In this document: one piece after another, positions 1-64,000 of the stretch
Layout: the number at the start of each line of letters is the position of its first letter
How positions within the stretch are numbered: the stretch's first letter is position 1
Assembly (NCBI RefSeq): GCF_900114265.1
Contig: NZ_FPKV01000002.1
Coordinates: 310,001 to 374,000 of the forward strand
Reading direction: 5' to 3'
DNA length: 64,000 nucleotides
Source: Flaviramulus basaltis
Lineage (GTDB): Bacteria; Bacteroidota; Bacteroidia; Flavobacteriales; Flavobacteriaceae
The notes under the pieces: model-generated
The model's input: the letters and a program-made list of their open reading frames with translations, nothing else
Told to the model about the DNA's origin: nothing
Databases searched by the model: none
Made by a program: the position numbers and the translations under genes

Positions 1-1178
1 AGATTATAGAATGGCGACGTGATTTTCACCAAAATCCAGAGTTATCAAATAGAGAATTTAAAACTGCTGAAAAAATAGCAAAACACTTAAAATCTTTGGG
101 TATTGAAGTACAAACAGGTGTTGCTCATACTGGTGTTGTAGGACTTTTAAAAGGAAATAATCCTGGAAAGGTAATTGCTTTAAGAGCAGATATTGATGCC
201 CTTCCTGTTACCGAACGCAACGATTTACCATTTAAATCTGAAGTGAAATCAACATTTTTAAATACAGAAACTGGTGTCATGCATGCTTGCGGGCATGATA
301 CACACACTGCAATTTTAATGGGTGTAGCGGAAATTTTATCAAAAAATAAAAATAAAATTAATGGTACTGTAAAGTTTATTTTTCAACCTGCTGAAGAAGG
401 TCCTCCACCAGGAGAAAAAGGTGGTGCCGCTTTAATGATAAAAGAAGGTGTTTTAGAAAATCCCAAAGTAGATGCAATTTTCGGATTACATATTGGCTCT
501 GGAATTCCTGTAAACACTATAAAATATAAAACAGAAGGCATGATGGCTGCTGTAGAGCGTTTTGTTATTAACGTGAAGGGAAAACAAACTCATGGATCAC
601 AACCTTGGTCTGGCGTTGATCCTATTTTAATTTCAGCTAAAATAATTGATGGTTTACAAACTATTATAAGTAGAGAAGCTAAATTAACTGATGAAGCTGC
701 TGTAATCACTGTTGGGAAAATAACTAGTGGTGTTAGATTTAATATTATACCAGAAACTGCTGAAATGATTGGGACTTTAAGAACCTTAAATCCAGACATG
801 AAGAAGTTAATTATAAGACGTATGACCGAAATGACTGAGACTATAGCAAAAGCTTATGGTGGTAAAGCAACTATTGAGTTTCAAAATAACACCGCTATTA
901 CATTTAATAACGTGGCTTTAGTAGAACAAATGCTACCAACTATGAAAAAAGTTGCTGGTGAAAGTAATGTTCAAATTATGAAAGCAACCACAGGTGGTGA
1001 AGATTTTTCATTTTTTCAAGAAGTAGTTCCAGGTTTTTTCTTCTACCTAGGTGGCATGACACCAGGAAATACAGAAGCTTTCCCACACCACACACCAGAT
1101 TTCAAAATTGATGAAAGCGGTCTCCTTTTAGGCGTAAAAACATTAACTCAAATGACATTAGATTATTTAAAGAACTAG
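1..1178 (+). CDS. M20 family metallopeptidase / amidohydrolase (5' end outside window)
   Basis: The reading frame is open from the first bases of the window and has the family N-terminal motif RRDFHQNPEL before the first Met at 96, so the true start lies upstream. M20 metal-binding signatures follow in order: HACGHDTHTA, EEG, GLHIGSG, TGGEDFSFF and FPHHTPDF. The family hydrolyses amide bonds of N-acyl amino acids or small peptides using two metal ions, with a dimerisation domain in the middle (around the THGSQPW segment). The downstream glutamate synthase-like gene starts 1 nt after the stop, suggesting co-transcription. The exact substrate (hippurate-like, N-acyl amino acid, or other) cannot be told. 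Family call is secure; specificity is not. Confidence 0.93.
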   Translation, partial: IIEWRRDFHQNPELSNREFKTAEKIAKHLKSLGIEVQTGVAHTGVVGLLKGNNPGKVIALRADIDALPVTERNDLPFKSEVKSTFLNTETGVMHACGHDTHTAILMGVAEILSKNKNKINGTVKFIFQPAEEGPPPGEKGGAALMIKEGVLENPKVDAIFGLHIGSGIPVNTIKYKTEGMMAAVERFVINVKGKQTHGSQPWSGVDPILISAKIIDGLQTIISREAKLTDEAAVITVGKITSGVRFNIIPETAEMIGTLRTLNPDMKKLIIRRMTEMTETIAKAYGGKATIEFQNNTAITFNNVALVEQMLPTMKKVAGESNVQIMKATTGGEDFSFFQEVVPGFFFYLGGMTPGNTEAFPHHTPDFKIDESGLLLGVKTLTQMTLDYLKN

Positions 1179-1179
1179 A

Positions 1180-2784
1180 ATGGATACAGTACTAAATTTT
1201 TTATCTAACATCTCCTGGTGGATCTGGATTTTAATTGCTTTAGCAATAGTTGCAATACGTGACATTTTCTTCCAAAAAGCACATACTATTAGTCATAACT
1301 TCCCTATTGTAGGACACATAAGATATATGTTGGAAAGTATAGGTCCAGAAATGCGCCAATATTTTGTTGCTAACAACAGAGAAGAATTACCATTTAATAG
1401 AATTGAACGTGGATGGATTTATGCCTCTGCAAAGCATGAAAATAATTATGAAGGTTTTGGTACTGATAGAGATATTTATGCGCATCAACATATTTTTATA
1501 AATAATGCAATGATGCCTTTTGAATTACCAGAAAATCATCCCAATAAAATTGACAAAACATTTTTACCCTGTGCTAAAGTTATGGGAGAATTCAGTAAAC
1601 GTAAAAAACCATTTCGACCAGCATCTATAATTAATGTCTCTGCGATGAGTTTTGGCTCACTTTCCGCGAAAGCCATAGAATCATTAAACAAAGGCGTCAA
1701 AATTGCAGGAGCTTATCATAATACTGGTGAAGGTGGTTTATCTCCTTATCATAGCAACGGTGGTGATGTTATTTTTCATTTCGGAACAGGTTATTTTGGA
1801 GTAAGAGATAAAAATGGTGATTTTTCAATGAAAAAGTTGATAAAACTAGTTGAAGACAATCCGTTTATTCGCGCCATTGAAGTGAAATTGTCTCAAGGAG
1901 CAAAACCAGGAAAAGGTGGTGTTTTACCTGGAGCTAAAATAACTAAAGAAATAGCAGATATCCGTCACGTAGAAATAGGAAAAGATGTATTATCGCCTCC
2001 AAACCATAAAGCGTTTTCTAACGTGCCAGAAATGGTTGATTTTATTGAAAAAATTGCAGAAGCAACGGGCTTACCTGTAGGCATTAAAGCTGCTATTGGA
2101 AAGTTAGAACAATGGGAAGAATTAGCAGATATTATGGCTAAAACAGGTAAAGGACCAGATTTCATAACCGTTGATGGTGGTGAAGGTGGTACTGGTGCTG
2201 CTCCACCTAGTTTTGCAGACCACGTATCCTTACCTTGGGTTTATGGTTTTAGCGATTTATACAAACTATTTCAATCTAAAGGATTAAGCGAACGCATTGT
2301 ATTTATTGGTAGTGGAAAACTTGGTTTTCCTGCTAAAGCTGCAATGGCCTTTGCTATGGGTGCAGATTGTATTAATGTAGCTCGAGAAGCTATGATGAGT
2401 ATTGGTTGTATTCAAGCACAAGTTTGCCATACCAACCGTTGCCCTAGTGGTGTTGCAACACAAAGTAAATGGCTACAAAATGGTATAGATCCTACTTTAA
2501 AATCGGTGCGATTAGCTCAATATTTTAAAACTTTTAGAAAAGAATTTATTGAAATAACTCATGCAACTGGTTACGAACATCCTTGTCAATTCAAAATGAG
2601 CGATATTGATGTAAATGTAGACGATCATTATCTTTCAAAAGAATTGGAGAGCACTTATGGTTATAAAAAAACATATTTACCATTTAATGGCATGCAGGCT
2701 TTAAAAGACTGTAAGTATTTAGGAGGACAAGGCGTTAAATTAAAATCTCAATCTAGTGATGAAACAAACACTCTAACAAATTAA
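1180..2784 (+). CDS. FMN-binding glutamate synthase family protein, membrane-anchored
   Basis: 534 aa. One hydrophobic N-terminal segment (about residues 8-25) is followed by a glutamate synthase-type FMN/Fe-S TIM barrel. Recognisable motifs are VSAMSFGSLS, GEGGLSPYH, KLSQGAKPGKGG, VDGGEGGTGAAP and a cysteine cluster GC-x6-C-x4-CPSG near residue 409-423, matching the 3Fe-4S ligands of GltB. The glutaminase domain of true GltB is absent, so this is the stand-alone synthase-domain family, whose physiological role is not settled; it may oxidise or reduce an amino acid or related compound at the membrane. It begins 1 nt after the M20 gene, so both are probably one transcript. Confidence 0.9.
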   Translation: MDTVLNFLSNISWWIWILIALAIVAIRDIFFQKAHTISHNFPIVGHIRYMLESIGPEMRQYFVANNREELPFNRIERGWIYASAKHENNYEGFGTDRDIYAHQHIFINNAMMPFELPENHPNKIDKTFLPCAKVMGEFSKRKKPFRPASIINVSAMSFGSLSAKAIESLNKGVKIAGAYHNTGEGGLSPYHSNGGDVIFHFGTGYFGVRDKNGDFSMKKLIKLVEDNPFIRAIEVKLSQGAKPGKGGVLPGAKITKEIADIRHVEIGKDVLSPPNHKAFSNVPEMVDFIEKIAEATGLPVGIKAAIGKLEQWEELADIMAKTGKGPDFITVDGGEGGTGAAPPSFADHVSLPWVYGFSDLYKLFQSKGLSERIVFIGSGKLGFPAKAAMAFAMGADCINVAREAMMSIGCIQAQVCHTNRCPSGVATQSKWLQNGIDPTLKSVRLAQYFKTFRKEFIEITHATGYEHPCQFKMSDIDVNVDDHYLSKELESTYGYKKTYLPFNGMQALKDCKYLGGQGVKLKSQSSDETNTLTN

Positions 2785-2957
2785 TATTTTTAAATTTATA
2801 TTTAAAAAGTAATTTATCTAAAGACGTCAAAAAACATAAACACTTTAATTTTAATTGTTTACATAAAATAAAGATTAATTATATAGTATTTAATGATGAA
2901 ATTTATTCAATAAAACACCCATTAAATCTGTAATTTGTAGAATTGACTTAAACCACT

Positions 2958-2965
2958 TAGTTTTG
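2958..2965 (+). promoter_or_regulatory. Bacteroidota-type promoter -7 box (TAGTTTTG)
   Basis: TAGTTTTG matches the Bacteroidota -7 consensus TAnnTTTG exactly. A TTTG at 2934-2937 lies 20 nt upstream, a suitable spacing for the -33 element. The box is 20 nt before the ATG at 2986. Confidence 0.6.
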
Positions 2966-2985
2966 TAAACTGAAATTTAAAACAT

Positions 2986-3507
2986 ATGGATCTGAACAGA
3001 ATTATAGACCTTTTTTTATTCGCTATACCTTCATTAATAACAGGCGTTATAGCCTATTATTTTTTTAGAGAACATACTAGGAATGAAGATGGACGAAGAC
3101 GCTTTTTACTTAAAAAAGATATGCAAGTAAATTCCATGCCTTTGCGTCTTCAAGCTTATGAGCGTATGGCTCTTTTTCTTGAACGTATTTCGCCTTCAAA
3201 ATTATTAATAAGAATTCATCCAACAGATTCAAATAAAGAAAGTTACGAGTCTTTACTCATACAAAGTATAGAACAGGAATTCGAACATAATTTATCGCAA
3301 CAAATTTATATTAGCGATAAATGTTGGAGTATAGTAGCTACTGCAAAAAACGCCACTATTCAACTTATTAGAAAAGCGAGTATGCTAGAAAAAACTGATA
3401 CAGCAAACAAACTTCGTGAAGTTGTTTTAACCGAAATGATGGAACGCAGATCGCCTAGTGATGCTGCTCTTTCTTTTATAAAAGATGAAGTTTCAGATTT
3501 ATGGTAA
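2986..3507 (+). CDS. Membrane-anchored hypothetical protein (DUF7935-like)
   Basis: 173 aa. A single N-terminal transmembrane helix (about residues 8-26, ending in IAYYFF) is followed by a charged, mostly helical soluble domain with the stretch MQVNSMPLRLQAYERMALFLER. This layout matches a small uncharacterised family common in Bacteroidota; I know no established function. It has its own promoter-like box at 2958. Its stop is one nt from the stop of the convergent patatin gene, so the two transcripts must overlap at their 3' ends. Confidence 0.75.
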   Translation: MDLNRIIDLFLFAIPSLITGVIAYYFFREHTRNEDGRRRFLLKKDMQVNSMPLRLQAYERMALFLERISPSKLLIRIHPTDSNKESYESLLIQSIEQEFEHNLSQQIYISDKCWSIVATAKNATIQLIRKASMLEKTDTANKLREVVLTEMMERRSPSDAALSFIKDEVSDLW

Positions 3508-3508
3508 A

Positions 3509-4420
3509 CTAACCTACACGTAACTCGTTAGAACTAGCTTCTTCACATTTCTTTTTAGCATAATAATAGCCTTGTTGCCACCACTCTGTCATTAATTTTT
3601 TATTAAATATTAATGAGTTCTCTGTTAGTTTTGATGGTGTATAAAATAAATTTAGCTTAACATCTCTGTTTTTCGCTGCCAACTTACCAATAATAATATC
3701 ACTGCGTTCTACTTGATCTAATAAATGTCCAAATAAGTTAATCATTAATGAAAATGGATTTTTTCCAAGTACTTTATTATAAGCCATGTTTTCAGACTCT
3801 AAAATAACCGCATCAACTTCTGTAGCACCTCTTAAAATAGCTTCTCGAATAGGAACAACACAACCTAAACCACCATCACCGTATTCAAAACCATTCTTCT
3901 TTACCAAAGACATAAAAGGAATATAATTACATGAAATCCAAATCCAATCGCAAAATTCATCATAACTAAAATCTTTTATAGACTTATACTCCACCCCATT
4001 TTTAGACAAATTCGCAACAGTTACCACAACATCATCTTTGGTTGCTCTAATTAAATTATACTCTTCATAAGTAAAATGCTTTCTTATGTGTCTTCTTAGT
4101 GATTTACTCTCACCAAAAGTTCGCTTCATTTTAATAAATTGCCAAAGTGTATTTATGAAATCTATAGATACATACTCTCTATCATCCTTTTTGCGCATAA
4201 CAAATGGGTTAATACTAAATATGTCGTTTTGGTTTACGTTAGTGAATACTTGATGAATTTTATCAATTTGACCTGCTGCCAAATGTGGCACTAATAAACT
4301 GCCTGTAGATGTTCCTAAAAACATATCATAATTCCGGCCTTCTTCTTTAATTAAGTATTCCGCAACACCTCCTGCATATGCACCTTTGCTACCACCACCT
4401 GAAATCACTAATGCTTTCAT
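3509..4420 (-). CDS. Patatin-like phospholipase family protein (second of a tandem pair)
   Basis: 303 aa. All patatin catalytic elements are present: the oxyanion loop GGGSKGAYAGG at residues 8-18, the nucleophile elbow GTSTGS near residue 37-42, and the DGG of the Ser-Asp dyad (YGDGGLG near 180). Patatins are Ser-Asp acyl hydrolases that release fatty acids from phospholipids or other lipids. No signal peptide or membrane anchor is visible, so a cytoplasmic location is likely. It is clearly a paralogue of the adjacent gene at 4506-5408 (shared blocks such as FCDWIWISCNY and ATEVDA). An 85-nt gap separates the two genes, on the same strand. Confidence 0.93.
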   Translation of the reverse strand: MKALVISGGGSKGAYAGGVAEYLIKEEGRNYDMFLGTSTGSLLVPHLAAGQIDKIHQVFTNVNQNDIFSINPFVMRKKDDREYVSIDFINTLWQFIKMKRTFGESKSLRRHIRKHFTYEEYNLIRATKDDVVVTVANLSKNGVEYKSIKDFSYDEFCDWIWISCNYIPFMSLVKKNGFEYGDGGLGCVVPIREAILRGATEVDAVILESENMAYNKVLGKNPFSLMINLFGHLLDQVERSDIIIGKLAAKNRDVKLNLFYTPSKLTENSLIFNKKLMTEWWQQGYYYAKKKCEEASSNELRVG

Positions 4421-4505
4421 CTATTTGAAATTTCTTTTTTTATAAATTAGTTGCAATATCATATAAATCATTCATAGTTTCCTGCTTTATTTATAAAATT
4501 CATAA

Positions 4506-5408
4506 TTAATTTTCTAATTGACTAACTTCCTGATTTTTTAATTTAGCAAAATTATATCCACCTTTCCACCATTTTGTCATCTTTTCTTTATCAAAAATTA
4601 AAGAATTAGTAGTTAAAACGGTTGGTGCATAATAAAAATTAATAATGGCATTATTATGTGAAGCCACAAATTTTCCTATTTTAATATTTTGAGATTCAAT
4701 GCGATCCAGCATAAACCCAAACATATTAGTTAGTAAAGAAAAAGGATTCTTAGAAGGCATTCTATTTAATTGATTAATTTCAGTTTGCAAAATAATAGCA
4801 TCAACCTCTGTTGCACCTCGCTGGATCGCTTCTTCAATTGGTACCATATTCCCCATTCCACCATCTGCATATTCGCAGCCATTTCTTTTGGCTAAAGTCA
4901 TAAACGGTGTGTAGTTACAAGATATCCAAATCCAGTCGCAAAATTCCTGATATGTATATTCATTTAAAGATTTATACTCAACTTGATTTAGTGATAAATT
5001 AGAAACTGTAACCGCAACATCTATTGGTGATTTTTTTAATTCCAAAAACTCTTCTTCAGATAATGTTTCTTTAATTAAGCGCTTTAAATTATAACTTTCT
5101 CCAAATGTCTTACTACCTCGAAAGATATTTAAGAGCACATTAAAGTGGTTTATAGCTATATTTTGTGTACCATGTTTTTTGGTTATAACAAACGGACAAA
5201 CATTAAAAATACTATCGTTATTCACACTGGTGTAAACCGCTTTTATTTTTTCAATTTTATTTAAAGCTAAATGAGAAACTAAAAGACTTCCCGTAGAAGT
5301 GCCTATATATATTTGATATTCTCGCTTTAAATCTTCAATAAGATGTTGAGCAACACCGCCTGCAAATGCCCCTTTACTTCCTCCTCCTGAAATTACCAAT
5401 GCTCTCAT
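4506..5408 (-). CDS. Patatin-like phospholipase family protein (first of a tandem pair)
   Basis: 300 aa. Carries GGGSKGAFAGG, GTSTGS and the DGG catalytic Asp motif (YADGGMG), so the Ser-Asp dyad looks intact. It ends in a WWxxGYxxAK tail shared with the neighbouring paralogue at 3509-4420, indicating a recent tandem duplication with clear divergence since. Its ATG overlaps the stop of the upstream M1 peptidase by 4 nt (ATGA), which points to translational coupling. The lipid substrate is unknown. Confidence 0.93.
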   Translation of the reverse strand: MRALVISGGGSKGAFAGGVAQHLIEDLKREYQIYIGTSTGSLLVSHLALNKIEKIKAVYTSVNNDSIFNVCPFVITKKHGTQNIAINHFNVLLNIFRGSKTFGESYNLKRLIKETLSEEEFLELKKSPIDVAVTVSNLSLNQVEYKSLNEYTYQEFCDWIWISCNYTPFMTLAKRNGCEYADGGMGNMVPIEEAIQRGATEVDAIILQTEINQLNRMPSKNPFSLLTNMFGFMLDRIESQNIKIGKFVASHNNAIINFYYAPTVLTTNSLIFDKEKMTKWWKGGYNFAKLKNQEVSQLEN

Positions 5409-7372
5409 TGTATTACTTTTAATAAATCTTTAGCAAATTTAGAAAATCGCCAGTTGTGGTGCTTTGTTGCTTTTTGTAAATTCTCTTTACAAACATCATT
5501 ACAAGCTTGTATTTGATTTAAATATTGAAAAGCGTTCTGACGGATTTCAAAACCATATTTAGGACTTGTATAACTTGTTAGTTCATCAAAATATTTCTGT
5601 TTATTAATTGGTTCGAAATCTTCAGTAATTAAAGCTAGAGTTAGCCAAAGTGTACGCACATTTTTATCATTAAACCCTTGAGCATCTTTTGTTTTATTCA
5701 GATATTTATTTCGCTCTTGCGGAAAGTTTTTCCATAAATTGAATAATGCAACTTCAATGGTTATGTATGATTTATCATTTAAAAGCGATTCATAATCTTC
5801 TTTTAATTCTGAAGGAATATTTGATAACGATTTAGCAATTACCTGACGGACTTTAACATCATCAGTAAAAAATGTAGATTTAGAAATATTAGCCCCTAAA
5901 CTTTCAACAATTTTTTCTTTACAAAATGAATCACTTTGGTTTAATAAAAATAATCTACACGCTTCAGGAGTTTTTTTACAATCATAATTAAGATATTGCA
6001 TAATGGAAGCTGAATTTGATTTTAAATTTTTTTCCATCTCATTATATAATAGTTCTTTTGATTTTAACCAATCATTTACAAACTGGCTCAAATCCTCTCC
6101 ACTAGCATTTTCAACTTCACTTATGAAATCATTAGTCTCTACATTTTTAAACTGATGTTTTTCTAAATAGTTTTTAACTGCGTTTTTAAAAGCCTTATCA
6201 CCAACTTTTTCTCTTAATATGTGTAAAACCCAAGCACCTTTTTTATAAAACGTCGTACTACTTGATTTTGCATTTAATAAAGAGGTGCTTCCTCCTGCTT
6301 TATCTTGTTCTAAAAGTTCTTGTGCGTATTCATACAAACGCCAATAGTAAAAATCATCACCAAATACGTTTCTTTCTGCTAATAAGGCATAATAAGTAGC
6401 AAAACCTTCTTGGAGCCAATGGTGTGTTCCTGAAGTTTCAGTAACCAAATCTCCAAACCATTGGTGTGCTAATTCATGTGCATTTACGTTTACATAGTTT
6501 TTATCTATAAATGCTATAGAATCGATTACATAACTATCTGCAAAAATAGTGGTGCTTGTATTTTCCATACCTGCATACAAAAAGTCTTTCACTGGTACTT
6601 GTTTGTAATTTTGCCACGGATACGGAACTCCTATTTCTTCTTCAAGAAAATCAAACATTTGTTTGGTATAACGGTATGTAGGTTCAAATTTCAATGAATC
6701 TTTTGGGTAATAATACATTTCTAATGGAATGCCACTTTTTGAGTATTCCACTTTTTTATCATATTTACCAATAACCAAAGCCACCAAATAGCTAGACATA
6801 GGTTTTTGCATATCAAATTCCCATAAATTATAAGTAGGATTCTCTGTTTTTGATACCATTTTACCATTAGAAATAACCTGATATTCTTTTGGAGCAACAT
6901 AGGTTAAATCGAATTCTATTTTATCATTCATATCATCAATTGATGGTAACCAATTGCTTGTGTATTTTCCTTGGCCTTGCGTCCAGATTTGTTTATTTCC
7001 ATCAGCATTATCCCAATCAATAAAATACATGGCTTTTTTAGGCGATGCAAAGAAGAGAAAATTCAGTTTATAACTTTTTGATGCTTCAAAATCATCGTAT
7101 ATAATAAGTTTTTTACCATCATTCCTGTATTTTATGCACTTTTCATCCAATGCAACATTTTGAAATTGCATGTTTACAGCATCTAAAAAAATAGAATCTG
7201 TTTTTTTTAAAATATCAAATTTAATTTCATAAGAATTAAAAATCGTGCTATCTACTGCTATCTGATTAAAAACAATTACGCTATTAACTTTTTTAAAATC
7301 AACGTTTTCTGTTTGTTGTGAAAACCCTAAAAAAGTAATTAACAAAAAGAAAAGAGATACTAAATGCTTCAT
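5405..7372 (-). CDS. M1 family zinc aminopeptidase, exported
   Basis: About 655 aa. The start at 7372 is preferred over a longer frame to 7462 because it gives a typical signal peptide (MKHLVSLFFLLITFLGFSQQ), while the longer form would overlap recG. The M1 hallmarks are the substrate-binding AGMEN (GAMEN-type) and HELAHQWFGD followed 18 residues after its second His by the third zinc ligand in LQEGFATYY. The rest is a beta-sandwich N-terminal domain and a helical C-terminal region. M1 enzymes remove N-terminal residues from peptides; export suggests peptide scavenging in the periplasm. It is the promoter-proximal gene of a minus-strand unit with the two patatins. Confidence 0.93.
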   Translation of the reverse strand: MKHLVSLFFLLITFLGFSQQTENVDFKKVNSVIVFNQIAVDSTIFNSYEIKFDILKKTDSIFLDAVNMQFQNVALDEKCIKYRNDGKKLIIYDDFEASKSYKLNFLFFASPKKAMYFIDWDNADGNKQIWTQGQGKYTSNWLPSIDDMNDKIEFDLTYVAPKEYQVISNGKMVSKTENPTYNLWEFDMQKPMSSYLVALVIGKYDKKVEYSKSGIPLEMYYYPKDSLKFEPTYRYTKQMFDFLEEEIGVPYPWQNYKQVPVKDFLYAGMENTSTTIFADSYVIDSIAFIDKNYVNVNAHELAHQWFGDLVTETSGTHHWLQEGFATYYALLAERNVFGDDFYYWRLYEYAQELLEQDKAGGSTSLLNAKSSSTTFYKKGAWVLHILREKVGDKAFKNAVKNYLEKHQFKNVETNDFISEVENASGEDLSQFVNDWLKSKELLYNEMEKNLKSNSASIMQYLNYDCKKTPEACRLFLLNQSDSFCKEKIVESLGANISKSTFFTDDVKVRQVIAKSLSNIPSELKEDYESLLNDKSYITIEVALFNLWKNFPQERNKYLNKTKDAQGFNDKNVRTLWLTLALITEDFEPINKQKYFDELTSYTSPKYGFEIRQNAFQYLNQIQACNDVCKENLQKATKHHNWRFSKFAKDLLKVIQ

Positions 7373-7444
7373 ATTAAAATAATAACAAGGATTAGACCAA
7401 AATAGCACTTTTAATCTTAATCGAAATAACTTAAATTCGCTTTT

Positions 7445-9547
7445 ATGTCTGTTAACCTTCAAACTCCCATAGATTATTTAAAAGGCGTTGGTCCAAACCG
7501 CGCCGATTTGCTACGTAAGGAGTTAGGTATTCACACCTATCAAGATTTAATTAACTTATTTCCAAATAGATATATAGATAGAACACAATACTATAAAATA
7601 AGCAAATTACAACGCAACAATGCAGATGTGCAGGTTATTGGTAAAATAATTGAATTTAAAGAAGTTGCACAAAAACGAGGAAAACGCTTGGTTGCAACGT
7701 TTCAAGATGAAACAGGAACGATGGAATTGGTTTGGTTTCGTGGACAAAAATGGATTAGAGAGAATTTAAAACTCAACAAATCTTATGTTGCATTCGGAAA
7801 AACCAATTGGTTTAGTGGTAAATATAGCATGCCACATCCAGAATTAGAATTACAAGAAGAACATGAAAAAAATTTACGTTCTGCAATGCAACCAGTTTAT
7901 CCTTCTACCGAAAAATTGTCAAATAGTGGTATTTCAAATAAAGTGATTATTAAAATCATGCAACAATTATTTATTGAAACTAATGGTAATTATGTAGAAA
8001 CTTTATCAGATAATTTACGCTCAGAATTAAAATTAATAAACAAAAGTTCTGCGCTATTTAATATCCATTTTCCAAAGAGTCAAGAGCTACTTTCAAGAGC
8101 ACAATTTCGATTAAAATTTGAAGAATTATTTTATATCCAATTACAATTAATTATTAAAAATTTAGTACATAAATCGAAAATTAAAGGCTTTCCTTTTGAA
8201 AAAGTAGGCAACTATTTTAACACCTTTTTTAAAGAGCAATTACCGTTTGAATTAACTAATGCACAGAAGCGCGTTTTAAAAGAAATTCGTGCAGATTTGG
8301 GTAGCAATGCGCAAATGAATCGTCTTTTACAAGGCGATGTAGGTTCTGGAAAGACTATAGTTGCATTAATGTCAATGTTAATAGCACTTGACAATGATTT
8401 TCAAGCATGCTTAATGGCTCCGACTGAAATTTTGTCAGTACAGCACTATAATGGTTTACTTGAAATGTGTAATAATTTGAATATCAGTATTTCAATACTA
8501 ACAGGTTCAAGTAAAACTTCAGAAAGAAAAAAAATTCATAATTCTTTAGAAAATGGCGAATTACAGATATTAATTGGTACGCATGCACTACTTGAAGATA
8601 AGGTGAAATTTAAGAATTTAGGACTCGCTGTTATAGACGAGCAACACCGTTTTGGAGTGGCACAACGTAGTAAATTATGGCATAAAAACACCTCGCCTCC
8701 ACACGTTTTAGTCATGACGGCAACACCAATTCCAAGAACTTTAGCAATGTCTGTTTATGGCGATTTAGACATCTCTATAATTGACGAATTACCTCCTGGA
8801 AGAAAGTCTATAAAAACAGTTCATCGCTATGATAAAAACAGATTAAATGTATTCCGATTTATTCGTGATGAAATAGCAAAAGGCCGACAAATTTATATTG
8901 TATATCCGTTAATTCAAGAAAGTGAATCTATGGATTATAAAGATTTAATGGATGGCTACGAAAGTATATCTAGAGATTTTTCAATGCCGGAATATCAAAT
9001 ATCCATTGTACATGGAAAAATGAAACCAGCCGATAAAGAATTCGAAATGCAACGTTTTGTTAAAGGCGAAACACAAATTATGGTAGCAACTACTGTTATA
9101 GAGGTTGGAGTAAACGTACCCAATGCATCAGTTATGATTATTGAAAGTGCAGAACGCTTTGGCCTGTCTCAATTACATCAATTACGTGGTCGTGTAGGTC
9201 GTGGAGCAGAACAGAGCTATTGTATTTTAATGACAAGTCACAAACTTAGCAGCGATAGCAAAACCCGCTTAGAAACCATGGTTCGCACTAACGATGGCTT
9301 TGAAATTGCCGAAGTAGATTTACGCTTACGCGGTCCTGGAGATATTATGGGTACACAACAAAGTGGTGTTTTAAACTTAAAAATAGCCGATATTATTAGA
9401 GATAATGATATTTTACAATTGGCTCGATTTCATGCAAAAAACATTCTAAAAATCGACAAAACTCTTTCTAATTCAGAAAATCAAGTGATTTTAAATACAT
9501 ATAAACAGTTAACTAAATACAAAAATATTTGGAATTATATTAGTTAA
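7445..9547 (+). CDS. recG: ATP-dependent DNA helicase RecG
   Basis: 700 aa, the usual RecG length. The N-terminal wedge/OB domain (IDYLKGVGPNRADLL, FQDETGTMELVWFRG) is followed by an SF2 helicase core with Walker A GDVGSGKT near residue 297-304, the RecG-type Walker B DEQHRFG near 398, MTATPIPRTLAM, and the C-terminal motif VI region HQLRGRVGRG plus LRLRGPGDIMGTQQSG. RecG unwinds branched DNA, remodelling stalled forks and Holliday junctions. It is transcribed divergently from the M1 peptidase, whose start at 7372 lies only 72 nt upstream, so their promoters share this short spacer. Confidence 0.98.
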   Translation: MSVNLQTPIDYLKGVGPNRADLLRKELGIHTYQDLINLFPNRYIDRTQYYKISKLQRNNADVQVIGKIIEFKEVAQKRGKRLVATFQDETGTMELVWFRGQKWIRENLKLNKSYVAFGKTNWFSGKYSMPHPELELQEEHEKNLRSAMQPVYPSTEKLSNSGISNKVIIKIMQQLFIETNGNYVETLSDNLRSELKLINKSSALFNIHFPKSQELLSRAQFRLKFEELFYIQLQLIIKNLVHKSKIKGFPFEKVGNYFNTFFKEQLPFELTNAQKRVLKEIRADLGSNAQMNRLLQGDVGSGKTIVALMSMLIALDNDFQACLMAPTEILSVQHYNGLLEMCNNLNISISILTGSSKTSERKKIHNSLENGELQILIGTHALLEDKVKFKNLGLAVIDEQHRFGVAQRSKLWHKNTSPPHVLVMTATPIPRTLAMSVYGDLDISIIDELPPGRKSIKTVHRYDKNRLNVFRFIRDEIAKGRQIYIVYPLIQESESMDYKDLMDGYESISRDFSMPEYQISIVHGKMKPADKEFEMQRFVKGETQIMVATTVIEVGVNVPNASVMIIESAERFGLSQLHQLRGRVGRGAEQSYCILMTSHKLSSDSKTRLETMVRTNDGFEIAEVDLRLRGPGDIMGTQQSGVLNLKIADIIRDNDILQLARFHAKNILKIDKTLSNSENQVILNTYKQLTKYKNIWNYIS

Positions 9548-9603
9548 AAATGTTAAATTTAGCCATTTCATCGATTTTTATTACATTTTAACGGTTTTTT
9601 TTG

Positions 9604-9611
9604 TATTTTTG
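9604..9611 (+). promoter_or_regulatory. Promoter -7 box (TATTTTTG)
   Basis: TATTTTTG fits the Bacteroidota -7 consensus TAnnTTTG and sits 62 nt before the chosen start at 9673. It argues against the longer reading that would start at 9601. No convincing -33 TTG was found. Confidence 0.45.
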
Positions 9612-9672
9612 GGCGATTAAAAAGTCTGAATTTGCTTTTTTACTCGTATTGAAATTAAAAACTTGCCTACTT

Positions 9673-11751
9673 ATGAAATTTAGCGCTATTTATTTTAGAA
9701 ACGTATTAAGGACAATTTTCCTTTTAATATGTATACAAAGCCATTTATATTCACAGACTATAACAGGAGATTTAAATCAATATCACAAAACTACACTAAC
9801 ATTTGATGCGCTTAGTTTATCTGAAGTTCCTGCAACATATTTAAATTACAGAATGAATGTGACTTTTACAGCACCTTCATCTGCGACTTACACGGTGCCT
9901 GCTTATTTTGCAGCCGATGGAAATGCTTCTGAAACTTCAGCTACAAGTGGTAACAAATGGCGCTGCCATTTTAATCCAGATGAAACAGGCATATGGAGTT
10001 ATTCGGTTTCTTTTAGAACAGGAACTAATATTGCCGTAAGTTTAAATCCTACAGATGGCACACCGACTTCCATAGATGGTGATACTGGTACTTTTGATAT
10101 TGAAGCAACCAATAAAACAGGTGTTGATTTTAGAGCAAAAGGAAAACTACAATATATTGGGAAAAGTACTGCACAATTTGATAATGGTGATTACTATTTT
10201 GAAATGGGTTCTGATAGTCCAGAAACATTTTTAGAATACGCAGACTTTGATGCCACAACTCCTAGACATGATTATAGTGAAATGGCATCGAATTATCTTA
10301 GTGGTGACCCTACTTGGAAAGGCGGAAAAGGCACAGGAATTATTGGTGCAGTAAATTACTTAGCTAGTCAAGAGGCTAATATTCAGTACATTATTTTTAA
10401 TAACATTACAGGTGATGGTGATAGAACTTATCCATTCCCAAACAAAACAGATTATACTACTTATGATGTGTCTAAGCTAGACCAGTGGCAAATAGTTTTT
10501 GACCACATGTATAATAAAGGCATAGCCTTAGAAATGGTGTTAGGTGAAACAGAAAACAGCAATTGGTTTGAAGATCAAGAAGGTATAAATAGATCGAATT
10601 TTTCAAATAGTAGAAAATTATACTATAGAGAGTTAATTGCTCGATTTGGGTATTTAAATATCGTTTATAATACCGGTGAAGAAGCTAATTGGAATACTAA
10701 TGGAGACCAATTCACAGCTGCGCAAATAGAAGAAATAGCTGTTTATATTCAAGCATTAAGCCCTTATTCCGATCTAATTTCCGCACACAATGGTTCTGCG
10801 AGTAATTTTAGTATTTATCCAGAATTAACAGCTTTATCAGGCACTTCCGCTTTAACAGCCATATCAATTCAAGGTAATTATAATGATTTAAAACTTACAC
10901 ACGACCAAGTTATCAATATTAAAAATTTGGCAATTGCGGATGGTACAGAATGGGTTGTAAGATTCACAGAGCCATATACATCTGTTTTAAATCCTAATAT
11001 TGAAACATGGACAGAAAAATCGCTATGGCCCAGTATTACAGCTGGTTCTGTGGGCATTCATCATATAGATGGTGCTGGTGGTGATGTAAGTAATGATAAT
11101 TTAGCACAATATCAGCCTTATCTAGAAAGAATGAAATACGCAAAAAATTTCTTTGAAGATAATAATATCCCTTTTTGGAATATGAGTAATGATGATGCTT
11201 CTATTAGTAAAGGGTATTTATTATCGGATAATTTAGAAAATTATATTGCCTTTTTAGCAGATGGTGGAACTGCTACATTAGATTTACCAGGTTCTAATAC
11301 ATATAGTGTTAAGTGGTTTGACCCTAGAAACGGGGGCGATTTAAAAGATGGTTCTGTAACAACTATAAATTCTGATACAAATGTATTTATTGGCAACCCT
11401 CCTAACAACTCATCTGCAAGTTGGGTCGTTTTAGTAAGAAATAATAAAACTTTATTATTAAGAAATAGCAAAACTTTATTAGTTAAAGATATAAACGATG
11501 CTGATCTTAACGTTAAAATTTTTCCAAATCCTGTAACTTCATTTGGTAAAATATTTATTTCTGGTATTGAAAAAGGTCACCATACAGCTATAATCTATGA
11601 TATTAGAGGAAGAATTATGAATAAAAAAAACGTAGAATTCACAAATGATGTCGAAGAATTCAAAATAGGAGGTTTAAAGTCTGGTATTTATATTTTTACC
11701 TTAAATAATAGTTTAAATAAATCATATTCTGCAAAATTAATAATAGATTAA
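9673..11751 (+). CDS. DUF5060 domain glycosidase-like protein with T9SS sorting domain
   Basis: About 692 aa from the ATG at 9673, chosen because it begins a signal peptide ending LYSQ and follows a promoter-like box. The first 130 residues or so look like the DUF5060 beta-sandwich (WRCHFNPDETGIWSYSVSF). Next comes a TIM-barrel-like region of the DUF4038/putative glycoside hydrolase type (MYNKGIALEMVLGETEN, YNTGEEANW), then a beta domain resembling the 'collagen-binding' module (VKWFDPRNGG). The last 80 residues form a T9SS type A sorting domain (KIFPNPVTSFGKIFI, GLKSGIYIF). The protein is therefore expected to cross the outer membrane and act on an extracellular glycan, which is unknown. A 24-nt tandem duplication lies just before the sorting domain. 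Confidence 0.85.
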   Translation: MKFSAIYFRNVLRTIFLLICIQSHLYSQTITGDLNQYHKTTLTFDALSLSEVPATYLNYRMNVTFTAPSSATYTVPAYFAADGNASETSATSGNKWRCHFNPDETGIWSYSVSFRTGTNIAVSLNPTDGTPTSIDGDTGTFDIEATNKTGVDFRAKGKLQYIGKSTAQFDNGDYYFEMGSDSPETFLEYADFDATTPRHDYSEMASNYLSGDPTWKGGKGTGIIGAVNYLASQEANIQYIIFNNITGDGDRTYPFPNKTDYTTYDVSKLDQWQIVFDHMYNKGIALEMVLGETENSNWFEDQEGINRSNFSNSRKLYYRELIARFGYLNIVYNTGEEANWNTNGDQFTAAQIEEIAVYIQALSPYSDLISAHNGSASNFSIYPELTALSGTSALTAISIQGNYNDLKLTHDQVINIKNLAIADGTEWVVRFTEPYTSVLNPNIETWTEKSLWPSITAGSVGIHHIDGAGGDVSNDNLAQYQPYLERMKYAKNFFEDNNIPFWNMSNDDASISKGYLLSDNLENYIAFLADGGTATLDLPGSNTYSVKWFDPRNGGDLKDGSVTTINSDTNVFIGNPPNNSSASWVVLVRNNKTLLLRNSKTLLVKDINDADLNVKIFPNPVTSFGKIFISGIEKGHHTAIIYDIRGRIMNKKNVEFTNDVEEFKIGGLKSGIYIFTLNNSLNKSYSAKLIID
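11437..11484 (+). repeat. 24-nt imperfect tandem duplication inside the DUF5060 gene
   Basis: Two adjacent 24-nt copies (11437-11460 and 11461-11484) match at 20 of 24 positions and encode RNNKTLLL and RNSKTLLV. They lie in the linker before the T9SS sorting domain and keep the frame. Confidence 0.75.
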
Positions 11752-12044
11752 TTTGATTTTTTTAATGCTAATACTTCGATGTTAACTAAAAACAGAAACA
11801 TATGATTTGGTATTACATGTCATAATGACTAGGAAAATTAAACACCTTTTAAGCAATAAAGATTCAGAATAAGCAAAATTATCAGAAGTATTTATGAACC
11901 AAAAACAGTAACTATTAATAAACCTTTTTTATTATTTGGTAAGCTTTTGTGTAAACCAATAAATAATTAACATTAAGATATTTTCTAGATCATAAAAAAT
12001 TTAAAACAGCTGTAAAAGATATTTATCTTTACAAAAACAAAAAA
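11752..12044. other. Intergenic region of 293 bp
   Basis: Very AT-rich with frequent stops in all frames. No credible ORF, tRNA or strong hairpin was seen. A promoter-like TATCTTTA (one mismatch to TAnnTTTG) occurs about 20 nt before the miaE start. Confidence 0.5.
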
Positions 12045-12626
12045 ATGCTTCATTTAAAGTTAGAAACAGACCCGCGTTGGGTAAATATAGTAGAATCGAA
12101 TATTGAAGAAATATTAACAGATCATGCATGGTGTGAGCAAAAAGCAGCTACTAATGCCATAACTATCATCACATTAAATTCAGAATATCCAGATTTAGTA
12201 ACCGAATTGCTGGAACTTGCTAAGGAAGAGTTAGAGCATTTTGAAATGGTTCACGAAATAATTAAAAAAAGAGGCTTTAAATTAGGGCGTGAACGTAAAG
12301 ACAGCTATGTAAATGAACTTTATAAATTCATGAATAAAGGCGGAAACAGGCTACAATGCATGGTAGATAGACTCTTATTTTCAGCTATGATTGAAGCCAG
12401 AAGCTGCGAACGTTTTAAATTACTCTCTAAAGAAATAAACGATCCTGAACTTTCAAAATTTTATCATGAGTTAATGATTAGCGAAGCTGGACATTATACC
12501 ACATTTATAACCTTTGCACGTAAATACGGAAAAGATATTGATGTTGATAAACGCTGGAAAGAATTAGTGAAATTTGAAAGTGAACTCATTAAAAATTATG
12601 GCAAACATGAGACTATTCATGGTTAA
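12045..12626 (+). CDS. miaE: tRNA-(ms2io6A)-hydroxylase
   Basis: 193 aa, four-helix non-haem diiron protein of the MiaE family. Carboxylate/His iron-ligand motifs are visible in pairs: EELEHFEMVH (about residues 65-74), EARSCERF (about 117-124) and SEAGHYTTF (about 147-155). The WCEQKAATNA segment is typical of MiaE. The enzyme hydroxylates the isopentenyl side chain of modified A37 in tRNAs reading U-starting codons, using O2. It stands alone, followed by a good intrinsic terminator at 12634. Confidence 0.93.
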   Translation: MLHLKLETDPRWVNIVESNIEEILTDHAWCEQKAATNAITIITLNSEYPDLVTELLELAKEELEHFEMVHEIIKKRGFKLGRERKDSYVNELYKFMNKGGNRLQCMVDRLLFSAMIEARSCERFKLLSKEINDPELSKFYHELMISEAGHYTTFITFARKYGKDIDVDKRWKELVKFESELIKNYGKHETIHG

Positions 12627-12633
12627 AAAAATT

Positions 12634-12662
12634 AGCTCAATCAAATTAATGACTGAGCTTTT
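12634..12662 (+). terminator. Intrinsic terminator after miaE
   Basis: Inverted arms AGCTCAATCA and TGACTGAGCT (one mismatch) flank a 6-nt AATTAA loop and run into four T residues. An A-run just upstream is compatible with bidirectional use. It begins 7 nt after the miaE stop. Confidence 0.7.
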
Positions 12663-12824
12663 ACATAACTCTTAATAGTTTGATTGATGTTTAATATGCT
12701 AGCCTAAAATAATCACTAATTAAGTACCACATTGTTAGTGTTTTGTTAATTAATTGCATTGCACTGTTAATTAACATATTAACAAGAATCAATTCGCTGT
12801 GTAAATCATCTCAAACAGATTGTT

Positions 12825-12832
12825 TAACTTTG
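12825..12832 (+). promoter_or_regulatory. Promoter -7 box of the mutS2 gene (TAACTTTG)
   Basis: TAACTTTG matches TAnnTTTG and lies 30 nt before the ATG at 12863. A -33 TTG at the expected spacing is not obvious. Confidence 0.55.
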
Positions 12833-12862
12833 CGTTTCTTATGTAAAGATGCTATTTAAAGA

Positions 12863-15031
12863 ATGATTAATATTCACGAGAAAACATTACAAGATTTAGA
12901 GTTTCAAACGGTTTTACAACAAGTTAGCGAACATTGTGTAACACCTCTAGGAAATGAAAAAGCATTACAAATCTCTCCTCATAAAACTAAGGAAGAACTG
13001 CTAATTTCATTAAAACTAACCAATGAATATCTTTCTTCGTTTTATAATGATAACAGAATCCCAAACCATGGTTTTGATACGATAACTAAAGAATTAAAGT
13101 TACTACGTATCGAAAACACTTACTTAGAAGTTCATGCTTTAAAGAAAATAGTTTCCATATCGCTAACTGTTAATGATATTGTAACGTATTTAAAAAAGTT
13201 TCAAGAATACTATCCTGGTTTAAGTGAATTTGCTTCTCATATAGAAGTTACCAAAATAATTATTGAAAAAATAGACAGTATTGTTGATCGCTTTAGTGAT
13301 ATTAAAGATAATGCCTCTACCCTTTTATTTGAACTTCGTCAATCGATAAACAAAATAAAAGGTAAAATTAATGCGAGTTTTACAACAGCTTTAAATATGT
13401 ATCATAATCTTGAGTATTTGGATGATATTCGAGAATCTGTAGTAGACAACAAGCGTGTTTTAGCTGTAAAAGCAATGTATCGTCGTAAAGTAAAGGGAGC
13501 TATTATGGGTGGCAGCAAAACAGGAAGTATTGTTTATATAGAGCCAGAAACAACACTTCAACACTCTAGAGAATTAAATAATTTAGAATATGAAGAACAT
13601 GAGGAAGTCATTCGTATTTTAAAAGAAGTGACTAATTTTATTCGTCCGTTTTTACCGTTGTTGCATGACTATCAATCTTTTTTGATAGACTTAGATGTTA
13701 TTTCCGCGAAAGCGAAATATGCACGACCTATGAATGCCATTCTTCCAGAGTTTACCGAAGATAGAAGCATGTATTTACGAGATGCTTATCACCCACTGCT
13801 CTATTTAAATAATTTAAACAAGCAAGAAAAAACCTTTCCGCAAACAATAGAATTAAAGCAGAATAGCCGAATTATAGTCATCTCAGGTCCTAATGCTGGA
13901 GGAAAAAGTATCACTTTAAAAACGGTTGGTTTACTCCAAGTTATGCTACAAAGTGGCATATTAATTCCAGTGCATGAGCGTAGTAAAGTATGTTTATTTG
14001 ATAGGATTTTAAGCGATATTGGCGACAATCAATCTATTGAAAACCATTTAAGTACTTACAGCTACCGTTTAAAACAAATGAATTATTTCTTGAAGAAATG
14101 TAATAAAAATACGCTCTTCTTAATTGATGAATTTGGTACAGGAAGTGATCCAGAACTTGGTGGTGCTTTAGCTGAAACCTTTTTAGAAGAGTTTTATCAT
14201 CGTGACGCTTTTGGTATTATTACAACCCACTACTCCAACTTAAAAATATTAGCTAACGAGTTACCATTTATGCTTAACGCTAATATGTTGTTTGATGAAA
14301 AAACTTTAGAACCACTTTTTAAATTGATAATTGGTCAAGCAGGAAGTAGTTTTACCTTTGAGGTTGCACAAAAGAATGGAATCCCTTATAGCTTAATAAA
14401 CCGCGCTAAAAAGAAGATTGAACGCAGTAAAGTAAGATTTGATGCTACCATTGCTAAACTTCAAAAAGAACGCTCTAAATTGGAAAAAACTGGGCAATCT
14501 CTAAAACTCAACGAAAAGAAAAAAATTGAAGAAGCCGATAAACTTGAAGAAATAAATGCTAAAATTCAAAAGAAATTAGAAAACTATCAAGAATTATATG
14601 ATAGCAACCAACGTTTAATTTACTTAGGACAAAAAGTAAATGATATTGCCGAAAAGTATTTTGAAAACAAGCAAAAGCGTGAATTAATGGACGAACTTTT
14701 TAAAGTAGTTCAAATTGAGAATTCAAAACGCAAAAAAGTTTCAGTAAAACAGAAAAAAGCAATTAAAGCTAAAGAAACTCAAGTAAAACAAGAAGCCGAG
14801 AAGAAAGTAGAAGTTATTCGTGAGAAGAAAAAAGTAGCTAAACAAAAAGCTATTGAAACCCCAAAACCAAAAGCCATTTTAAAAGTTGGTGACCGCGTAA
14901 GAATGGAAGATGGTCGTGCTATAGGTAGTATAGATAAAATAGAAAAAAACAAAGCTGTTGTTAACTACGGGATATTTACGACTAATGTAAGTATGGATCA
15001 ATTAGAATTGGTTGAAGCTATTAAAAAATAA
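12863..15031 (+). CDS. MutS2 family protein without a Smr nuclease domain
   Basis: 722 aa. The MutS2 core (lever/clamp region, then ATPase) is clear: Walker A GPNAGGKSIT near residue 342-351, Walker B LFLIDEFGTGSDPE near 416-429 and TTHYSN after it. A long coiled coil rich in Lys and Glu follows (about 520-660). The C-terminus is a small KOW/Tudor-like beta segment (LKVGDRVRMEDGRAIGSI). The Smr endonuclease domain, found at the C-terminus of Bacillus-type MutS2 (about 785 aa), is missing. MutS2 is linked to suppression of recombination or to rescue of collided ribosomes; without Smr the cutting activity should be absent or supplied by another protein. Confidence 0.92.
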   Translation: MINIHEKTLQDLEFQTVLQQVSEHCVTPLGNEKALQISPHKTKEELLISLKLTNEYLSSFYNDNRIPNHGFDTITKELKLLRIENTYLEVHALKKIVSISLTVNDIVTYLKKFQEYYPGLSEFASHIEVTKIIIEKIDSIVDRFSDIKDNASTLLFELRQSINKIKGKINASFTTALNMYHNLEYLDDIRESVVDNKRVLAVKAMYRRKVKGAIMGGSKTGSIVYIEPETTLQHSRELNNLEYEEHEEVIRILKEVTNFIRPFLPLLHDYQSFLIDLDVISAKAKYARPMNAILPEFTEDRSMYLRDAYHPLLYLNNLNKQEKTFPQTIELKQNSRIIVISGPNAGGKSITLKTVGLLQVMLQSGILIPVHERSKVCLFDRILSDIGDNQSIENHLSTYSYRLKQMNYFLKKCNKNTLFLIDEFGTGSDPELGGALAETFLEEFYHRDAFGIITTHYSNLKILANELPFMLNANMLFDEKTLEPLFKLIIGQAGSSFTFEVAQKNGIPYSLINRAKKKIERSKVRFDATIAKLQKERSKLEKTGQSLKLNEKKKIEEADKLEEINAKIQKKLENYQELYDSNQRLIYLGQKVNDIAEKYFENKQKRELMDELFKVVQIENSKRKKVSVKQKKAIKAKETQVKQEAEKKVEVIREKKKVAKQKAIETPKPKAILKVGDRVRMEDGRAIGSIDKIEKNKAVVNYGIFTTNVSMDQLELVEAIKK

Positions 15032-15051
15032 CGGTAAGTAGGTTCGTTTTT

Positions 15052-15086
15052 AAAGACTATACAAATCTTATCTTTGTATAGTCTTT
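15052..15086 (+). terminator. Perfect 14-bp hairpin between mutS2 and the DCC gene, overlapping a promoter box
   Basis: Arms AAAGACTATACAAA (15052-15065) and TTTGTATAGTCTTT (15073-15086) pair perfectly around a 7-nt loop TCTTATC. There is no T-run beyond the stem except the T residues within it, so termination is only possible. TATCTTTG at 15069-15076, a -7 box match, straddles the loop and right arm, so the element may act as promoter or as an attenuating 5' structure for the next gene. Confidence 0.5.
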
Positions 15087-15099
15087 GCGAGAAATTATT

Positions 15100-15516
15100 A
15101 TGAAATATATCCCTAAACATAAAAAACTCATCTTGTTTGACGGTGTTTGCAATTTATGCAATACCTCAGTGCAATATGTTATAAAGCACGACAAGAAGGA
15201 CATATTTATGTTTACCGCTTTACAAAGCACAGTTGGTAAACAAATTATTGAAGAATTTAAAATTGACACTAAAAAAACAGACTCTATTTTACTTTACACG
15301 CCAGAAAAAGGGTTAGAATACAAATCTAAAGCAGCTTTAAAAATTGCTTACTACTTAGGTTTTCCTTATAGTTTAATGAGTGTGTTTTTTATTGTTCCGC
15401 CTTTTATTCGCAATTGGGTTTACGATTATATTGCAAAAAACAGATATAAATGGTACGGTAAAAAAGATGCTTGTATGATTCCTACTCCAGAGTTAAAAAG
15501 TAAATTTTTAGAATAA
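15100..15516 (+). CDS. DCC-family (DUF393) thiol-disulfide oxidoreductase-like protein
   Basis: About 138 aa from the ATG at 15100. An in-frame TTG at 15085 falls inside a hairpin, so the ATG is preferred. The family signature FDGVCNLCNTSVQY is at the N-terminus (CxxC in a thioredoxin-like setting), and the FYLG-type segment KIAYYLGFPY is conserved. The C-terminus WYGKKDACMIPTPE is typical of flavobacterial members. The biochemical role is not established; a redox role is inferred from the CxxC. It has its own promoter-like box inside the preceding hairpin. Confidence 0.88.
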   Translation: MKYIPKHKKLILFDGVCNLCNTSVQYVIKHDKKDIFMFTALQSTVGKQIIEEFKIDTKKTDSILLYTPEKGLEYKSKAALKIAYYLGFPYSLMSVFFIVPPFIRNWVYDYIAKNRYKWYGKKDACMIPTPELKSKFLE

Positions 15517-15707
15517 CACTTCATCAAATATATTTAAAAAAATACGCTTTAACGGTCGAAATGACTATAAAATACCGACAAAAGCAATTGTTTATAACTT
15601 CAATGCAATCTATTACATTGCTTATTGGCTTTGTGTTTTAAAAAAACTAATTTCGTTTTAAATCAATTTAAGTTCATTAACCCGAGCCTTTGTTTTAAAA
15701 GCATAAA

Positions 15708-16997
15708 ATGTTTAAAAAGAATTTCATTTATGTACTTATTTTAATAGTAAGTGCCATTACTTTATCTTCATGCAAGAGTGGTTCTAGTCTAACCGAATCA
15801 ACACTAACTGAAAATTCAAATGCATCAATTCAAAAACCCTATGTTATTTTAATTTCTCTGGATGGTTTTCGTTGGGATTATGTAGATAAGTATAAGCCAC
15901 AAAATCTTACTAACTTTATAAATAGTGGTGTAAAATCGGAGTCTTTAATTTCTTCATTTCCTTCTAAAACATTCCCCAATCATTACACCATTGCAACAGG
16001 TATGTACCCTGATAAACAAGGTATTATTGGCAATTCATTTTATAGTTATAAAAAAAATACAATCTATAAAATGGGAAATCGTGAAATGGTTGAAGATGGC
16101 ACTTTTTATGGAGGTTCTCCTATTTGGGTGCAAGCAGACAAAGCAAATATGGTATCTGCTAGTTATTTTTTTGTAGGTTCTGAAGCTAATATTCAAGGTT
16201 TAAGGCCTACTTACTATCATCATTATGATGGTGAAATTAAAAATAATGCTCGCGTTAAAGAAACACTAAAGTGGCTAGCATTGCCTAAAAAACAAAGACC
16301 ACATATAATTACCCTGTATTTTTCTGATATGGACAATGTTGGACATACATATGGACCAGATAATGACGAAAAACTAAAAAAAACCTTATTCGATTTGGAT
16401 AAGAATCTAGGTGATTTGTTTAAAGGAGTAAAAGCAACAAATTTACCAGTAAACATTATCATAGTTTCAGATCATGGAATGGCAACTCAAAAAGCGTCTA
16501 ATTTTATATCTATTGAAAATATAGATAATAAAAACTTATTTACATTAATCGATAATGGAGCTATTTTAAACATTCACCCTAAAAACAATATTTCTACCGA
16601 TTCTATAATACAATATTTAAAACCTAAGGAAAATCATTTTAAAGTTTATAAAACAGAAAACACCCCTGGTTTTGAATATACTCCCAAAAACAGAGATTGG
16701 GGAACCGTACAAATAATTCCAGATTTAGGTTATTATTTTAGCTCAAACCAGCGTATTGAATACATGAAAAAAAACGCCATCACAACTGTTGGTGTACATG
16801 GTTATAATCCCGAATATAAAGACATGCATGGTATATTTTATGCCAAAGGTCCTGCTTTTAAAAAGGGATTCGTATTACCGTCCATAAAAAATATTAATAT
16901 TTACCCTTTAATGTGTGAGATATTAGGTTTAGACATCCCAGATGATATTGATGGTGATTTAAATAAAATAAAAAGTGTTTTAAAAAATGATGACTAG
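15708..16997 (+). CDS. Alkaline phosphatase superfamily lipoprotein (ectonucleotide pyrophosphatase/phosphodiesterase type)
   Basis: 429 aa. A lipoprotein signal peptide ends at LSSCKSG (Cys near residue 22), so it is anchored on the outer face of a membrane. NPP-family catalytic motifs are present: metal-binding LISLDGFRWDY, the nucleophile Thr in KTFPNHY, FSDMDNVGHTYGP, VSDHGMA and the last His in VGVHGYNP. The family uses two zinc ions to cleave phosphodiester or pyrophosphate bonds, for example in nucleotides. Monocistronic by its position. The actual substrate is uncertain. Confidence 0.92.
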   Translation: MFKKNFIYVLILIVSAITLSSCKSGSSLTESTLTENSNASIQKPYVILISLDGFRWDYVDKYKPQNLTNFINSGVKSESLISSFPSKTFPNHYTIATGMYPDKQGIIGNSFYSYKKNTIYKMGNREMVEDGTFYGGSPIWVQADKANMVSASYFFVGSEANIQGLRPTYYHHYDGEIKNNARVKETLKWLALPKKQRPHIITLYFSDMDNVGHTYGPDNDEKLKKTLFDLDKNLGDLFKGVKATNLPVNIIIVSDHGMATQKASNFISIENIDNKNLFTLIDNGAILNIHPKNNISTDSIIQYLKPKENHFKVYKTENTPGFEYTPKNRDWGTVQIIPDLGYYFSSNQRIEYMKKNAITTVGVHGYNPEYKDMHGIFYAKGPAFKKGFVLPSIKNINIYPLMCEILGLDIPDDIDGDLNKIKSVLKNDD

Positions 16998-17227
16998 CTA
17001 AACTTATTTAAACCATTTCATAAAACTCTAACAGATAATATTTTAAAACCTAAATACATAGCTTTTTTTTAATTTTTCCTTTTCGTTAAAAAAGCTAATT
17101 TATTTCAGTACAAAACGGTTTCATCTAATCATTACAAAAAAACCTCTTCTAACTACAACGAAGCAAGATTTGACTAAATAAATTTCTTGAGTTGTTACCA
17201 AATTTGCATAAACAAAAATATATAATT

Positions 17228-18091
17228 ATGCGAATTTTAGTAACAGGAGCAACTGGAAATCTAGGCAGTTCAGTGATTGAAACATTATTAAAATACCTTA
17301 AACCAACAGAAATTTCAGCGTTGGTAAGGACAGTTGATGATATTTCACAATTAGAATCTAAAAAAATAAACGTTTTTAAAGGAAATTATGATGATGTAAT
17401 TTCTCTTGAAAAAGCTATGATAAATGTAGATTCTGTTTTGCTCATTTCAGCAAGTGATGAGGGCAACCGTATAAAACAACACCGTAATGTAATTGATTCC
17501 GCTAAAAAAGTAGGCGTGAAAAATATTGCTTATACAAGTAGAGCAATGAGAAATAGGGAAACACTAGCTCATCAACTTATGGAAGAACACTTTCTAACAG
17601 AAGATTATATTAAATCATGTGGATTAAATTATGTAATTTTCAGAAACACCTTGTATATGGATGTACTACCAATTTTTATAGGTAAACATGTTTTTGAATC
17701 AGGGATTTTTCAACCAGCTGGACATGGTAAAGTAACATATGCCTTAAGAAAAGAAATGGGAGAGGCAATGGCAAATGTATTGGTAAAAGAAGGCTTTAAA
17801 AACAAAACATACAAATTTACAAATAATGAAGCCTATTCTTTTTATGACATTGCTACACTTTTGACAGAACTTTCGGGTATAAAAGTAAATTATACCCCTG
17901 TTGACAAACTAACTTTTCAAGAAAAAATGAGACCAACAGGTATACCTGAATCGATGCTTCAAAAAGTAATTGAGTTTAATACCGATATTAAAAATGGACA
18001 AGAGGACGAAATCACCAACAATCTTGAGGAGAAATTAGGTCGTAAACCAACAACATTAAAAGACGGATTAAAAATTCTCTTTGGATTATAA
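17228..18091 (+). CDS. NmrA-like NAD(P)-binding oxidoreductase (atypical SDR)
   Basis: About 287 aa from ATG 17228; an earlier in-frame TTG at 17192 adds 12 residues that precede the Rossmann strand and is not favoured. The N-terminus MRILVTGATGNLGSSV is a GxxGxxG dinucleotide-binding motif. The body resembles the NmrA/QOR2-type family (VGVKNIAYTSRAM, NYVIFRNTLYMDVLP). Such proteins reduce quinones or act as redox sensors; no active-site Tyr-Lys pair of classical SDRs is evident. An AraC regulator follows 15 nt downstream on the same strand and may control this gene. Confidence 0.87.
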   Translation: MRILVTGATGNLGSSVIETLLKYLKPTEISALVRTVDDISQLESKKINVFKGNYDDVISLEKAMINVDSVLLISASDEGNRIKQHRNVIDSAKKVGVKNIAYTSRAMRNRETLAHQLMEEHFLTEDYIKSCGLNYVIFRNTLYMDVLPIFIGKHVFESGIFQPAGHGKVTYALRKEMGEAMANVLVKEGFKNKTYKFTNNEAYSFYDIATLLTELSGIKVNYTPVDKLTFQEKMRPTGIPESMLQKVIEFNTDIKNGQEDEITNNLEEKLGRKPTTLKDGLKILFGL

Positions 18092-18106
18092 AACCACCTT
18101 TATTGT

Positions 18107-19024
18107 ATGGCTAAATCAACACCTTATCATATAAAAACTATTGCAGAATACCACAATTTAATGGATTTGCCAAAACCAGAACATCCATTAATTAGTGTTT
18201 TAAAATTTGAAGACATAAAGCGACAGGACAATAGTCCCAAAAGCATTACTCATAATTTCTATTCAATAGCCTTAAAAAAAGACTTTAATGCAAAATTAAA
18301 GTACGGACAACAAGAATATGATTTTGATGAAGGTATACTACATTTTATGTCTCCAAAACAGGTACTCTCTTTTGAATATAGAGCAGATGAAGAACTAAAT
18401 CATAAGGGTTGGCTATTGCTTGTTCATACCGACTTTTTTTGGAATACAAATCTTGCAAAAAAGTTAAAATATTATGATTTTTTTGATTATAAATTGAGTG
18501 AAGCACTACATTTATCTAATAAAGAAGAAAAAATGATTGTGAGTATCTTTCAATATATCAGACAAGAATATGAGGCTAAAATCGATAATTTTAGTCAAAA
18601 TGTAATTATTGCACAATTGGATTTATTGCTAACATATTCTGAGCGTTTTTATCAACGTCAGTTTATTACTCGAAAGATTACAAACCATCATGTTTTAAAT
18701 CAATTTGAAGAATTGCTGTCATCATATTATATTAAAGAAAATTTAATAGATAAAGGAATACCTAACGTCAACTATTTTGCAAGCAAATTAAATCTATCTG
18801 CTAATTATTTAAGTAAGTTATTAAAAACACTGACAGGACAAAGCACCAAACATTTCATACAAGATAAAATAATTGATTTGGCAAAAGAAAAGCTATCAAC
18901 AACTAATTTATCCGTAAGTGAAATCGCTTACGAATTAGGGTTTGAGCATATACAATCTTTTAGTAAATTATTTAAAACTAAAACATCTTATACGCCTTTG
19001 GAATTTCGAGAATCATTTAACTAA
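18107..19024 (+). CDS. AraC family transcriptional regulator
   Basis: 305 aa. The first 190 residues form a cupin-like sensing domain. The C-terminal 100 residues hold two helix-turn-helix motifs of the AraC/XylS type (FASKLNLSANYLSKLLKTLT and SVSEIAYELGFEHIQSFSKLFK), ending TSYTPLEFRES. Domain layout resembles regulators found beside small oxidoreductases in Bacteroidota. It starts 15 nt after the NmrA-like gene, so the pair is probably one operon with local control. The inducer is unknown. Confidence 0.92.
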   Translation: MAKSTPYHIKTIAEYHNLMDLPKPEHPLISVLKFEDIKRQDNSPKSITHNFYSIALKKDFNAKLKYGQQEYDFDEGILHFMSPKQVLSFEYRADEELNHKGWLLLVHTDFFWNTNLAKKLKYYDFFDYKLSEALHLSNKEEKMIVSIFQYIRQEYEAKIDNFSQNVIIAQLDLLLTYSERFYQRQFITRKITNHHVLNQFEELLSSYYIKENLIDKGIPNVNYFASKLNLSANYLSKLLKTLTGQSTKHFIQDKIIDLAKEKLSTTNLSVSEIAYELGFEHIQSFSKLFKTKTSYTPLEFRESFN

Positions 19025-19141
19025 AAAGTCAAACTTAAGCTATAAATAAGTAGTTATGATTATTTAGGAAATAAATATTACAGCTTTTAGCCACATTTTT
19101 ACTAAACTATATAGTAATTGCAGCTCATAAAAATTACTCTT

Positions 19142-20302
19142 CTACTTCAAACTCCTCAAAATAAAATCTACTTTTTTATTCGTGTTTTTATTTTCAGAAT
19201 AAGAATCTGTGACATGTTTTGCCGGAACTGCTAATCCTTTTTTAATTAAAGACTCAATTTCATGAGCGTATTCCAATGATACTTTTCCTGTAAGTAGTAA
19301 ACTTAAATCTTTACCAGAATGGTAGTAATCGTAAATCTTTTTAAGTCCCGTTAAATACAAATAATCTTTTGTAAAACCGCCACCTCTATGCGCTCTTACC
19401 GTAATATAAAATGCTTCTTCACGCTCTAAATCGTATTGATTATGTAGCATCCTAAATGTTCTAGAAAACGAATAGCCTTTTGCTAAACTATCTACCGCAA
19501 TAACCCGATATGCTAATTCCTTTAAACGTGTAACCGTTAAATTATTACTCATATACTCACTAAAAACAGCTAAACCTTCTTGTGTTTCTTCGTTATTAGG
19601 AAAACCATGAGAGAAAATCTTTAAAGGGTGCAACATACCATTCATGGTTGTTACCATGTGTACACCAATTTCATGATTTGTTAAAACCGCTATTTCGTTA
19701 TCAGAATAGGTATGATGTGAATTTAAAACCAGTGTTTTAATATTATTTAAAACCATAGCAATGGCAGACATTTTATCTGAATGTTTTATACTATAATTAA
19801 AATCGTATTTCTCTGAGAATGTTTCAAAAAACACCTCAGCTTCAGTCGCATTATATTTAGGTTGAAATGCTGGAACATCTTTGTTTTCATCTTCAAAATG
19901 AAGAATAAACTTAGCATTTTCAACATCGTTTTCTGTTGGTGTTCCAAAACAACGTAAACAGTTATAATAAAACTTTTTTCCTTTTCCTATGGTTTCAACA
20001 CATTGAATTAAGCCAGAATATGCATAAATAATATCTTCATAAAAATCTTTAATCTCAGCATCTTCAATAAGTTCTAAAGGTTGAATAAATAATTTTCGAT
20101 GTAGTTTAAACTTATCAAAATTGATGCTTGGATATTTAAAGACAGGATCTGTTAAATATTTAGAAGAAAAAAAACGTGCTTTTTCTTCTTCTATATTTAT
20201 AGGATTCACATAACTAAGCAACTCAATTTGCTTAACTAGCGCATCAATGCTTTTATCTATTTCTAAAAGTGCTTTTGTAGCTACATTATTTTCAATCTTC
20301 AT
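19142..20302 (-). CDS. DUF1704 'QEGLA motif' metallopeptidase (tyrosine carboxypeptidase-like)
   Basis: 386 aa. The zinc site is explicit: HEIGVH at residues 210-215 (an HExxxH motif) and the name-giving QEGLA at 241-245, whose Glu is the likely third ligand. The RAHRGGG motif is further on. The family was annotated as 'flavohemoglobin expression-modulating' on weak grounds. Its eukaryotic relative MATCAP removes the C-terminal Tyr from alpha-tubulin, so a carboxypeptidase acting on C-terminal aromatic residues is a reasonable inference. No signal peptide is seen, so it is probably cytoplasmic. It is the last gene of a four-gene operon, 5 nt after the N-formylglutamate amidohydrolase gene. 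Confidence 0.9.
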   Translation of the reverse strand: MKIENNVATKALLEIDKSIDALVKQIELLSYVNPINIEEEKARFFSSKYLTDPVFKYPSINFDKFKLHRKLFIQPLELIEDAEIKDFYEDIIYAYSGLIQCVETIGKGKKFYYNCLRCFGTPTENDVENAKFILHFEDENKDVPAFQPKYNATEAEVFFETFSEKYDFNYSIKHSDKMSAIAMVLNNIKTLVLNSHHTYSDNEIAVLTNHEIGVHMVTTMNGMLHPLKIFSHGFPNNEETQEGLAVFSEYMSNNLTVTRLKELAYRVIAVDSLAKGYSFSRTFRMLHNQYDLEREEAFYITVRAHRGGGFTKDYLYLTGLKKIYDYYHSGKDLSLLLTGKVSLEYAHEIESLIKKGLAVPAKHVTDSYSENKNTNKKVDFILRSLK

Positions 20303-20307
20303 AAAAT

Positions 20308-21138
20308 CTAACTTTTAAAGGCGCTATATACACTTAAAGCATGTTCTGGGATTCTTTTAACAAGTTCCTTTTCAACAGTACTTACTACTTCTGGGTATAT
20401 AATTTGCTCATATTCATCGCCATATACTTTTGCGATTTCGGTTGCCAAAACTAAAGTATTTTTAAAGTTCTGTGTAATATATTTTAAGAAATATCCATTG
20501 CCTTGAAACGTATCATTTATTAAAGAAGTGGATTTTATATTGTGAGGAAACTCAATTTCGGATAAGCTTTGTCTCCAATTCTCAACAAAATCTCCAAAAC
20601 GAGTGTTATCAATATTACTAGTTCCTAAATTCCAAGTAGGCACTTCCCTATCCCAACGTTTCCAATTGTAGCTATGCATATCGTAAACGGTACAAAATCC
20701 AAATTTAGACTCCAATGCTTCTATTAATGCATATACTACTTTATAAAAATTGATGTGTTTTTGCAGGCTTTTATTTTTCATCGCTTCAGAAAGTGGTGTT
20801 TTCCATAATTTTTTACCCCAAGCGGTTTCAAAAACAGCTTCTTCTGGTACTCGGTTTAAATCATATTCAAAACGAGAATCGCATCCAGCAATAACTATAG
20901 GGTGCGATTTAATCATGTTTTTTGTTTCAGGATCCTCTTCATACCAACGGTCGTATTCTGTATGTATGCAATTATCCCAAAGTTCTTTTCTAAACTGATG
21001 CCCATCATGCACTGCTGCGCAGGCATATGGAACGTAATCATCTATTTTTATGGTAAATGAATAATCTGAAGACACGGCTTCAAAGATTTCGCCTGCTTCA
21101 ATTTTCTTTAAAATTTCAGAAATCGACAAACACTCCAT
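20308..21138 (-). CDS. N-formylglutamate amidohydrolase family protein
   Basis: 276 aa. The FGase fold is recognisable from IAGCDSRFEYDLNR, TVYDMHSYNWKR and the late segment VLATEIAKVYGDE. Classical family members release formate from N-formylglutamate in histidine degradation. No hut genes are near, and the gene is packed between a rhodanese (1-nt gap) and a DUF1704 peptidase (5-nt gap). A different role, hydrolysing an amide formed by the operon's ATP-grasp ligase, is therefore more likely; this is inference from context. Confidence 0.88.
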   Translation of the reverse strand: MECLSISEILKKIEAGEIFEAVSSDYSFTIKIDDYVPYACAAVHDGHQFRKELWDNCIHTEYDRWYEEDPETKNMIKSHPIVIAGCDSRFEYDLNRVPEEAVFETAWGKKLWKTPLSEAMKNKSLQKHINFYKVVYALIEALESKFGFCTVYDMHSYNWKRWDREVPTWNLGTSNIDNTRFGDFVENWRQSLSEIEFPHNIKSTSLINDTFQGNGYFLKYITQNFKNTLVLATEIAKVYGDEYEQIIYPEVVSTVEKELVKRIPEHALSVYSAFKS

Positions 21139-21139
21139 T

Positions 21140-22294
21140 TTATTTTAAAATCTTTTTTAAGTGACTATATGCCATTTTCTCCATATTATCCATTCCGCCA
21201 TCTGCAAAAGCCATGAGCTTAATATCTGCAAATAAATCTGCTAAATCATTTCTATAATAATCATGAGTTTTTACAGCTTCTATTATATTTTGAATGCTTT
21301 GGTAATCGTTATCATTTTCAAATTGTTTATGTACGCGTTCAAATACATTTTTATCAACTCTGGATAAAATATATTCTTTTTCATTTTGAGTTTCATTTAA
21401 ATCTGAATGTGCTACAAATAACAGAATATAAGCTAGTAATTCATCTTTTGTCCATGTGCTTGGAGTTTCCATATTTGAGGTTACTAAACTTCCCCATTCT
21501 GTCCAAGAACCATCATACACCGAAATATTTTTATATCCTGAAATTTCTGCGCCCAAAGCCAAAACACAAGCCGTAATACCCGAACCACATGAAAATATAA
21601 CATCATCATTTTTATCGGCAACCATGTAAAAAGCCTTTTCTAAGTCTACTTTTGGTTTTAAAATACCATTATCTAATAAATCTTCAAAAGGCAAATTAAC
21701 GGAGTTTGGAATGGTTCCCATACGTAAACCTGCTCTTGGTTCTGGTTCTAAACTTTTGAATCTGTTTGCTGAGCGTGCATCAACAATTGTATGTGTTTTA
21801 TTTTTTGAAGCTACGACTATATCATTAAAAAACTTCATGTAATCTGGTTGAAGTTTTGCTGTAAAATCACCAACTTCTCCATTATAAAGTTTCATAGGTT
21901 CTGTTTGGTAATCTGCTTTTAACCAAGCGGGGAATCCGCCATTTAAAACCGCTACGTTATTATATCCAAAAGATTTAAACAACCACCAAACTCTAGCACT
22001 TGAGTAAATGCCTTTATCGTCTGAGATTACGATAGTGCTATTTTTATTTATTCCTAAATTTCTAGCTTCTTTTTGAAATTGTTCAATAGAAGGAAACGCA
22101 CTAGGAAACGGATTTGATGCATCGCTAAACTTATTTTTTATATCGAAAAGTCTTGTATTTGGAATTTGTTTTTGTGAAGCATCAAAAACTTTATTTATGG
22201 TTCCATCTAAAACAACAAGGTTTTCAGTACTCAAATGTTCATGAAGCCATTCTACTGAAACTATAGGTTCTTTTAAAGAAATATCAGAATTCAT
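21140..22294 (-). CDS. Sulfurtransferase (two rhodanese domains) with C-terminal helical extension
   Basis: 384 aa. Two tandem rhodanese domains occupy about residues 10-130 and 150-275. The second carries the active-site loop CGSGITA with catalytic Cys236; the first lacks a Cys in the matching place, as in thiosulfate/3-mercaptopyruvate sulfurtransferases. Residues 281-384 form an additional all-helical acidic domain (DELLAYILLFVAHSD, MAFADGGMDNMEK) reminiscent of TerB-like folds and not found in standard SseA or TST proteins. It sits in the middle of the ATP-grasp/DUF1704 operon, 1 nt before the amidohydrolase, so a role in sulfur transfer to that pathway is inferred. Confidence 0.88.
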   Translation of the reverse strand: MNSDISLKEPIVSVEWLHEHLSTENLVVLDGTINKVFDASQKQIPNTRLFDIKNKFSDASNPFPSAFPSIEQFQKEARNLGINKNSTIVISDDKGIYSSARVWWLFKSFGYNNVAVLNGGFPAWLKADYQTEPMKLYNGEVGDFTAKLQPDYMKFFNDIVVASKNKTHTIVDARSANRFKSLEPEPRAGLRMGTIPNSVNLPFEDLLDNGILKPKVDLEKAFYMVADKNDDVIFSCGSGITACVLALGAEISGYKNISVYDGSWTEWGSLVTSNMETPSTWTKDELLAYILLFVAHSDLNETQNEKEYILSRVDKNVFERVHKQFENDNDYQSIQNIIEAVKTHDYYRNDLADLFADIKLMAFADGGMDNMEKMAYSHLKKILK

Positions 22295-22340
22295 TAAAAA
22301 AGGTTTTACTGATTAATACAACTGAAAACTGGAGACTTAT

Positions 22341-23378
22341 TTAAGCGTCTTGCACTGTTTTTCTAAGTCTTGTACGTCTATCAAAAGCTTGAAGTTTATC
22401 GAGAACTTTCATTTCTAAGAAGTCGATTACTTTTTCTTCAATTTTAACTTTAAGCTTATACACTTTATTGATGTAAGTGATTCCGCCTGGAGACATAACA
22501 TTAACCTCAACTAACTTGCCACCAATAACATCAATACCAACAAAATAAAGTCCGTCGTTTACTAATTTAGGACCAATTTGCTTACACAATGCTTTTTCAT
22601 CTTTGGTTAAGGTGTGCCTTTGTACACTTCCACCAGCAGATACATTAGAACGGTGATCATCATTTCCTGGCACACGTTTCATAGCACCTACAGCTTCGCC
22701 ATTTAGCATTAAAATACGCACATCTCCTTGATCTGCTCCCTCAATATAATCTTGAAGAATAACATAATTTGAAGAACCATCTCCACTTGTTATATAAAAA
22801 TCGAGCAAAGAATTAATATTACTCATCGCCGATTTTTCAATTAAAATAACACCAGAACCACCAAAACCATTAAGTGGTTTCAATATCATTTTATCTGCTT
22901 TAGATTCTTTAATCTGATTGATTAAATAGTTTTTACTTTTTGATACGTGAGTTGCTGGAATAATATTACTATGTGCATCTCCAAAAGCTGCAGTATATAA
23001 TTTATTGTTTGCTTCTCGCATACCTTCTAAAGAATTCATGATAAAAACATCGTCTTTTACAGAATCTAAAAAGTTTAGCATAATAGGATCTAATGGAGGG
23101 TTTGCTCTAAAGAAAATCACATCAAAACCAGCAAGCGGTAACATTTCTTCTCGTAATTTAGCCTTACTATAAAACGACTTTAAAGATGCAGGCGTTTTTT
23201 CCATTCTACCTATAACCGTACAATTAGCAGTAGTTACACTATTTCTAATGGTTAAATTTGCAGGTGTACACATCGCAACTCCATGTCCTCTTTTAACACA
23301 TTCTTTAATTAAGGCTAAAGTAGTATCGTTTTCAGGATCTATATCCTTCCAAGGATACATTATAAAACAAACGTTCAT
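22341..23378 (-). CDS. ATP-grasp ligase, glutathione synthetase-like
   Basis: 345 aa. The ATP-grasp core is similar to GshB: the Lys-and-Gly-rich loop LKPLNGFGGSGVI (about 171-183), the metal/phosphate-binding ending EVNVMSPGGITYIN (about 305-318), and an N-terminal pre-ATP-grasp domain beginning MNVCFIMYPW. No GshA homologue is in the window, and Flavobacteriaceae generally use bacillithiol-type thiols (bshA is at 38 kb), so a true glutathione synthetase is doubtful. It more likely joins a carboxylate to an amine in an unknown product. First gene of the operon, 46 nt before the rhodanese gene. Confidence 0.88.
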   Translation of the reverse strand: MNVCFIMYPWKDIDPENDTTLALIKECVKRGHGVAMCTPANLTIRNSVTTANCTVIGRMEKTPASLKSFYSKAKLREEMLPLAGFDVIFFRANPPLDPIMLNFLDSVKDDVFIMNSLEGMREANNKLYTAAFGDAHSNIIPATHVSKSKNYLINQIKESKADKMILKPLNGFGGSGVILIEKSAMSNINSLLDFYITSGDGSSNYVILQDYIEGADQGDVRILMLNGEAVGAMKRVPGNDDHRSNVSAGGSVQRHTLTKDEKALCKQIGPKLVNDGLYFVGIDVIGGKLVEVNVMSPGGITYINKVYKLKVKIEEKVIDFLEMKVLDKLQAFDRRTRLRKTVQDA

Positions 23379-23522
23379 TTTCTATTCTTTTTAGTTCTCT
23401 TATCTACGAGAATGATGATTTATTATAAGAAGCTTTCTTAAAAAAAAATTAAAAAAAGTCCTGTTAAACTTGATTTATACTTTTAAGAGAACTGCTTTAC
23501 TTTGTAGTTAAAGTTAGATATT

Positions 23523-24848
23523 TTATTTCACTTCATCGTAATTATCATCCCACTCTTTTGGCTTTGGATCGTGTAATTTACCTAATGATTTTGCTACTAG
23601 CATAGACACTGTGGCATCTCCAGTAACATTTACAACGGTTCTACACATATCTAAAGGTCTATCTACTGCAAAAATAAGTGCTAACCCAATTGGTAGTAAT
23701 TCTGCTGGAAACCCAATAGATTCTAATACAATAACCAACATTACCATACCTGCACTTGGTACTGCTGCACTACCAATAGATGCAAGTAACGCTGTAGCGA
23801 TAATAACAAGTTGATTGGTAAATGTTAATCCTTCTGGCCAAATAACCTGCATGATAAATACGGCGGCTATACCTTGGTATAAACTTGTTCCATCCATATT
23901 TACAGTAGCACCAACTGGTAACACAAAACCAGAAACTTCTTTATCTACACCTAAATGTTCCTCAACACGTTCCATAGTTACTGGTAATGTTGCTGCACTA
24001 CTACTTGTTGAAAAAGCTAAAAGTTGTGCAGGGCTTATTTGTTGTAAAAACCACATTGGTGATTTTTTTGCGTAAACTTTAATTAATAACATATAAAAAC
24101 CAATCATTATAATAAGTCCACCAACAACACAAAGCGCATACCATAGTAGTTTTACAAGAATATCTGGATCATCAAAAGCTATAATTACGTTTGCTAATAA
24201 TGCAAATACGGCGTAAGGAGCAAAAAGCATAATTAAATCTACCATTTTCATTACCACTTCATTTAACGAATCGAAGAAATCAATTAATGGTTTTGCTTTC
24301 TTTTCTCCAATTAGTAATAAACAAATACCAACAAATAATGCAAAAAAGATAACTTGAAGCATAGAAGCTTCTACAAAAGACTCAAAAATATTACTCGGAA
24401 AAATATCTACTAAAGCTTGTAATGGGCCTGCATCTTTTTGAGCAGATGCTTTCACTAATTTATCGGTTACGCCTGCATCATTTTCATATTTTAATTTAAT
24501 TTTCTCAATAGTATCCTGTGGCATTCCATTACCTGGTTTAATTGTATTTACAATGGTTAAACCAATAATAATGGCAACCAAAGTAGTGGCCACATAAATA
24601 CCTATGGTACGTAAACCCATGGATTTAATTTTAGAAATATCTTTTAAATCTGATATTCCTTTTATTAAAGAGGCTAGAATTAACGGTACGGCAATAAGTT
24701 TAAGAAGATTAATAAAAATGGTTCCAAAGGGTGCAATCCAATCGGATACAAATCCTTTTCCGCCGTCAACGGTATTCATAATAAAACCAAAAATGATTCC
24801 AAGAACCATTCCTATAATAATCTTCCAGTGTAATGCTAGTTTCTTCAT
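23523..24848 (-). CDS. Dicarboxylate/amino acid:cation symporter (DAACS/GltP family)
   Basis: 441 aa, polytopic. The family motifs are visible: FINLLKLIAVPLILASLIKGI, the serine-rich re-entrant loop AFSTSSSAATLPVT, the NMDGT motif (TVNMDGTSLYQG) and the DRPLDMCRTVVNVTGDA substrate-binding helix. It takes up glutamate, aspartate or C4-dicarboxylates with Na+ or H+. An unusual charged loop of about 35 residues follows TM3 (GNGMPQDTIEKIKLKYENDAG). It is separate from the operon downstream, with a gap of about 145 nt. Confidence 0.95.
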   Translation of the reverse strand: MKKLALHWKIIIGMVLGIIFGFIMNTVDGGKGFVSDWIAPFGTIFINLLKLIAVPLILASLIKGISDLKDISKIKSMGLRTIGIYVATTLVAIIIGLTIVNTIKPGNGMPQDTIEKIKLKYENDAGVTDKLVKASAQKDAGPLQALVDIFPSNIFESFVEASMLQVIFFALFVGICLLLIGEKKAKPLIDFFDSLNEVVMKMVDLIMLFAPYAVFALLANVIIAFDDPDILVKLLWYALCVVGGLIIMIGFYMLLIKVYAKKSPMWFLQQISPAQLLAFSTSSSAATLPVTMERVEEHLGVDKEVSGFVLPVGATVNMDGTSLYQGIAAVFIMQVIWPEGLTFTNQLVIIATALLASIGSAAVPSAGMVMLVIVLESIGFPAELLPIGLALIFAVDRPLDMCRTVVNVTGDATVSMLVAKSLGKLHDPKPKEWDDNYDEVK

Positions 24849-24914
24849 GTGCTATTTATCTATCTAAGTGGAGAACAATATAAAAATTTTTATGTGTTCT
24901 CGTAAGTATTATTG

Positions 24915-25853
24915 CTATTTTGTAGGTATTACTTTTTGTATGGTTCCATCTTCGTTATAATACAACTTATCAAAACAAATAGATCTTCGGAACGGATGCG
25001 GACTTCCTTTGTGCCCCCAACCAAACTTCTCCTCTACTTCTGGATGGTTTTTATAATACAAATCGGAATTATGGTAAAACATATACCATTCTCCTTTGTA
25101 CTCAACTATAGAATGATGGTTTGTTCCACTATTCATTTTTTCTAAAATAACACCTTTATATTCAAATGGTCCTAAAGGATTATCGCTTGTACAATATTTA
25201 ATCTCTCCGCTTTCTCCAACATAAGACAGGTAGTAAACACCTTTGTATTTATGCATCCAAACGGCTTCAAAAAAGTCGTCTGTTCCCTCAAGTAAATATA
25301 CTTTACCATCATAAGATGTCATGTCTTCATTAAGTTTTATAGCATTAACTACCAATTGCCCCATATAAAGGTATGCTTGTCCGTCGTCATCAATAAAAGC
25401 AGCTGGGTCAATGAAATCTCGGTTACAAACAACACCTTCTGTATTAATATCAATTAAAGGTTTATTTAAAGGATCTTTAAAATAGCCAGTTGGAGAATCG
25501 CTTATTGCCACGCCTATTTTACTTGCCTCAACAGGATAATAGAAATAGTATTTCCCATTACGTTTAATACAGTCAGGAGCCCAAGCTCTTGTTGATGCCC
25601 ATCTTAAACTATCTAAAGAAAAAGCAACACCATGGTCTGTCCAATCTTTCATGTTTGTGGTAGAAAATACGTGCCAGTCTTTCATCGTGAATTTAACTGC
25701 ATCGTCTTCATCATGTGATGGATATACATACAACGTATCGTTAAATACTCTTGCAGAAGGATCTGCAGTGTACATATGTTGTACAAATGGATTTTGTGCT
25801 AAACAGATTATTGAGAATAGTAATAGAATAAATGTGAGTTGAATTTTAGTCAT
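24915..25853 (-). CDS. Glycoside hydrolase family 43 protein, exported
   Basis: 312 aa. A signal peptide (LTFILLLFSIICLAQ) precedes a five-bladed beta-propeller. The three GH43 acidic residues can be placed: the catalytic base Asp in TADPSARVF, the pKa-modulating Asp in DFIDPAAFID, and the acid Glu in FFEAVWMHKYKG. GH43 enzymes attack arabinose or xylose side chains. It carries only the catalytic domain, and there is no SusC/SusD pair or other hydrolase beside it, so it is not part of a visible polysaccharide locus. Confidence 0.92.
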   Translation of the reverse strand: MTKIQLTFILLLFSIICLAQNPFVQHMYTADPSARVFNDTLYVYPSHDEDDAVKFTMKDWHVFSTTNMKDWTDHGVAFSLDSLRWASTRAWAPDCIKRNGKYYFYYPVEASKIGVAISDSPTGYFKDPLNKPLIDINTEGVVCNRDFIDPAAFIDDDGQAYLYMGQLVVNAIKLNEDMTSYDGKVYLLEGTDDFFEAVWMHKYKGVYYLSYVGESGEIKYCTSDNPLGPFEYKGVILEKMNSGTNHHSIVEYKGEWYMFYHNSDLYYKNHPEVEEKFGWGHKGSPHPFRRSICFDKLYYNEDGTIQKVIPTK

Positions 25854-26037
25854 ACTTATTTATTGTTGAAATTCTTTTTTAAGAAGATAACAAGATAAGT
25901 GTTTTTCATCACCCATTAAAGTGGCATCTTTTTTAAAACTAACAATTAACAGATTAACTCTCGTCTCCTCCTTTTAATGATATTTTAAAATAGATTTCTA
26001 TCTATTTAGAAATGGTAAAAAAAGCCAGATATAGCTT

Positions 26038-27096
26038 CTAATAAATTTTATTAATTAGATAAAAATCCGCTATTACCAATGCTGCCATTGCCTCAACTAT
26101 AGGTACTGCACGTGGAACCACACAAGGATCGTGACGCCCTTTTCCATGCATCTGAACAACCTTACCTTCTTTATCTATAGTTTCGTATTCTTGAATAAGC
26201 GTTGCTACAGGTTTAAAAGCGACATTAAAATAAATATCCATACCGTTGCTTATACCGCCTTGAATACCTCCAGAATAGTTGGTTTTTGTAGAACCATCAG
26301 TATTAAAAGCATCATTATGGTCACTACCATACATCGTACTTCCATGAAAACCACTACCATATTCAAAACCTTTTACTGCATTTATTGAAAGCATGGCTTT
26401 ACCCAACTCGGCATGTAATTTATCGAATACAGGCTCGCCTAAACCAGCAGGAACATTTTTAATCACACAGCTTACAATACCACCAACAGTATCGCCTTTA
26501 CCACGAACTTCTTTAATGTAAGTTTCCATTTTAGAAGCGATTTCTTGATCTGGACAACGTACAATATTAGATTCTACTTTTGTAAGGTCTAATTTGTTAT
26601 ATGGTTTGTCTAATTTCATGTTACCTACACCAGAAACGTAAGCAATTATTTCAACACCACTTAACATTTGTTTTGCTACAGCACCTGCAACAACACGACA
26701 TGCTGTTTCTCGTGCCGAACTTCGCCCGCCACCTCTATAATCTCTAAAGCCATACTTTACATCGTAAGTATAATCGGCATGACTTGGTCTATAACTATCT
26801 TTTATATGTGTGTAATCGTGAGATTTTTGATTGGTGTTTTCAATAACAAACCCAATTGGTGTTCCGGTTGTTTTACCTTCAAAAATACCTGAATGAAATT
26901 TTACGGTGTCTGGTTCTTTACGTTGGGTAACAATAGCAGATTGACCAGGTTTACGTCTATCAAGTTCTTCTTGTATAGCTTCTAAATCTAACTCAATCCC
27001 CGGTGGGCATCCATCAATAACACCTCCTAAAGCAGGTCCGTGAGATTCTCCATAAGTTGTTAGATTAAATAGTTTTCCAAAGGAATTTCCAGCCAT
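26038..27096 (-). CDS. aroC: Chorismate synthase
   Basis: 352 aa, the standard length. All three chorismate synthase signatures are present: [19 protein letters not shown], the [13 protein letters not shown] block and the [10 protein letters not shown] / [14 protein letters not shown] region. It converts EPSP to chorismate using reduced FMN, the last step of the shikimate pathway. Monocistronic by its context, with a 364-bp upstream gap. Confidence 0.98.
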
Positions 27097-27460
27097 AATA
27101 TATTTTTGTTGCTAAAATAAAGCTTTTTTCCAATTCAACTATCCTAAAAACAGCACTTATAATGATATTTCACTAATTTATTTTATCTGTTAAAAGCTAA
27201 AAAAAACATCTTTTCTAATTGTCCAAAACCTATAAATATATCTTAAGACACTGATAATCAAAGTTAACTTCTTAAAGCTTTAGATATCCAAAACAAACCC
27301 CATAACTTTCAAAGTTTTAACTTATTGAGTTTTTAGGTAAATTATCTCTAATAAATGAAGTATTGATATTCCATTAAGCCTAGTAATTTCTAATACCAGC
27401 ATAACCTTTAGTTAACAATATGCTTATATATATATAATTATAGGATAATGATTACGTAAT
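27097..27460. other. Intergenic region of 364 bp between divergent aroC and the phosphoesterase gene
   Basis: AT-rich spacer that should carry two outward promoters. A short TA repeat (about 27425-27436) is close to the phosphoesterase start. No ORF, tRNA-like fold, terminator or convincing consensus promoter was identified. Confidence 0.5.
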
Positions 27461-28360
27461 ATGAAAAGTTGTTATTTGTACCTATCATATTTACCCCAAT
27501 TGAAAATAAAAAGAAAAATAGAAATCGCCGTTATATCTGATGTTCATTTAGGAACTTACGGGTGTCATGCCAAACATTTATTAACTTATTTAAATAGCAT
27601 TGAGCCTAAAAAACTTATTTTAAATGGTGATATTATTGATATTTGGCAGTTTAGCAAACGGTACTTCCCAAAATCGCATTTAAAAGTCATCAAGAAAATT
27701 ATGGATATGGCTTCTGATGGTGTAGATATAATTTATATAACAGGAAACCATGATGAAATGCTCCGTAAATTTAGTGGTACTACCATTGGCAAAATTTCCA
27801 TTGTTGACAAACTGGTTTTAAAATTAGATGGCAAAAAAGCATGGTTTTTTCACGGAGATGTGTTTGATGTGTCTATACAAAATGCCAAATGGCTTGCAAA
27901 ACTAGGTGGCTATGGTTATGATTTTTTAACGTTGCTAAACAGGGCTGTAAATTGGTATTTAGAAAAACGCGGGAAAGAGCGGTATTCATTATCTAAAAAA
28001 GTAAAAAATGGTGTTAAAGGCGCTATTAAATATATTAATGATTACGAGAAAGTTATTTCTGATTTAGCTATTGAAAATGGTTATGATTACGTTGTTTGCG
28101 GACACATACATCAACCAAAAATGGAATATATAGAAAATAAACATGGTAAAACCATGTATTTAAATTCTGGTGATTGGGTTGAAAACTTTACGGCTTTAGA
28201 ATATCAATTTAAACGTTGGAAGATTTACAATTATAACAAAGATAAACTTGCTCCTTTTATAGTTGATGAAGATTTTGAAGATATGGACATCAGTAATTTA
28301 ATTGCTGCCATCACCATTGTTGAGCAAAGTGAAAAGAAGAAAAAAAAAGAAAAAAACTAA
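27461..28360 (+). CDS. Metallophosphoesterase, LpxH-like (UDP-2,3-diacylglucosamine diphosphatase family)
   Basis: 299 aa. Calcineurin-like metal-binding motifs in order are SDVHLGTYG (about 27-35), NGDIIDIWQF, TGNHDEML, FHGDVFD and CGHIHQPKM. In Bacteroidota this class is annotated as UDP-2,3-diacylglucosamine diphosphatase, an early lipid A step, but several paralogues exist and I would not assign lpxH firmly. The C-terminus is a lysine-rich tail. Upstream is the 364-bp spacer; a NIPSNAP protein gene follows after about 90 nt with its own promoter box. Confidence 0.88.
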   Translation: MKSCYLYLSYLPQLKIKRKIEIAVISDVHLGTYGCHAKHLLTYLNSIEPKKLILNGDIIDIWQFSKRYFPKSHLKVIKKIMDMASDGVDIIYITGNHDEMLRKFSGTTIGKISIVDKLVLKLDGKKAWFFHGDVFDVSIQNAKWLAKLGGYGYDFLTLLNRAVNWYLEKRGKERYSLSKKVKNGVKGAIKYINDYEKVISDLAIENGYDYVVCGHIHQPKMEYIENKHGKTMYLNSGDWVENFTALEYQFKRWKIYNYNKDKLAPFIVDEDFEDMDISNLIAAITIVEQSEKKKKKEKN

Positions 28361-28422
28361 CTTTTCATTTTCTATATTTATCTAATTCCTTTATTACTGT
28401 TAAACATTGCTAAGTATTTGTT

Positions 28423-28430
28423 TATATTTG
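28423..28430 (+). promoter_or_regulatory. Promoter -7 box (TATATTTG)
   Basis: TATATTTG fits TAnnTTTG and lies 23 nt before the ATG at 28454. The -33 element is uncertain. Confidence 0.5.
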
Positions 28431-28453
28431 ATTCTATATAAGAAATATAACAA

Positions 28454-29266
28454 ATGAGAATAATAAAGTGTCTTCTTCTAACAATTATCGCCTTATCATT
28501 TAGTAACTGTAATAAAACTAAAACATCAAATAATAGTGATGTTATCCCTAAAATGGAAAGCAGAGAATATTATCAACTAAAAGTTTACACTTTCGACACA
28601 GATAGTCAAGTAACAACTACAGACAAATACCTTAAGGAAGCTTATTTACCGGCACTAAAAAAGCTAGGAATTAACAATATTGGTGTATTCAAACCTATAA
28701 TGAGTGAAACAGATTCTATTAAAAGTATCTATGTGCTTATTCCGTTTACTTCAATGGAACAATTTTTAACACTTGAAGATAATATCCACAAAGATTCAAC
28801 CTATTTATTAACAGGAAACAGCTATATAAATGTTAATTACGATAAACAACCGTATCAACGCATTGAGTCTACTTTAATGATGGCTTTCACAGATATGCCA
28901 CAAATGCGTCCTTCAAAATTAGAAAGCCCAAGAGCAGAACGCGTTTATGAATTACGAAGCTATCAATCTGCTACAGAACAGTATTTTAAAAATAAAGTTG
29001 ATATGTTTAACGCTGGTGGTGAAGTTAAACTTTTTGAGAAATTAGAATTTAATGCTGTTTTTTATGCCGAAGTTATTTCTGGATCTAAAATGCCAAACCT
29101 TATGTATATGACGCCGTTTGATAATCAAACAAGTCGTGACGAACATTGGCAAGCGTTTGGAGATTCTCCTGAATGGACAGAGTTAAAAACTATTGAAAAA
29201 TACCAGAATAATGTATCACATATAGATATTGTGTTTCTTTATCCAACTGATTATTCTGATTATTAA
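28454..29266 (+). CDS. NIPSNAP family lipoprotein
   Basis: 270 aa. The signal peptide ends in a lipobox-like SFSNCNK (Cys near residue 19). Two copies of the NIPSNAP ferredoxin-like dimeric alpha-beta fold are evident: one from YYQLKVYTF and one from VYELRSYQS, the second being the stronger match (MFNAGGEVKLFEKL, WQAFGDSPEW). Function in bacteria is unknown. Its stop codon shares the palindrome TTAA with the stop of the convergent FAD/Fe-S gene, a 4-nt overlap. Confidence 0.87.
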   Translation: MRIIKCLLLTIIALSFSNCNKTKTSNNSDVIPKMESREYYQLKVYTFDTDSQVTTTDKYLKEAYLPALKKLGINNIGVFKPIMSETDSIKSIYVLIPFTSMEQFLTLEDNIHKDSTYLLTGNSYINVNYDKQPYQRIESTLMMAFTDMPQMRPSKLESPRAERVYELRSYQSATEQYFKNKVDMFNAGGEVKLFEKLEFNAVFYAEVISGSKMPNLMYMTPFDNQTSRDEHWQAFGDSPEWTELKTIEKYQNNVSHIDIVFLYPTDYSDY

Positions 29267-32172
29267 ACTAAAGCCTCTCTTAAAATAGTTATTGGATGTT
29301 TTGCTTCACGTTGTGTACCATCTTTTATTTGGTGCCTACAACTTGTTCCATTTGCTGAAATAATCACATCTTTTGAAGCTTTTCTAACAGCTGGGAACAA
29401 CGTTTGTTCTCCTATTTGCATGCTCACCTCATAATGTTCTTTTTCGTAGCCAAAACTACCTGCCATACCACAACAACCACTAGGAATGATGGTGACTTTA
29501 TAATTTTTAGGAAGATTTAAAACCGAAAAACTAGAGAGCTGATTGCTCATGGATTTTTGATGGCAATGCCCATGAAACTTAATCGTTTTTGCTTCTAATG
29601 TAAATTGTTCTGGTTTAATATTTCCTAATTCAATTTCTTGCTGAATAAATTCTTCTATTAAAAACGTGTTTTTTGCAATCGCTTCCGCGGAAGTTTTATC
29701 ATCTGCTAATTTTAAATACTCATCTTTAAAAGTATAAATAGCTGAAGGTTCAATACCAATTAAAGGTGTTTCATTTGATATTTTATTTTTGAAGATTGAT
29801 ACGTTTTTATTGGCTAAACCTTTTGCTTGTTCTAACAAGCCTTTTGATAAAAATGCACGACCAGATTCTTCGCTTTTTATCACTTCTACTTTGTAATTTA
29901 ACGCAGTTAAAAGCTGAATAGCATCAACACCAATTTCAGTATCTAAATGATTTGAGAATTCATCATTAAACAAATAAATTATTTTAATATAATTTTTACC
30001 AACTATTTGATTTTTAATATTTTTAAACTCTTTAATTAAAGTTTTATTTGAAATTAAAGGCAAGCTTCTTTCTTTGGCAATACCTAAAAATTTCTTTAAA
30101 ACTGATGATGTAAATCTATTTGAAAATACAAAATTTGTAAGTCTTGGAATGTTACTTCCAATGTTATTTAATTTGTTATTATAAGCAAATAATTTAGTAC
30201 GCAAAGGCACACCATTCGCTTTTTGATATTGGTATTGAAACTCTGCTTTTAAACTTGCCACATCCACACTACTTGGGCATTCGCTCGCACACGCTTTACA
30301 ACTTAAACATAAATCGAAAACGTCTTTTAATTCTTCGTGATTGAATTTATTGGCTTTATCAGAATTGGTTAAAAACTCACGCAAAGCATTTGCTCTAGCT
30401 CTTGTGGTATCTTTTTCATTTCGAGTTGCTCTATAACTCGGGCACATAGTTCCTCCAAATTCAGGAAGTTTTCTGCAATCACCAGAACCATTACACTTTT
30501 CAGCTTCACGTAAAATACCTAGTGATTTTGAAAAATCTAATAATGTCTCAATTTCTGGTTCTTTTCTATCTACTTCGTAACGCAGGCTTTTATCCATAGG
30601 TAATGGATTAATAATTTTCCCTGGATTAAAAATATTATGCGAATCAAAAACAGTTTTTATGCGTTTTAAAATCTCATAGTTTTCCTTACCAATCATTAAA
30701 GAAAGAAACTCCGAACGCACAATACCATCACCATGTTCGCCACTCATAGAGCCTTTATATTTCTTAACAAGATGAGCAACATCGGTTGTTATTTTTCTGA
30801 ACAAAACAACATCTTCTGCTTTCTTTAAATTTAAAACTGGGCGCAAATGTAACTCTCCAGCACCAGCGTGTGCATAATAAATAGCTTCTTGTTTATAGCT
30901 TTTCATTAATGCAGAAAATTCAGAAATATAATGAGACAAATCTGGTAGTGAAACTGCGGTGTCTTCAATACAAGCTGCCGATTTTTTATCGCCAATTATA
31001 TTTCCTAATAAGCCCAATCCAGCACTTCGTAAATTATTGGCTTTATTAATATCGTTCCCTATTAGAATGGGGAATGCATAACTTAATCCAGTGTTTTTAA
31101 TATCTGTTAACAAGTTTACAGCCAAAATTTCAACTTCTTCAAAAGTGTTTGCCCTAACCTCACACATTAAAATAGCTTTGGGATCTCCTTCTATAAAATA
31201 TCTATTTTCTTGCTGAGTTTTGTTGTGTTTTGTACAATCTAAAATGGTTTTATCCATCATTTCACAATTATACAAGTTATGTCTCATAGTAGTTTCAACT
31301 GTACCTAAACAGCTTTCAATACTATCAAAATGTGCTGCAACCATAATACTTTCTTGTGGTGGCAACTTATCTAATTTTAAGGTGATTTGTGTTGTAAATG
31401 CTAACGTACCTTCACTACCCGAAAGCAATTTACACATGTTAAATTTTTCTGATGAATTTGAAAATACTTCGCTTTTAATTAATTCATCAATAGCATATCC
31501 AGTATTTCTACGGTGTATTTCTGGCTTTGGGAAATTTTCAATAATTTGATTTTGAACTATTTCAGGTTTCAACTCATTGTAAATCGTTTTATAAATATGT
31601 CCTTCTAAGGTTTCTAACTTTGTTTTTTCTATAAATTCTTCAACTGATAATTTGCCAAAAACAACCTCACTTCCATCACTTAAAATGGTATGCATTTCCA
31701 ACACCTTATCTCGAGTTACACCATATTGAATTGATGTTGTACCTGATGAATTATTACCAACCATACCACCAATCATACATCTATTTGAGGTGGATGTATT
31801 TGGGCCAAAAAACAACCCGAATGGTTTTAAATAATTATTGAGCTCATCACGCACAACACCAGGTTGTACAGTAATGGTTTGTGCTTTCTCATCAAGCTTT
31901 AAAATTCTAGTAAAGTATTTGGAAACATCAACTACTATACCTTCACCAACACATTGTCCTGCTAAAGAGGTTCCTGCAGTCCTAGGTATTAAAGATGTTT
32001 TATTTACTTCAGCATATTTAATAAGCTGTTTAATATCTTCTATATTTTTAGGGTAAGCGACAGCTAATGGCAATATTCTATATACAGATGCATCTGTGGC
32101 ATATATAGATTTAATTAAATCGTCAAAATATAGTTCACCCGATAAGGTTGATTTTAAGTTTTCTAAAGGCAT
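29263..32172 (-). CDS. FAD-linked oxidase fused to Fe-S/CCG module (D-lactate or 2-hydroxyacid dehydrogenase-like)
   Basis: 969 aa. The N-terminal FAD_binding_4 domain (RTAGTSLAGQCVG, GGMVGNNSSGT) and FAD-oxidase C-terminal domain (SGEHGDGIVRSEFL) resemble GlcD/Dld2. From about residue 550 there is an Fe-S module: C-x5-C-x9-C ending MCPSYRAT, then CLSCKACASECPSSVD, and a C-terminal CCG-type domain (HGHCHQKSM, PSGCCGMAGSFG). This fuses GlcD-like and GlpC/LldE-like functions in one polypeptide, oxidising a 2-hydroxy acid such as D-lactate and passing electrons toward the quinone pool. Monocistronic. The exact substrate is not shown. Confidence 0.92.
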   Translation of the reverse strand: MPLENLKSTLSGELYFDDLIKSIYATDASVYRILPLAVAYPKNIEDIKQLIKYAEVNKTSLIPRTAGTSLAGQCVGEGIVVDVSKYFTRILKLDEKAQTITVQPGVVRDELNNYLKPFGLFFGPNTSTSNRCMIGGMVGNNSSGTTSIQYGVTRDKVLEMHTILSDGSEVVFGKLSVEEFIEKTKLETLEGHIYKTIYNELKPEIVQNQIIENFPKPEIHRRNTGYAIDELIKSEVFSNSSEKFNMCKLLSGSEGTLAFTTQITLKLDKLPPQESIMVAAHFDSIESCLGTVETTMRHNLYNCEMMDKTILDCTKHNKTQQENRYFIEGDPKAILMCEVRANTFEEVEILAVNLLTDIKNTGLSYAFPILIGNDINKANNLRSAGLGLLGNIIGDKKSAACIEDTAVSLPDLSHYISEFSALMKSYKQEAIYYAHAGAGELHLRPVLNLKKAEDVVLFRKITTDVAHLVKKYKGSMSGEHGDGIVRSEFLSLMIGKENYEILKRIKTVFDSHNIFNPGKIINPLPMDKSLRYEVDRKEPEIETLLDFSKSLGILREAEKCNGSGDCRKLPEFGGTMCPSYRATRNEKDTTRARANALREFLTNSDKANKFNHEELKDVFDLCLSCKACASECPSSVDVASLKAEFQYQYQKANGVPLRTKLFAYNNKLNNIGSNIPRLTNFVFSNRFTSSVLKKFLGIAKERSLPLISNKTLIKEFKNIKNQIVGKNYIKIIYLFNDEFSNHLDTEIGVDAIQLLTALNYKVEVIKSEESGRAFLSKGLLEQAKGLANKNVSIFKNKISNETPLIGIEPSAIYTFKDEYLKLADDKTSAEAIAKNTFLIEEFIQQEIELGNIKPEQFTLEAKTIKFHGHCHQKSMSNQLSSFSVLNLPKNYKVTIIPSGCCGMAGSFGYEKEHYEVSMQIGEQTLFPAVRKASKDVIISANGTSCRHQIKDGTQREAKHPITILREALV

Positions 32173-32310
32173 TGAGTTAAAAAATCTATTGATTGCATAA
32201 ATATAAATACAATTTTGGCGTTATTTTTGTAAAAGTATTTTGAATATTCTTAAATGGTCTTTTTAACAGAAGTGACCGTATATATTAATGAACTAAAACT
32301 TTAAAAATTT

Positions 32311-32802
32311 ATGAAAAAATTATTTTTATTATCGTTTGCCTTAATAGGCTTTACATTTGCATCAAGTGCTCAAGAAATTTCAGATAACGCTATTGGTTTA
32401 CGATTAGGTGACAGTGATGGCTTTGGAGCCGAAGTATCTTATCAACGCGCTTTAGGTAGCAACAATCGTTTAGAAGTTGATTTAGGTTGGAGAGATGGTA
32501 GTGATTATGATGGCTTTAAATTAGCTGGTTTATACCAATGGGTTTGGGATTTAGACGGAAGTTTTAACTGGTATGCTGGTGTAGGTGGAGGATTAGGTTC
32601 TTTCAGTTTTGATAACCCAGGAGGAAAAGATATTTCTGATACTTTTGTTTTTGCAGCTGGAGATATAGGTATAGAATACAATTTTGATATTCCATTATTA
32701 ATATCATTAGATTTTAGACCTGAAATTGGTTTTGGAGATGATACATATAATAATAATGATTTAGATTTTGATATTGCTTTAGGTATAAGATATCAGTTTT
32801 AA
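32311..32802 (+). CDS. Small outer-membrane beta-barrel protein
   Basis: 163 aa. A signal peptide (LLSFALIGFTFASSAQ) precedes alternating beta strands ending in Phe (ALGIRYQF), the usual outer-membrane barrel ending. The size suggests an 8-stranded barrel of the OmpA/OmpW-like class. No enzymatic motif is present. It is followed by a strong terminator at 32824, so it forms its own unit. Confidence 0.85.
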   Translation: MKKLFLLSFALIGFTFASSAQEISDNAIGLRLGDSDGFGAEVSYQRALGSNNRLEVDLGWRDGSDYDGFKLAGLYQWVWDLDGSFNWYAGVGGGLGSFSFDNPGGKDISDTFVFAAGDIGIEYNFDIPLLISLDFRPEIGFGDDTYNNNDLDFDIALGIRYQF

Positions 32803-32823
32803 ATAAACCTATAAATAAAATAC

Positions 32824-32851
32824 AAAAAGCACTCAATGGAGTGCTTTTTTT
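32824..32851 (+). terminator. Intrinsic terminator after the barrel gene
   Basis: GCACTC (32829-32834) and GAGTGC (32839-32844) pair around a 4-nt AATG loop. Five A residues precede the stem and seven T residues follow it. It is 22 nt after the stop and should also work on the other strand. Confidence 0.9.
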
Positions 32852-32919
32852 GATTGTGCTAATATTTTAATGAATAACAGAAAGCTAATTTGCTTTTTTA
32901 ATTTATTATGTAGCTAATT

Positions 32920-33528
32920 ATGAAGTTACTATTACAAATATTAATTATAACAATACCTTATCAAATGTTTGCACAAAAAACAATTCCTAATTCAATTAAA
33001 AATGAAGTACATACTGCCCTATCCTACTTCCCTGAATTAAATGAAACTAAAATAGAATTTAAGTTTAAAAAGAATATCAAAAAGTCTACAATGCAGGCTC
33101 AACCTACTTTTAAAAGTTTTTTTAGAAATAGAAAACATAGAAGTTATATTATTTTAATTAGTGAAAAATTCAAAATTACAAACCAAGAATTTTCAACAAA
33201 AGATATTCCGTCAGATATTTTAATTGGGTGGATTGGTCACGAATTAGGTCATGTTATGGATTATCAAACCCGTAGTAATTTAAATTTAATTTGGTTTGGT
33301 ATTAAGTATTTATTATCTGATTCTCATATTGTAGAAGCTGAACGTGCTGCCGATACCTTTGCAGTAAACCAAGGTATGGAAGATTATATTCTAAAAACAA
33401 AGAGTTTTATATTGAACCATGCTGATATTTCTACAACTTATAAAAATAGAATAAAAAGGTTTTATCTATCGCCCGAAGAAATCATGGGAATTGTAAATAG
33501 TCGTGATGTTATTTTAGAAACAAATTAA
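32920..33528 (+). CDS. Small exported HExxH metallopeptidase-like protein
   Basis: 202 aa. A signal peptide (LLLQILIITIPYQMFA) is followed by a short soluble domain holding GHELGHVMDY near residue 107-116 and, about 30 residues on, EAERAADTFAVNQG. HExxH plus a downstream Glu in an E-x3-D setting is the zinc ligand pattern of M48-like gluzincins. The protein is far shorter than HtpX or Ste24 and has no extra transmembrane helices, so it would be a minimal, soluble form. I do not know a characterised homologue. Its stop overlaps the convergent stop of the GH3-auxin gene by 4 nt (TTAA). Confidence 0.75.
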   Translation: MKLLLQILIITIPYQMFAQKTIPNSIKNEVHTALSYFPELNETKIEFKFKKNIKKSTMQAQPTFKSFFRNRKHRSYIILISEKFKITNQEFSTKDIPSDILIGWIGHELGHVMDYQTRSNLNLIWFGIKYLLSDSHIVEAERAADTFAVNQGMEDYILKTKSFILNHADISTTYKNRIKRFYLSPEEIMGIVNSRDVILETN

Positions 33529-35051
33529 GATTTGTTTACAAAATTTTCCCAATCTATAAATTTATCTTCTTTCATAACACGTTCCATTTTTACTTGTCCA
33601 CCTTTTTTCTTATTTCTTTCACTCCAATTATAAAATTTATCAGGAGAAATAACAGAAACTTTAACGCCTTTTAGTGCTTTACTTCTAGCTACTTTATAGT
33701 TTTTGTTTGCCTCTTTGAGAAAACTATCAAGCTCATTTGCAATTTCTTCTTCATTGCTATTTTTAATTTCCGATCCCAAGTACCAACAATGATAAAACTC
33801 TCCATCTTCTAACCTCTTAGCGCAAATTGTATATTCTGGAATTTTAGTTTTAAACTTTTCTTCCAAATGCTTCATAGCATCATCCATTTTGTTAACTGAA
33901 AGTTGAGAACCGACAGTATTCAAAAAGAATTTTGTTCTACCTGTAATTTTTATTTCAGCCTTTTCAACATCAGTAAATTCGATTGTGTCACCAATTAAAT
34001 ATCGCCATGCACCACTTACTGTACTTATAATTAAAATATAATCTTGATTTAGTTCAACATCTTTTAAACCTAATGAAGGAGCTTCATTTTTTAATGACCC
34101 TTCTTCGTTAATATAATCTGGATTAAAAGGAACAAACTCAAAATAAATACCGCTATCTGTATTTAGTTGCATAGCATCGGTTTCTGGCCGCACTTGAGTA
34201 GCTATATAACCTTCTGAAGCTAAATAAGTATCAATTACTGTTACGGGTTTTCCCATTAAGGAATTAAAACTTTTTTCATAAGGCCCAAAAGCTACTCCAC
34301 CAGAGGTATAAACCTGTAAATTTGGCCAAATTTCATGTATATTTTCTAAATTATGATGCTCAATAACTTTTTGTAGCATAAGCTCTATCCAAGCAGGAAT
34401 ACCACTTAATGCGCCTATATACCAATTTTTAGCATTCTTTGCAATATGATTTACACGCTCATCCCAATCGTCAATTTTTGCAATTTCTTCTCCTGGTTTA
34501 TAATATCCTTTAAACCAAAACGGAATATTACTTGCGCTAATCCCGCTAATTTCTCCTTCTAAATGATTGTTTCGTTCTTTTAAATCTATAGAACTCCCTA
34601 ACATCATAATTTCTTTTTCAAAAAAATCTGCCGGTAAATTAAAATTACTAAGCGAAAACACTTGCTTTATGCCAGATTGCCTAATAGCATCAATCATATC
34701 ATCGGTAACAGGAATTCTTTTACTTGATTTTCCTGTTGTGCCTGAACTTAATGCAAAATAAGATGGATTTCCTGGCCAGGTAATATTTTCTTCACCATCA
34801 TGCAACTTATACCACCATTCTTTATTTATTTTATTGTAATCAAAATAAGGAATCATTTTAGAATAAGTTGAGCTAATATTGTCAGAATTAAGTATGTCAT
34901 TAAAATTGTAAAACTTACCAAATTGTGTGTCCTTAGCTTTTTCTAATAATTCCTTTAAGACTTTTTCTTGAGCTTCAGTGTGAATGATTTCTGAAGAAAA
35001 CTTATCTTTTAAATTAATTACACCTTTTATAATATTTCCTAAAATAGCCAT
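33525..35051 (-). CDS. GH3 auxin-responsive promoter family protein (acyl-adenylating ligase)
   Basis: 508 aa. The plant GH3-like fold is recognisable from FALSSGTTGKSSKRIPVT (ATP-binding), VYTSGGVAFGPYEKSF, TYLASEGYIATQ and the hinge region YLIGDTIEF. Plant GH3 enzymes adenylate a carboxylate such as jasmonate or auxin and join it to an amino acid. Bacterial members are widespread in Bacteroidota and their substrate is not known. Single gene with its own 276-bp upstream spacer. Confidence 0.9.
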   Translation of the reverse strand: MAILGNIIKGVINLKDKFSSEIIHTEAQEKVLKELLEKAKDTQFGKFYNFNDILNSDNISSTYSKMIPYFDYNKINKEWWYKLHDGEENITWPGNPSYFALSSGTTGKSSKRIPVTDDMIDAIRQSGIKQVFSLSNFNLPADFFEKEIMMLGSSIDLKERNNHLEGEISGISASNIPFWFKGYYKPGEEIAKIDDWDERVNHIAKNAKNWYIGALSGIPAWIELMLQKVIEHHNLENIHEIWPNLQVYTSGGVAFGPYEKSFNSLMGKPVTVIDTYLASEGYIATQVRPETDAMQLNTDSGIYFEFVPFNPDYINEEGSLKNEAPSLGLKDVELNQDYILIISTVSGAWRYLIGDTIEFTDVEKAEIKITGRTKFFLNTVGSQLSVNKMDDAMKHLEEKFKTKIPEYTICAKRLEDGEFYHCWYLGSEIKNSNEEEIANELDSFLKEANKNYKVARSKALKGVKVSVISPDKFYNWSERNKKKGGQVKMERVMKEDKFIDWENFVNKS

Positions 35052-35327
35052 GAATTATATCTTTTGTTTTATCATTAATAAATATATAATTATTGAAAAG
35101 CTTCTTTTAACCTATTTAAATAAATATATATCGCATTTGAATGCGAACTTTATCATGCAAACAAATTTATTATTAAACAAAAAGACAAGTTCCACATTGA
35201 TTATTTCTTGAGGATTATAGTTAAACTTAACTTTGCAGAAAATTTAACTACATTCGTTAAACAATTGATGGATAAACATTAAAAGCTTTTTATATAAGTA
35301 TTGTACTATTGAAAAAAAACGATTAAA

Positions 35328-36521
35328 GTGAAACATTCCAAGTTAATACTTCCTGTAATCGTAATCTCCCAGTTTTGCTGTACATCACTTTGGTTTGCTG
35401 GTAATGCAGTAATGAACGATCTTATCATAAATTTCAATCTTACAGATAATTCGCTCGGTCACTTAATCTCTGCTGTACAATTTGGATTTATAATAGGGAC
35501 TCTTACTTTTGCTATTTTAACTATAGCTGACCGATTTTCGCCTTCTAAAGTATTTTTAATTTGCGCTATACTTGGTGCATTATTCAATTTAGGTGTAATA
35601 TGGGATGGTAATACTTTAACAAGTTTACTTTTACTTCGCTTTTTTACTGGTTTTTTTCTTGCTGGAATCTATCCTGTAGGCATAAAAATTGCTGCAGATT
35701 ATTATGAAAAAGGGCTTGGTAAATCACTTGGATTTTTAGTTGGCGCATTGGTGATTGGAACAGCATTCCCTCACTTGCTAAAGGAAATGACTGAAACATT
35801 CCCATGGAAATCTATATTGATAGCAACTTCTTCTCTAGCTTTATTTGGTGGTTTATTGATGATAACTATTGTACCTGATGGACCATATCGAAAACCCAGC
35901 CAGAAAACAGATTTGTCAGCTTTTTTTAGTGTATTTAAAAATCATAAATTTCGTTCTGCTGCTTTCGGTTATTTCGGGCATATGTGGGAGTTATATGCTT
36001 TTTGGGCATTTGTACCCAATATACTAAAAACTTATAGTCTTCAGTATTCTCAATCTGTATTTAATATTCCCGTTTTATCATTTTTAATTATTGGAATAGG
36101 TGCCATTGGTTGCATATTTAGCGGTTATTTAGCACAAAAATGGGGAACCAAACAAATAGCATTTATATCACTTCTTTTATCGTGTTTATGTTGCCTCATT
36201 TCTCCTTTTATATTTACTATAGAATTTGAAAACTTATTCATTGGTTTTCTTATTTTTTGGGGAATTGTTGTTATTGTAGATTCTCCTCTTTTCTCAACAT
36301 TAGTGGCTCAAAATGCATCAGCAGAAATAAAAGGAACGGCACTTACAATTGTTAATTGCATTGGTTTTTCCATAACGATAATCAGTATTCAAATAATCAA
36401 TGGAATTATAGAATTAACGGATTCAAATAGCATTTATACAATTTTAGCAATAGGTCCTATTTTTGGTTTGATTGCGTTAAGAAAGGAAAGGAAAGGAAAA
36501 CAATATAGATTGAAAGTCTAA
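35328..36521 (+). CDS. MFS transporter
   Basis: 397 aa, starting at GTG 35328. About 12 transmembrane segments are visible, with the MFS loop features TIADRFSPSKVFL and a second-half counterpart (GYLAQKWGTKQIAF). The segment LRFFTGFFLAGIYPVGIKIAADYYEKG resembles sugar-phosphate or cyanate-type MFS proteins. Substrate unknown. Downstream lies the decayed island at 36.6-38.2 kb. Confidence 0.92.
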   Translation: MKHSKLILPVIVISQFCCTSLWFAGNAVMNDLIINFNLTDNSLGHLISAVQFGFIIGTLTFAILTIADRFSPSKVFLICAILGALFNLGVIWDGNTLTSLLLLRFFTGFFLAGIYPVGIKIAADYYEKGLGKSLGFLVGALVIGTAFPHLLKEMTETFPWKSILIATSSLALFGGLLMITIVPDGPYRKPSQKTDLSAFFSVFKNHKFRSAAFGYFGHMWELYAFWAFVPNILKTYSLQYSQSVFNIPVLSFLIIGIGAIGCIFSGYLAQKWGTKQIAFISLLLSCLCCLISPFIFTIEFENLFIGFLIFWGIVVIVDSPLFSTLVAQNASAEIKGTALTIVNCIGFSITIISIQIINGIIELTDSNSIYTILAIGPIFGLIALRKERKGKQYRLKV

Positions 36522-36630
36522 TAGCTAATTGATTATTTATTTAAAAATAAGATTTACCATCTTAGTGATATAGTGTGGATAAAAACAAATGTCTCTATAC
36601 TTTTGTTAGCATTAATTAAAACCCAATATT

Positions 36631-37337
36631 ATGAATAAATTAATAATGATTTTGACAGTTTTCACTTTAGCATTGTATTCTTGTTCAAATGAGAATGAAA
36701 TAAACAGTCAATATGATAACCAACAGAAATTTATAAAAATAACGGAAATTACAACTCAAGAAACAAATGTTATTGCTGAAGGATACATTGAATATAGCTA
36801 TGGAGAAAATGGATATATAAGCCAACTAATTGCTTCTAGTGGTTACACTAAAAATTACACCTATAATTCTAATAACCAAATTATCAAGATTACATTTCAA
36901 GACAACAGTGATTCCTACTTTATAGATTATAGATTATAGATTATAGATATGTAAATAATTTGATTGTAAGCGAAATATATAGTAATGGGAATATAACAAA
37001 CTATTCTTACAACTCAGAAAATCTACTAACCAGTCTTGAATCTGGTGGTGATGTCTTAACGTTTAATTATGATAATGACGGTAATTTGATAGAGAAATTT
37101 TTTGATTCTCAAATTATAGATTCATTTGAATATGACGGTAAAATAAATCCATTTATCCTACTGGGACCAGAGAATTATAATAAAATAATATTTGAAGGAA
37201 AACATAATATGACTTATAGAATGGATGGCGAGAGAAATATTGTTTATGAATACAATTCGGAGGATTTACCAATAAAATCGACTTACACTGATATAGGGGG
37301 GTTTGTCCAAGTTAGAGAATATTTTTATGAAAATTAA
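36631..37337 (+). pseudogene. Lipoprotein with YD-like repeats, frameshifted by a TATAGAT tandem repeat
   Basis: The 5' part (36631-36939, 102 aa) has a lipoprotein signal (LALYSCSNE) and Tyr-Asn-rich repeats (YIEYSYGENGYISQL, YTYNSNNQIIKI). It stops at TAG 36937. The 3' part continues in another frame from about 36933 to 37337 with the same repeat style (NYSYNSENLLTSL, FNYDNDGNLIEKF, YEYNSEDLPIKS) and has no credible start of its own. The switch occurs in four perfect TATAGAT copies at 36921-36948. With exactly two copies the frame would read through as FIDYRYVNNLIVSE, giving one product of about 230 aa. This is therefore a broken or slipped gene. The repeat type resembles RHS/YD units of cell-surface proteins; function unknown. 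Confidence 0.85.
36921..36948 (+). repeat. Four perfect 7-bp tandem repeats (TATAGAT)
   Basis: TATAGAT occurs four times without interruption. The unit length is not a multiple of three, so each change in copy number shifts the frame. One, three or four copies all end in a stop; only two copies keep the lipoprotein frame open. Confidence 0.95.
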
Positions 37338-37350
37338 AAAACTAATCAAT

Positions 37351-37483
37351 ACTAACACCGTGTAAAAATAACTACTTGGTTCTCGCCTATTCTGAAAATC
37401 CTACGAATTTTCCTCTGGTTTGTTGCGTTTTTAGTAAGTTAGTTACTTGCACATGCAACTATCCTTACACATAAACGTTGTAG
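37351..37483. repeat. 133-bp imperfect palindromic element (attC-like architecture)
   Basis: Outer inverted arms are TAAC-acc-GTGTAA (37353-37365) and TTACAC-ataaac-GTT (37465-37479), that is, two short paired boxes on each side separated by unpaired spacers. Inside are smaller hairpins such as GAAAAT/ATTTTC (37394-37412) and TTGCA/TGCAA (37447-37458). This two-box layout recalls attC sites of integron cassettes and also resembles long intergenic repeats I associate with flavobacterial genomes. No integrase gene is in the window. It lies between two damaged genes. Confidence 0.55.
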
Positions 37484-37540
37484 TACATTTTGAGGCGTCC
37501 TGAATAAAGGTTACATAATTTAACACAATTATGTATAAAA

Positions 37541-37939
37541 ATGACAAAATTAATTATAAAAAGAAATTGAGAGTAGAATAATATAATGAGAAATTTCGGA
37601 TTTTATCAAGACGATAAAAAAATTGGGACTATTGCTAACGGAAAAACTATTGAATATCAATTAGAACCAGGAAAACATAGATTAAGCTCTAAAATTGATT
37701 GGTGTGGAAGTAGAACTATTGAATTTGATATCAAAGAAAACGAAACAAAGACAATAGAATTATCTGGACTCAAATATGGAACTCTAATTTTACCACTACT
37801 ATTAACTATTTTATTAATCTATGTTTTTGCCAAAACGCAGCTTAATACTAATTTAAGATTTTTAAGGGTTTTTGGAATTATATTATTTTTCTATCCATTA
37901 TATTTTTTAACTTTTGGAAAAAAAAATATTTGCGAATAA
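37541..37939 (+). pseudogene. Small membrane protein gene with two in-frame stops near its 5' end
   Basis: From ATG 37541 the frame reads MTKLIIKRN, then TGA, E, TAG, then NNIMRNFGFYQDDKKIGTIANG and on to 37939. The stops at 37568 and 37574 are each one base from a Ser (TCA) or Tyr (TAT) codon, which would give the natural-looking KRNSEYNN. An open frame of 117 aa remains from ATG 37586. It contains a carboxypeptidase-regulatory-like beta domain (QLEPGKHRLSSKIDWCGS) and two transmembrane segments near the C-terminus. Either the gene is dead or it restarts at 37586 without its first beta strand. Confidence 0.65.
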
Positions 37940-37975
37940 ATAAAAAAAAAGAAAAATATACTACAAATCAGATAA

Positions 37976-38119
37976 TTGCCTGTTTACTTGATTCTGATTT
38001 TCCTTCGAAAAATCAAAGAGAATTATCATTATCAATTTGGTTGCTTAGAAAAATTATTGATAGATAAAAATGCCAAAAATGATTTAACAGAACAACACGT
38101 TTTACTGTTAAAAAATTAA
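37976..38119 (+). other. Possible degraded coding remnant
   Basis: Two overlapping frames look protein-like but neither has a start. One reads NYHYQFGCLEKLLIDKN to a stop at 38119, the other NQIIACLLDSDFPSKN to a stop near 38067. A single indel would join them. It follows the damaged gene at 37541-37939 and precedes the bshA 3' end. Low certainty. Confidence 0.3.
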
Positions 38120-38190
38120 CTGAGTTTTTATAACTTTTTTTTACAAATAACTAACACTAAGCTATGCAAACACGTAAAACAAACCTTAAT

Positions 38191-39330
38191 TTATAAAACT
38201 AAGTATTTAGCTAAAGTATCCTCATAAATAGCTTCATATTTAGGAACTATTTCGTGTAAATCATATTTTAAGGATTCCTTTCTAGCATTTTGTTTAAACA
38301 TTTTTAATCGGCTATTATCCCTCAAAATGTGCAATGCGTTTTTGGTCATATCATCAACATCACCAACATTACTTAAAAACCCAGAAACTCCATGAATATT
38401 TACCTCTGGAATACCACCTGTATTACTAGAAATAACAGGGACTCCAGATGCCATAGCTTCTAATGCTGCTAATCCAAAACTTTCGGTTTGTGATGGTAGT
38501 AAAAATAAGTCGCTAAAACATAAAATTTTATCTATCTCGTTACTTTTTCCAAAGAAAATAACTTTATCTAAAATCCCTAATTCCTGACATTGCGATTCTA
38601 TATGTTCTCTTTCGGGTCCTTCACCAACTAACATTAATTTTGCTGGCATTTCTTTTTGAATGTTATTAAATACACTTATAACATCTTGAACACGTTTTAC
38701 AGGTCTTAAATTACTAATATGGGTAATTATTTTTTCATCTTCTTTAGCCATCATGCCTCTTTGACAATCAGGAAAACCATTATGTTTATACTTATCTAAA
38801 TCTATAAAATTTGGAACGACATTTATATCATTCTTAATATCAAATAAGCGAAGCGTATCGTCTTTTAAGCTTTGTGAAACTGCAGTAACTGCATCAGATT
38901 TGTTAATACTAAATGTTACAGCAGGTTTGTAAAATGGATGACTTCCAACAAGTGTAATATCCGTGCCATGTAATGTGGTTACAATAGGAATATAAACACC
39001 TTCTTCTTGAAGCATCTTTTTAGCCATATATGCTGCGTAAGCATGAGGAATTGCATAATGAACGTGCAATATTTCTATTTTATGGAGCTTCACCATGTCT
39101 ACCAATTTACTTGATAAAGCTAGCTCGTAAGGTTGATAATGAAATAAAGGATATTCTGGAACATTTACTTCATGATAGTGTACATTATTACTTAATAACT
39201 CTAAACGAACAGGTTGATTATAGGTTATAAAATGAATTTCATGACCACGTTTAGAAAGCTCTATACCTAATTCTGTTGCTACTACTCCACTGCCACCAAA
39301 TGTTGGATAACAAACAATACCTATTTTCAT
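38191..39330 (-). CDS. bshA: N-acetyl-alpha-D-glucosaminyl L-malate synthase
   Basis: 379 aa, GT4 glycosyltransferase with the BshA-type N-terminus MKIGIVCYPTFGGSGVVATELG, the motif HVHYAIPHAYAAYMAK, TTLHGTDITLVG and the C-terminal donor-site ESFGLAALEAMASGVPVI. It joins GlcNAc from UDP-GlcNAc to L-malate, the first step of bacillithiol synthesis. The later genes bshB and bshC are not in the window. It is 17 nt downstream of the GH3-beta-lactamase fusion gene, so both are probably co-transcribed. Confidence 0.95.
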   Translation of the reverse strand: MKIGIVCYPTFGGSGVVATELGIELSKRGHEIHFITYNQPVRLELLSNNVHYHEVNVPEYPLFHYQPYELALSSKLVDMVKLHKIEILHVHYAIPHAYAAYMAKKMLQEEGVYIPIVTTLHGTDITLVGSHPFYKPAVTFSINKSDAVTAVSQSLKDDTLRLFDIKNDINVVPNFIDLDKYKHNGFPDCQRGMMAKEDEKIITHISNLRPVKRVQDVISVFNNIQKEMPAKLMLVGEGPEREHIESQCQELGILDKVIFFGKSNEIDKILCFSDLFLLPSQTESFGLAALEAMASGVPVISSNTGGIPEVNIHGVSGFLSNVGDVDDMTKNALHILRDNSRLKMFKQNARKESLKYDLHEIVPKYEAIYEDTLAKYLVL

Positions 39331-39347
39331 TAAAATCTAATTTTTTA

Positions 39348-42263
39348 TTATTCTTCTATTGCTTCGTAAATTAAACGCTGTATTTCAGTTCTAACATTTT
39401 CTCTTAGCAACAAATTCTTACCTGCTGTTGGATATGTTCTATTAGCTAAAAACACATATACAATTTCTTTATCTGGATCTGCCCATGCATAAGTACCCGT
39501 AAAACCAGAATGTCCAAAACTTGTCATAGATATACAACCACAAGTTGGACCTTCTTCTCCTAATTGAGGTTTATCGAAACCAATACCTCTTCTATTATTA
39601 TCATCGCAATAATAACAGGTATTAAACTTATCTATAGTTTCTGGTTTTAAATAGCGCTGTCCACCATAAAAACCCTTCTGCAAATACATCTGCATAATTT
39701 TTGCAACATCATTGGCATTACTAAAAATACCTGCATGACCTCCTACTCCATTTTGCATTGCTGCTCCCATATCATGCACATAACCATGAATTTCTTGATA
39801 TCTATAATAATCATCAATCTCAGTCGGAACAATTTTTTTACTACTTATTTTATGATACGGGTTGTAAGTAGTATAATTTGCTCCTAATGATTGGTAAAAA
39901 TGATCTTGAACCAACTCATCAAGAGGTTTGTCGTAATGTTTTTCTATAAATTTCTTTAAAATATAATAAGGAAAATCACTGTATCGATATCGTAAGCGTT
40001 CTAACAGTTCTGAATCTTTTATTATTTTAGGAATAGAATCTTGATAATCAGTACGTAAATATAGATTTTTAGCTACTTCTACATTAAACTTAGCACTTTG
40101 CTTTGTTCTGTAATATTTACTGCTTGGATGCTTAGTTACTGTATCTAAAGTGTGATAATAAAAAGGTTCCCATGGTCTTAACCGCGCATAATGAGACAAC
40201 ATACTTTTTAAAGTTATATTTGCCTTATTTGAGCCTTTGTATTCTGGTAATATTTCTGAAAGTTTGGTGTCTAATGATACAATTCCTTCCTCTACCAACT
40301 CCATTAATAATGGTAATGTTGCTAATATTTTAGTAAGTGAAGCTACATCATATATATCATCAAACTCTACTTGCTCGTCGCCTTTATAAGTATGTTTTCC
40401 AAAATTTTTATTATAAATAACCTTGCCTTCTCTTGCCACTAGAAGTTGTATGCCAGGAGTCATTTTTAAATCTACAGCACGTTGAGCTATAGAATCTATT
40501 TTATTTAATTTTTCTGAATCCATACCAACACGCTCTGGTATTGAATACCCCAAACGTTTAATTGAAAATGATGGAATGCCTTCACCAACTACAAAATGAT
40601 CTCCTGCTGAAACTGGTAATGTTCCTTTTGCTGCAATAGCTCCAAAAATAAGTTGAGCCGATTTTTCTTGAGCAATCTTACTATTTTGATAACTTACAAT
40701 AATACCTTCAATGTCATCAATATTTTTTAAATCCATTAATGCATAAGGCTTCACAAAAATGTCTAAAATTACAGTATGTGTTTTTGCTATTTCTTCTAAC
40801 CAAGTTATTTCGTTTTCACTAAACTTATAACTTTTCCAAGGACTTTCATTCGAGCGATGTAAGCCAATTATAACCGTATTATATGGTTGTAATTTATCTG
40901 ATAAATTTTCTAGCTTTTCATCTGATACTTCATGAACTTTAGCATACTTTTTTAGTTCATTAAAAAAAGTAGCTCCAGAATCATCACCCAGATTCACATA
41001 AGCTATTGTTTTAGTTTCTAATTGTCGTAAAGGCAATATAGCCCTCATGTTTTTTAAAACTGTTAATGCATTTTCAATTAGCTCTTCGTATAAAGCATCA
41101 TCTTTAATTCTATTTAAATCTTTAGATAAGTTAAATAAACCAATAGGCTCGTAATTATTTAATCCTACTTTATATTTTGCTTGAAGAATTTTTTTAACAG
41201 AATGTGATAAACGCGCTTCTGTTATGTTTCCTTTATTATAAGCTTCAACAATTTTAGAAATTCCAATACCAACATCTGCAGACATTAACATAACATCATT
41301 TCCAGCCATAAAAGCAGCCAAATCAATATCACCGGTTTCGCTAAAATTTGCTGCACCTTTCATGGTAAGTGCATCTGTAAAAATAAGTCCTTGAAAGCCT
41401 AATTTTTCTTTTAATATATCTGTTACTATATGTTTTGACAAAGATGAAGGATAACCTGTTGAATCCAAACTTGGCACATTTAAGTGTGCAACCATAGCGC
41501 TAGAAAGGCCTTCTTTTATTAATTTTCTATAAGGATATAATTCGATTGAATCAATACGTTTTTCGCTAAAGCTAACAGATGGTAATGTTTCGTGCGAATC
41601 TTGATCGGTATCGCCATGTCCTGGAAAATGTTTTGCATTTGCCAAAACACCAGCACTTTGCATACCTTTCATGAATGCCAAAGCCTTTTCTGTTACATTA
41701 TCTCTATCTTCTCCAAAAGAACGATTTCCAATAATAGGGTTTAAAGGATTGGTATTTATATCTACAACAGGAGCAAAATTAAAATGAACTCCCAAACGTT
41801 TGCAATGCTCGCCTATTTGCCTGCCTGTTTGCTCGACAAGTTTGTTGTCTTTTATTGCACCAAGCGTCATATTCCATGGAAATGCGTATGTAGAATCCAA
41901 GCGCATACTTAATCCCCATTCTGCATCCATTCCAATTAAAAGAGGTGTTTTTGATAATGATTGTAGCTCATTATTTAATCTTGCTTGACGCATTGGTCCA
42001 CCATTGGAGTAAATTAAACCTCCTATATGATGGTCTTTAATTAGTTCTACAACTTTGTTTTTGGTTGCATTATCTTGATTAGACATGACTTGAACCATAT
42101 ATAATTGCCCTACTTTCTCAGATAAAGTCATTGAATTATAAACGCTATCAACCCACTTTTTTTGAGCCTCAGAATCTGATGTAATTAAAGGATTACTTGC
42201 AGATTGACTAAAAATTGGAAGGATTGAAAAAAATGAAACTATTACAAAAAAGACTGGACGCAT
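39348..42263 (-). CDS. Glycoside hydrolase family 3 fused to a serine beta-lactamase/DD-peptidase-like domain, exported
   Basis: 971 aa. A signal peptide (VIVSFFSILPIFSQ) precedes a GH3 barrel of the NagZ type: KHFPGHGDTDQDSHETLP and the nucleophile Asp in IFTDALTMKGA. After a GH3 C-terminal alpha/beta domain (about 400-580), a serine hydrolase of the beta-lactamase class begins with the SxxK motif in DVASLTKIL, followed by LSHYARLRPW and GHSGFTGT in the KTG-box place. The likely role is removal of beta-N-acetylglucosamine from cell wall fragments outside the cytoplasm combined with peptidase or esterase action. Such fusions are known in Bacteroidota. First gene of the pair with bshA. Confidence 0.93.
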   Translation of the reverse strand: MRPVFFVIVSFFSILPIFSQSASNPLITSDSEAQKKWVDSVYNSMTLSEKVGQLYMVQVMSNQDNATKNKVVELIKDHHIGGLIYSNGGPMRQARLNNELQSLSKTPLLIGMDAEWGLSMRLDSTYAFPWNMTLGAIKDNKLVEQTGRQIGEHCKRLGVHFNFAPVVDINTNPLNPIIGNRSFGEDRDNVTEKALAFMKGMQSAGVLANAKHFPGHGDTDQDSHETLPSVSFSEKRIDSIELYPYRKLIKEGLSSAMVAHLNVPSLDSTGYPSSLSKHIVTDILKEKLGFQGLIFTDALTMKGAANFSETGDIDLAAFMAGNDVMLMSADVGIGISKIVEAYNKGNITEARLSHSVKKILQAKYKVGLNNYEPIGLFNLSKDLNRIKDDALYEELIENALTVLKNMRAILPLRQLETKTIAYVNLGDDSGATFFNELKKYAKVHEVSDEKLENLSDKLQPYNTVIIGLHRSNESPWKSYKFSENEITWLEEIAKTHTVILDIFVKPYALMDLKNIDDIEGIIVSYQNSKIAQEKSAQLIFGAIAAKGTLPVSAGDHFVVGEGIPSFSIKRLGYSIPERVGMDSEKLNKIDSIAQRAVDLKMTPGIQLLVAREGKVIYNKNFGKHTYKGDEQVEFDDIYDVASLTKILATLPLLMELVEEGIVSLDTKLSEILPEYKGSNKANITLKSMLSHYARLRPWEPFYYHTLDTVTKHPSSKYYRTKQSAKFNVEVAKNLYLRTDYQDSIPKIIKDSELLERLRYRYSDFPYYILKKFIEKHYDKPLDELVQDHFYQSLGANYTTYNPYHKISSKKIVPTEIDDYYRYQEIHGYVHDMGAAMQNGVGGHAGIFSNANDVAKIMQMYLQKGFYGGQRYLKPETIDKFNTCYYCDDNNRRGIGFDKPQLGEEGPTCGCISMTSFGHSGFTGTYAWADPDKEIVYVFLANRTYPTAGKNLLLRENVRTEIQRLIYEAIEE

Positions 42264-42388
42264 AAAACGATTTATTAGGCTTATTAATACTTATACATAG
42301 GTCATATTAATAATCATGCCAAAATAATACTTTTAAAAGTAAGATAAAAAGACTTTATGATAGATTTATAATTAGATTATAAACAAAT

Positions 42389-43813
42389 TTAATCCATTAT
42401 AAACTTAAAACCAGCCGAAATAATATTTGCACTCAACCCTGTATTTCTCTTGTAGTTGTTATATTTTAAATCAATACTTTTTAAACCCAACTTCCAAATA
42501 TGTGCTTTAGCAAAAATATCAGTATAACTTAAACCTAAACCATATTGATTTGCATTAAATTCCGATAAATCATAATCTGAAGTATAAAACTCGCTTGTAG
42601 AAAGGTTTTCTTCATAAGGAGAAAAATAATCTGCTTCCGTTTGATTGTAATAACGATATGAAGGATATAAAGTAAACTTGCTTGAAATCTTTATTGGCAA
42701 CTCTATTTCTGCTGTATGTGAATTAATACCCCAATCATCAAAATAGTAACGGTAATAAGTTCTAAGAGTTAAAATTTCATTTATATATTGATTAAAACGA
42801 AATCCAACAGGAATCTTAAATCTTGTACTTGGTAAACGCTCAATATCATCAGCTAATTGAAACACATCTCTATTTGTTGGTGATGTATAATTATTAATAC
42901 TTGATGGATTACCCATATAGAAATTATCAACATCTCCAAAATAAACTCTTTGCATAGGGTTTGCTAACCAGCCATCTTGCTGTACCAAATCAAAAAATAA
43001 CGAAAATTGTGCGTTTTTATTTATTATTTGAGATAATGTAAATGAAACTGAATATGAATTTCGCCCTTTATCATTTATCAAACCTGAGGCCGATTTTGGT
43101 GACCAAATGCTACCACTATTTCCACTCTTATCAATAGCATTACCATTTTGGTCAAAAATATCAATACCACTAAAAAAACCACTATTTAAGTTACTATCAG
43201 ACTTGAGATAAGAATCTAACTCAATAGGATATTTTGGATTCCAAGTATCTAAATAAACCTTTGCGTTAACAGATAATTCGGTATTTTTCTCATTAAATAA
43301 TTTTGCAAAACCACCTCCAAATCCAATAGAGGTATAATCATATTCTGCGGCAAAAGATACATTGGCATTCCAAATATTATTTCTATCATCAGAGCTATGT
43401 GCATAAGCTACATTTATATTACTCCAAACATCTTGTGAAGATGCACCAGATGAAGCTACCCAAGGACTTCCAATAGGATTTCCTCCTACTTTTGGTGAGC
43501 CATCAAAAGGATCTAAATTACTAGAAGAAGCCGAGGTATATGCAGAAATACCTGCGTCAACAGTTAAAACATCATCTTCATTTAAAGGCAAACTCACTAC
43601 AATAGTTGGTGTAAAATCAGTTAATTTCTCATCTCCAACACCTCCTGTAACAGATGCATTATTACCTTTCTGAGAATAATAACTAGTTAAAAAATCTACT
43701 TCTGTAGTTTCTAAAACTCGTTTTTTATATACTGTAGTAGAATCTTGTTCCTGAGCAAAAAATGATTGCACAAAACTTACGAATACAACTAAAACTAATA
43801 AATAATTTTTCAT
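42389..43813 (-). CDS. DUF3570 domain protein (predicted outer-membrane barrel)
   Basis: 474 aa. A signal peptide (LVLVVFVSFVQSFFAQ) leads into repeated amphipathic beta strands rich in Tyr, Ser and Asn and a C-terminus ending ISAGFKFIMD. This matches DUF3570, which in many Gram-negative bacteria is encoded beside DUF4266, ApbE and a thioredoxin, exactly the order here. No function is established; an outer-membrane barrel is inferred. Last gene of the cassette, 33 nt after DUF4266, with a small hairpin in the gap. Confidence 0.9.
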   Translation of the reverse strand: MKNYLLVLVVFVSFVQSFFAQEQDSTTVYKKRVLETTEVDFLTSYYSQKGNNASVTGGVGDEKLTDFTPTIVVSLPLNEDDVLTVDAGISAYTSASSSNLDPFDGSPKVGGNPIGSPWVASSGASSQDVWSNINVAYAHSSDDRNNIWNANVSFAAEYDYTSIGFGGGFAKLFNEKNTELSVNAKVYLDTWNPKYPIELDSYLKSDSNLNSGFFSGIDIFDQNGNAIDKSGNSGSIWSPKSASGLINDKGRNSYSVSFTLSQIINKNAQFSLFFDLVQQDGWLANPMQRVYFGDVDNFYMGNPSSINNYTSPTNRDVFQLADDIERLPSTRFKIPVGFRFNQYINEILTLRTYYRYYFDDWGINSHTAEIELPIKISSKFTLYPSYRYYNQTEADYFSPYEENLSTSEFYTSDYDLSEFNANQYGLGLSYTDIFAKAHIWKLGLKSIDLKYNNYKRNTGLSANIISAGFKFIMD

Positions 43814-43820
43814 ATAAATT

Positions 43821-43835
43821 TTCCGTTATGCGGAA
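43821..43835 (-). promoter_or_regulatory. Small hairpin between DUF4266 and DUF3570
   Basis: TTCCG and CGGAA pair around a 5-nt loop 7 nt before the DUF3570 start. It could tune relative expression of the two genes by partial termination, RNA processing or RBS masking. The stem is short. Confidence 0.35.
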
Positions 43836-43846
43836 TTAAAAAAGTG

Positions 43847-44056
43847 TTAATTACAACCACAACCACCACCAGATTTACCACCATTGGCACCAGAAGCAGC
43901 TTCTCTATAAACATGAAAGTTTGTTATAAATCTATCAGAACTTTTTTTGGCTAAGACCATATCTGGATCGTTAAGGTTTATTTTTTCGTATTCTTTAACA
44001 GCAATACATGATGTAAAAGAAATAATCACAATAAACACTAATAAAAGCTTTTTCAT
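43847..44056 (-). CDS. DUF4266 small lipoprotein with Cys-Gly-Cys tail
   Basis: 69 aa. The lipobox FTSC places the lipidated Cys at residue 17. The conserved C-terminal half reads YREAASGANGGKSGGGCGCN, with SGA at 55-57 and the two Cys at 66 and 68. ApbE enzymes attach FMN to Ser or Thr in motifs of the SGAT type, so the SGA could be a flavinylation site, while the CGC tail could bind a metal or form a disulfide; both are inference. Its start overlaps the apbE stop by 4 nt (ATGA), indicating coupled translation. Confidence 0.9.
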   Translation of the reverse strand: MKKLLLVFIVIISFTSCIAVKEYEKINLNDPDMVLAKKSSDRFITNFHVYREAASGANGGKSGGGCGCN

Positions 44057-45051
44057 AACTTAATGAGTTTGTCTAAATTTATATTGTTCGAGGTATGCAA
44101 TTTATTATCCTTATCAACAATAATACATTCTACACCTTTAAGTTGATTTATAAAATCTAAACCAACATCTACGCCCATAACAAATACAGAGGTAGCTAAA
44201 GCATCAGCTAATTCTGCATTTTCAGTAAAAATACTTGCACTTAAAATTCCTGTACTTGGGTAACCTGTTCTAGGATCTATAATATGCGAATATAAAATAC
44301 AATTAAATTCAACGTATTTCTCATAATTCCCCGAGGTAACCACAGCACTATTACTAATAGGCAGCCAAGAAAATACTTTGTTTTTATTTAAAGGATTTAC
44401 AATGGCAACCATCCAATCTTTACCGTCTGGCTGTTTTCCCCAAGCATTTAAATCGCCCGAAGCGTTTATTATGCCCGCTATTACTCCTTTTTGCTTAAGT
44501 AATGCCTTTGCTTTATCTGCAGCATAACCTTTTCCTATAGCACCAAAACCAATTTTCATTCCTTCTAGTTTTAGAAAAACAGTATGATTTTCTTCATCTA
44601 AAAGGATATTACTGTACCCTACTTTTTTAACAGATTTTTTAATTTCTTCAACTGAAGGCATTTCGGTCATGCTACCATCAAACTTCCAAATTTTATCCAT
44701 TGAAGCATAACTAATATCAAAAGCACCATTAGTTAATTTTGAAATTTTAATGGCTCTTTGAATAAGTAAAAATAGTTCTTCATCAACTTTAACCGGCTTT
44801 ATTCCTGAGTTTCTATTGATTAGAGATGTTTGTGAATTAGCATCCCAAGATGATATTAATTTCTCTATCCTTGAAATTTCATTTACAGCTAAATCAATAT
44901 ACTCATTTCCTTCATTTTGACTATCTGCAACCACAGAAATATCAAAACGACTACCCATTAACTTTAATGTTTTTTGATATACTTCTTGTGAAAAACAAAA
45001 AGTACTTGTTAAAAAAATAAGCAATAAACTAATACTAACTTTAGTTTTCAA
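44053..45051 (-). CDS. apbE: FAD:protein FMN transferase, exported
   Basis: 332 aa. Signal peptide (ISLLLIFLTSTFCFSQ), then the ApbE core: MGSRFDISV, GAIGKGYAADKAKALL, NASGDLNAWG, the Mg-binding region SHIIDPRTGYPS and the ADALATSVFVMG motif. It transfers FMN from FAD to Ser/Thr of exported redox proteins. No NqrC or RnfG homologue is visible in the window, so the substrate is probably in this cassette. Overlaps the thioredoxin gene by 11 nt and DUF4266 by 4 nt. Confidence 0.95.
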   Translation of the reverse strand: MKTKVSISLLLIFLTSTFCFSQEVYQKTLKLMGSRFDISVVADSQNEGNEYIDLAVNEISRIEKLISSWDANSQTSLINRNSGIKPVKVDEELFLLIQRAIKISKLTNGAFDISYASMDKIWKFDGSMTEMPSVEEIKKSVKKVGYSNILLDEENHTVFLKLEGMKIGFGAIGKGYAADKAKALLKQKGVIAGIINASGDLNAWGKQPDGKDWMVAIVNPLNKNKVFSWLPISNSAVVTSGNYEKYVEFNCILYSHIIDPRTGYPSTGILSASIFTENAELADALATSVFVMGVDVGLDFINQLKGVECIIVDKDNKLHTSNNINLDKLIKL

Positions 45052-45481
45052 AAGCAGTTAATTTTTTAAAATACGTAGATGGATTTGATTTTTCGTAACC
45101 TATTTTACCAAGCACCTTTCCTTTATTATCTAAAACAACAACTAATGGGAAATAGCCTTGGTTGTTATAAGTTTCGGCAAGTTTAGCATTTTGTAAACTC
45201 ACAGATTCTGATAATTTATTTGCTTTTCTTCTAGGGAAATCTGCTTTAAGCATGACAAAATGGTCTTTTGATAATTTTTGAAATTCTTGAGTACTCCAAA
45301 TTTCTTTGTCTAATTTTATACAAGGGGCACACCAATCTGACCCTTGAAAAACCAAAACAATATTTTCATTTTTACTTGAAGCAACTTCTTTTGCTTTTTC
45401 AAAATCGGTATGCCAAGTTTGACTAAAAGTATTAAATCCAAAAACTAAAAAGAAAACACTAAAAAAGCACACATTTTTCAT
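45041..45481 (-). CDS. Exported thioredoxin-family protein
   Basis: 146 aa. A signal peptide (FFSVFFLVFGFNTFSQ) is followed by a thioredoxin fold of the thioredoxin_7/DsbD-gamma-like type. The active site is WCAPC, and a cis-Pro motif is at YFPLVVVLD. It is the first gene of the cassette with apbE, DUF4266 and DUF3570. A role in reducing or oxidising the cysteine tail of DUF4266 is inferred from position only. Confidence 0.92.
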   Translation of the reverse strand: MKNVCFFSVFFLVFGFNTFSQTWHTDFEKAKEVASSKNENIVLVFQGSDWCAPCIKLDKEIWSTQEFQKLSKDHFVMLKADFPRRKANKLSESVSLQNAKLAETYNNQGYFPLVVVLDNKGKVLGKIGYEKSNPSTYFKKLTAFEN

Positions 45482-45619
45482 GCAAGAAATAATTTATAAG
45501 ACAACAAATGTAATTAGCTAATTTTATTTACCATGTAACAAGTATTACACAACCACAAATTAATGTTTATGTTTAACGTGATTTTTAATAAGATATTTTA
45601 TTATAACTGATTTTCTATA

Positions 45620-46843
45620 TTATTCAAGTAAATCGATATGTCTATCGTGATATCCTAATAAATATAAAACACCATCTAACCCAATACTAGAAATAGAGCT
45701 TTGAGCATTGTCTTTTACTGTTGGTTTTGCATGAAAAGCAATTCCTAAACCAGCAAGATTAAGCATTTGTAAATCGTTAGCACCATCACCAACAGCAATA
45801 GTTTGATTAATATCTATACCTTCTTTTTGAGCAATTTCTTTAAGATATTCTGCTTTTTTAGCACCATTAACAATATCACCTAAATAATTACCTGTTAAGA
45901 CACCATCTTTTATCTCTAATTGATTAGCATACACATAATCAATACCTAATTCCTTTTGTAAGTAATGTCCAAAATAAGTAAATCCACCAGATAAAATAGC
46001 CGTTTTAAATCCGTAACTTTTTAAAGTATCAATAAGTCTTCTTGCGCCTTTTGTTATTGGTAAGTTAATAGCAACGTCATGAAGGACGTCTTCACTTAAA
46101 CCTTTTAAAAGTTTCATGCGTCTTTTAAAACTTTCATTAAAGTCTATTTCACCTTGCATGGCTGCTTCTGTAATAGCTTTTACTTCTGCTCCAACTCCTG
46201 CTAATTCTGCTAATTCATCAATAACTTCTGCTTGAATTAAAGTAGAATCCATATCAAAACAAACCAAGCGTCTGTTTCTTCTATAAATATTGTCTTCTTG
46301 AAATGCTATATCAACATTTAAATCGTGAGAAATTTTCATGAATTTTTCAGTAAGATCTACTTTATCATCAAGTTTACCTCTAATTGATAATTCTATTGAT
46401 GCTCTAGGATATTCATCTTCTTTTACAAGAGACAAACGTCCTGTTAGTCTTTTAATAGCATCAATATTTAAATTTTTTTCTGAAATTACTTTAGTAACTT
46501 CAGATATTTGATAAGCAGAAAGCTTATCACCTAAAATGGTTACAATGTATCTATCTTTACCTTGCAAGCTTACCCAATGTTCATAATCTTCAAGTGTAAT
46601 TGGTGTAAATTTTGCAGTAATTCCTAACTCGTAAGCCTTAAAAAGTAAATCTTTTTGTACAGCTGATGATTTTTCTCCTGACTGAATTTCAAACAACATT
46701 CCTAATGATAATGTATCATGAATGTTTGCTTGTCCTATATCTAGTACTTTAGCATCATATTCTGCTAAAACACTTGTTAATCCTGAAGTTAATCCTGGTT
46801 TATCTTGTCCTGAAATATTTAATAAGAAAATATCGTTAGCCAT
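45620..46843 (-). CDS. serB: Phosphoserine phosphatase with N-terminal ACT domains
   Basis: 407 aa. Two ACT-like domains (about residues 1-85 and 95-180) precede the HAD phosphatase. The HAD motif I is FDMDSTLIQ (nucleophile Asp and acid Asp), motif II is LSGGF, and motif III/IV includes VGDGANDLQMLNLAG. It forms L-serine from phosphoserine, and the ACT domains may sense serine. Length fits SerB proteins of the long type. Monocistronic by spacing. Confidence 0.96.
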   Translation of the reverse strand: MANDIFLLNISGQDKPGLTSGLTSVLAEYDAKVLDIGQANIHDTLSLGMLFEIQSGEKSSAVQKDLLFKAYELGITAKFTPITLEDYEHWVSLQGKDRYIVTILGDKLSAYQISEVTKVISEKNLNIDAIKRLTGRLSLVKEDEYPRASIELSIRGKLDDKVDLTEKFMKISHDLNVDIAFQEDNIYRRNRRLVCFDMDSTLIQAEVIDELAELAGVGAEVKAITEAAMQGEIDFNESFKRRMKLLKGLSEDVLHDVAINLPITKGARRLIDTLKSYGFKTAILSGGFTYFGHYLQKELGIDYVYANQLEIKDGVLTGNYLGDIVNGAKKAEYLKEIAQKEGIDINQTIAVGDGANDLQMLNLAGLGIAFHAKPTVKDNAQSSISSIGLDGVLYLLGYHDRHIDLLE

Positions 46844-46937
46844 AATTTTATACTTACGCCTTGAAAAGCGGTAAAATTGAATATTCTATTTAAAATATGA
46901 TTTTTTTTAGTTCTATAACACCAAAATTATAAACAGT

Positions 46938-47423
46938 CTATTTAACAAACCTATTATGCCAGCTCTCGCTTGCAGGTACTTCCCAATTTTCGTTAAATTC
47001 TGCAATATTATTAACTAAATTATTAAATACTATGGTGTTTTTGGAGACGGCTTTATCTTTTGCCATTTTTCTAAAATCGGTAAGTGTTTTGTAAGCGACA
47101 TACTCGCCTTGTTTATAAGACACGTTCATTTTATCCATTAAATCAACATTGTATTCTTTTTCTAATTGCTGAATAAAATGCACAGAAGCATCGATAGAAC
47201 AACCTGTAGCTGTATTCATTTTTTGATTTAATGCAATAACAATAAATCGTTTATATTTTATAATGTAACCTGATTGCAAATCACTACCATGAGCTGTCCA
47301 ATTTTCTATAAAGGTGTCAAGTTTAGCTTGGATTTCTTCAAGTTCTTGTTCTGTAAATGAACGATTTGCTTGATATATCCAAACTCGTGATTCTTCTGGT
47401 AATGTATTAAAAGGTACTATCAT
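46938..47423 (-). CDS. Conserved Bacteroidota protein (often misnamed 'ABC transporter ATPase')
   Basis: 161 aa. It resembles a small family in Bacteroidota with PEESRVWIYQANRSFTEQE at the start and IALNQKMNTATGCSIDASVHFI in the middle. Databases often call it an ABC transporter ATPase, but no Walker A, signature or Walker B motif is present, so that name is not supported. No signal peptide. Its ATG shares 1 nt with the stop of the upstream gene (TAATG), suggesting coupling. Function unknown. Confidence 0.82.
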   Translation of the reverse strand: MIVPFNTLPEESRVWIYQANRSFTEQELEEIQAKLDTFIENWTAHGSDLQSGYIIKYKRFIVIALNQKMNTATGCSIDASVHFIQQLEKEYNVDLMDKMNVSYKQGEYVAYKTLTDFRKMAKDKAVSKNTIVFNNLVNNIAEFNENWEVPASESWHNRFVK

Positions 47424-48013
47424 TATTTTTTAATAATATCTGTTATAATTTTTGTAGAAATAAATTTGTTTGATTTAGGATAAAATAAATCTGCTTCATA
47501 ATAATAAACCTCTATTTCTTGAGAATTTTCTATTAATTTATTTGTAATTAAATTGACATTTTTAAAGTAATCTAAAACTACCAATTCAAATGTTTTATCA
47601 TTAGAATCTTTAATAAAAATAGTATAAAAAGCATCTATTAAAAATCCATTATAAATACCTTTTACTGAGCTATCATTTTTTTCCACCTCGTCTGAATCAT
47701 CATGGTTTTCACCTAACTTTGAAATAATTTCAGTGCAAAATTCAAGCATTTTCAACGCAATTTCTTCACCAAATTTCTCCATTTGGGCATTGTCTTGAAA
47801 ATCTAACCTTTGGTTTTCTGGAAACTCACCAATGTGTTTATTATAACTTTCAAGCATACATAAACCAAATTTTAATTCCAAATCTGAACTATTTAAGGCA
47901 TCTAAATCTAATTTTGAAGTACATTCACAAGTTTCTTTTGCTATTATTTCTTTAACATCTTGGGAAAATGCATGAGCACTTATGAATAGAAAAAATAAAA
48001 CAATTTTTCTCAT
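47423..48013 (-). CDS. Exported hypothetical protein
   Basis: 196 aa. Signal peptide (IVLFFLFISAHAFSQ), then a helical segment with three Cys (KETCECTSKL and FGLCMLES) that could form disulfides, a central acidic linker, and a C-terminal beta-rich region (VEVYYYEADLFYP). I do not recognise a characterised family. Lies between the Fe-S pair and the small conserved gene on the same strand, with overlapping stop/start to the latter. Confidence 0.72.
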   Translation of the reverse strand: MRKIVLFFLFISAHAFSQDVKEIIAKETCECTSKLDLDALNSSDLELKFGLCMLESYNKHIGEFPENQRLDFQDNAQMEKFGEEIALKMLEFCTEIISKLGENHDDSDEVEKNDSSVKGIYNGFLIDAFYTIFIKDSNDKTFELVVLDYFKNVNLITNKLIENSQEIEVYYYEADLFYPKSNKFISTKIITDIIKK

Positions 48014-48081
48014 AGGTCTTTTTATTTATTGGTTAGCATGAAACAATATTTATGATTTTTTATGCAGTAAACATCACTATA

Positions 48082-48873
48082 TTATAAATCTTGAGCATTG
48101 GCTATTAATTCGGCAATATCCATAACAGCAACATCGCTTTCTTTTTCTTTGGCTTTTACACCATCAGTCATCATCGTATTACAAAACGGGCAACCTGCAG
48201 CAATTATTTCTGGTTTAACATCTAAAGCTTGTTCTGTTCGCTCTACGTTAACATCTTTATCACCTTTTTCAGGCTCTTTAAACATTTGTGCACCTCCTGC
48301 TCCACAACAAAGCCCATTACGTCTGCAGTTTTTCATTTCAACTAATTCAGCTTCTAATTTCTGAATGAGTTCTCGTGGTGCCTCATAAACATTATTAGCT
48401 CTTCCTAAATAACACGGATCGTGAAACGTAATACGCTTACCTTTAAATTTACCTCCTTCAATGGTTAATCGACCTTCATCTAGCAACGTTTTTAAAAACT
48501 GTGTATGATGCATGACTTCATAATTACCACCAAGTTCTGGGTATTCATTTTTAATGGTATTAAAACAATGCGGACAAGCAGTTACAATCTTTTTAACTTC
48601 GTAAGCATTAAGAACTTCTATATTAGTTACTGCCTGCATTTGAAATAAAAATTCATTTCCAGATCGTTTTGCCGGATCACCTGTACAACTTTCTTCTGTA
48701 CCAAGAACAGCAAATTCTACGTTAGCTCTATTTAAAAGTTTCACAAATGCTTTTGTGATTTTTTTTGCTCTATCATCAAAACTTCCAGCACATCCAACCC
48801 AAAATAACACCTCGGGTTGCTTGCCTTGAGCCATATATTCTGCCATTGTTGGCACTTTAATTGTTTCGCTCAT
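48082..48873 (-). CDS. HdrB-like CCG-domain Fe-S protein
   Basis: 263 aa. Two cysteine-rich CCG domains are seen: CAGSFDDR with CPHCFNTIKNEYP, and DPCYLGRANNVYE with GLCCGAGGAQM and GCPFCNTMM. This fold binds noncubane or 4Fe-4S clusters in heterodisulfide reductase HdrB and in LldE/GlpC-type proteins. It follows the membrane HdrC/E-like gene by 46 nt, so the two form a probable complex moving electrons between the membrane and a soluble partner. The natural electron donor is not evident. Confidence 0.9.
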   Translation of the reverse strand: MSETIKVPTMAEYMAQGKQPEVLFWVGCAGSFDDRAKKITKAFVKLLNRANVEFAVLGTEESCTGDPAKRSGNEFLFQMQAVTNIEVLNAYEVKKIVTACPHCFNTIKNEYPELGGNYEVMHHTQFLKTLLDEGRLTIEGGKFKGKRITFHDPCYLGRANNVYEAPRELIQKLEAELVEMKNCRRNGLCCGAGGAQMFKEPEKGDKDVNVERTEQALDVKPEIIAAGCPFCNTMMTDGVKAKEKESDVAVMDIAELIANAQDL

Positions 48874-48919
48874 TTTCTATCTTGATTTTTTGATTTATAA
48901 AATTTAAACACATTATAAA

Positions 48920-50233
48920 CTATTCGTTTTTCCAGTTTAATCTATCCATTTGGTTGTAAGGCCATGGCGCACCATTATTTTCAATATTGGTCATCATGTT
49001 ATTTAATTCTACTGGTGCAGCAGACTGCTCCATAACTAAATAACGACGCATTTCCATAATGATTGATAACGGATCGATACTTACTGGACAAGCTTCAACG
49101 CATGCATTACATGAGGTACATGCCCATAATTCTTCCCGAGTTATATAATTATCTAGAAGTTGTTTTCCATCTTCTTTAAACTCACCTTTATTAGCATCTA
49201 TATTTTTACCAACTTCTTCTAGACGATCTCTAGTATCCATCATTATTTTTCTAGGCGATAGCTTTTTGCCAGTTTGATTTGCAGGACATTCGCTAGTGCA
49301 ACGTCCACACTCAGTACAAGTATAGGCGTTTAGTAAACTAACCCAACTTAAATCTTGAACATCGCTAGCTCCAAACTTTGCTGGCATTTCGCCTTCGGTT
49401 CCTTCTGCTGGTGCAGCAAATGGATCGATGTTTGGATCCATCATCATTTTTACTTCTTTAGTAACAGCTTCAACATTATTAAACTGCCCTTTTGGAGTTA
49501 ATTTACCATAATACGTGTTTGGAAACGCTAATAATATGTGAAGATGTTTTGAGTAGTACAAATAGTTTAAGAATATTAAAATACCAACTATATGTGCCCA
49601 CCAAGCTCCTCTTTCTATAATATGTATTGCGTTTTCTGATAAACCAGAAAATAATGGCGCTATATATTGACTGACTATATTACCCGAATTCATGTCTTGA
49701 AAATGAATATCTGTTGCATTCATTACCAAAAACAGTGTCATTAAAACCATTTCGAAGTACAAAATATAATTAGCATCGTTTTTTGGCCAACTTGTCATTT
49801 CGCTTTTCCAAAAACGTTTTAATTTCATAATGTTTCTACGAATCCAAAATAGAATTACCGATATAAACACTAAAGCAGCCAAAACTTCGAAACTTCCAAT
49901 TAAAAAACTATATAAGGAAATAGGTAAAACTGTTAAGCCAATTCTATGTGTACCAAAAACACCATCTATTATAATTTCTAAAACTTCAATATTTATAATT
50001 ATAAAACCAACATAAACGATAACATGTAAAAATCCAGCAATAGGGCGGCGTACCATTTTACTTTGTCCTAAGGCTATCAAAGCCATGTTTTTTAAACGCT
50101 GTGATTTATTATCACTAACATCTACATCTTGTCCTAACTTTATATTACGGAATAGTTTTTTTACATTTTTTACAAAAAAACCAATACCAAAAGTTAGTAT
50201 AACAATGAAGATTATATTCGCGATGTAATTCAT
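48920..50233 (-). CDS. Membrane-bound Fe-S oxidoreductase, HdrC/NarI-like fusion
   Basis: 437 aa. The first 240 residues or so hold five or six transmembrane segments with His residues typical of a cytochrome b/NarI-like subunit (GFLHVIVYVGF, GAWWAHIVGIL). The C-terminal part has two 4Fe-4S motifs, CTECGRCTSECPANQTG and CTSCNACVEACPVSID. It pairs with the CCG protein at 48082. The arrangement looks like HdrDE or a menaquinone-linked oxidoreductase; substrate unknown. Preceded by the MlaD-type gene at 18 nt. Confidence 0.92.
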   Translation of the reverse strand: MNYIANIIFIVILTFGIGFFVKNVKKLFRNIKLGQDVDVSDNKSQRLKNMALIALGQSKMVRRPIAGFLHVIVYVGFIIINIEVLEIIIDGVFGTHRIGLTVLPISLYSFLIGSFEVLAALVFISVILFWIRRNIMKLKRFWKSEMTSWPKNDANYILYFEMVLMTLFLVMNATDIHFQDMNSGNIVSQYIAPLFSGLSENAIHIIERGAWWAHIVGILIFLNYLYYSKHLHILLAFPNTYYGKLTPKGQFNNVEAVTKEVKMMMDPNIDPFAAPAEGTEGEMPAKFGASDVQDLSWVSLLNAYTCTECGRCTSECPANQTGKKLSPRKIMMDTRDRLEEVGKNIDANKGEFKEDGKQLLDNYITREELWACTSCNACVEACPVSIDPLSIIMEMRRYLVMEQSAAPVELNNMMTNIENNGAPWPYNQMDRLNWKNE

Positions 50234-50251
50234 ACTATATTTTAGTTTAGC

Positions 50252-51199
50252 TTAGTTTTTAATTTCGTTACCTTCTGCATCATACTGCTTTGCTTTTTTA
50301 CCAAACAAAGAAAAATGCACGTAACGTTTTGGATTTAGCTTCATATCCTCTAGTAATTGCTCTAACTGTAAAGTTGCACCTTCTAAATTATTGTACAAAC
50401 CTTCATCTTTAAGCAACTTTCCTATTGAGCCCTCACCATTATTAACTTTCTCTAACAAACCGTTTAAATTTGTTAATGTTGTTTTTAAAGTTTCAACAGT
50501 ATTGCCAATGTTAGCATCTTTTAATTCATCTGTCATTAATGCTAAATCATTACTAGTAGTTTTAAATTTTTCAAGAATTTCAGCAATTTTATCATCATTT
50601 TGAGCAATTAAACCATTAACAGAATTTGAAGTATTTTTAAATGACTTAAGTGTTTCGTTTAGTTCTTTAATTGTGGCTTTAAGTCCTTTTGAAGATTCGT
50701 CTGTTACCAATTTATTTAAACTAGACATTAATGTATCTGTTGATTTTAATGTTGAATTTAAATCGGTACTTAATCCAGAGAAATTTTTTGATAGACTTGT
50801 TACAAGACCTACTTCAACCTCAGATTGTAGAATATCACCAGGTTTAGCCATTTCACCTTCATCACTTACAATAATAGCCAAACCATTACCGCCCATTAAG
50901 CCGGTTTCGTACATTCTAACAATACTATTTTTTGAAAACTTTAGTTGTTCGTTTACAAAAAAAGCAACTCTAGTCTTTCCTGTTTTATAGTCGTATATAA
51001 TGTCTGTAATCTTACCTACCGAATTACCTTTAACAGTAACTAGAGATGATTTACTTAACGCATTATAATTAAACTCTGTGTAATAAATATTGGTGGATTC
51101 TAAAAGGTTTTTACCTTTTAAATAACTAAAACCAAAAATAAAAAGGATGATTCCTAATAATACCAGTATGCCTGTTTTAACTTCTTTTGATATCTTCAA
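50252..51199 (-). CDS. MlaD family (MCE domain) protein
   Basis: 315 aa. An N-terminal transmembrane anchor (TGILVLLGIILFIFGFSYL) is followed by the MCE domain (STNIYYTEFNYNALSKSSLVTVKGNSVG, residues 35-110). A long helical region rich in Thr, Leu and Asn comes next (about 130-280). MlaD-type proteins form hexamers carrying phospholipids between the membranes. No MlaE/MlaF permease or ATPase is in the adjoining genes. It sits between the amidase (50 nt upstream) and the Fe-S gene. Confidence 0.93.
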   Translation of the reverse strand: MKISKEVKTGILVLLGIILFIFGFSYLKGKNLLESTNIYYTEFNYNALSKSSLVTVKGNSVGKITDIIYDYKTGKTRVAFFVNEQLKFSKNSIVRMYETGLMGGNGLAIIVSDEGEMAKPGDILQSEVEVGLVTSLSKNFSGLSTDLNSTLKSTDTLMSSLNKLVTDESSKGLKATIKELNETLKSFKNTSNSVNGLIAQNDDKIAEILEKFKTTSNDLALMTDELKDANIGNTVETLKTTLTNLNGLLEKVNNGEGSIGKLLKDEGLYNNLEGATLQLEQLLEDMKLNPKRYVHFSLFGKKAKQYDAEGNEIKN

Positions 51200-51249
51200 A
51201 ATAAATGTGTTTGAAAAACAAATTTAATATAAATTTAAAAAGAACTGGT

Positions 51250-52371
51250 CTAATTAGCAGTTGATTTTATGGCATCAATTAATGCTATTTTTTTTCCATC
51301 TTTATAAGCGACTATAAAACAGGAGGTATAACCTTTTTTTCTAGCTTCGTCTTCTAGTGTTTTAGTTTCTTGATAATTAGTTGTATTACCATAAAAATAT
51401 TTATAAAGATTACCTTCTTTTAATCTAGAAATAGTTTCTAATCCTTTAAAATTATAAGGTTTTGTTTCAAGTGCTTTTGAACTGGCTGCTATTTGAATTT
51501 TAAACACAACATCACTTATACTTTGAGTTGTATCATCTTCAAATTCATTTATTTCCTCAATATCATCATCAACACTGTAATCATTCCCTATATTTTCATC
51601 TAAACGCTTTTTATATTCAAGAATAGCATTAACAATGGCAGTAGACATTTCATTTTGTCCATTTTTAGAATTCAAATAAGCGCCTTCATTTTTATTAGTT
51701 AAAAATCCTAACTCTATTAAAACACTTGGCATTACTGTTTGATGTAATACTATAAAACCTGCCTGCTTAACTTTTCGATTTTTTCGATTTAATTTATTAG
51801 AAAAATTATTTTGAATTAAGCTTGCTAATTGTATGCTCTGGTCTAGATACTCCTCTAAACTCACAAGAATACTCATTACAGATTCTGGTGAATTAGGATC
51901 GAAACCGGCATAATTTTTTTCATAATCATCCTCAAGGAAAATTACGGAATTTTCTTTTTTAGCAACCTCAAAATTTGTTTGGTTTCTATGTGTTCCTAAA
52001 ACAAATGTTCCCGCTCCATAGGCTTGACTTGTATGCGAATCACAATGAACAGAGACAAATAAGTCTGCATTTGCTTTGTTTGCAATTTTCCCTCTTACAA
52101 ATAAATCTACAAAAACATCACTTTTACGTGTGTAAAGAACCTTAATGTTTGGGTTCTTTTCTAATTCCTTCCCTATTGCTAAAACTACTTTAAGAGCAAT
52201 ATCTTTTTCTCTGTACCCATTTCCTAAATTCCCAGGATCTTTACCGCCATGCCCAGCATCTAAAACAACAACAAACTCTTTTGAATGCTTAATTTCGCTT
52301 TTGTTTATAAATGAAGAAAATATTAATACTAGTATTGCACATACGAAAAGTAATAGTCCTTTCGTTTTCAT
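51250..52371 (-). CDS. N-acetylmuramoyl-L-alanine amidase with C-terminal SPOR-like domain
   Basis: About 373 aa from ATG 52371, chosen over a start 33 nt earlier since it begins the signal peptide (LLLFVCAILVLIFSSF). The Amidase_3 domain has the zinc motifs VVLDAGHGGKDPGN, a Glu in YREKDI and SVHCDSHTS, with a catalytic Glu in VLIELGFLTN. The last 75 residues are SPOR-like (FKIQIAASSKAL, GNLYKYFYGN, ARKKGYTSCFIVAY). It cleaves the amide between muramic acid and the peptide stem during cell division or wall turnover. Divergent from lptD. Confidence 0.95.
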   Translation of the reverse strand: MKTKGLLLFVCAILVLIFSSFINKSEIKHSKEFVVVLDAGHGGKDPGNLGNGYREKDIALKVVLAIGKELEKNPNIKVLYTRKSDVFVDLFVRGKIANKANADLFVSVHCDSHTSQAYGAGTFVLGTHRNQTNFEVAKKENSVIFLEDDYEKNYAGFDPNSPESVMSILVSLEEYLDQSIQLASLIQNNFSNKLNRKNRKVKQAGFIVLHQTVMPSVLIELGFLTNKNEGAYLNSKNGQNEMSTAIVNAILEYKKRLDENIGNDYSVDDDIEEINEFEDDTTQSISDVVFKIQIAASSKALETKPYNFKGLETISRLKEGNLYKYFYGNTTNYQETKTLEDEARKKGYTSCFIVAYKDGKKIALIDAIKSTAN

Positions 52372-52564
52372 TTCGTAAATATTGTTTTTTTTAATCAATC
52401 TCATATAATATCCAGATACATCATTTTAATGAAAATTTTTTAAACATACGTGTTTGATAAGGGTTTAACGATTAAAAAACTTAGTTTATTACCCTTTGAA
52501 ATTGACTAGAGTTTTAATTTAAAATTTTTAATTAAATATTAAATCAATCCCAAAAAAATATATG

Positions 52565-52572
52565 TAATTTTG
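52565..52572 (+). promoter_or_regulatory. Promoter -7 box of lptD (TAATTTTG)
   Basis: TAATTTTG matches TAnnTTTG. It overlaps a possible TTG start at 52570, so transcription should begin about 7 nt further on and translation at the later TTG 52621. No -33 TTG was found. Confidence 0.5.
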
Positions 52573-52620
52573 GCTTTTCAAAAACCGAGCCATACTTTTA
52601 CAAAAATACATTTAAAAGCG

Positions 52621-55326
52621 TTGCGTACAAACAACTTTAAAATACTTTTTGCATTAAGTTTTACAGTGTTTATTAACACGTTAAGCTTCGCGCAAGATAT
52701 TCCTAAAAAAGGAAAAACGATTGCTCCAAGTGTAAAAGACAGCTTAGTGATTAGCTCTGATAGTCTTTCTATTCCCGAAATATCAGAAAAGAGTCAAGAT
52801 TCAACTTTAACAGATTCTGTAAAGCCAAAGAAAGATCTTTTAGAACATATTGTTAAATACCACGCCAAAGATTATACAAGATTCAGTCAAAAAAACCAAA
52901 AGCTATATTTATACAATGAAGCCACTATAGATTACGGCGATATGAATATAAAGGCTGGTAACATAACCATTGATTATACAAAAAATACGGTTTACGCTAA
53001 AGGGATTACAGACTCCATTGAAGGTTACACGCAAAAACCTGTTTTTACTCAAGGAAGTAATGTAGTTGAACCAGATTCTATTGTTTTTAATACTGAAAGC
53101 AAAAAAGCACTTATTTATAATTCTAAAACAGAACAAGGAGAAGGTACTGTTATAGCATCAATAACTAAAAAAGAAAACGATTCGGTTTACTTTTTAAAGA
53201 ATGCAAAATATACCACTTCAGAAAATCTAGAAGACCCAGAATATTACATAAAACTTAGAAAAGCTAAAATTGTACCAGGCAAAAAAATTGTAACTGGCTT
53301 AGCTAATCTATTTATATATGATGTGCCAACTCCATTAGGATTACCTTTTGGCTTTTTTCCACAAAGTGAAAAACAAACTTCTGGAGTCATTATACCAAGT
53401 TTTGGTGAACAAAACGACCGTGGCTTCTTTTTACAAAACGGTGGTTATTATTTTGCTATAAGCGATTATGTTGATTTAGCCGTTTTAGGTGATTATTACA
53501 CCAATGGTAGTTATGGAACCCGATTAGAAAGTACTTATGCAAAACGTTATCGCTTTAGAGGTAATGTAGGTTTTAGATACGAAAATCTAATTACTAGCGA
53601 ACGTGGTTTCCCAGATTATGCGAGAAATACTATATATAATTTACGCTGGTCGCATAGTCAAGATTCAAAAGCAAATCCAAGTTCTCGTTTTTCTGCTTCG
53701 GTAAACTTAGGAAGTAGCACTTATTATCGTAGTTCTGTAAATCAAGTAAATTCTGGTGCCTTTTTAAATAACACCTTATCATCTTCAGTTTCTTATTCTA
53801 AGTCATTTGAAGGTGAACCCCAAGTTAATGTAAGTTTAACTGCTACACATTCTCAAAATACGAATACGGAAACCATAAACATGACGCTTCCTACATTTCA
53901 AGGGAGTGTTGGCAGAATATACCCTTTAGCATCAAAAGAAGGTTCTAAAAAAGGGATTATTCAAAACATTAATTTGCAATATAATTTACGTGCCGAAAAT
54001 AGAATTCAAACAACCGATTCTTTATTCTTCAAAAAAGAAATGTTTGATGATGCTAAAGCTGGTTTTCAACACACTATTCCGTTAAGTACTAACTTTAAAG
54101 TATTTAAATATTTTAGTATGAGTGCGAGTACTAATTATAATGAAGTTTGGACTTTTAAAACTATAGATAAAACTTTTGATCCCGTTGATAGAAAAGCTGT
54201 AACAACAACAGTAAATGGGTTTGATACGTTTAGAACTTATAACTTTAGTACAAGTATTGGAACTACCATTTACGGTATGTTTGACTTTGAAAAAGAAGGA
54301 AAAGATCCTAAAATACAAAAGATTAGGCATGTTATGAGGCCTTCAATTAGTTATAATATTAATCCAGCTTTTGATAAATATTATGATTCTTATGAGGTTA
54401 TTAGTGCAGATGGGCTAACAACTAGCGAAGTAGATTATTCTCGTTTTGAACAAGGTATTTTTGGGAGTCCGAACAAGAATTTCTCAAGTTCCATGGGTAT
54501 TTCCGTTTCTAATAATCTTGAAGCAAAAGTTAGAGATAAAGACAGTACCGCTACAGAGCCTAAAAAAATCATTTTATTAAACAACTTAAACTTCTCTACT
54601 TCATATAATTTTGCTGGTGATTCTTTACAATGGAGCCCTGTAAGAATGAGTGGTGGTACGCAACTTTTTAAAAACAAAATGAGTGTTAACTTTGGTGCAA
54701 CTCTAGATCCTTATGCCTTAGACAATAACAATAATAGAATTGACAAATTCAATATTGATAATGGTGGTAGTCTTTTCAGGCTTACAAGTGCAAACCTTAC
54801 AGCTAGTTGGTCACTTTCTAGTAAAAAAGGTGATGGTGCTAATGATAAAGGCAAACAAAAAGGTATTGATGAAAACGTTAGAAGTGGTGGTCGTGATGAT
54901 GACTTATTTGGTATATCTGAAGATTTTGCAGATCAGCAAATAAAAAGTGATAAAAAAGATGAGGATGATGTACCTAGCGAGTTTTATAATTACAAAATTC
55001 CGTGGAACCTAAGAATAGCCTATGCTGTTAATTATTCGAATTCAAGGCGACAAAATGAAATTTCTTCTCACTCACTTATGTTTTCTGGTGATCTTGAATT
55101 ATCAGAAAAATGGTCTATTGGTGCTTCATCTGGTTACGATTTAAAAAACGCAGGATTCACCTATACACAATTACGTTTTGAACGTGATTTATTAAGTTGG
55201 AGAATGAATTTTAGTTGGATTCCTTTTAGTACAAGAACGTCTTGGAATTTCTTCATAGGTATAAAATCTAGTATTTTAAAAGATCTTAAATACGAAAAAA
55301 GAAGACAACCAGATATTCGATTGTAA
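52621..55326 (+). CDS. lptD: LPS-assembly protein LptD
   Basis: About 901 aa from TTG 52621. The open frame also includes TTG 52570, but that codon lies inside a promoter box; 52621 gives the signal peptide LRTNNFKILFALSFTVFINTLSFAQ. No in-frame ATG is suitable. The N-terminal beta-taco (OstA-like) part is seen in YLYNEATIDYGDMNIKAG and the following ladder. A large barrel follows from TPLGLPFGFFP to the C-terminus. LptD with LptE inserts lipopolysaccharide into the outer leaflet. A Lys/Asp-rich insert (about 750-800) is a loop specific to this group. RidA follows after 31 nt. Confidence 0.9.
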   Translation: MRTNNFKILFALSFTVFINTLSFAQDIPKKGKTIAPSVKDSLVISSDSLSIPEISEKSQDSTLTDSVKPKKDLLEHIVKYHAKDYTRFSQKNQKLYLYNEATIDYGDMNIKAGNITIDYTKNTVYAKGITDSIEGYTQKPVFTQGSNVVEPDSIVFNTESKKALIYNSKTEQGEGTVIASITKKENDSVYFLKNAKYTTSENLEDPEYYIKLRKAKIVPGKKIVTGLANLFIYDVPTPLGLPFGFFPQSEKQTSGVIIPSFGEQNDRGFFLQNGGYYFAISDYVDLAVLGDYYTNGSYGTRLESTYAKRYRFRGNVGFRYENLITSERGFPDYARNTIYNLRWSHSQDSKANPSSRFSASVNLGSSTYYRSSVNQVNSGAFLNNTLSSSVSYSKSFEGEPQVNVSLTATHSQNTNTETINMTLPTFQGSVGRIYPLASKEGSKKGIIQNINLQYNLRAENRIQTTDSLFFKKEMFDDAKAGFQHTIPLSTNFKVFKYFSMSASTNYNEVWTFKTIDKTFDPVDRKAVTTTVNGFDTFRTYNFSTSIGTTIYGMFDFEKEGKDPKIQKIRHVMRPSISYNINPAFDKYYDSYEVISADGLTTSEVDYSRFEQGIFGSPNKNFSSSMGISVSNNLEAKVRDKDSTATEPKKIILLNNLNFSTSYNFAGDSLQWSPVRMSGGTQLFKNKMSVNFGATLDPYALDNNNNRIDKFNIDNGGSLFRLTSANLTASWSLSSKKGDGANDKGKQKGIDENVRSGGRDDDLFGISEDFADQQIKSDKKDEDDVPSEFYNYKIPWNLRIAYAVNYSNSRRQNEISSHSLMFSGDLELSEKWSIGASSGYDLKNAGFTYTQLRFERDLLSWRMNFSWIPFSTRTSWNFFIGIKSSILKDLKYEKRRQPDIRL

Positions 55327-55357
55327 AATTTCAATCTTACATTTAAACATTAATAAA

Positions 55358-55738
55358 ATGAAAAAAATTATAACAACTCCAAATGCACCAGCTCCAATTG
55401 GTCCTTATAACCAAGCTGTTTTATCTGGAAATACACTTTATACTTCTGGTCAAATTGCATTCAACCCTAAAACAAATGAACTGGTTTTAGATGATATAAA
55501 AACAGAGACTAAACAAGTTATGGAAAATCTTAAAGCTGTTTTAGATGCTGCGAGTATGACTTTTAGCAATGTTGTGAAATCCTCTATTTTTATTAGTAAT
55601 ATGGATGATTTCGCATTAATTAATGAAGTGTATGGAAGCTATTTTGATGAGGCAAATGCTCCAGCACGCGAAACTGTACAAGTAGCAAGACTACCAAAAA
55701 ATGTTAATGTTGAAATTAGCATGATTGCTGTTAAATAA
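55358..55738 (+). CDS. ridA: RidA family reactive intermediate deaminase
   Basis: 126 aa, full length. Signatures are IGPYNQAVLSGNTLYTSGQIAF and the C-terminal substrate-arginine motif ARETVQVARLPKNVNVEI. RidA hydrolyses the enamine/imine intermediates made by PLP enzymes such as serine/threonine dehydratase. It lies 31 nt after lptD on the same strand and converges with the hybrid kinase gene (3-nt gap between stops). Confidence 0.95.
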   Translation: MKKIITTPNAPAPIGPYNQAVLSGNTLYTSGQIAFNPKTNELVLDDIKTETKQVMENLKAVLDAASMTFSNVVKSSIFISNMDDFALINEVYGSYFDEANAPARETVQVARLPKNVNVEISMIAVK

Positions 55739-55741
55739 ATA

Positions 55742-57157
55742 TTAAACAGAAGACTTTTTTGAGTATTTAATAAGTAGTTCTTTTAGTTTTTTAACCTCTA
55801 TAGGTTTTGCTAAAAAATCATCAATTCCAGATAGTTTTGCTTTTTCAATATCTTCATCAAAAGCGCTAGCAGAAACTGCAATTATAGGTGTTGTTTTAAG
55901 AGCATACTTATCTGTTTCTTTAATGAATTTAGTTGCTTCATAGCCATCCATATCAGGCATGTATATATCCATAAAAATCATATCAAAATCTAATATCTTA
56001 TAAAGTTGTAATGCTTCCAGCCCATTTTTTGCGAATGTACATTGAGCGCCTTCACGTTCTAATAAGAATTTAATTACTTTTTGATTTGTTCTATTATCTT
56101 CAGCTACCAAAACATTAAACTTCTCAAATAAAACAGGACTAAAAACCTCTTCTTGAGTTTTAATATTCAATGTTTTCTTCAACTGCAAACTAAAATAAAA
56201 AGTAGACCCTTCGCTTTCTTTACTTTCTAGTTTTAGCTCACCTCCCATGAGTTTAACTAACTGATATGAAATAGACAAGCCAACACCCCAACCTCTATGC
56301 TCGTTTAAACTAAATTTATTAGAGGTGGCTTTCACAGAATTATCAAAAAAGTGTATGATTTCTTCTGGTGTCATACCCAAACCAGTATCTTTTATGTAAA
56401 AAGTTATTATTTGATGATCATCAATTTCTATGGTTTGATCTACAATAATTGATATTTTCCCTGACTCGGTAAACTTAATAGCGTTATTAACTAAATTTAT
56501 TAATATGAGTTGTATTCTTTCTGAATCTGTCAAAACCAAAAACCTGTCTTTCTTTTCTTCTGATAAAAATTCATACTCAAAGTCCAAATCTCTTTCCCAA
56601 GCTTGATATTCAAAAACTTTAAAAAGTTTTGTTAAGTCCAATTTTAAATCTACAGTCGATAAGTTTAGTTTGAACTCCTTAGCTCCTATTTCAGCATTAT
56701 TTATCACCATATTAAATAATTGCAGCAGATGTTTTGAAGAGTATTCTGCAATTTCTAATTTCAAACTTTGATCACTGTTTAAATCTGTTTGTTTTAGCAT
56801 ATCCAACATACCTAAAACGGTGTTTAAAGGCGTTCGGACTTCATAGCTCATATTTGATAAATATGTATGGTCTGATTCGTTATCAAAAATCTCTAAATCT
56901 TCTTTAAACTCATCTATTCTTAGTTTAAGATTATCCTTAATAACATCATTTTTTAACTGATTTTTAAAGAAATACTGTAGAGCAAGAACTTGAACAATAG
57001 AAAGAACAAATAGAAATACTGCAACACTTTCTATATAAATCTTCTTTTCAAGAAATAAGTATCCTACAAAAAGAATAGTAACTATTGAAAACAAAATAAA
57101 AAACGATAGTTTATTTTTTATTTTAATGGATTTAAAAGACTTAGGAAAAAAACTCAT
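55742..57157 (-). CDS. Hybrid histidine kinase/response regulator lacking the H-box histidine
   Basis: 471 aa. Two transmembrane segments (about 18-36 and 42-64) are joined by only a few residues, so there is no external sensor domain. The dimerisation/H-box reads NMSYEVRTPLN: residue 105, normally the phospho-acceptor His, is Tyr (codon TAT at 56843-56845). The ATPase domain keeps the N box (NNAIKF), DTGLGM and GVGLS. The C-terminal receiver is intact with E353/D354, phospho-acceptor D397 and K451. It could bind ATP and receive phosphate from another kinase but should not autophosphorylate on His. Monocistronic, convergent to ridA. Confidence 0.93.
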   Translation of the reverse strand: MSFFPKSFKSIKIKNKLSFFILFSIVTILFVGYLFLEKKIYIESVAVFLFVLSIVQVLALQYFFKNQLKNDVIKDNLKLRIDEFKEDLEIFDNESDHTYLSNMSYEVRTPLNTVLGMLDMLKQTDLNSDQSLKLEIAEYSSKHLLQLFNMVINNAEIGAKEFKLNLSTVDLKLDLTKLFKVFEYQAWERDLDFEYEFLSEEKKDRFLVLTDSERIQLILINLVNNAIKFTESGKISIIVDQTIEIDDHQIITFYIKDTGLGMTPEEIIHFFDNSVKATSNKFSLNEHRGWGVGLSISYQLVKLMGGELKLESKESEGSTFYFSLQLKKTLNIKTQEEVFSPVLFEKFNVLVAEDNRTNQKVIKFLLEREGAQCTFAKNGLEALQLYKILDFDMIFMDIYMPDMDGYEATKFIKETDKYALKTTPIIAVSASAFDEDIEKAKLSGIDDFLAKPIEVKKLKELLIKYSKKSSV

Positions 57158-57302
57158 TTATAAGTACGTTTTAACAAACATATCTATAAATATATTAACT
57201 CGCAAAAGTATTATTGGCAATTAAACTTTACAATTCATCTAATTTTTTATAATTTTAAAGTTGAAAAAATTGTATTTTTAGCCCACCTATAATCAATTAT
57301 AC

Positions 57303-58343
57303 ATGCGAATAGAAAATGATATAAAACTGGGCTTTAAAGACGTCATGATTCGTCCAAAACGCTCCACTTTAAAAAGCAGATCGGAAGTAAATTTAGAACG
57401 AGAATTTAAATTTCTACATAGTCCTTATAGTTGGTCTGGCATACCAATAATGGCAGCAAATATGGATACTGTAGGCACTTTTGAAATGGCAAAAGCATTA
57501 TCTGAAAAAAAATTATTCACTGCCATACACAAACATTATTCAATAAATGATTGGAATATATTTTCGTCTACCATATCTGAAGAAACAGCTTCAAATATTG
57601 CAGTAAGTACAGGTATAGGAAAACAAGATTATGAAAAGCTTTCAAACATTTTTAAGTTTAATCCTTACATAAAATTTATTTGTATTGACGTTGCGAATGG
57701 GTACTCGGAATATTTTGCAGATTTTGTAAAACGCACAAGAGAATTATATCCAAATAAAGTCATTATTGCTGGTAATGTCGTTACAGGCGAAATGGTTGAA
57801 GAATTATTGCTTTCTGGAGCAGATATTGTTAAAGTTGGTATTGGTCCGGGTTCTGTTTGTACAACACGAGTAAAAACAGGTGTTGGCTATCCGCAACTGT
57901 CTGCTATTATTGAATGTGCAGATGCTGCACATGGTTTAGGCGGACAAATAATTAGTGACGGAGGTTGCACAATACCTGGCGATATAGCAAAAGCCTTTGG
58001 TGCTGGAGCCGATTTTGTTATGCTTGGTGGCATGCTAGCTGGACATGATGAAAGTGGTGGTGAAATGATTGAAAAACAAGGGAAGCCTTTTAGAAAATTT
58101 TACGGCATGAGCTCATCTACCGCTATGGAAAAACATGTTGGTGGAGTAGCAGAATATAGAGCTAGTGAAGGTAAAACTGTTGAAGTTCCGTACAAAGGTT
58201 CTGTTGAAAACACTTTACAAGATATTTTAGGCGGTTTAAGAAGCACCTGCACTTATGTTGGAGCATCTAGACTAAAAGAGCTTACAAAACGTACTACGTT
58301 TATTAGGGTTAACGAGCAAGAAAACAGAATCTATAACCTATAA
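57303..58343 (+). CDS. guaC: GMP reductase
   Basis: 346 aa, typical of GuaC. IMPDH/GMPR barrel motifs include [24 protein letters not shown], the catalytic-Cys loop [40 protein letters not shown] and the GMPR-specific [13 protein letters not shown]. It converts GMP to IMP with NADPH, releasing ammonia. It lacks the CBS domains of IMP dehydrogenase. Monocistronic. Confidence 0.96.
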
Positions 58344-58559
58344 TATTTAATCCAAAACAAACTTGTTTAGTATTATTTTTTTAATGATACTAAAATAATT
58401 GAACCTTAAACTCATCATATCATCATTTTAAATGGTTAATATTTACAATCTTATTAATAATAGTCACTTTTGAAATTTACATGACTTTAAGCTAAAAAAA
58501 TAGTGTATTTTTAGTTTAACATATTTTCAAATAAACAGTCCTTAAAACCCAAAACATTT

Positions 58560-61500
58560 ATGGCGTTAAAAATTGTAATTTCTCATAAAACATTATACAA
58601 GTACGATCGTTCAGTTTCATTATCGCCACATATTTTTAGATTACGCCCTGCACCACACAGCAGAACACCCATAGAAGCTTATTCAATAAAAATAAAACCT
58701 GAAAATCATTTTTTCAATTGGCAACAAGATCCTTTCGGGAATTATTTGGCACGTTTAACCTTTCCAGATAAAACAAAAGAACTTTCTGTAGATATTGAAA
58801 TTATAGCCGATTTAAAAACCATAAATCCTTTCGATTTTTTTGTTGAAGAATATGCCGAAGAGTTTCCTTTTACATATTTAGAAACCACACAAAAAGAGCT
58901 TCTTCCCTATTTAGAAGTTACTGATGATGGTCCGTTATTAAAAGAGTTTCTTAAAACAATTGATTTAACTCCAAGAAAAACCATCTATTTTTTAATAGAT
59001 ATAAATAAAAAAATATACGAGTTCTTAAAGTATAATATTAGAATGGATCCGGGTGTGCAAACCTGCGAAGAAACTCTAGGACAAAAAAATGGATCTTGTA
59101 GAGATTATGCTTGGTTATTTGTGCAAGTACTTCGTCATTTAGGTTTTGGTGCACGTTTTGTTTCTGGTTATTTAGTACAATTAAAATCTGATGAAAAATC
59201 ATTAGATGGCCCTTCTGGTCCAGAAGAAGATTTTACCGATTTACATGCTTGGGCAGAAGTTTATATCCCAGGTGCTGGATGGATTGGTTTTGATGCCACT
59301 TCTGGCCTATTAGCTGGCGAAGGGCATATTCCTCTAGCCTGTACACCATCATTTGAAAGTGCTGCTCCAGTAACAGGAATGACTGATGTTTGTGAAACGG
59401 AATTCTTTTATGAAAATTCAGTAAAACGAATTTTTGAATCTCCAAGAGTTACCAAACCGTATACCGAGGACCAATGGAAAGCTATTTACGATTTAGGTTT
59501 TAAAGTAGAAGAAGAATTAGAACAAGGAGATGTACGCCTAACTATGGGTGGCGAACCTACTTTTGTTTCTATTGATGATATGGAATCGCCTGAATGGAAT
59601 ACCGATGCCGATGGCGAACATAAACGTGAATTAGCAAAAAATCTATCTGCTAGATTGTATGATGAATTTGGTAAAGGTGGTGTTTTGCATCAAGCGCAAG
59701 GTAAATGGTATCCTGGTGAGCCACTTCCACGTTGGTCTATTGAAATATGTTGGAGAAAAGATGGAAAAGCTATCTGGAAAAACAAGAAGTTATTATCCCT
59801 TTTTTCAGATAATCCTAAATTACCAAAAGACGCCGATAAAAAATTCTTAAGTACCTTATCGCTATATTTAGGAGTTTCAGATTGGCTTATTAATCCTGCT
59901 TATGAAGATAGCTTTTATTTTCTTTGGCAAGAAGAACAAATGCCTATTGATATTGATCCAACAAAAGAAAACGGGAATTTATTAGTTAAGGATAAATTAA
60001 AAGAAATACTAAAAGAAGGCACTTCAAAACCCATTGGTTATGTGTTGCCTTTAAATAATTCGGAAGGTGATTGGTATACTTGCGATTGGCAATTTAGAAG
60101 AAAAAACATATTCTTAATTCCTGGAAATTCACCAATTGGATTACGCTTACCTCTTAATTCACTCATACAAGAACCTAAACAAAAAGAATTTCCAAAATTT
60201 GAACCGGACTTGTTTTCAGAACCTGAAGCGTTTACAAATTATGATAACCATGTTTCTAGGCGTTATAAACAAACAAAGTTTAAAGGTCCAGATAAAAACA
60301 AAACAGATTATTTTATTCGTACTGCAATATGTGCTGAAATTAGAGATGAAAAATTACATTTGTTTTTACCGCCTTTAGATGCTGCTGAATTTTATTTGGA
60401 CTTAATTACAGCAATCGAAGCAACTTCAAAAGAACTTAATATTCCTGTTGTTTTAGAAGGCTACGATCCTCCAAAAGATAATAGATTAGAGTCTATGAAA
60501 ATAACTCCAGATCCTGGTGTTATTGAAATTAATGTACATCCTGCAAAAAATTGGAAAGAACTCACGCATAATACGCTTACATTATACGAACACGCAAAAC
60601 AATCTCGATTAGGCACAGAAAAATTCATGCTTGATGGTAAACACACAGGTACTGGTGGTGGTAATCACGTAACGCTTGGTGGTGTTTCGCCTGCAGATAG
60701 TCCTTTATTACGTAAACCGAGTTTATTACGAAGTTTATTAACTTTTTGGCAACATCATCCTGGTTTATCATATTTATTTTCGGGTGCTTTTATTGGTGCC
60801 ACTAGTCAAGCGCCACGTATTGACGAAGCGCGTATGGAAAACTTATACGAGTTAGAAATTGCTTTCAGTCAAATTCCAAAATATGGTGAAGTTCCTTTTT
60901 GGTTAACCGATAGATTGTTTCGCCACTTATTAACAGATTTAACAGGAAATACACACCGTGCAGAATTTTGTATTGACAAATTATATTCACCAGATTCTTC
61001 ATCAGGTCGTTTAGGTATTCTTGAGCTTCGTGCTTTTGATATGCCACCGCATCCTCAAATGAGTTTAATGCAAAACTTATTGGTTAGAACACTTGTCGCT
61101 TGGTTTTGGAAAACACCTTATGAACATGATTTAGTGCGTTGGGGAACAGAACTACATGATAAATTTCTAATTGAACATTTTGTAAGAGAAGATATTAAAG
61201 ATATTGTTAATCAACTTAATAAAGCGGGTTACGCCTTTAAAGAAGATTGGTTTGATCCATTTTTTGAGTTTAGATTTCCACTTCATGGCATGACAACTAT
61301 TAATAATGTTCATATAGAATTACGTGCAGCTATTGAGCCTTGGAATGTGTTGGGTGAAGAAATGACTGGAGGTGGTACAGCTAGATATGTAGATTCGTCG
61401 CTAGAACGCATTCAAATAAAAGTGTCTAACTTTATTAATGAAAGATATGTTGTAACTTGCAACGGTGTTAAAGTGCCATTAAAAAGCACAGGCGTAAAAG

Positions 61501-61889
61501 GAGAATATGTTGCAGGCATACGTTATAAAGCTTGGAATCCTTACTCTTCTTTGCATCCATCAGTTGGTGTTGATGCGCCTTTAGTTTTTGATATTGTAGA
61601 TACTTGGAACAAACACTCCATTGGTGGTTGCACTTATTTTGTAGCACATCCTGGTGGTCGATCGTATGAAACCTATCCTGTAAATAGTTTTGAGGCTGAA
61701 TCAAGAAGAATCAATCGTTTTTGGAGTCTTGGTCATACACAAGGTGATATTGTTCCAGATAAAGATGATACCATTAGCACAGAAGAATTTGAGCAAATAA
61801 AACAACAAACAAGCTCCAAACAATTTATGTATAAAGAGCTGCCAATTAATTTCGAGTTTCCAAATACGCTCGATTTAAGAAAAAAATAA
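58560..61889 (+). CDS. Transglutaminase-like protein with DUF2126 domain
   Basis: 1109 aa. The N-terminal bacterial transglutaminase-like N domain (LYKYDRSVSLSPHIFRLRPAPHSRT) is followed by a transglutaminase core with Cys in GQKNGSCRDYAW, His in FTDLHAWAEVYIP and Asp in FDATSG. From about residue 300 the large DUF2126 region covers the rest (VRLTMGGEPTFVSIDD, GTGGGNHVTLGG, WGTELHDKFLIEHFV). No signal peptide. It is encoded 6 nt upstream of a circularly permuted ATP-grasp protein, a known gene neighbourhood for which peptide-bond synthesis and cleavage roles were predicted. Actual substrates remain unknown. Confidence 0.92.
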   Translation: MALKIVISHKTLYKYDRSVSLSPHIFRLRPAPHSRTPIEAYSIKIKPENHFFNWQQDPFGNYLARLTFPDKTKELSVDIEIIADLKTINPFDFFVEEYAEEFPFTYLETTQKELLPYLEVTDDGPLLKEFLKTIDLTPRKTIYFLIDINKKIYEFLKYNIRMDPGVQTCEETLGQKNGSCRDYAWLFVQVLRHLGFGARFVSGYLVQLKSDEKSLDGPSGPEEDFTDLHAWAEVYIPGAGWIGFDATSGLLAGEGHIPLACTPSFESAAPVTGMTDVCETEFFYENSVKRIFESPRVTKPYTEDQWKAIYDLGFKVEEELEQGDVRLTMGGEPTFVSIDDMESPEWNTDADGEHKRELAKNLSARLYDEFGKGGVLHQAQGKWYPGEPLPRWSIEICWRKDGKAIWKNKKLLSLFSDNPKLPKDADKKFLSTLSLYLGVSDWLINPAYEDSFYFLWQEEQMPIDIDPTKENGNLLVKDKLKEILKEGTSKPIGYVLPLNNSEGDWYTCDWQFRRKNIFLIPGNSPIGLRLPLNSLIQEPKQKEFPKFEPDLFSEPEAFTNYDNHVSRRYKQTKFKGPDKNKTDYFIRTAICAEIRDEKLHLFLPPLDAAEFYLDLITAIEATSKELNIPVVLEGYDPPKDNRLESMKITPDPGVIEINVHPAKNWKELTHNTLTLYEHAKQSRLGTEKFMLDGKHTGTGGGNHVTLGGVSPADSPLLRKPSLLRSLLTFWQHHPGLSYLFSGAFIGATSQAPRIDEARMENLYELEIAFSQIPKYGEVPFWLTDRLFRHLLTDLTGNTHRAEFCIDKLYSPDSSSGRLGILELRAFDMPPHPQMSLMQNLLVRTLVAWFWKTPYEHDLVRWGTELHDKFLIEHFVREDIKDIVNQLNKAGYAFKEDWFDPFFEFRFPLHGMTTINNVHIELRAAIEPWNVLGEEMTGGGTARYVDSSLERIQIKVSNFINERYVVTCNGVKVPLKSTGVKGEYVAGIRYKAWNPYSSLHPSVGVDAPLVFDIVDTWNKHSIGGCTYFVAHPGGRSYETYPVNSFEAESRRINRFWSLGHTQGDIVPDKDDTISTEEFEQIKQQTSSKQFMYKELPINFEFPNTLDLRKK

Positions 61890-61895
61890 TACTCT

Positions 61896-64000
61896 ATGCC
61901 CATAGGTTCAAATACATTATTTCAAAATTATTTTTCCGATTTCAAAAATTATGATGAAGTATTAAAATCTAATATGTCTATTAATCCCAATTGGGAAAAG
62001 TTGCTTAGCAATCTAACTCAAATGGGTACCGATAATTTGTTAGCCAAACAAAACGAGATTAATTGGTTAATGGACGAAAATGGTGTGACTTATAATGTTT
62101 ATAACGATCCAAAAGGCATGCAACGCTCTTGGAATTTAAACATTGTACCCTTTCTTATTCATCAAAAAGAATGGGAAACTGTAAAAAAAGGTATCACCCA
62201 AAGGGCAGAATTATTAGACTTAATTTTAAAAGATATTTATGGAAAGCGAGAGCTTATAAAAAACGGCATCATACCGCAAGAAGTTATTTTTGCACATCGT
62301 GGTTTTTTAAGACAATGCGACCAAATTCAATATAAAACGGCTAAAAATTTACTTATCCATTCGGCAGATTTAGCAAGAGGTCCAGATGGTCGTATGTGGG
62401 TTGTAAACGACCGTACACAAGCACCTTCTGGTATGGGTTATGCCTTAGAAAACAGATACTCTTTAAGTCGTGTTTTACCAAATGTTTTTCAAGATATTAA
62501 TGTTAAGCAACCCTCTAAGTTTTTCTATGAGTTTAACCAGATGCTTATTGAGGCTGCTCCGCAAAACAAAAACAATCCTAACATTGTTATATTAACGCCT
62601 GGGCCTTTAAACGAAACCTATTTTGAGCATGCTTATATGGCTTCTTTTTTAGGATATCCTTTAGTTACTGGTAACGATTTAGTGGTTAGAAATGGAAAGC
62701 TTTGGATGAAAACCTTAAAAGAACTCAAACAAGTTGATGTTGTTTTAAGGAGAGTTGATGATGTTTTTATGGATCCGTTGGAACTAAGAGAAGATTCTTA
62801 TTTAGGTGTTGCGGGTTTATTAGATGTTATTAGAGAACAAAAAGTGGCTATTATAAACCCAATTGGTAGCGGTGTTTTAGAAAACTCTGGGCTTATTCCT
62901 TTTATGAACGCCATTTGTAATTATTTTTTAAAGGAAGATTTAATCTTACCACAAATAGCATCATGGTGGTGCGGACAAGAAAAAGAGTGCGATTATGTTC
63001 TAAATCATTTAAATGATTTAGTTGTAAAACGTATTGACCGATCTAACAGAGAAAACATATTTTTCTGTGAGTTTTTAGACGCAAAAGCTATAGAAACTTT
63101 AAAAAAAGAAATTCTAGCAACACCTTATAAATTTGTAGCTCAAGAAAAAATATCATTTTCTACCGCACCAGATTTTATAGAAGGTGCTTTAGAACCTAGA
63201 AAAGTCATGTGCAGAACTTTTGCCATTGCTAGAAATGATACTTACAGTGTTATGCCTGGTGGTTTAGTACGTGTTGCTGCAGAACGTGAAAATTTATTTG
63301 TTTCAAACCAGCGCGGTGGCGTAAGTAAAGATTTTTGGATTGTTACAGATGATCCTCAAACGAATATTCAAAATTATTCATGGGATAGTACGTGTAGAAT
63401 TTCCATTTCAGATATAAACGATTTACCTAGTAATACAGCCGAAAATTTATATTGGTCTGGACGCTATTTAGGTCGTGCATTAGTAACCGCAAGGTATTTA
63501 CGAATGGTTCTTAATAGAATGAATCAAGGGCAATATAATAATAGAAAATCGGAATCTAAAAGCTTAGTCTTCCTATATCAATCTATAACTAATATAACCT
63601 CCACATTTCCTGGTTTTGTTGGAGAAGGTTCAGAAGATATTTTAAGGAACCCATTAAAAGAAATTATTTCTTTAATGATGGATGAGAAGCGATCTGGAAG
63701 TTTTGCGCAAACTATGAGTAGCTTCAACAATTCTTATTACTCCTTACGAAGTTTATGGTCTAAAGACATGTGGCGTGTTTTTGATGGCATTAAAAAATTA
63801 TGGCGTAAATTTAAAGAAGATGATGATTATTCTATTGCAGAACTAATAAAACTATTAGATCGTATTATTACGCGGTTAATTGCTTTTATGGGACTTATAG
63901 AAGAAAGTATTTTAGTTAATCAAGGCTTACTTTTATATTTTATTGGTTTACAAACAGAACAAGCTACCATGACTGTTGCTAAATGCAGATCGCTTATCGT
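61896..64000 (+). CDS. Circularly permuted type 2 ATP-grasp protein with alpha-E domain (3' end outside window)
   Basis: Open from ATG 61896, 6 nt after the transglutaminase stop, to the window edge; at least 701 residues with no stop. The N-terminal part matches the circularly permuted ATP-grasp (MGTDNLLAKQNEINWLMDENGVTYN, GRMWVVNDRTQAPSGMGYALENR), with FVAQEKISFSTAP further along. From about residue 510 the alpha-E region begins (NTAENLYWSGRYLGRALVTARYLRMVLN), so both families are fused in one chain. The ATP-grasp is predicted to form amide bonds. The pair with the transglutaminase-like DUF2126 protein is conserved in many bacteria. Confidence 0.93.
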   Translation, partial: MPIGSNTLFQNYFSDFKNYDEVLKSNMSINPNWEKLLSNLTQMGTDNLLAKQNEINWLMDENGVTYNVYNDPKGMQRSWNLNIVPFLIHQKEWETVKKGITQRAELLDLILKDIYGKRELIKNGIIPQEVIFAHRGFLRQCDQIQYKTAKNLLIHSADLARGPDGRMWVVNDRTQAPSGMGYALENRYSLSRVLPNVFQDINVKQPSKFFYEFNQMLIEAAPQNKNNPNIVILTPGPLNETYFEHAYMASFLGYPLVTGNDLVVRNGKLWMKTLKELKQVDVVLRRVDDVFMDPLELREDSYLGVAGLLDVIREQKVAIINPIGSGVLENSGLIPFMNAICNYFLKEDLILPQIASWWCGQEKECDYVLNHLNDLVVKRIDRSNRENIFFCEFLDAKAIETLKKEILATPYKFVAQEKISFSTAPDFIEGALEPRKVMCRTFAIARNDTYSVMPGGLVRVAAERENLFVSNQRGGVSKDFWIVTDDPQTNIQNYSWDSTCRISISDINDLPSNTAENLYWSGRYLGRALVTARYLRMVLNRMNQGQYNNRKSESKSLVFLYQSITNITSTFPGFVGEGSEDILRNPLKEIISLMMDEKRSGSFAQTMSSFNNSYYSLRSLWSKDMWRVFDGIKKLWRKFKEDDDYSIAELIKLLDRIITRLIAFMGLIEESILVNQGLLLYFIGLQTEQATMTVAKCRSLI

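Follow-up and report, generated by a model that had tools for sequence, protein, structure and literature searches.

A set of three genes coding for a GshB-like ATP-grasp ligase, an FGase-family zinc hydrolase and a MATCAP/DUF1704 metallo-carboxypeptidase homologue lies within a four-gene operon of the marine flavobacterium Flaviramulus basaltis, recurs in other Bacteroidota and in Pseudomonadota, and probably serves to make and trim a peptide-like product of acidic character. The reading favoured here, to which we assign a probability of about 0.45, sees in the operon a cytoplasmic cycle that would ligate and trim an acidic residue (Glu- or Asp-like), with the rhodanese and a neighbouring symporter as lineage-specific add-ons. 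A cycle that makes and unmakes an amide-linked residue had been proposed in a sequence-only reading of this DNA; it is still the most economical interpretation, except for the sulfur supply that was part of the proposal. The set provides a concrete bacterial context for the MATCAP family and for a subfamily of annotated "glutathione synthetases".

Gene content and encoded proteins

The operon and the adjacent symporter gene are located in the analysed window (the whole stretch of 64,000 nucleotides) as follows:

23523..24848, minus strand: SDF-family symporter with an acidic-amino-acid signature, possible fifth member (PF00375)
22341..23378, minus strand: GshB-like ATP-grasp ligase of the PRK12458 subfamily, 345 aa (GSH-S_N and GSH-S_ATP domains, NF009110)
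21140..22294, minus strand: mercaptopyruvate-sulfurtransferase-type two-domain rhodanese with a C-terminal part, 384 aa (two Pfam rhodanese stretches)
20308..21138, minus strand: FGase-family zinc amidohydrolase with a carboxypeptidase-like M14-type fold, 276 aa (PF05013)
19142..20302, minus strand: MATCAP/DUF1704 gluzincin metallo-carboxypeptidase homologue, 386 aa (PF08014)

The positions of the four open reading frames and the gaps between them (46, 1 and 5 nt) agree with the earlier description, and Pfam and NCBIfam matches bear out the families then assigned (ATP-grasp ligase, rhodanese, FGase and DUF1704). The absence of hut and gshA genes nearby was likewise confirmed for the nine flanking genes scanned. 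At another place in its genome F. basaltis has a gshA-like gene, GCS2, which had been overlooked along with the symporter gene and the distinct C-terminal part of the rhodanese.

The ligase belongs to the PRK12458 "glutathione synthetase" subfamily of NCBIfam (NF009110; 457.7 bits, cut-off 408), contains a GSH-S_ATP domain (182 bits) and is predicted to form an amide (peptide) bond. It has the same domains as E. coli GshB (1gsa, 9e-37) and exceeds the cut-off of the GshB equivalog PRK05246 (280 vs 272 bits), but stays below that of the GshB model TIGR01380 (233 vs 299 bits) and forms a separate clade. In a tree with three GshB rows and an unplaced root, from which L156 was left out as a wrong ORF, form A, form C and the GshB rows separated from one another (support 98/98, 98/97 and 97/98). 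The ligase motifs R-S-N and [ST]PG[GA] are nearer to those of RimK (R-S-N, STPG) than to those of the three GshB rows (R-[GC]-N, SPT). The protein did not group with RimK in the tree, scored far below the cut-off of the RimK equivalog (48 vs 331 bits) and below that of rimK_fam (94.7 vs 143.4 bits), and was matched better by E. coli GshB models than by RimK models.

The FGase matches PF05013 with 44 bits (cut-off 28.9), and searches of PDB sequences with the single sequence and with a profile gave no match. Its structure model (pLDDT 91) is most similar to N-formylglutamate amidohydrolase 2q7s (Z 23.5) and other known FGases, followed by M14 carboxypeptidases, AstE 1yw4 (Z 10.7) and poly-gamma-glutamate hydrolase 3a9l (Z 10.3). 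Its motifs HDGH, SRFEYDLNR and DMHSY are shared by rhizobial FGases and, in part, by a second FGase of F. basaltis.

The MATCAP protein matches PF08014 with 321 bits (cut-off 27) and misses the narrower QEGLA equivalog TIGR02421 (303.8 vs 338.65 bits). It contains the HEIGVH and QEGLA motifs noted earlier, and its model (pLDDT 91) superimposes on human MATCAP (7z5g_A; Z 24.8, rmsd 3.0, 292 aligned), thus combining a gluzincin fold with HExxxH and a second Glu in QEGLA. Across 44 aligned sequences (the window protein and 43 relatives), residues H210, E211, H215 and E242 do not vary. In the annotated records covered here, bacterial MATCAPs bear the label "flavohemoglobin expression-modulating QEGLA motif protein". 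The N-terminal part of the long form-C MATCAPs aligned collinearly with FGase over 206 columns (hhalign probability 42%, E 2.7e-4; control against MATCAP 0.2%, E 0.37), which is suggestive of what may be a decayed FGase domain.

Recurrence of the gene set and its lineage-specific neighbours

In a single draw of 395 Bacteroidota genomes, MATCAP was found in 19. The PRK12458 ligase exceeded its cut-off in 17 genomes, all of which carry MATCAP with the ligase gene clustered; in an 18th MATCAP genome (G002) it scored 396.5 bits against the cut-off of 408, and the next best genome reached 214.8 bits. FGase was present in 16 genomes, 15 of them MATCAP genomes in which the genes cluster. The co-occurrence of ligase and FGase with MATCAP exceeds chance (Fisher p 6e-28 and 1e-22, respectively, with kinship ignored).

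At the locus level, FGase directly precedes MATCAP in 80/80 close loci (the top 80 of 499, and hence from close relatives), and 75 of these also contain the ligase. Among the other five, L092 and L095 stop at a contig end, L089 has part of a ligase at its left border, and L098 and L101 contain no ligase in the 2.4–3.7 kb before FGase. Beyond the close loci, 18 further ones were considered, including two repeats (L114 = L068, L115 = L076), together with a Pseudomonadota sample drawn from a plasmid collection only (11 MATCAP loci from 127 matching plasmid records). FGase and MATCAP are fused in Photobacterium (L004, L168), in Vibrio (L224) and in another Bacteroidota family (G045, L110), and existing annotations place the ligase-FGase-MATCAP trio in the rhizobia Mesorhizobium, Pararhizobium, Aminobacter and Shinella. 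Where ligase and MATCAP occur without FGase, an AstE/AspA-type N-acyl-Glu/Asp hydrolase is present instead (3/3 loci), a gene type found in only 1 of 103 loci having FGase; none of these three genomes contains an FGase of the operon type elsewhere. Exceptions to the linkage are a ligase alone within 6 kb in Ensifer (L206), the Vibrio FGase-MATCAP L224 with no ligase within 6 kb, FGase alone in G128, and a divergent MATCAP alone in G186 and in Pseudoalteromonas. A lack of recurrent linkage had been named as grounds for abandoning the earlier proposal; the linkage proved to be recurrent and non-local, and, as had been argued, neither "glutathione synthetase" nor "flavohemoglobin-modulating" is a label that accounts for the set.

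The distribution of the rhodanese is much narrower. The protein has two rhodanese domains with the CG[ST]G loop of 3-mercaptopyruvate sulfurtransferases, which we take to be the active loop; the extended form CG[ST]G[IVL]TA is found in 80/80 rhodanese ORFs >250 aa of the locus set (repeats kept). It resembles E. coli MST 1urh (6e-47) and remains under the cut-off of the PRK11493 equivalog (201 vs 250 bits). Its C-terminal part of ~110 aa matches no family and is a separate ORF in some relatives; a TerB-like tail was considered and dropped (Pfam TerB E 0.09 only). The gene is present in 70/80 close loci and in 3/10 further loci of the window's family, but in 0/8 loci of other Bacteroidota families and 0/9 Pseudomonadota loci. 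It was therefore rejected as a core component, and since it is lineage-specific, the sulfur supply postulated earlier as part of the cycle is unsupported.

The symporter gene lies 144 nt upstream of the operon. Its product is most similar in the PDB to the aspartate transporter 9bgz (4e-90), conserves DMxRTxVNVTGD, and has the substrate-site motif DMCRTVVNVTGD, comparable to DMARTTVNVTGD and DMGRTMVNVTGD of GltPh, GltTk and aspartate transporters, whose Arg presumably accounts for the acidic-amino-acid signature; the GltP model was missed (254 bits, cut-off 638). The gene occurs in 66/80 close loci, 8/10 further loci of the window's family and 0/8 loci of other Bacteroidota families. Its use as proof of an acidic substrate was dropped, because in relatives devoid of the operon SDF adjoins aroC (5 of the 10 best SDF loci in 25 same-family genomes without MATCAP). 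The closeness of the symporter may thus reflect old synteny; against this, aroC is within the locus in just 27/66 operon loci with SDF, some of them short. Its membership in the operon is uncertain.

Proposed cycle and alternative explanations

We infer that the enzymes share one and the same substrate and would act in the following order in F. basaltis. The ATP-grasp ligase would activate a carboxylate as acyl phosphate and join it to an amine supplied by an amino acid or a short peptide, yielding an amide bond. MATCAP, as a carboxypeptidase, would strip residues from the C-terminal end of the ligase product, and FGase (AstE/AspA where FGase is absent) would cleave the N-acyl-acidic-residue bond beyond the reach of MATCAP, for example at a branch or first residue. 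The residue is putatively Glu or Asp, as both FGase and AstE/AspA are families whose names derive from N-acylated acidic amino acids. Tyrosine, which had been suggested by analogy with tubulin, is not supported by these linked families, and the analogy is weak, since glutamate is removed by animal MATCAPs too: human TMCP1 shows no preference among Tyr, Ala, Glu and Gly ends, TMCP2 favours Glu and Ala, and human TMCPs shorten the glutamate chains added by TTLL ligases (PMC10499314).

A physiological clue comes from RNA-seq data on one Photobacterium species. In P. damselae at low salt a "GshB" (A0J47_RS17020) rises 38.4-fold, the adjacent QEGLA protein (MATCAP; A0J47_RS17025) 27.5-fold and RimK 52.2-fold, among 888 of 1,808 changed genes that increase (PMC10308900). 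The neighbouring QEGLA gene suggests that this "GshB" belongs to the operon ligase subfamily. In the Vibrionaceae, low salinity would thus induce the set along with RimK, and the set would probably serve to adjust an acidic conjugate or oligomer according to salt or osmolarity.

Alternatively, the genes might make and recycle a small soluble molecule and modify no protein. The product would be a peptide or an N-acyl dipeptide, such as a metabolite resembling N-acetyl-aspartyl-glutamate or citryl-glutamate, or an amine conjugate, and FGase/AstE and MATCAP would be its degradative enzymes. This is possible, if rather doubtful. GshB- and RimK-type ATP-grasps frequently produce small amides, small-amide ATP-grasp models match the ligase at lower scores, and the names of the FGase and AstE/AspA families would fit such a metabolite. 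Polyamine genes also rise with "GshB" at low salt in P. damselae (PMC10308900), whereas the MATCAP relatives of known activity work on protein tails (PMC10499314).

Ordinary metabolism of glutathione or a close thiol, with the ligase as glutathione synthetase, the rhodanese acting on the thiol and the peptidases recycling it, is very unlikely. The NCBIfam label, the domain and PRK05246 matches, the adjoining mercaptopyruvate-type rhodanese, the GCS2 homologue of F. basaltis and the name glutathione synthetase used by the P. damselae authors (PMC10308900) would all agree with it. However, in 32 genomes searched for gshA (31 with the ligase plus G186, which has the divergent MATCAP only), GCS2 occurred in nine (8/31 ligase-bearing) and the class-I gshA PF04262 in none. 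Ordinary glutathione synthesis is disfavoured because 23/31 ligase genomes lack both families searched, two of the three gshA families (the third being PF08886); gamma-Glu-Cys might be obtained by uptake. Moreover, the GCS2 gene of F. basaltis lies in a different operon, which contains a RimK-like ligase and an FGase of its own, and each of the two ligase forms branches separately from the three GshB rows (support 97–98). The PRK12458 "glutathione synthetase" subfamily thus probably makes no glutathione. That the FGase serves histidine breakdown by converting N-formyl-glutamate to glutamate, and is grouped only incidentally with the other genes, appears extremely improbable. Urocanase was detected in 30/32 genomes and the hut pathway is therefore present, but the operon FGase reaches only 11.9 of the 278.75 bits set for the HutG equivalog TIGR02017 (true N-formylglutamate deformylase), accompanies MATCAP and the ligase in different phyla, and occurs in fusions with MATCAP. 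A hut linkage of this FGase was rejected, as the F. basaltis urocanase gene is on another contig.

Relation to known ligase–hydrolase systems

The pairing of an ATP-grasp ligase with a hydrolase is known already; the operon is a variant of it with MATCAP and FGase. RimK-RimB (S6 glutamate ligase and retropepsin-like protease) and Pseudomonas rloABC similarly set an ATP-grasp enzyme against a counteracting hydrolase: RimB and RloA cut polyglutamate, and mutants without the three RloA proteases are sensitive to hypo-osmotic medium and are rescued by losing either the ATP-grasp protein RloC or else RloB (PMC12239564). The co-rise of RimK with the "GshB"-QEGLA pair at low salt in P. damselae adds to this likeness (PMC10308900). 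The operon differs in its ligase subfamily and in its zinc hydrolases (MATCAP, FGase or AstE), with no retropepsin-like gene among the operon genes; such a gene adjoins a separate RimK of F. basaltis, which carries its own retropepsin-RimK-AstE set as well.

TTL and TTLL ligases are ATP-grasp enzymes, and CCPs belong to M14. The tubulin tail cycle likewise opposes these ligases by MATCAP-family (TMCP) and CCP enzymes (PMC10499314), and its MATCAP has the fold and HExxxH in common with that of the operon. In contrast, the operon ligase is GshB-like rather than TTL-like, the FGase is M14-like in fold yet no CCP, the genes form one operon, and no bacterial tubulin is implied. If the favoured cycle is right, bacteria possess a salt-linked relative, encoded in an operon, of the system that ligates and trims tubulin tails. 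A closer equivalence, in which the operon would be the bacterial version of eukaryotic glutamylation and would modify a protein or oligomer upon salinity change, with the ligase corresponding to TTLL, MATCAP to TMCP and the M14-like hydrolase to CCP5 (first or branch residue), is unlikely; if true, MATCAP and M14-type hydrolases would oppose ATP-grasp ligases in bacteria as they do on tubulin tails.

Literature searches on DUF1704 by name returned only malaria-genome work, and none was found linking FGase with ATP-grasp, or with glutathione synthetase in an operon, or joining RimK, polyglutamylation, carboxypeptidase and ATP-grasp in bacteria. Iyer et al. (Mol Biosyst, 2009) reportedly described associations between ATP-grasp ligases and peptidases, and the neighbourhood of this operon may already be among those listed there, so absence from print is not claimed. 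Finally, the GCS2–RimK-like ATP-grasp–FGase operon of F. basaltis (L002) also has an ATP-grasp ligase adjoining FGase, but differs by the presence of GCS2, a diverged FGase and no MATCAP within 3.7 kb.

Organization of the operon and its surroundings

All four genes occupy the positions given in the sequence-only reading. They run on the minus strand, starting with the ligase and continuing through the rhodanese and FGase (N-formylglutamate amidohydrolase family) to MATCAP (DUF1704 metallopeptidase family), with intergenic gaps of 46, 1 and 5 nt. Profile searches gave the following assignments in the window:

22341-23378 (-), ligase, GshB-like ATP-grasp of the PRK12458 type (457.7 bits; cut-off 408)
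21140-22294 (-), rhodanese gene with two rhodanese stretches
20308-21138 (-), FGase, PF05013 (44 bits)
19142-20302 (-), MATCAP, PF08014 (321 bits)
23523-24848 (-), SDF symporter with an aspartate/glutamate transporter motif, 144 nt upstream of the operon
24915-25853, GH43 gene between SDF and aroC

Upstream of the symporter, the GH43 gene is followed by aroC. The aroC and SDF genes and a DCC1-like (DUF393)/mutS2 pair (window 12863-15516, 23523-27096) resemble an old family island. Since they adjoin each other without the operon in locus L176, an insertion between SDF and the DCC1-like/mutS2 pair may have brought the operon in. The symporter, which adjoins aroC in that locus, was set aside as operon evidence.

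Recurrence, gene orders and fusions

Profile searches of 395 genomes drawn across the phylum Bacteroidota detected MATCAP in 19. The PRK12458 ligase exceeded its cut-off in 17 genomes, all of which also carry MATCAP; in an eighteenth MATCAP genome (G002) it scored slightly below (396.5 bits against 408), and the next best genome reached 214.8 bits. FGase profile matches were obtained in 16 genomes, 15 of them MATCAP genomes; in the sixteenth (G128), neither ligase nor MATCAP was present among the ORFs surrounding FGase. Fisher p-values for co-occurrence, uncorrected for kinship, were 6e-28 and 1e-22. In the 18 unnamed phylum loci, two of which repeat named ones, MATCAP is accompanied by the ligase in 17 and by FGase in 14. 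In G186, the only MATCAP genome that lacks the ligase, MATCAP is divergent (L105:7931-9205), as it is in a Pseudoalteromonas locus near a bet gene cluster (L005:7452-8732); both loci lack ligase and FGase.

Among the best 80 of 499 named loci, the closest relatives are Flavobacteriaceae (Algibacter, Hyunsoonleella) with 85-89% MATCAP identity. FGase and MATCAP occur in all 80 loci, the ligase in 75, the rhodanese in 70, the symporter in 66 and all five genes together in 63; the FGase-MATCAP gap is at most 60 nt in 75 (based on longest-ORF starts). In L091 (7992-9149), MATCAP is split into two ORFs on a single contig, which reflects gene breakage or misassembly.

Besides the gene order of the window (form A; ligase-(rhodanese)-FGase-MATCAP), a form C (FGase-long MATCAP-ligase) occurs in other Bacteroidota, some genomes of the window's own family and rhizobia. 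In Mesorhizobium, Pararhizobium, Aminobacter and Shinella the trio adjoins in the records, labeled N-formylglutamate amidohydrolase, QEGLA motif protein and glutathione synthetase or synthase. Fused FGase-MATCAP proteins are encoded on two plasmids of Photobacterium (662 and 665 aa), in genome G045 (667 aa) and in Vibrio sp. HDW18; a decayed FGase domain may, suggestively, make up the long N-terminal stretch of MATCAP in form C. The linkage of ligase, FGase and MATCAP is therefore strong and cross-phylum, and the recurrence that a neighborhood survey was to probe is confirmed by the 395 genomes, the rhizobia and the fusions. A 2009 ATP-grasp survey possibly mentioned this neighborhood.

Loci L111 and L112 each contain one cluster with ligases of both forms surrounding one FGase and a long MATCAP, and two ligation steps are possible there. 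Near a form-C operon, L117:11214-12692 encodes a protein that joins an ATP-grasp of the D-Ala-D-Ala-ligase type to a SET domain.

A mercaptopyruvate-type loop was found in all 80 rhodanese ORFs over 250 aa in the loci (repeats left in). However, the rhodanese is missing from the distant loci examined, so sulfur is not core to the system and its proposed supply by the rhodanese found no support. The last ~110 residues of the rhodanese (its C-terminal third) exist as a small ORF of their own in Tenacibaculum, Polaribacter, Gaetbulibacter and others; two of these (L052:6815-7141, L079:6829-7158) were scanned and matched no Pfam family above cut-off.

Activities of the ligase and the two hydrolases

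Ordinary glutathione synthesis would agree with the ligase's best solved relative in sequence searches, E. coli GshB (9e-37), and with the GshB equivalog model PRK05246, which it passed; it failed another, TIGR01380. In the ligase tree, however, form A and form C make up one clade each, both separate from the three GshB rows used, with motifs R-S-N and [ST]PG[GA] instead of R-[GC]-N and SPT. Two gshA families were searched in 32 genomes, namely every MATCAP genome of the phylum sample (19) together with 13 from the 80 named loci; all but G186 carry the ligase. GCS2 was present in nine and class-I gshA (PF04262) in none of the 32, and 23 of the 31 ligase genomes have neither. The separate clades, the other motifs and the absence of both gshA families from most ligase genomes make ordinary glutathione synthesis unlikely as the function across the family, although the ligase of F. 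basaltis might still serve it.

The FGase model (pLDDT 91.3) matched N-formylglutamate amidohydrolases 2q7s (Z 23.5) and 2odf (Z 20.9), followed by M14 carboxypeptidases (Z about 12 and lower), succinylglutamate desuccinylase 1yw4 (Z 10.7) and phage poly-gamma-glutamate hydrolase 3a9l (Z 10.3). Three form-C loci (L119, L120, L122) lack FGase, and the rest of the respective genomes (G367, G273, G053) gave no match to its profile. In all three, a gene with an AstE/AspA catalytic domain adjoins the ligase, in the same direction in two and facing it in one, whereas such a gene occurs in 1 of 103 FGase loci (two repeats left in), more than 6 kb from MATCAP (exchange p 2e-5; 2e-4 when two divergent-MATCAP loci without either enzyme are counted). 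AstE/AspA enzymes cleave N-acyl Glu or Asp, so the third enzyme, FGase or AstE/AspA, probably handles a bond of this kind.

At least two further ATP-grasp ligases of the F. basaltis genome adjoin an FGase- or AstE-type enzyme. One operon (G000:C19:1230045, L002:102-3284) encodes a RimK-like ATP-grasp with RLAN domain, the single GCS2 of this genome and a diverged FGase; the other set (G000:C27:593979, L124:741-3012) comprises a retropepsin-like PF05618 protein, RimK and AstE/AspA.

The MATCAP model (pLDDT 91.4) matched human MATCAP (Z 24.8, rmsd 3.0, 292 residues; second-best structure Z 16.3), and its zinc-site residues are unchanged in 44 of 44 alignment rows. According to PMC10499314, human MATCAP relatives take off terminal Tyr, Glu, Ala or Gly and trim glutamate chains, leaving the branch residue in place; tyrosine, the residue suggested previously, is thus not specifically favored.

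A proposed cycle that adds and trims an acidic residue

The best-supported reading, with a probability of roughly 0.45, is a cycle that ligates and trims an acidic residue. The last bond, at the branch residue, would suit FGase or the AstE-type enzyme. A cycle acting on a small molecule is the main rival and is somewhat less likely. The original proposal of an operon that makes and unmakes an amide is supported in part, but not in its sulfur and tyrosine components. In its working the operon would resemble the cycles of RimK-RimB and of tubulin tails, without belonging to either.

K05844 in a comparison of brackish and marine genomes is RimK. Glutamate-modification genes are commoner in brackish genomes than in marine relatives (PMC10219603). 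PMC10308900 reports that in Photobacterium damselae at 1% versus 3% NaCl, "GshB" (A0J47_RS17020, interpreted by its authors as glutathione synthetase) is up 38.4-fold, the QEGLA protein with the next listed tag (A0J47_RS17025) 27.5-fold and RimK 52.2-fold, low salt raising 888 of 1,808 changed genes; their neighboring tags suggest that the pair belongs to the operon family. The COG3930 gene of Vibrio vulnificus, VV2_1203, is listed beside VV2_1204, "glutathione synthetase" (PMC3091676). A precedent for opposed ligase and hydrolase is the Pseudomonas Rlo system, in which cells without their three RloA proteases are sensitive to hypo-osmotic medium, a defect that disappears when either the ATP-grasp RloC or RloB is lost (PMC12239564).
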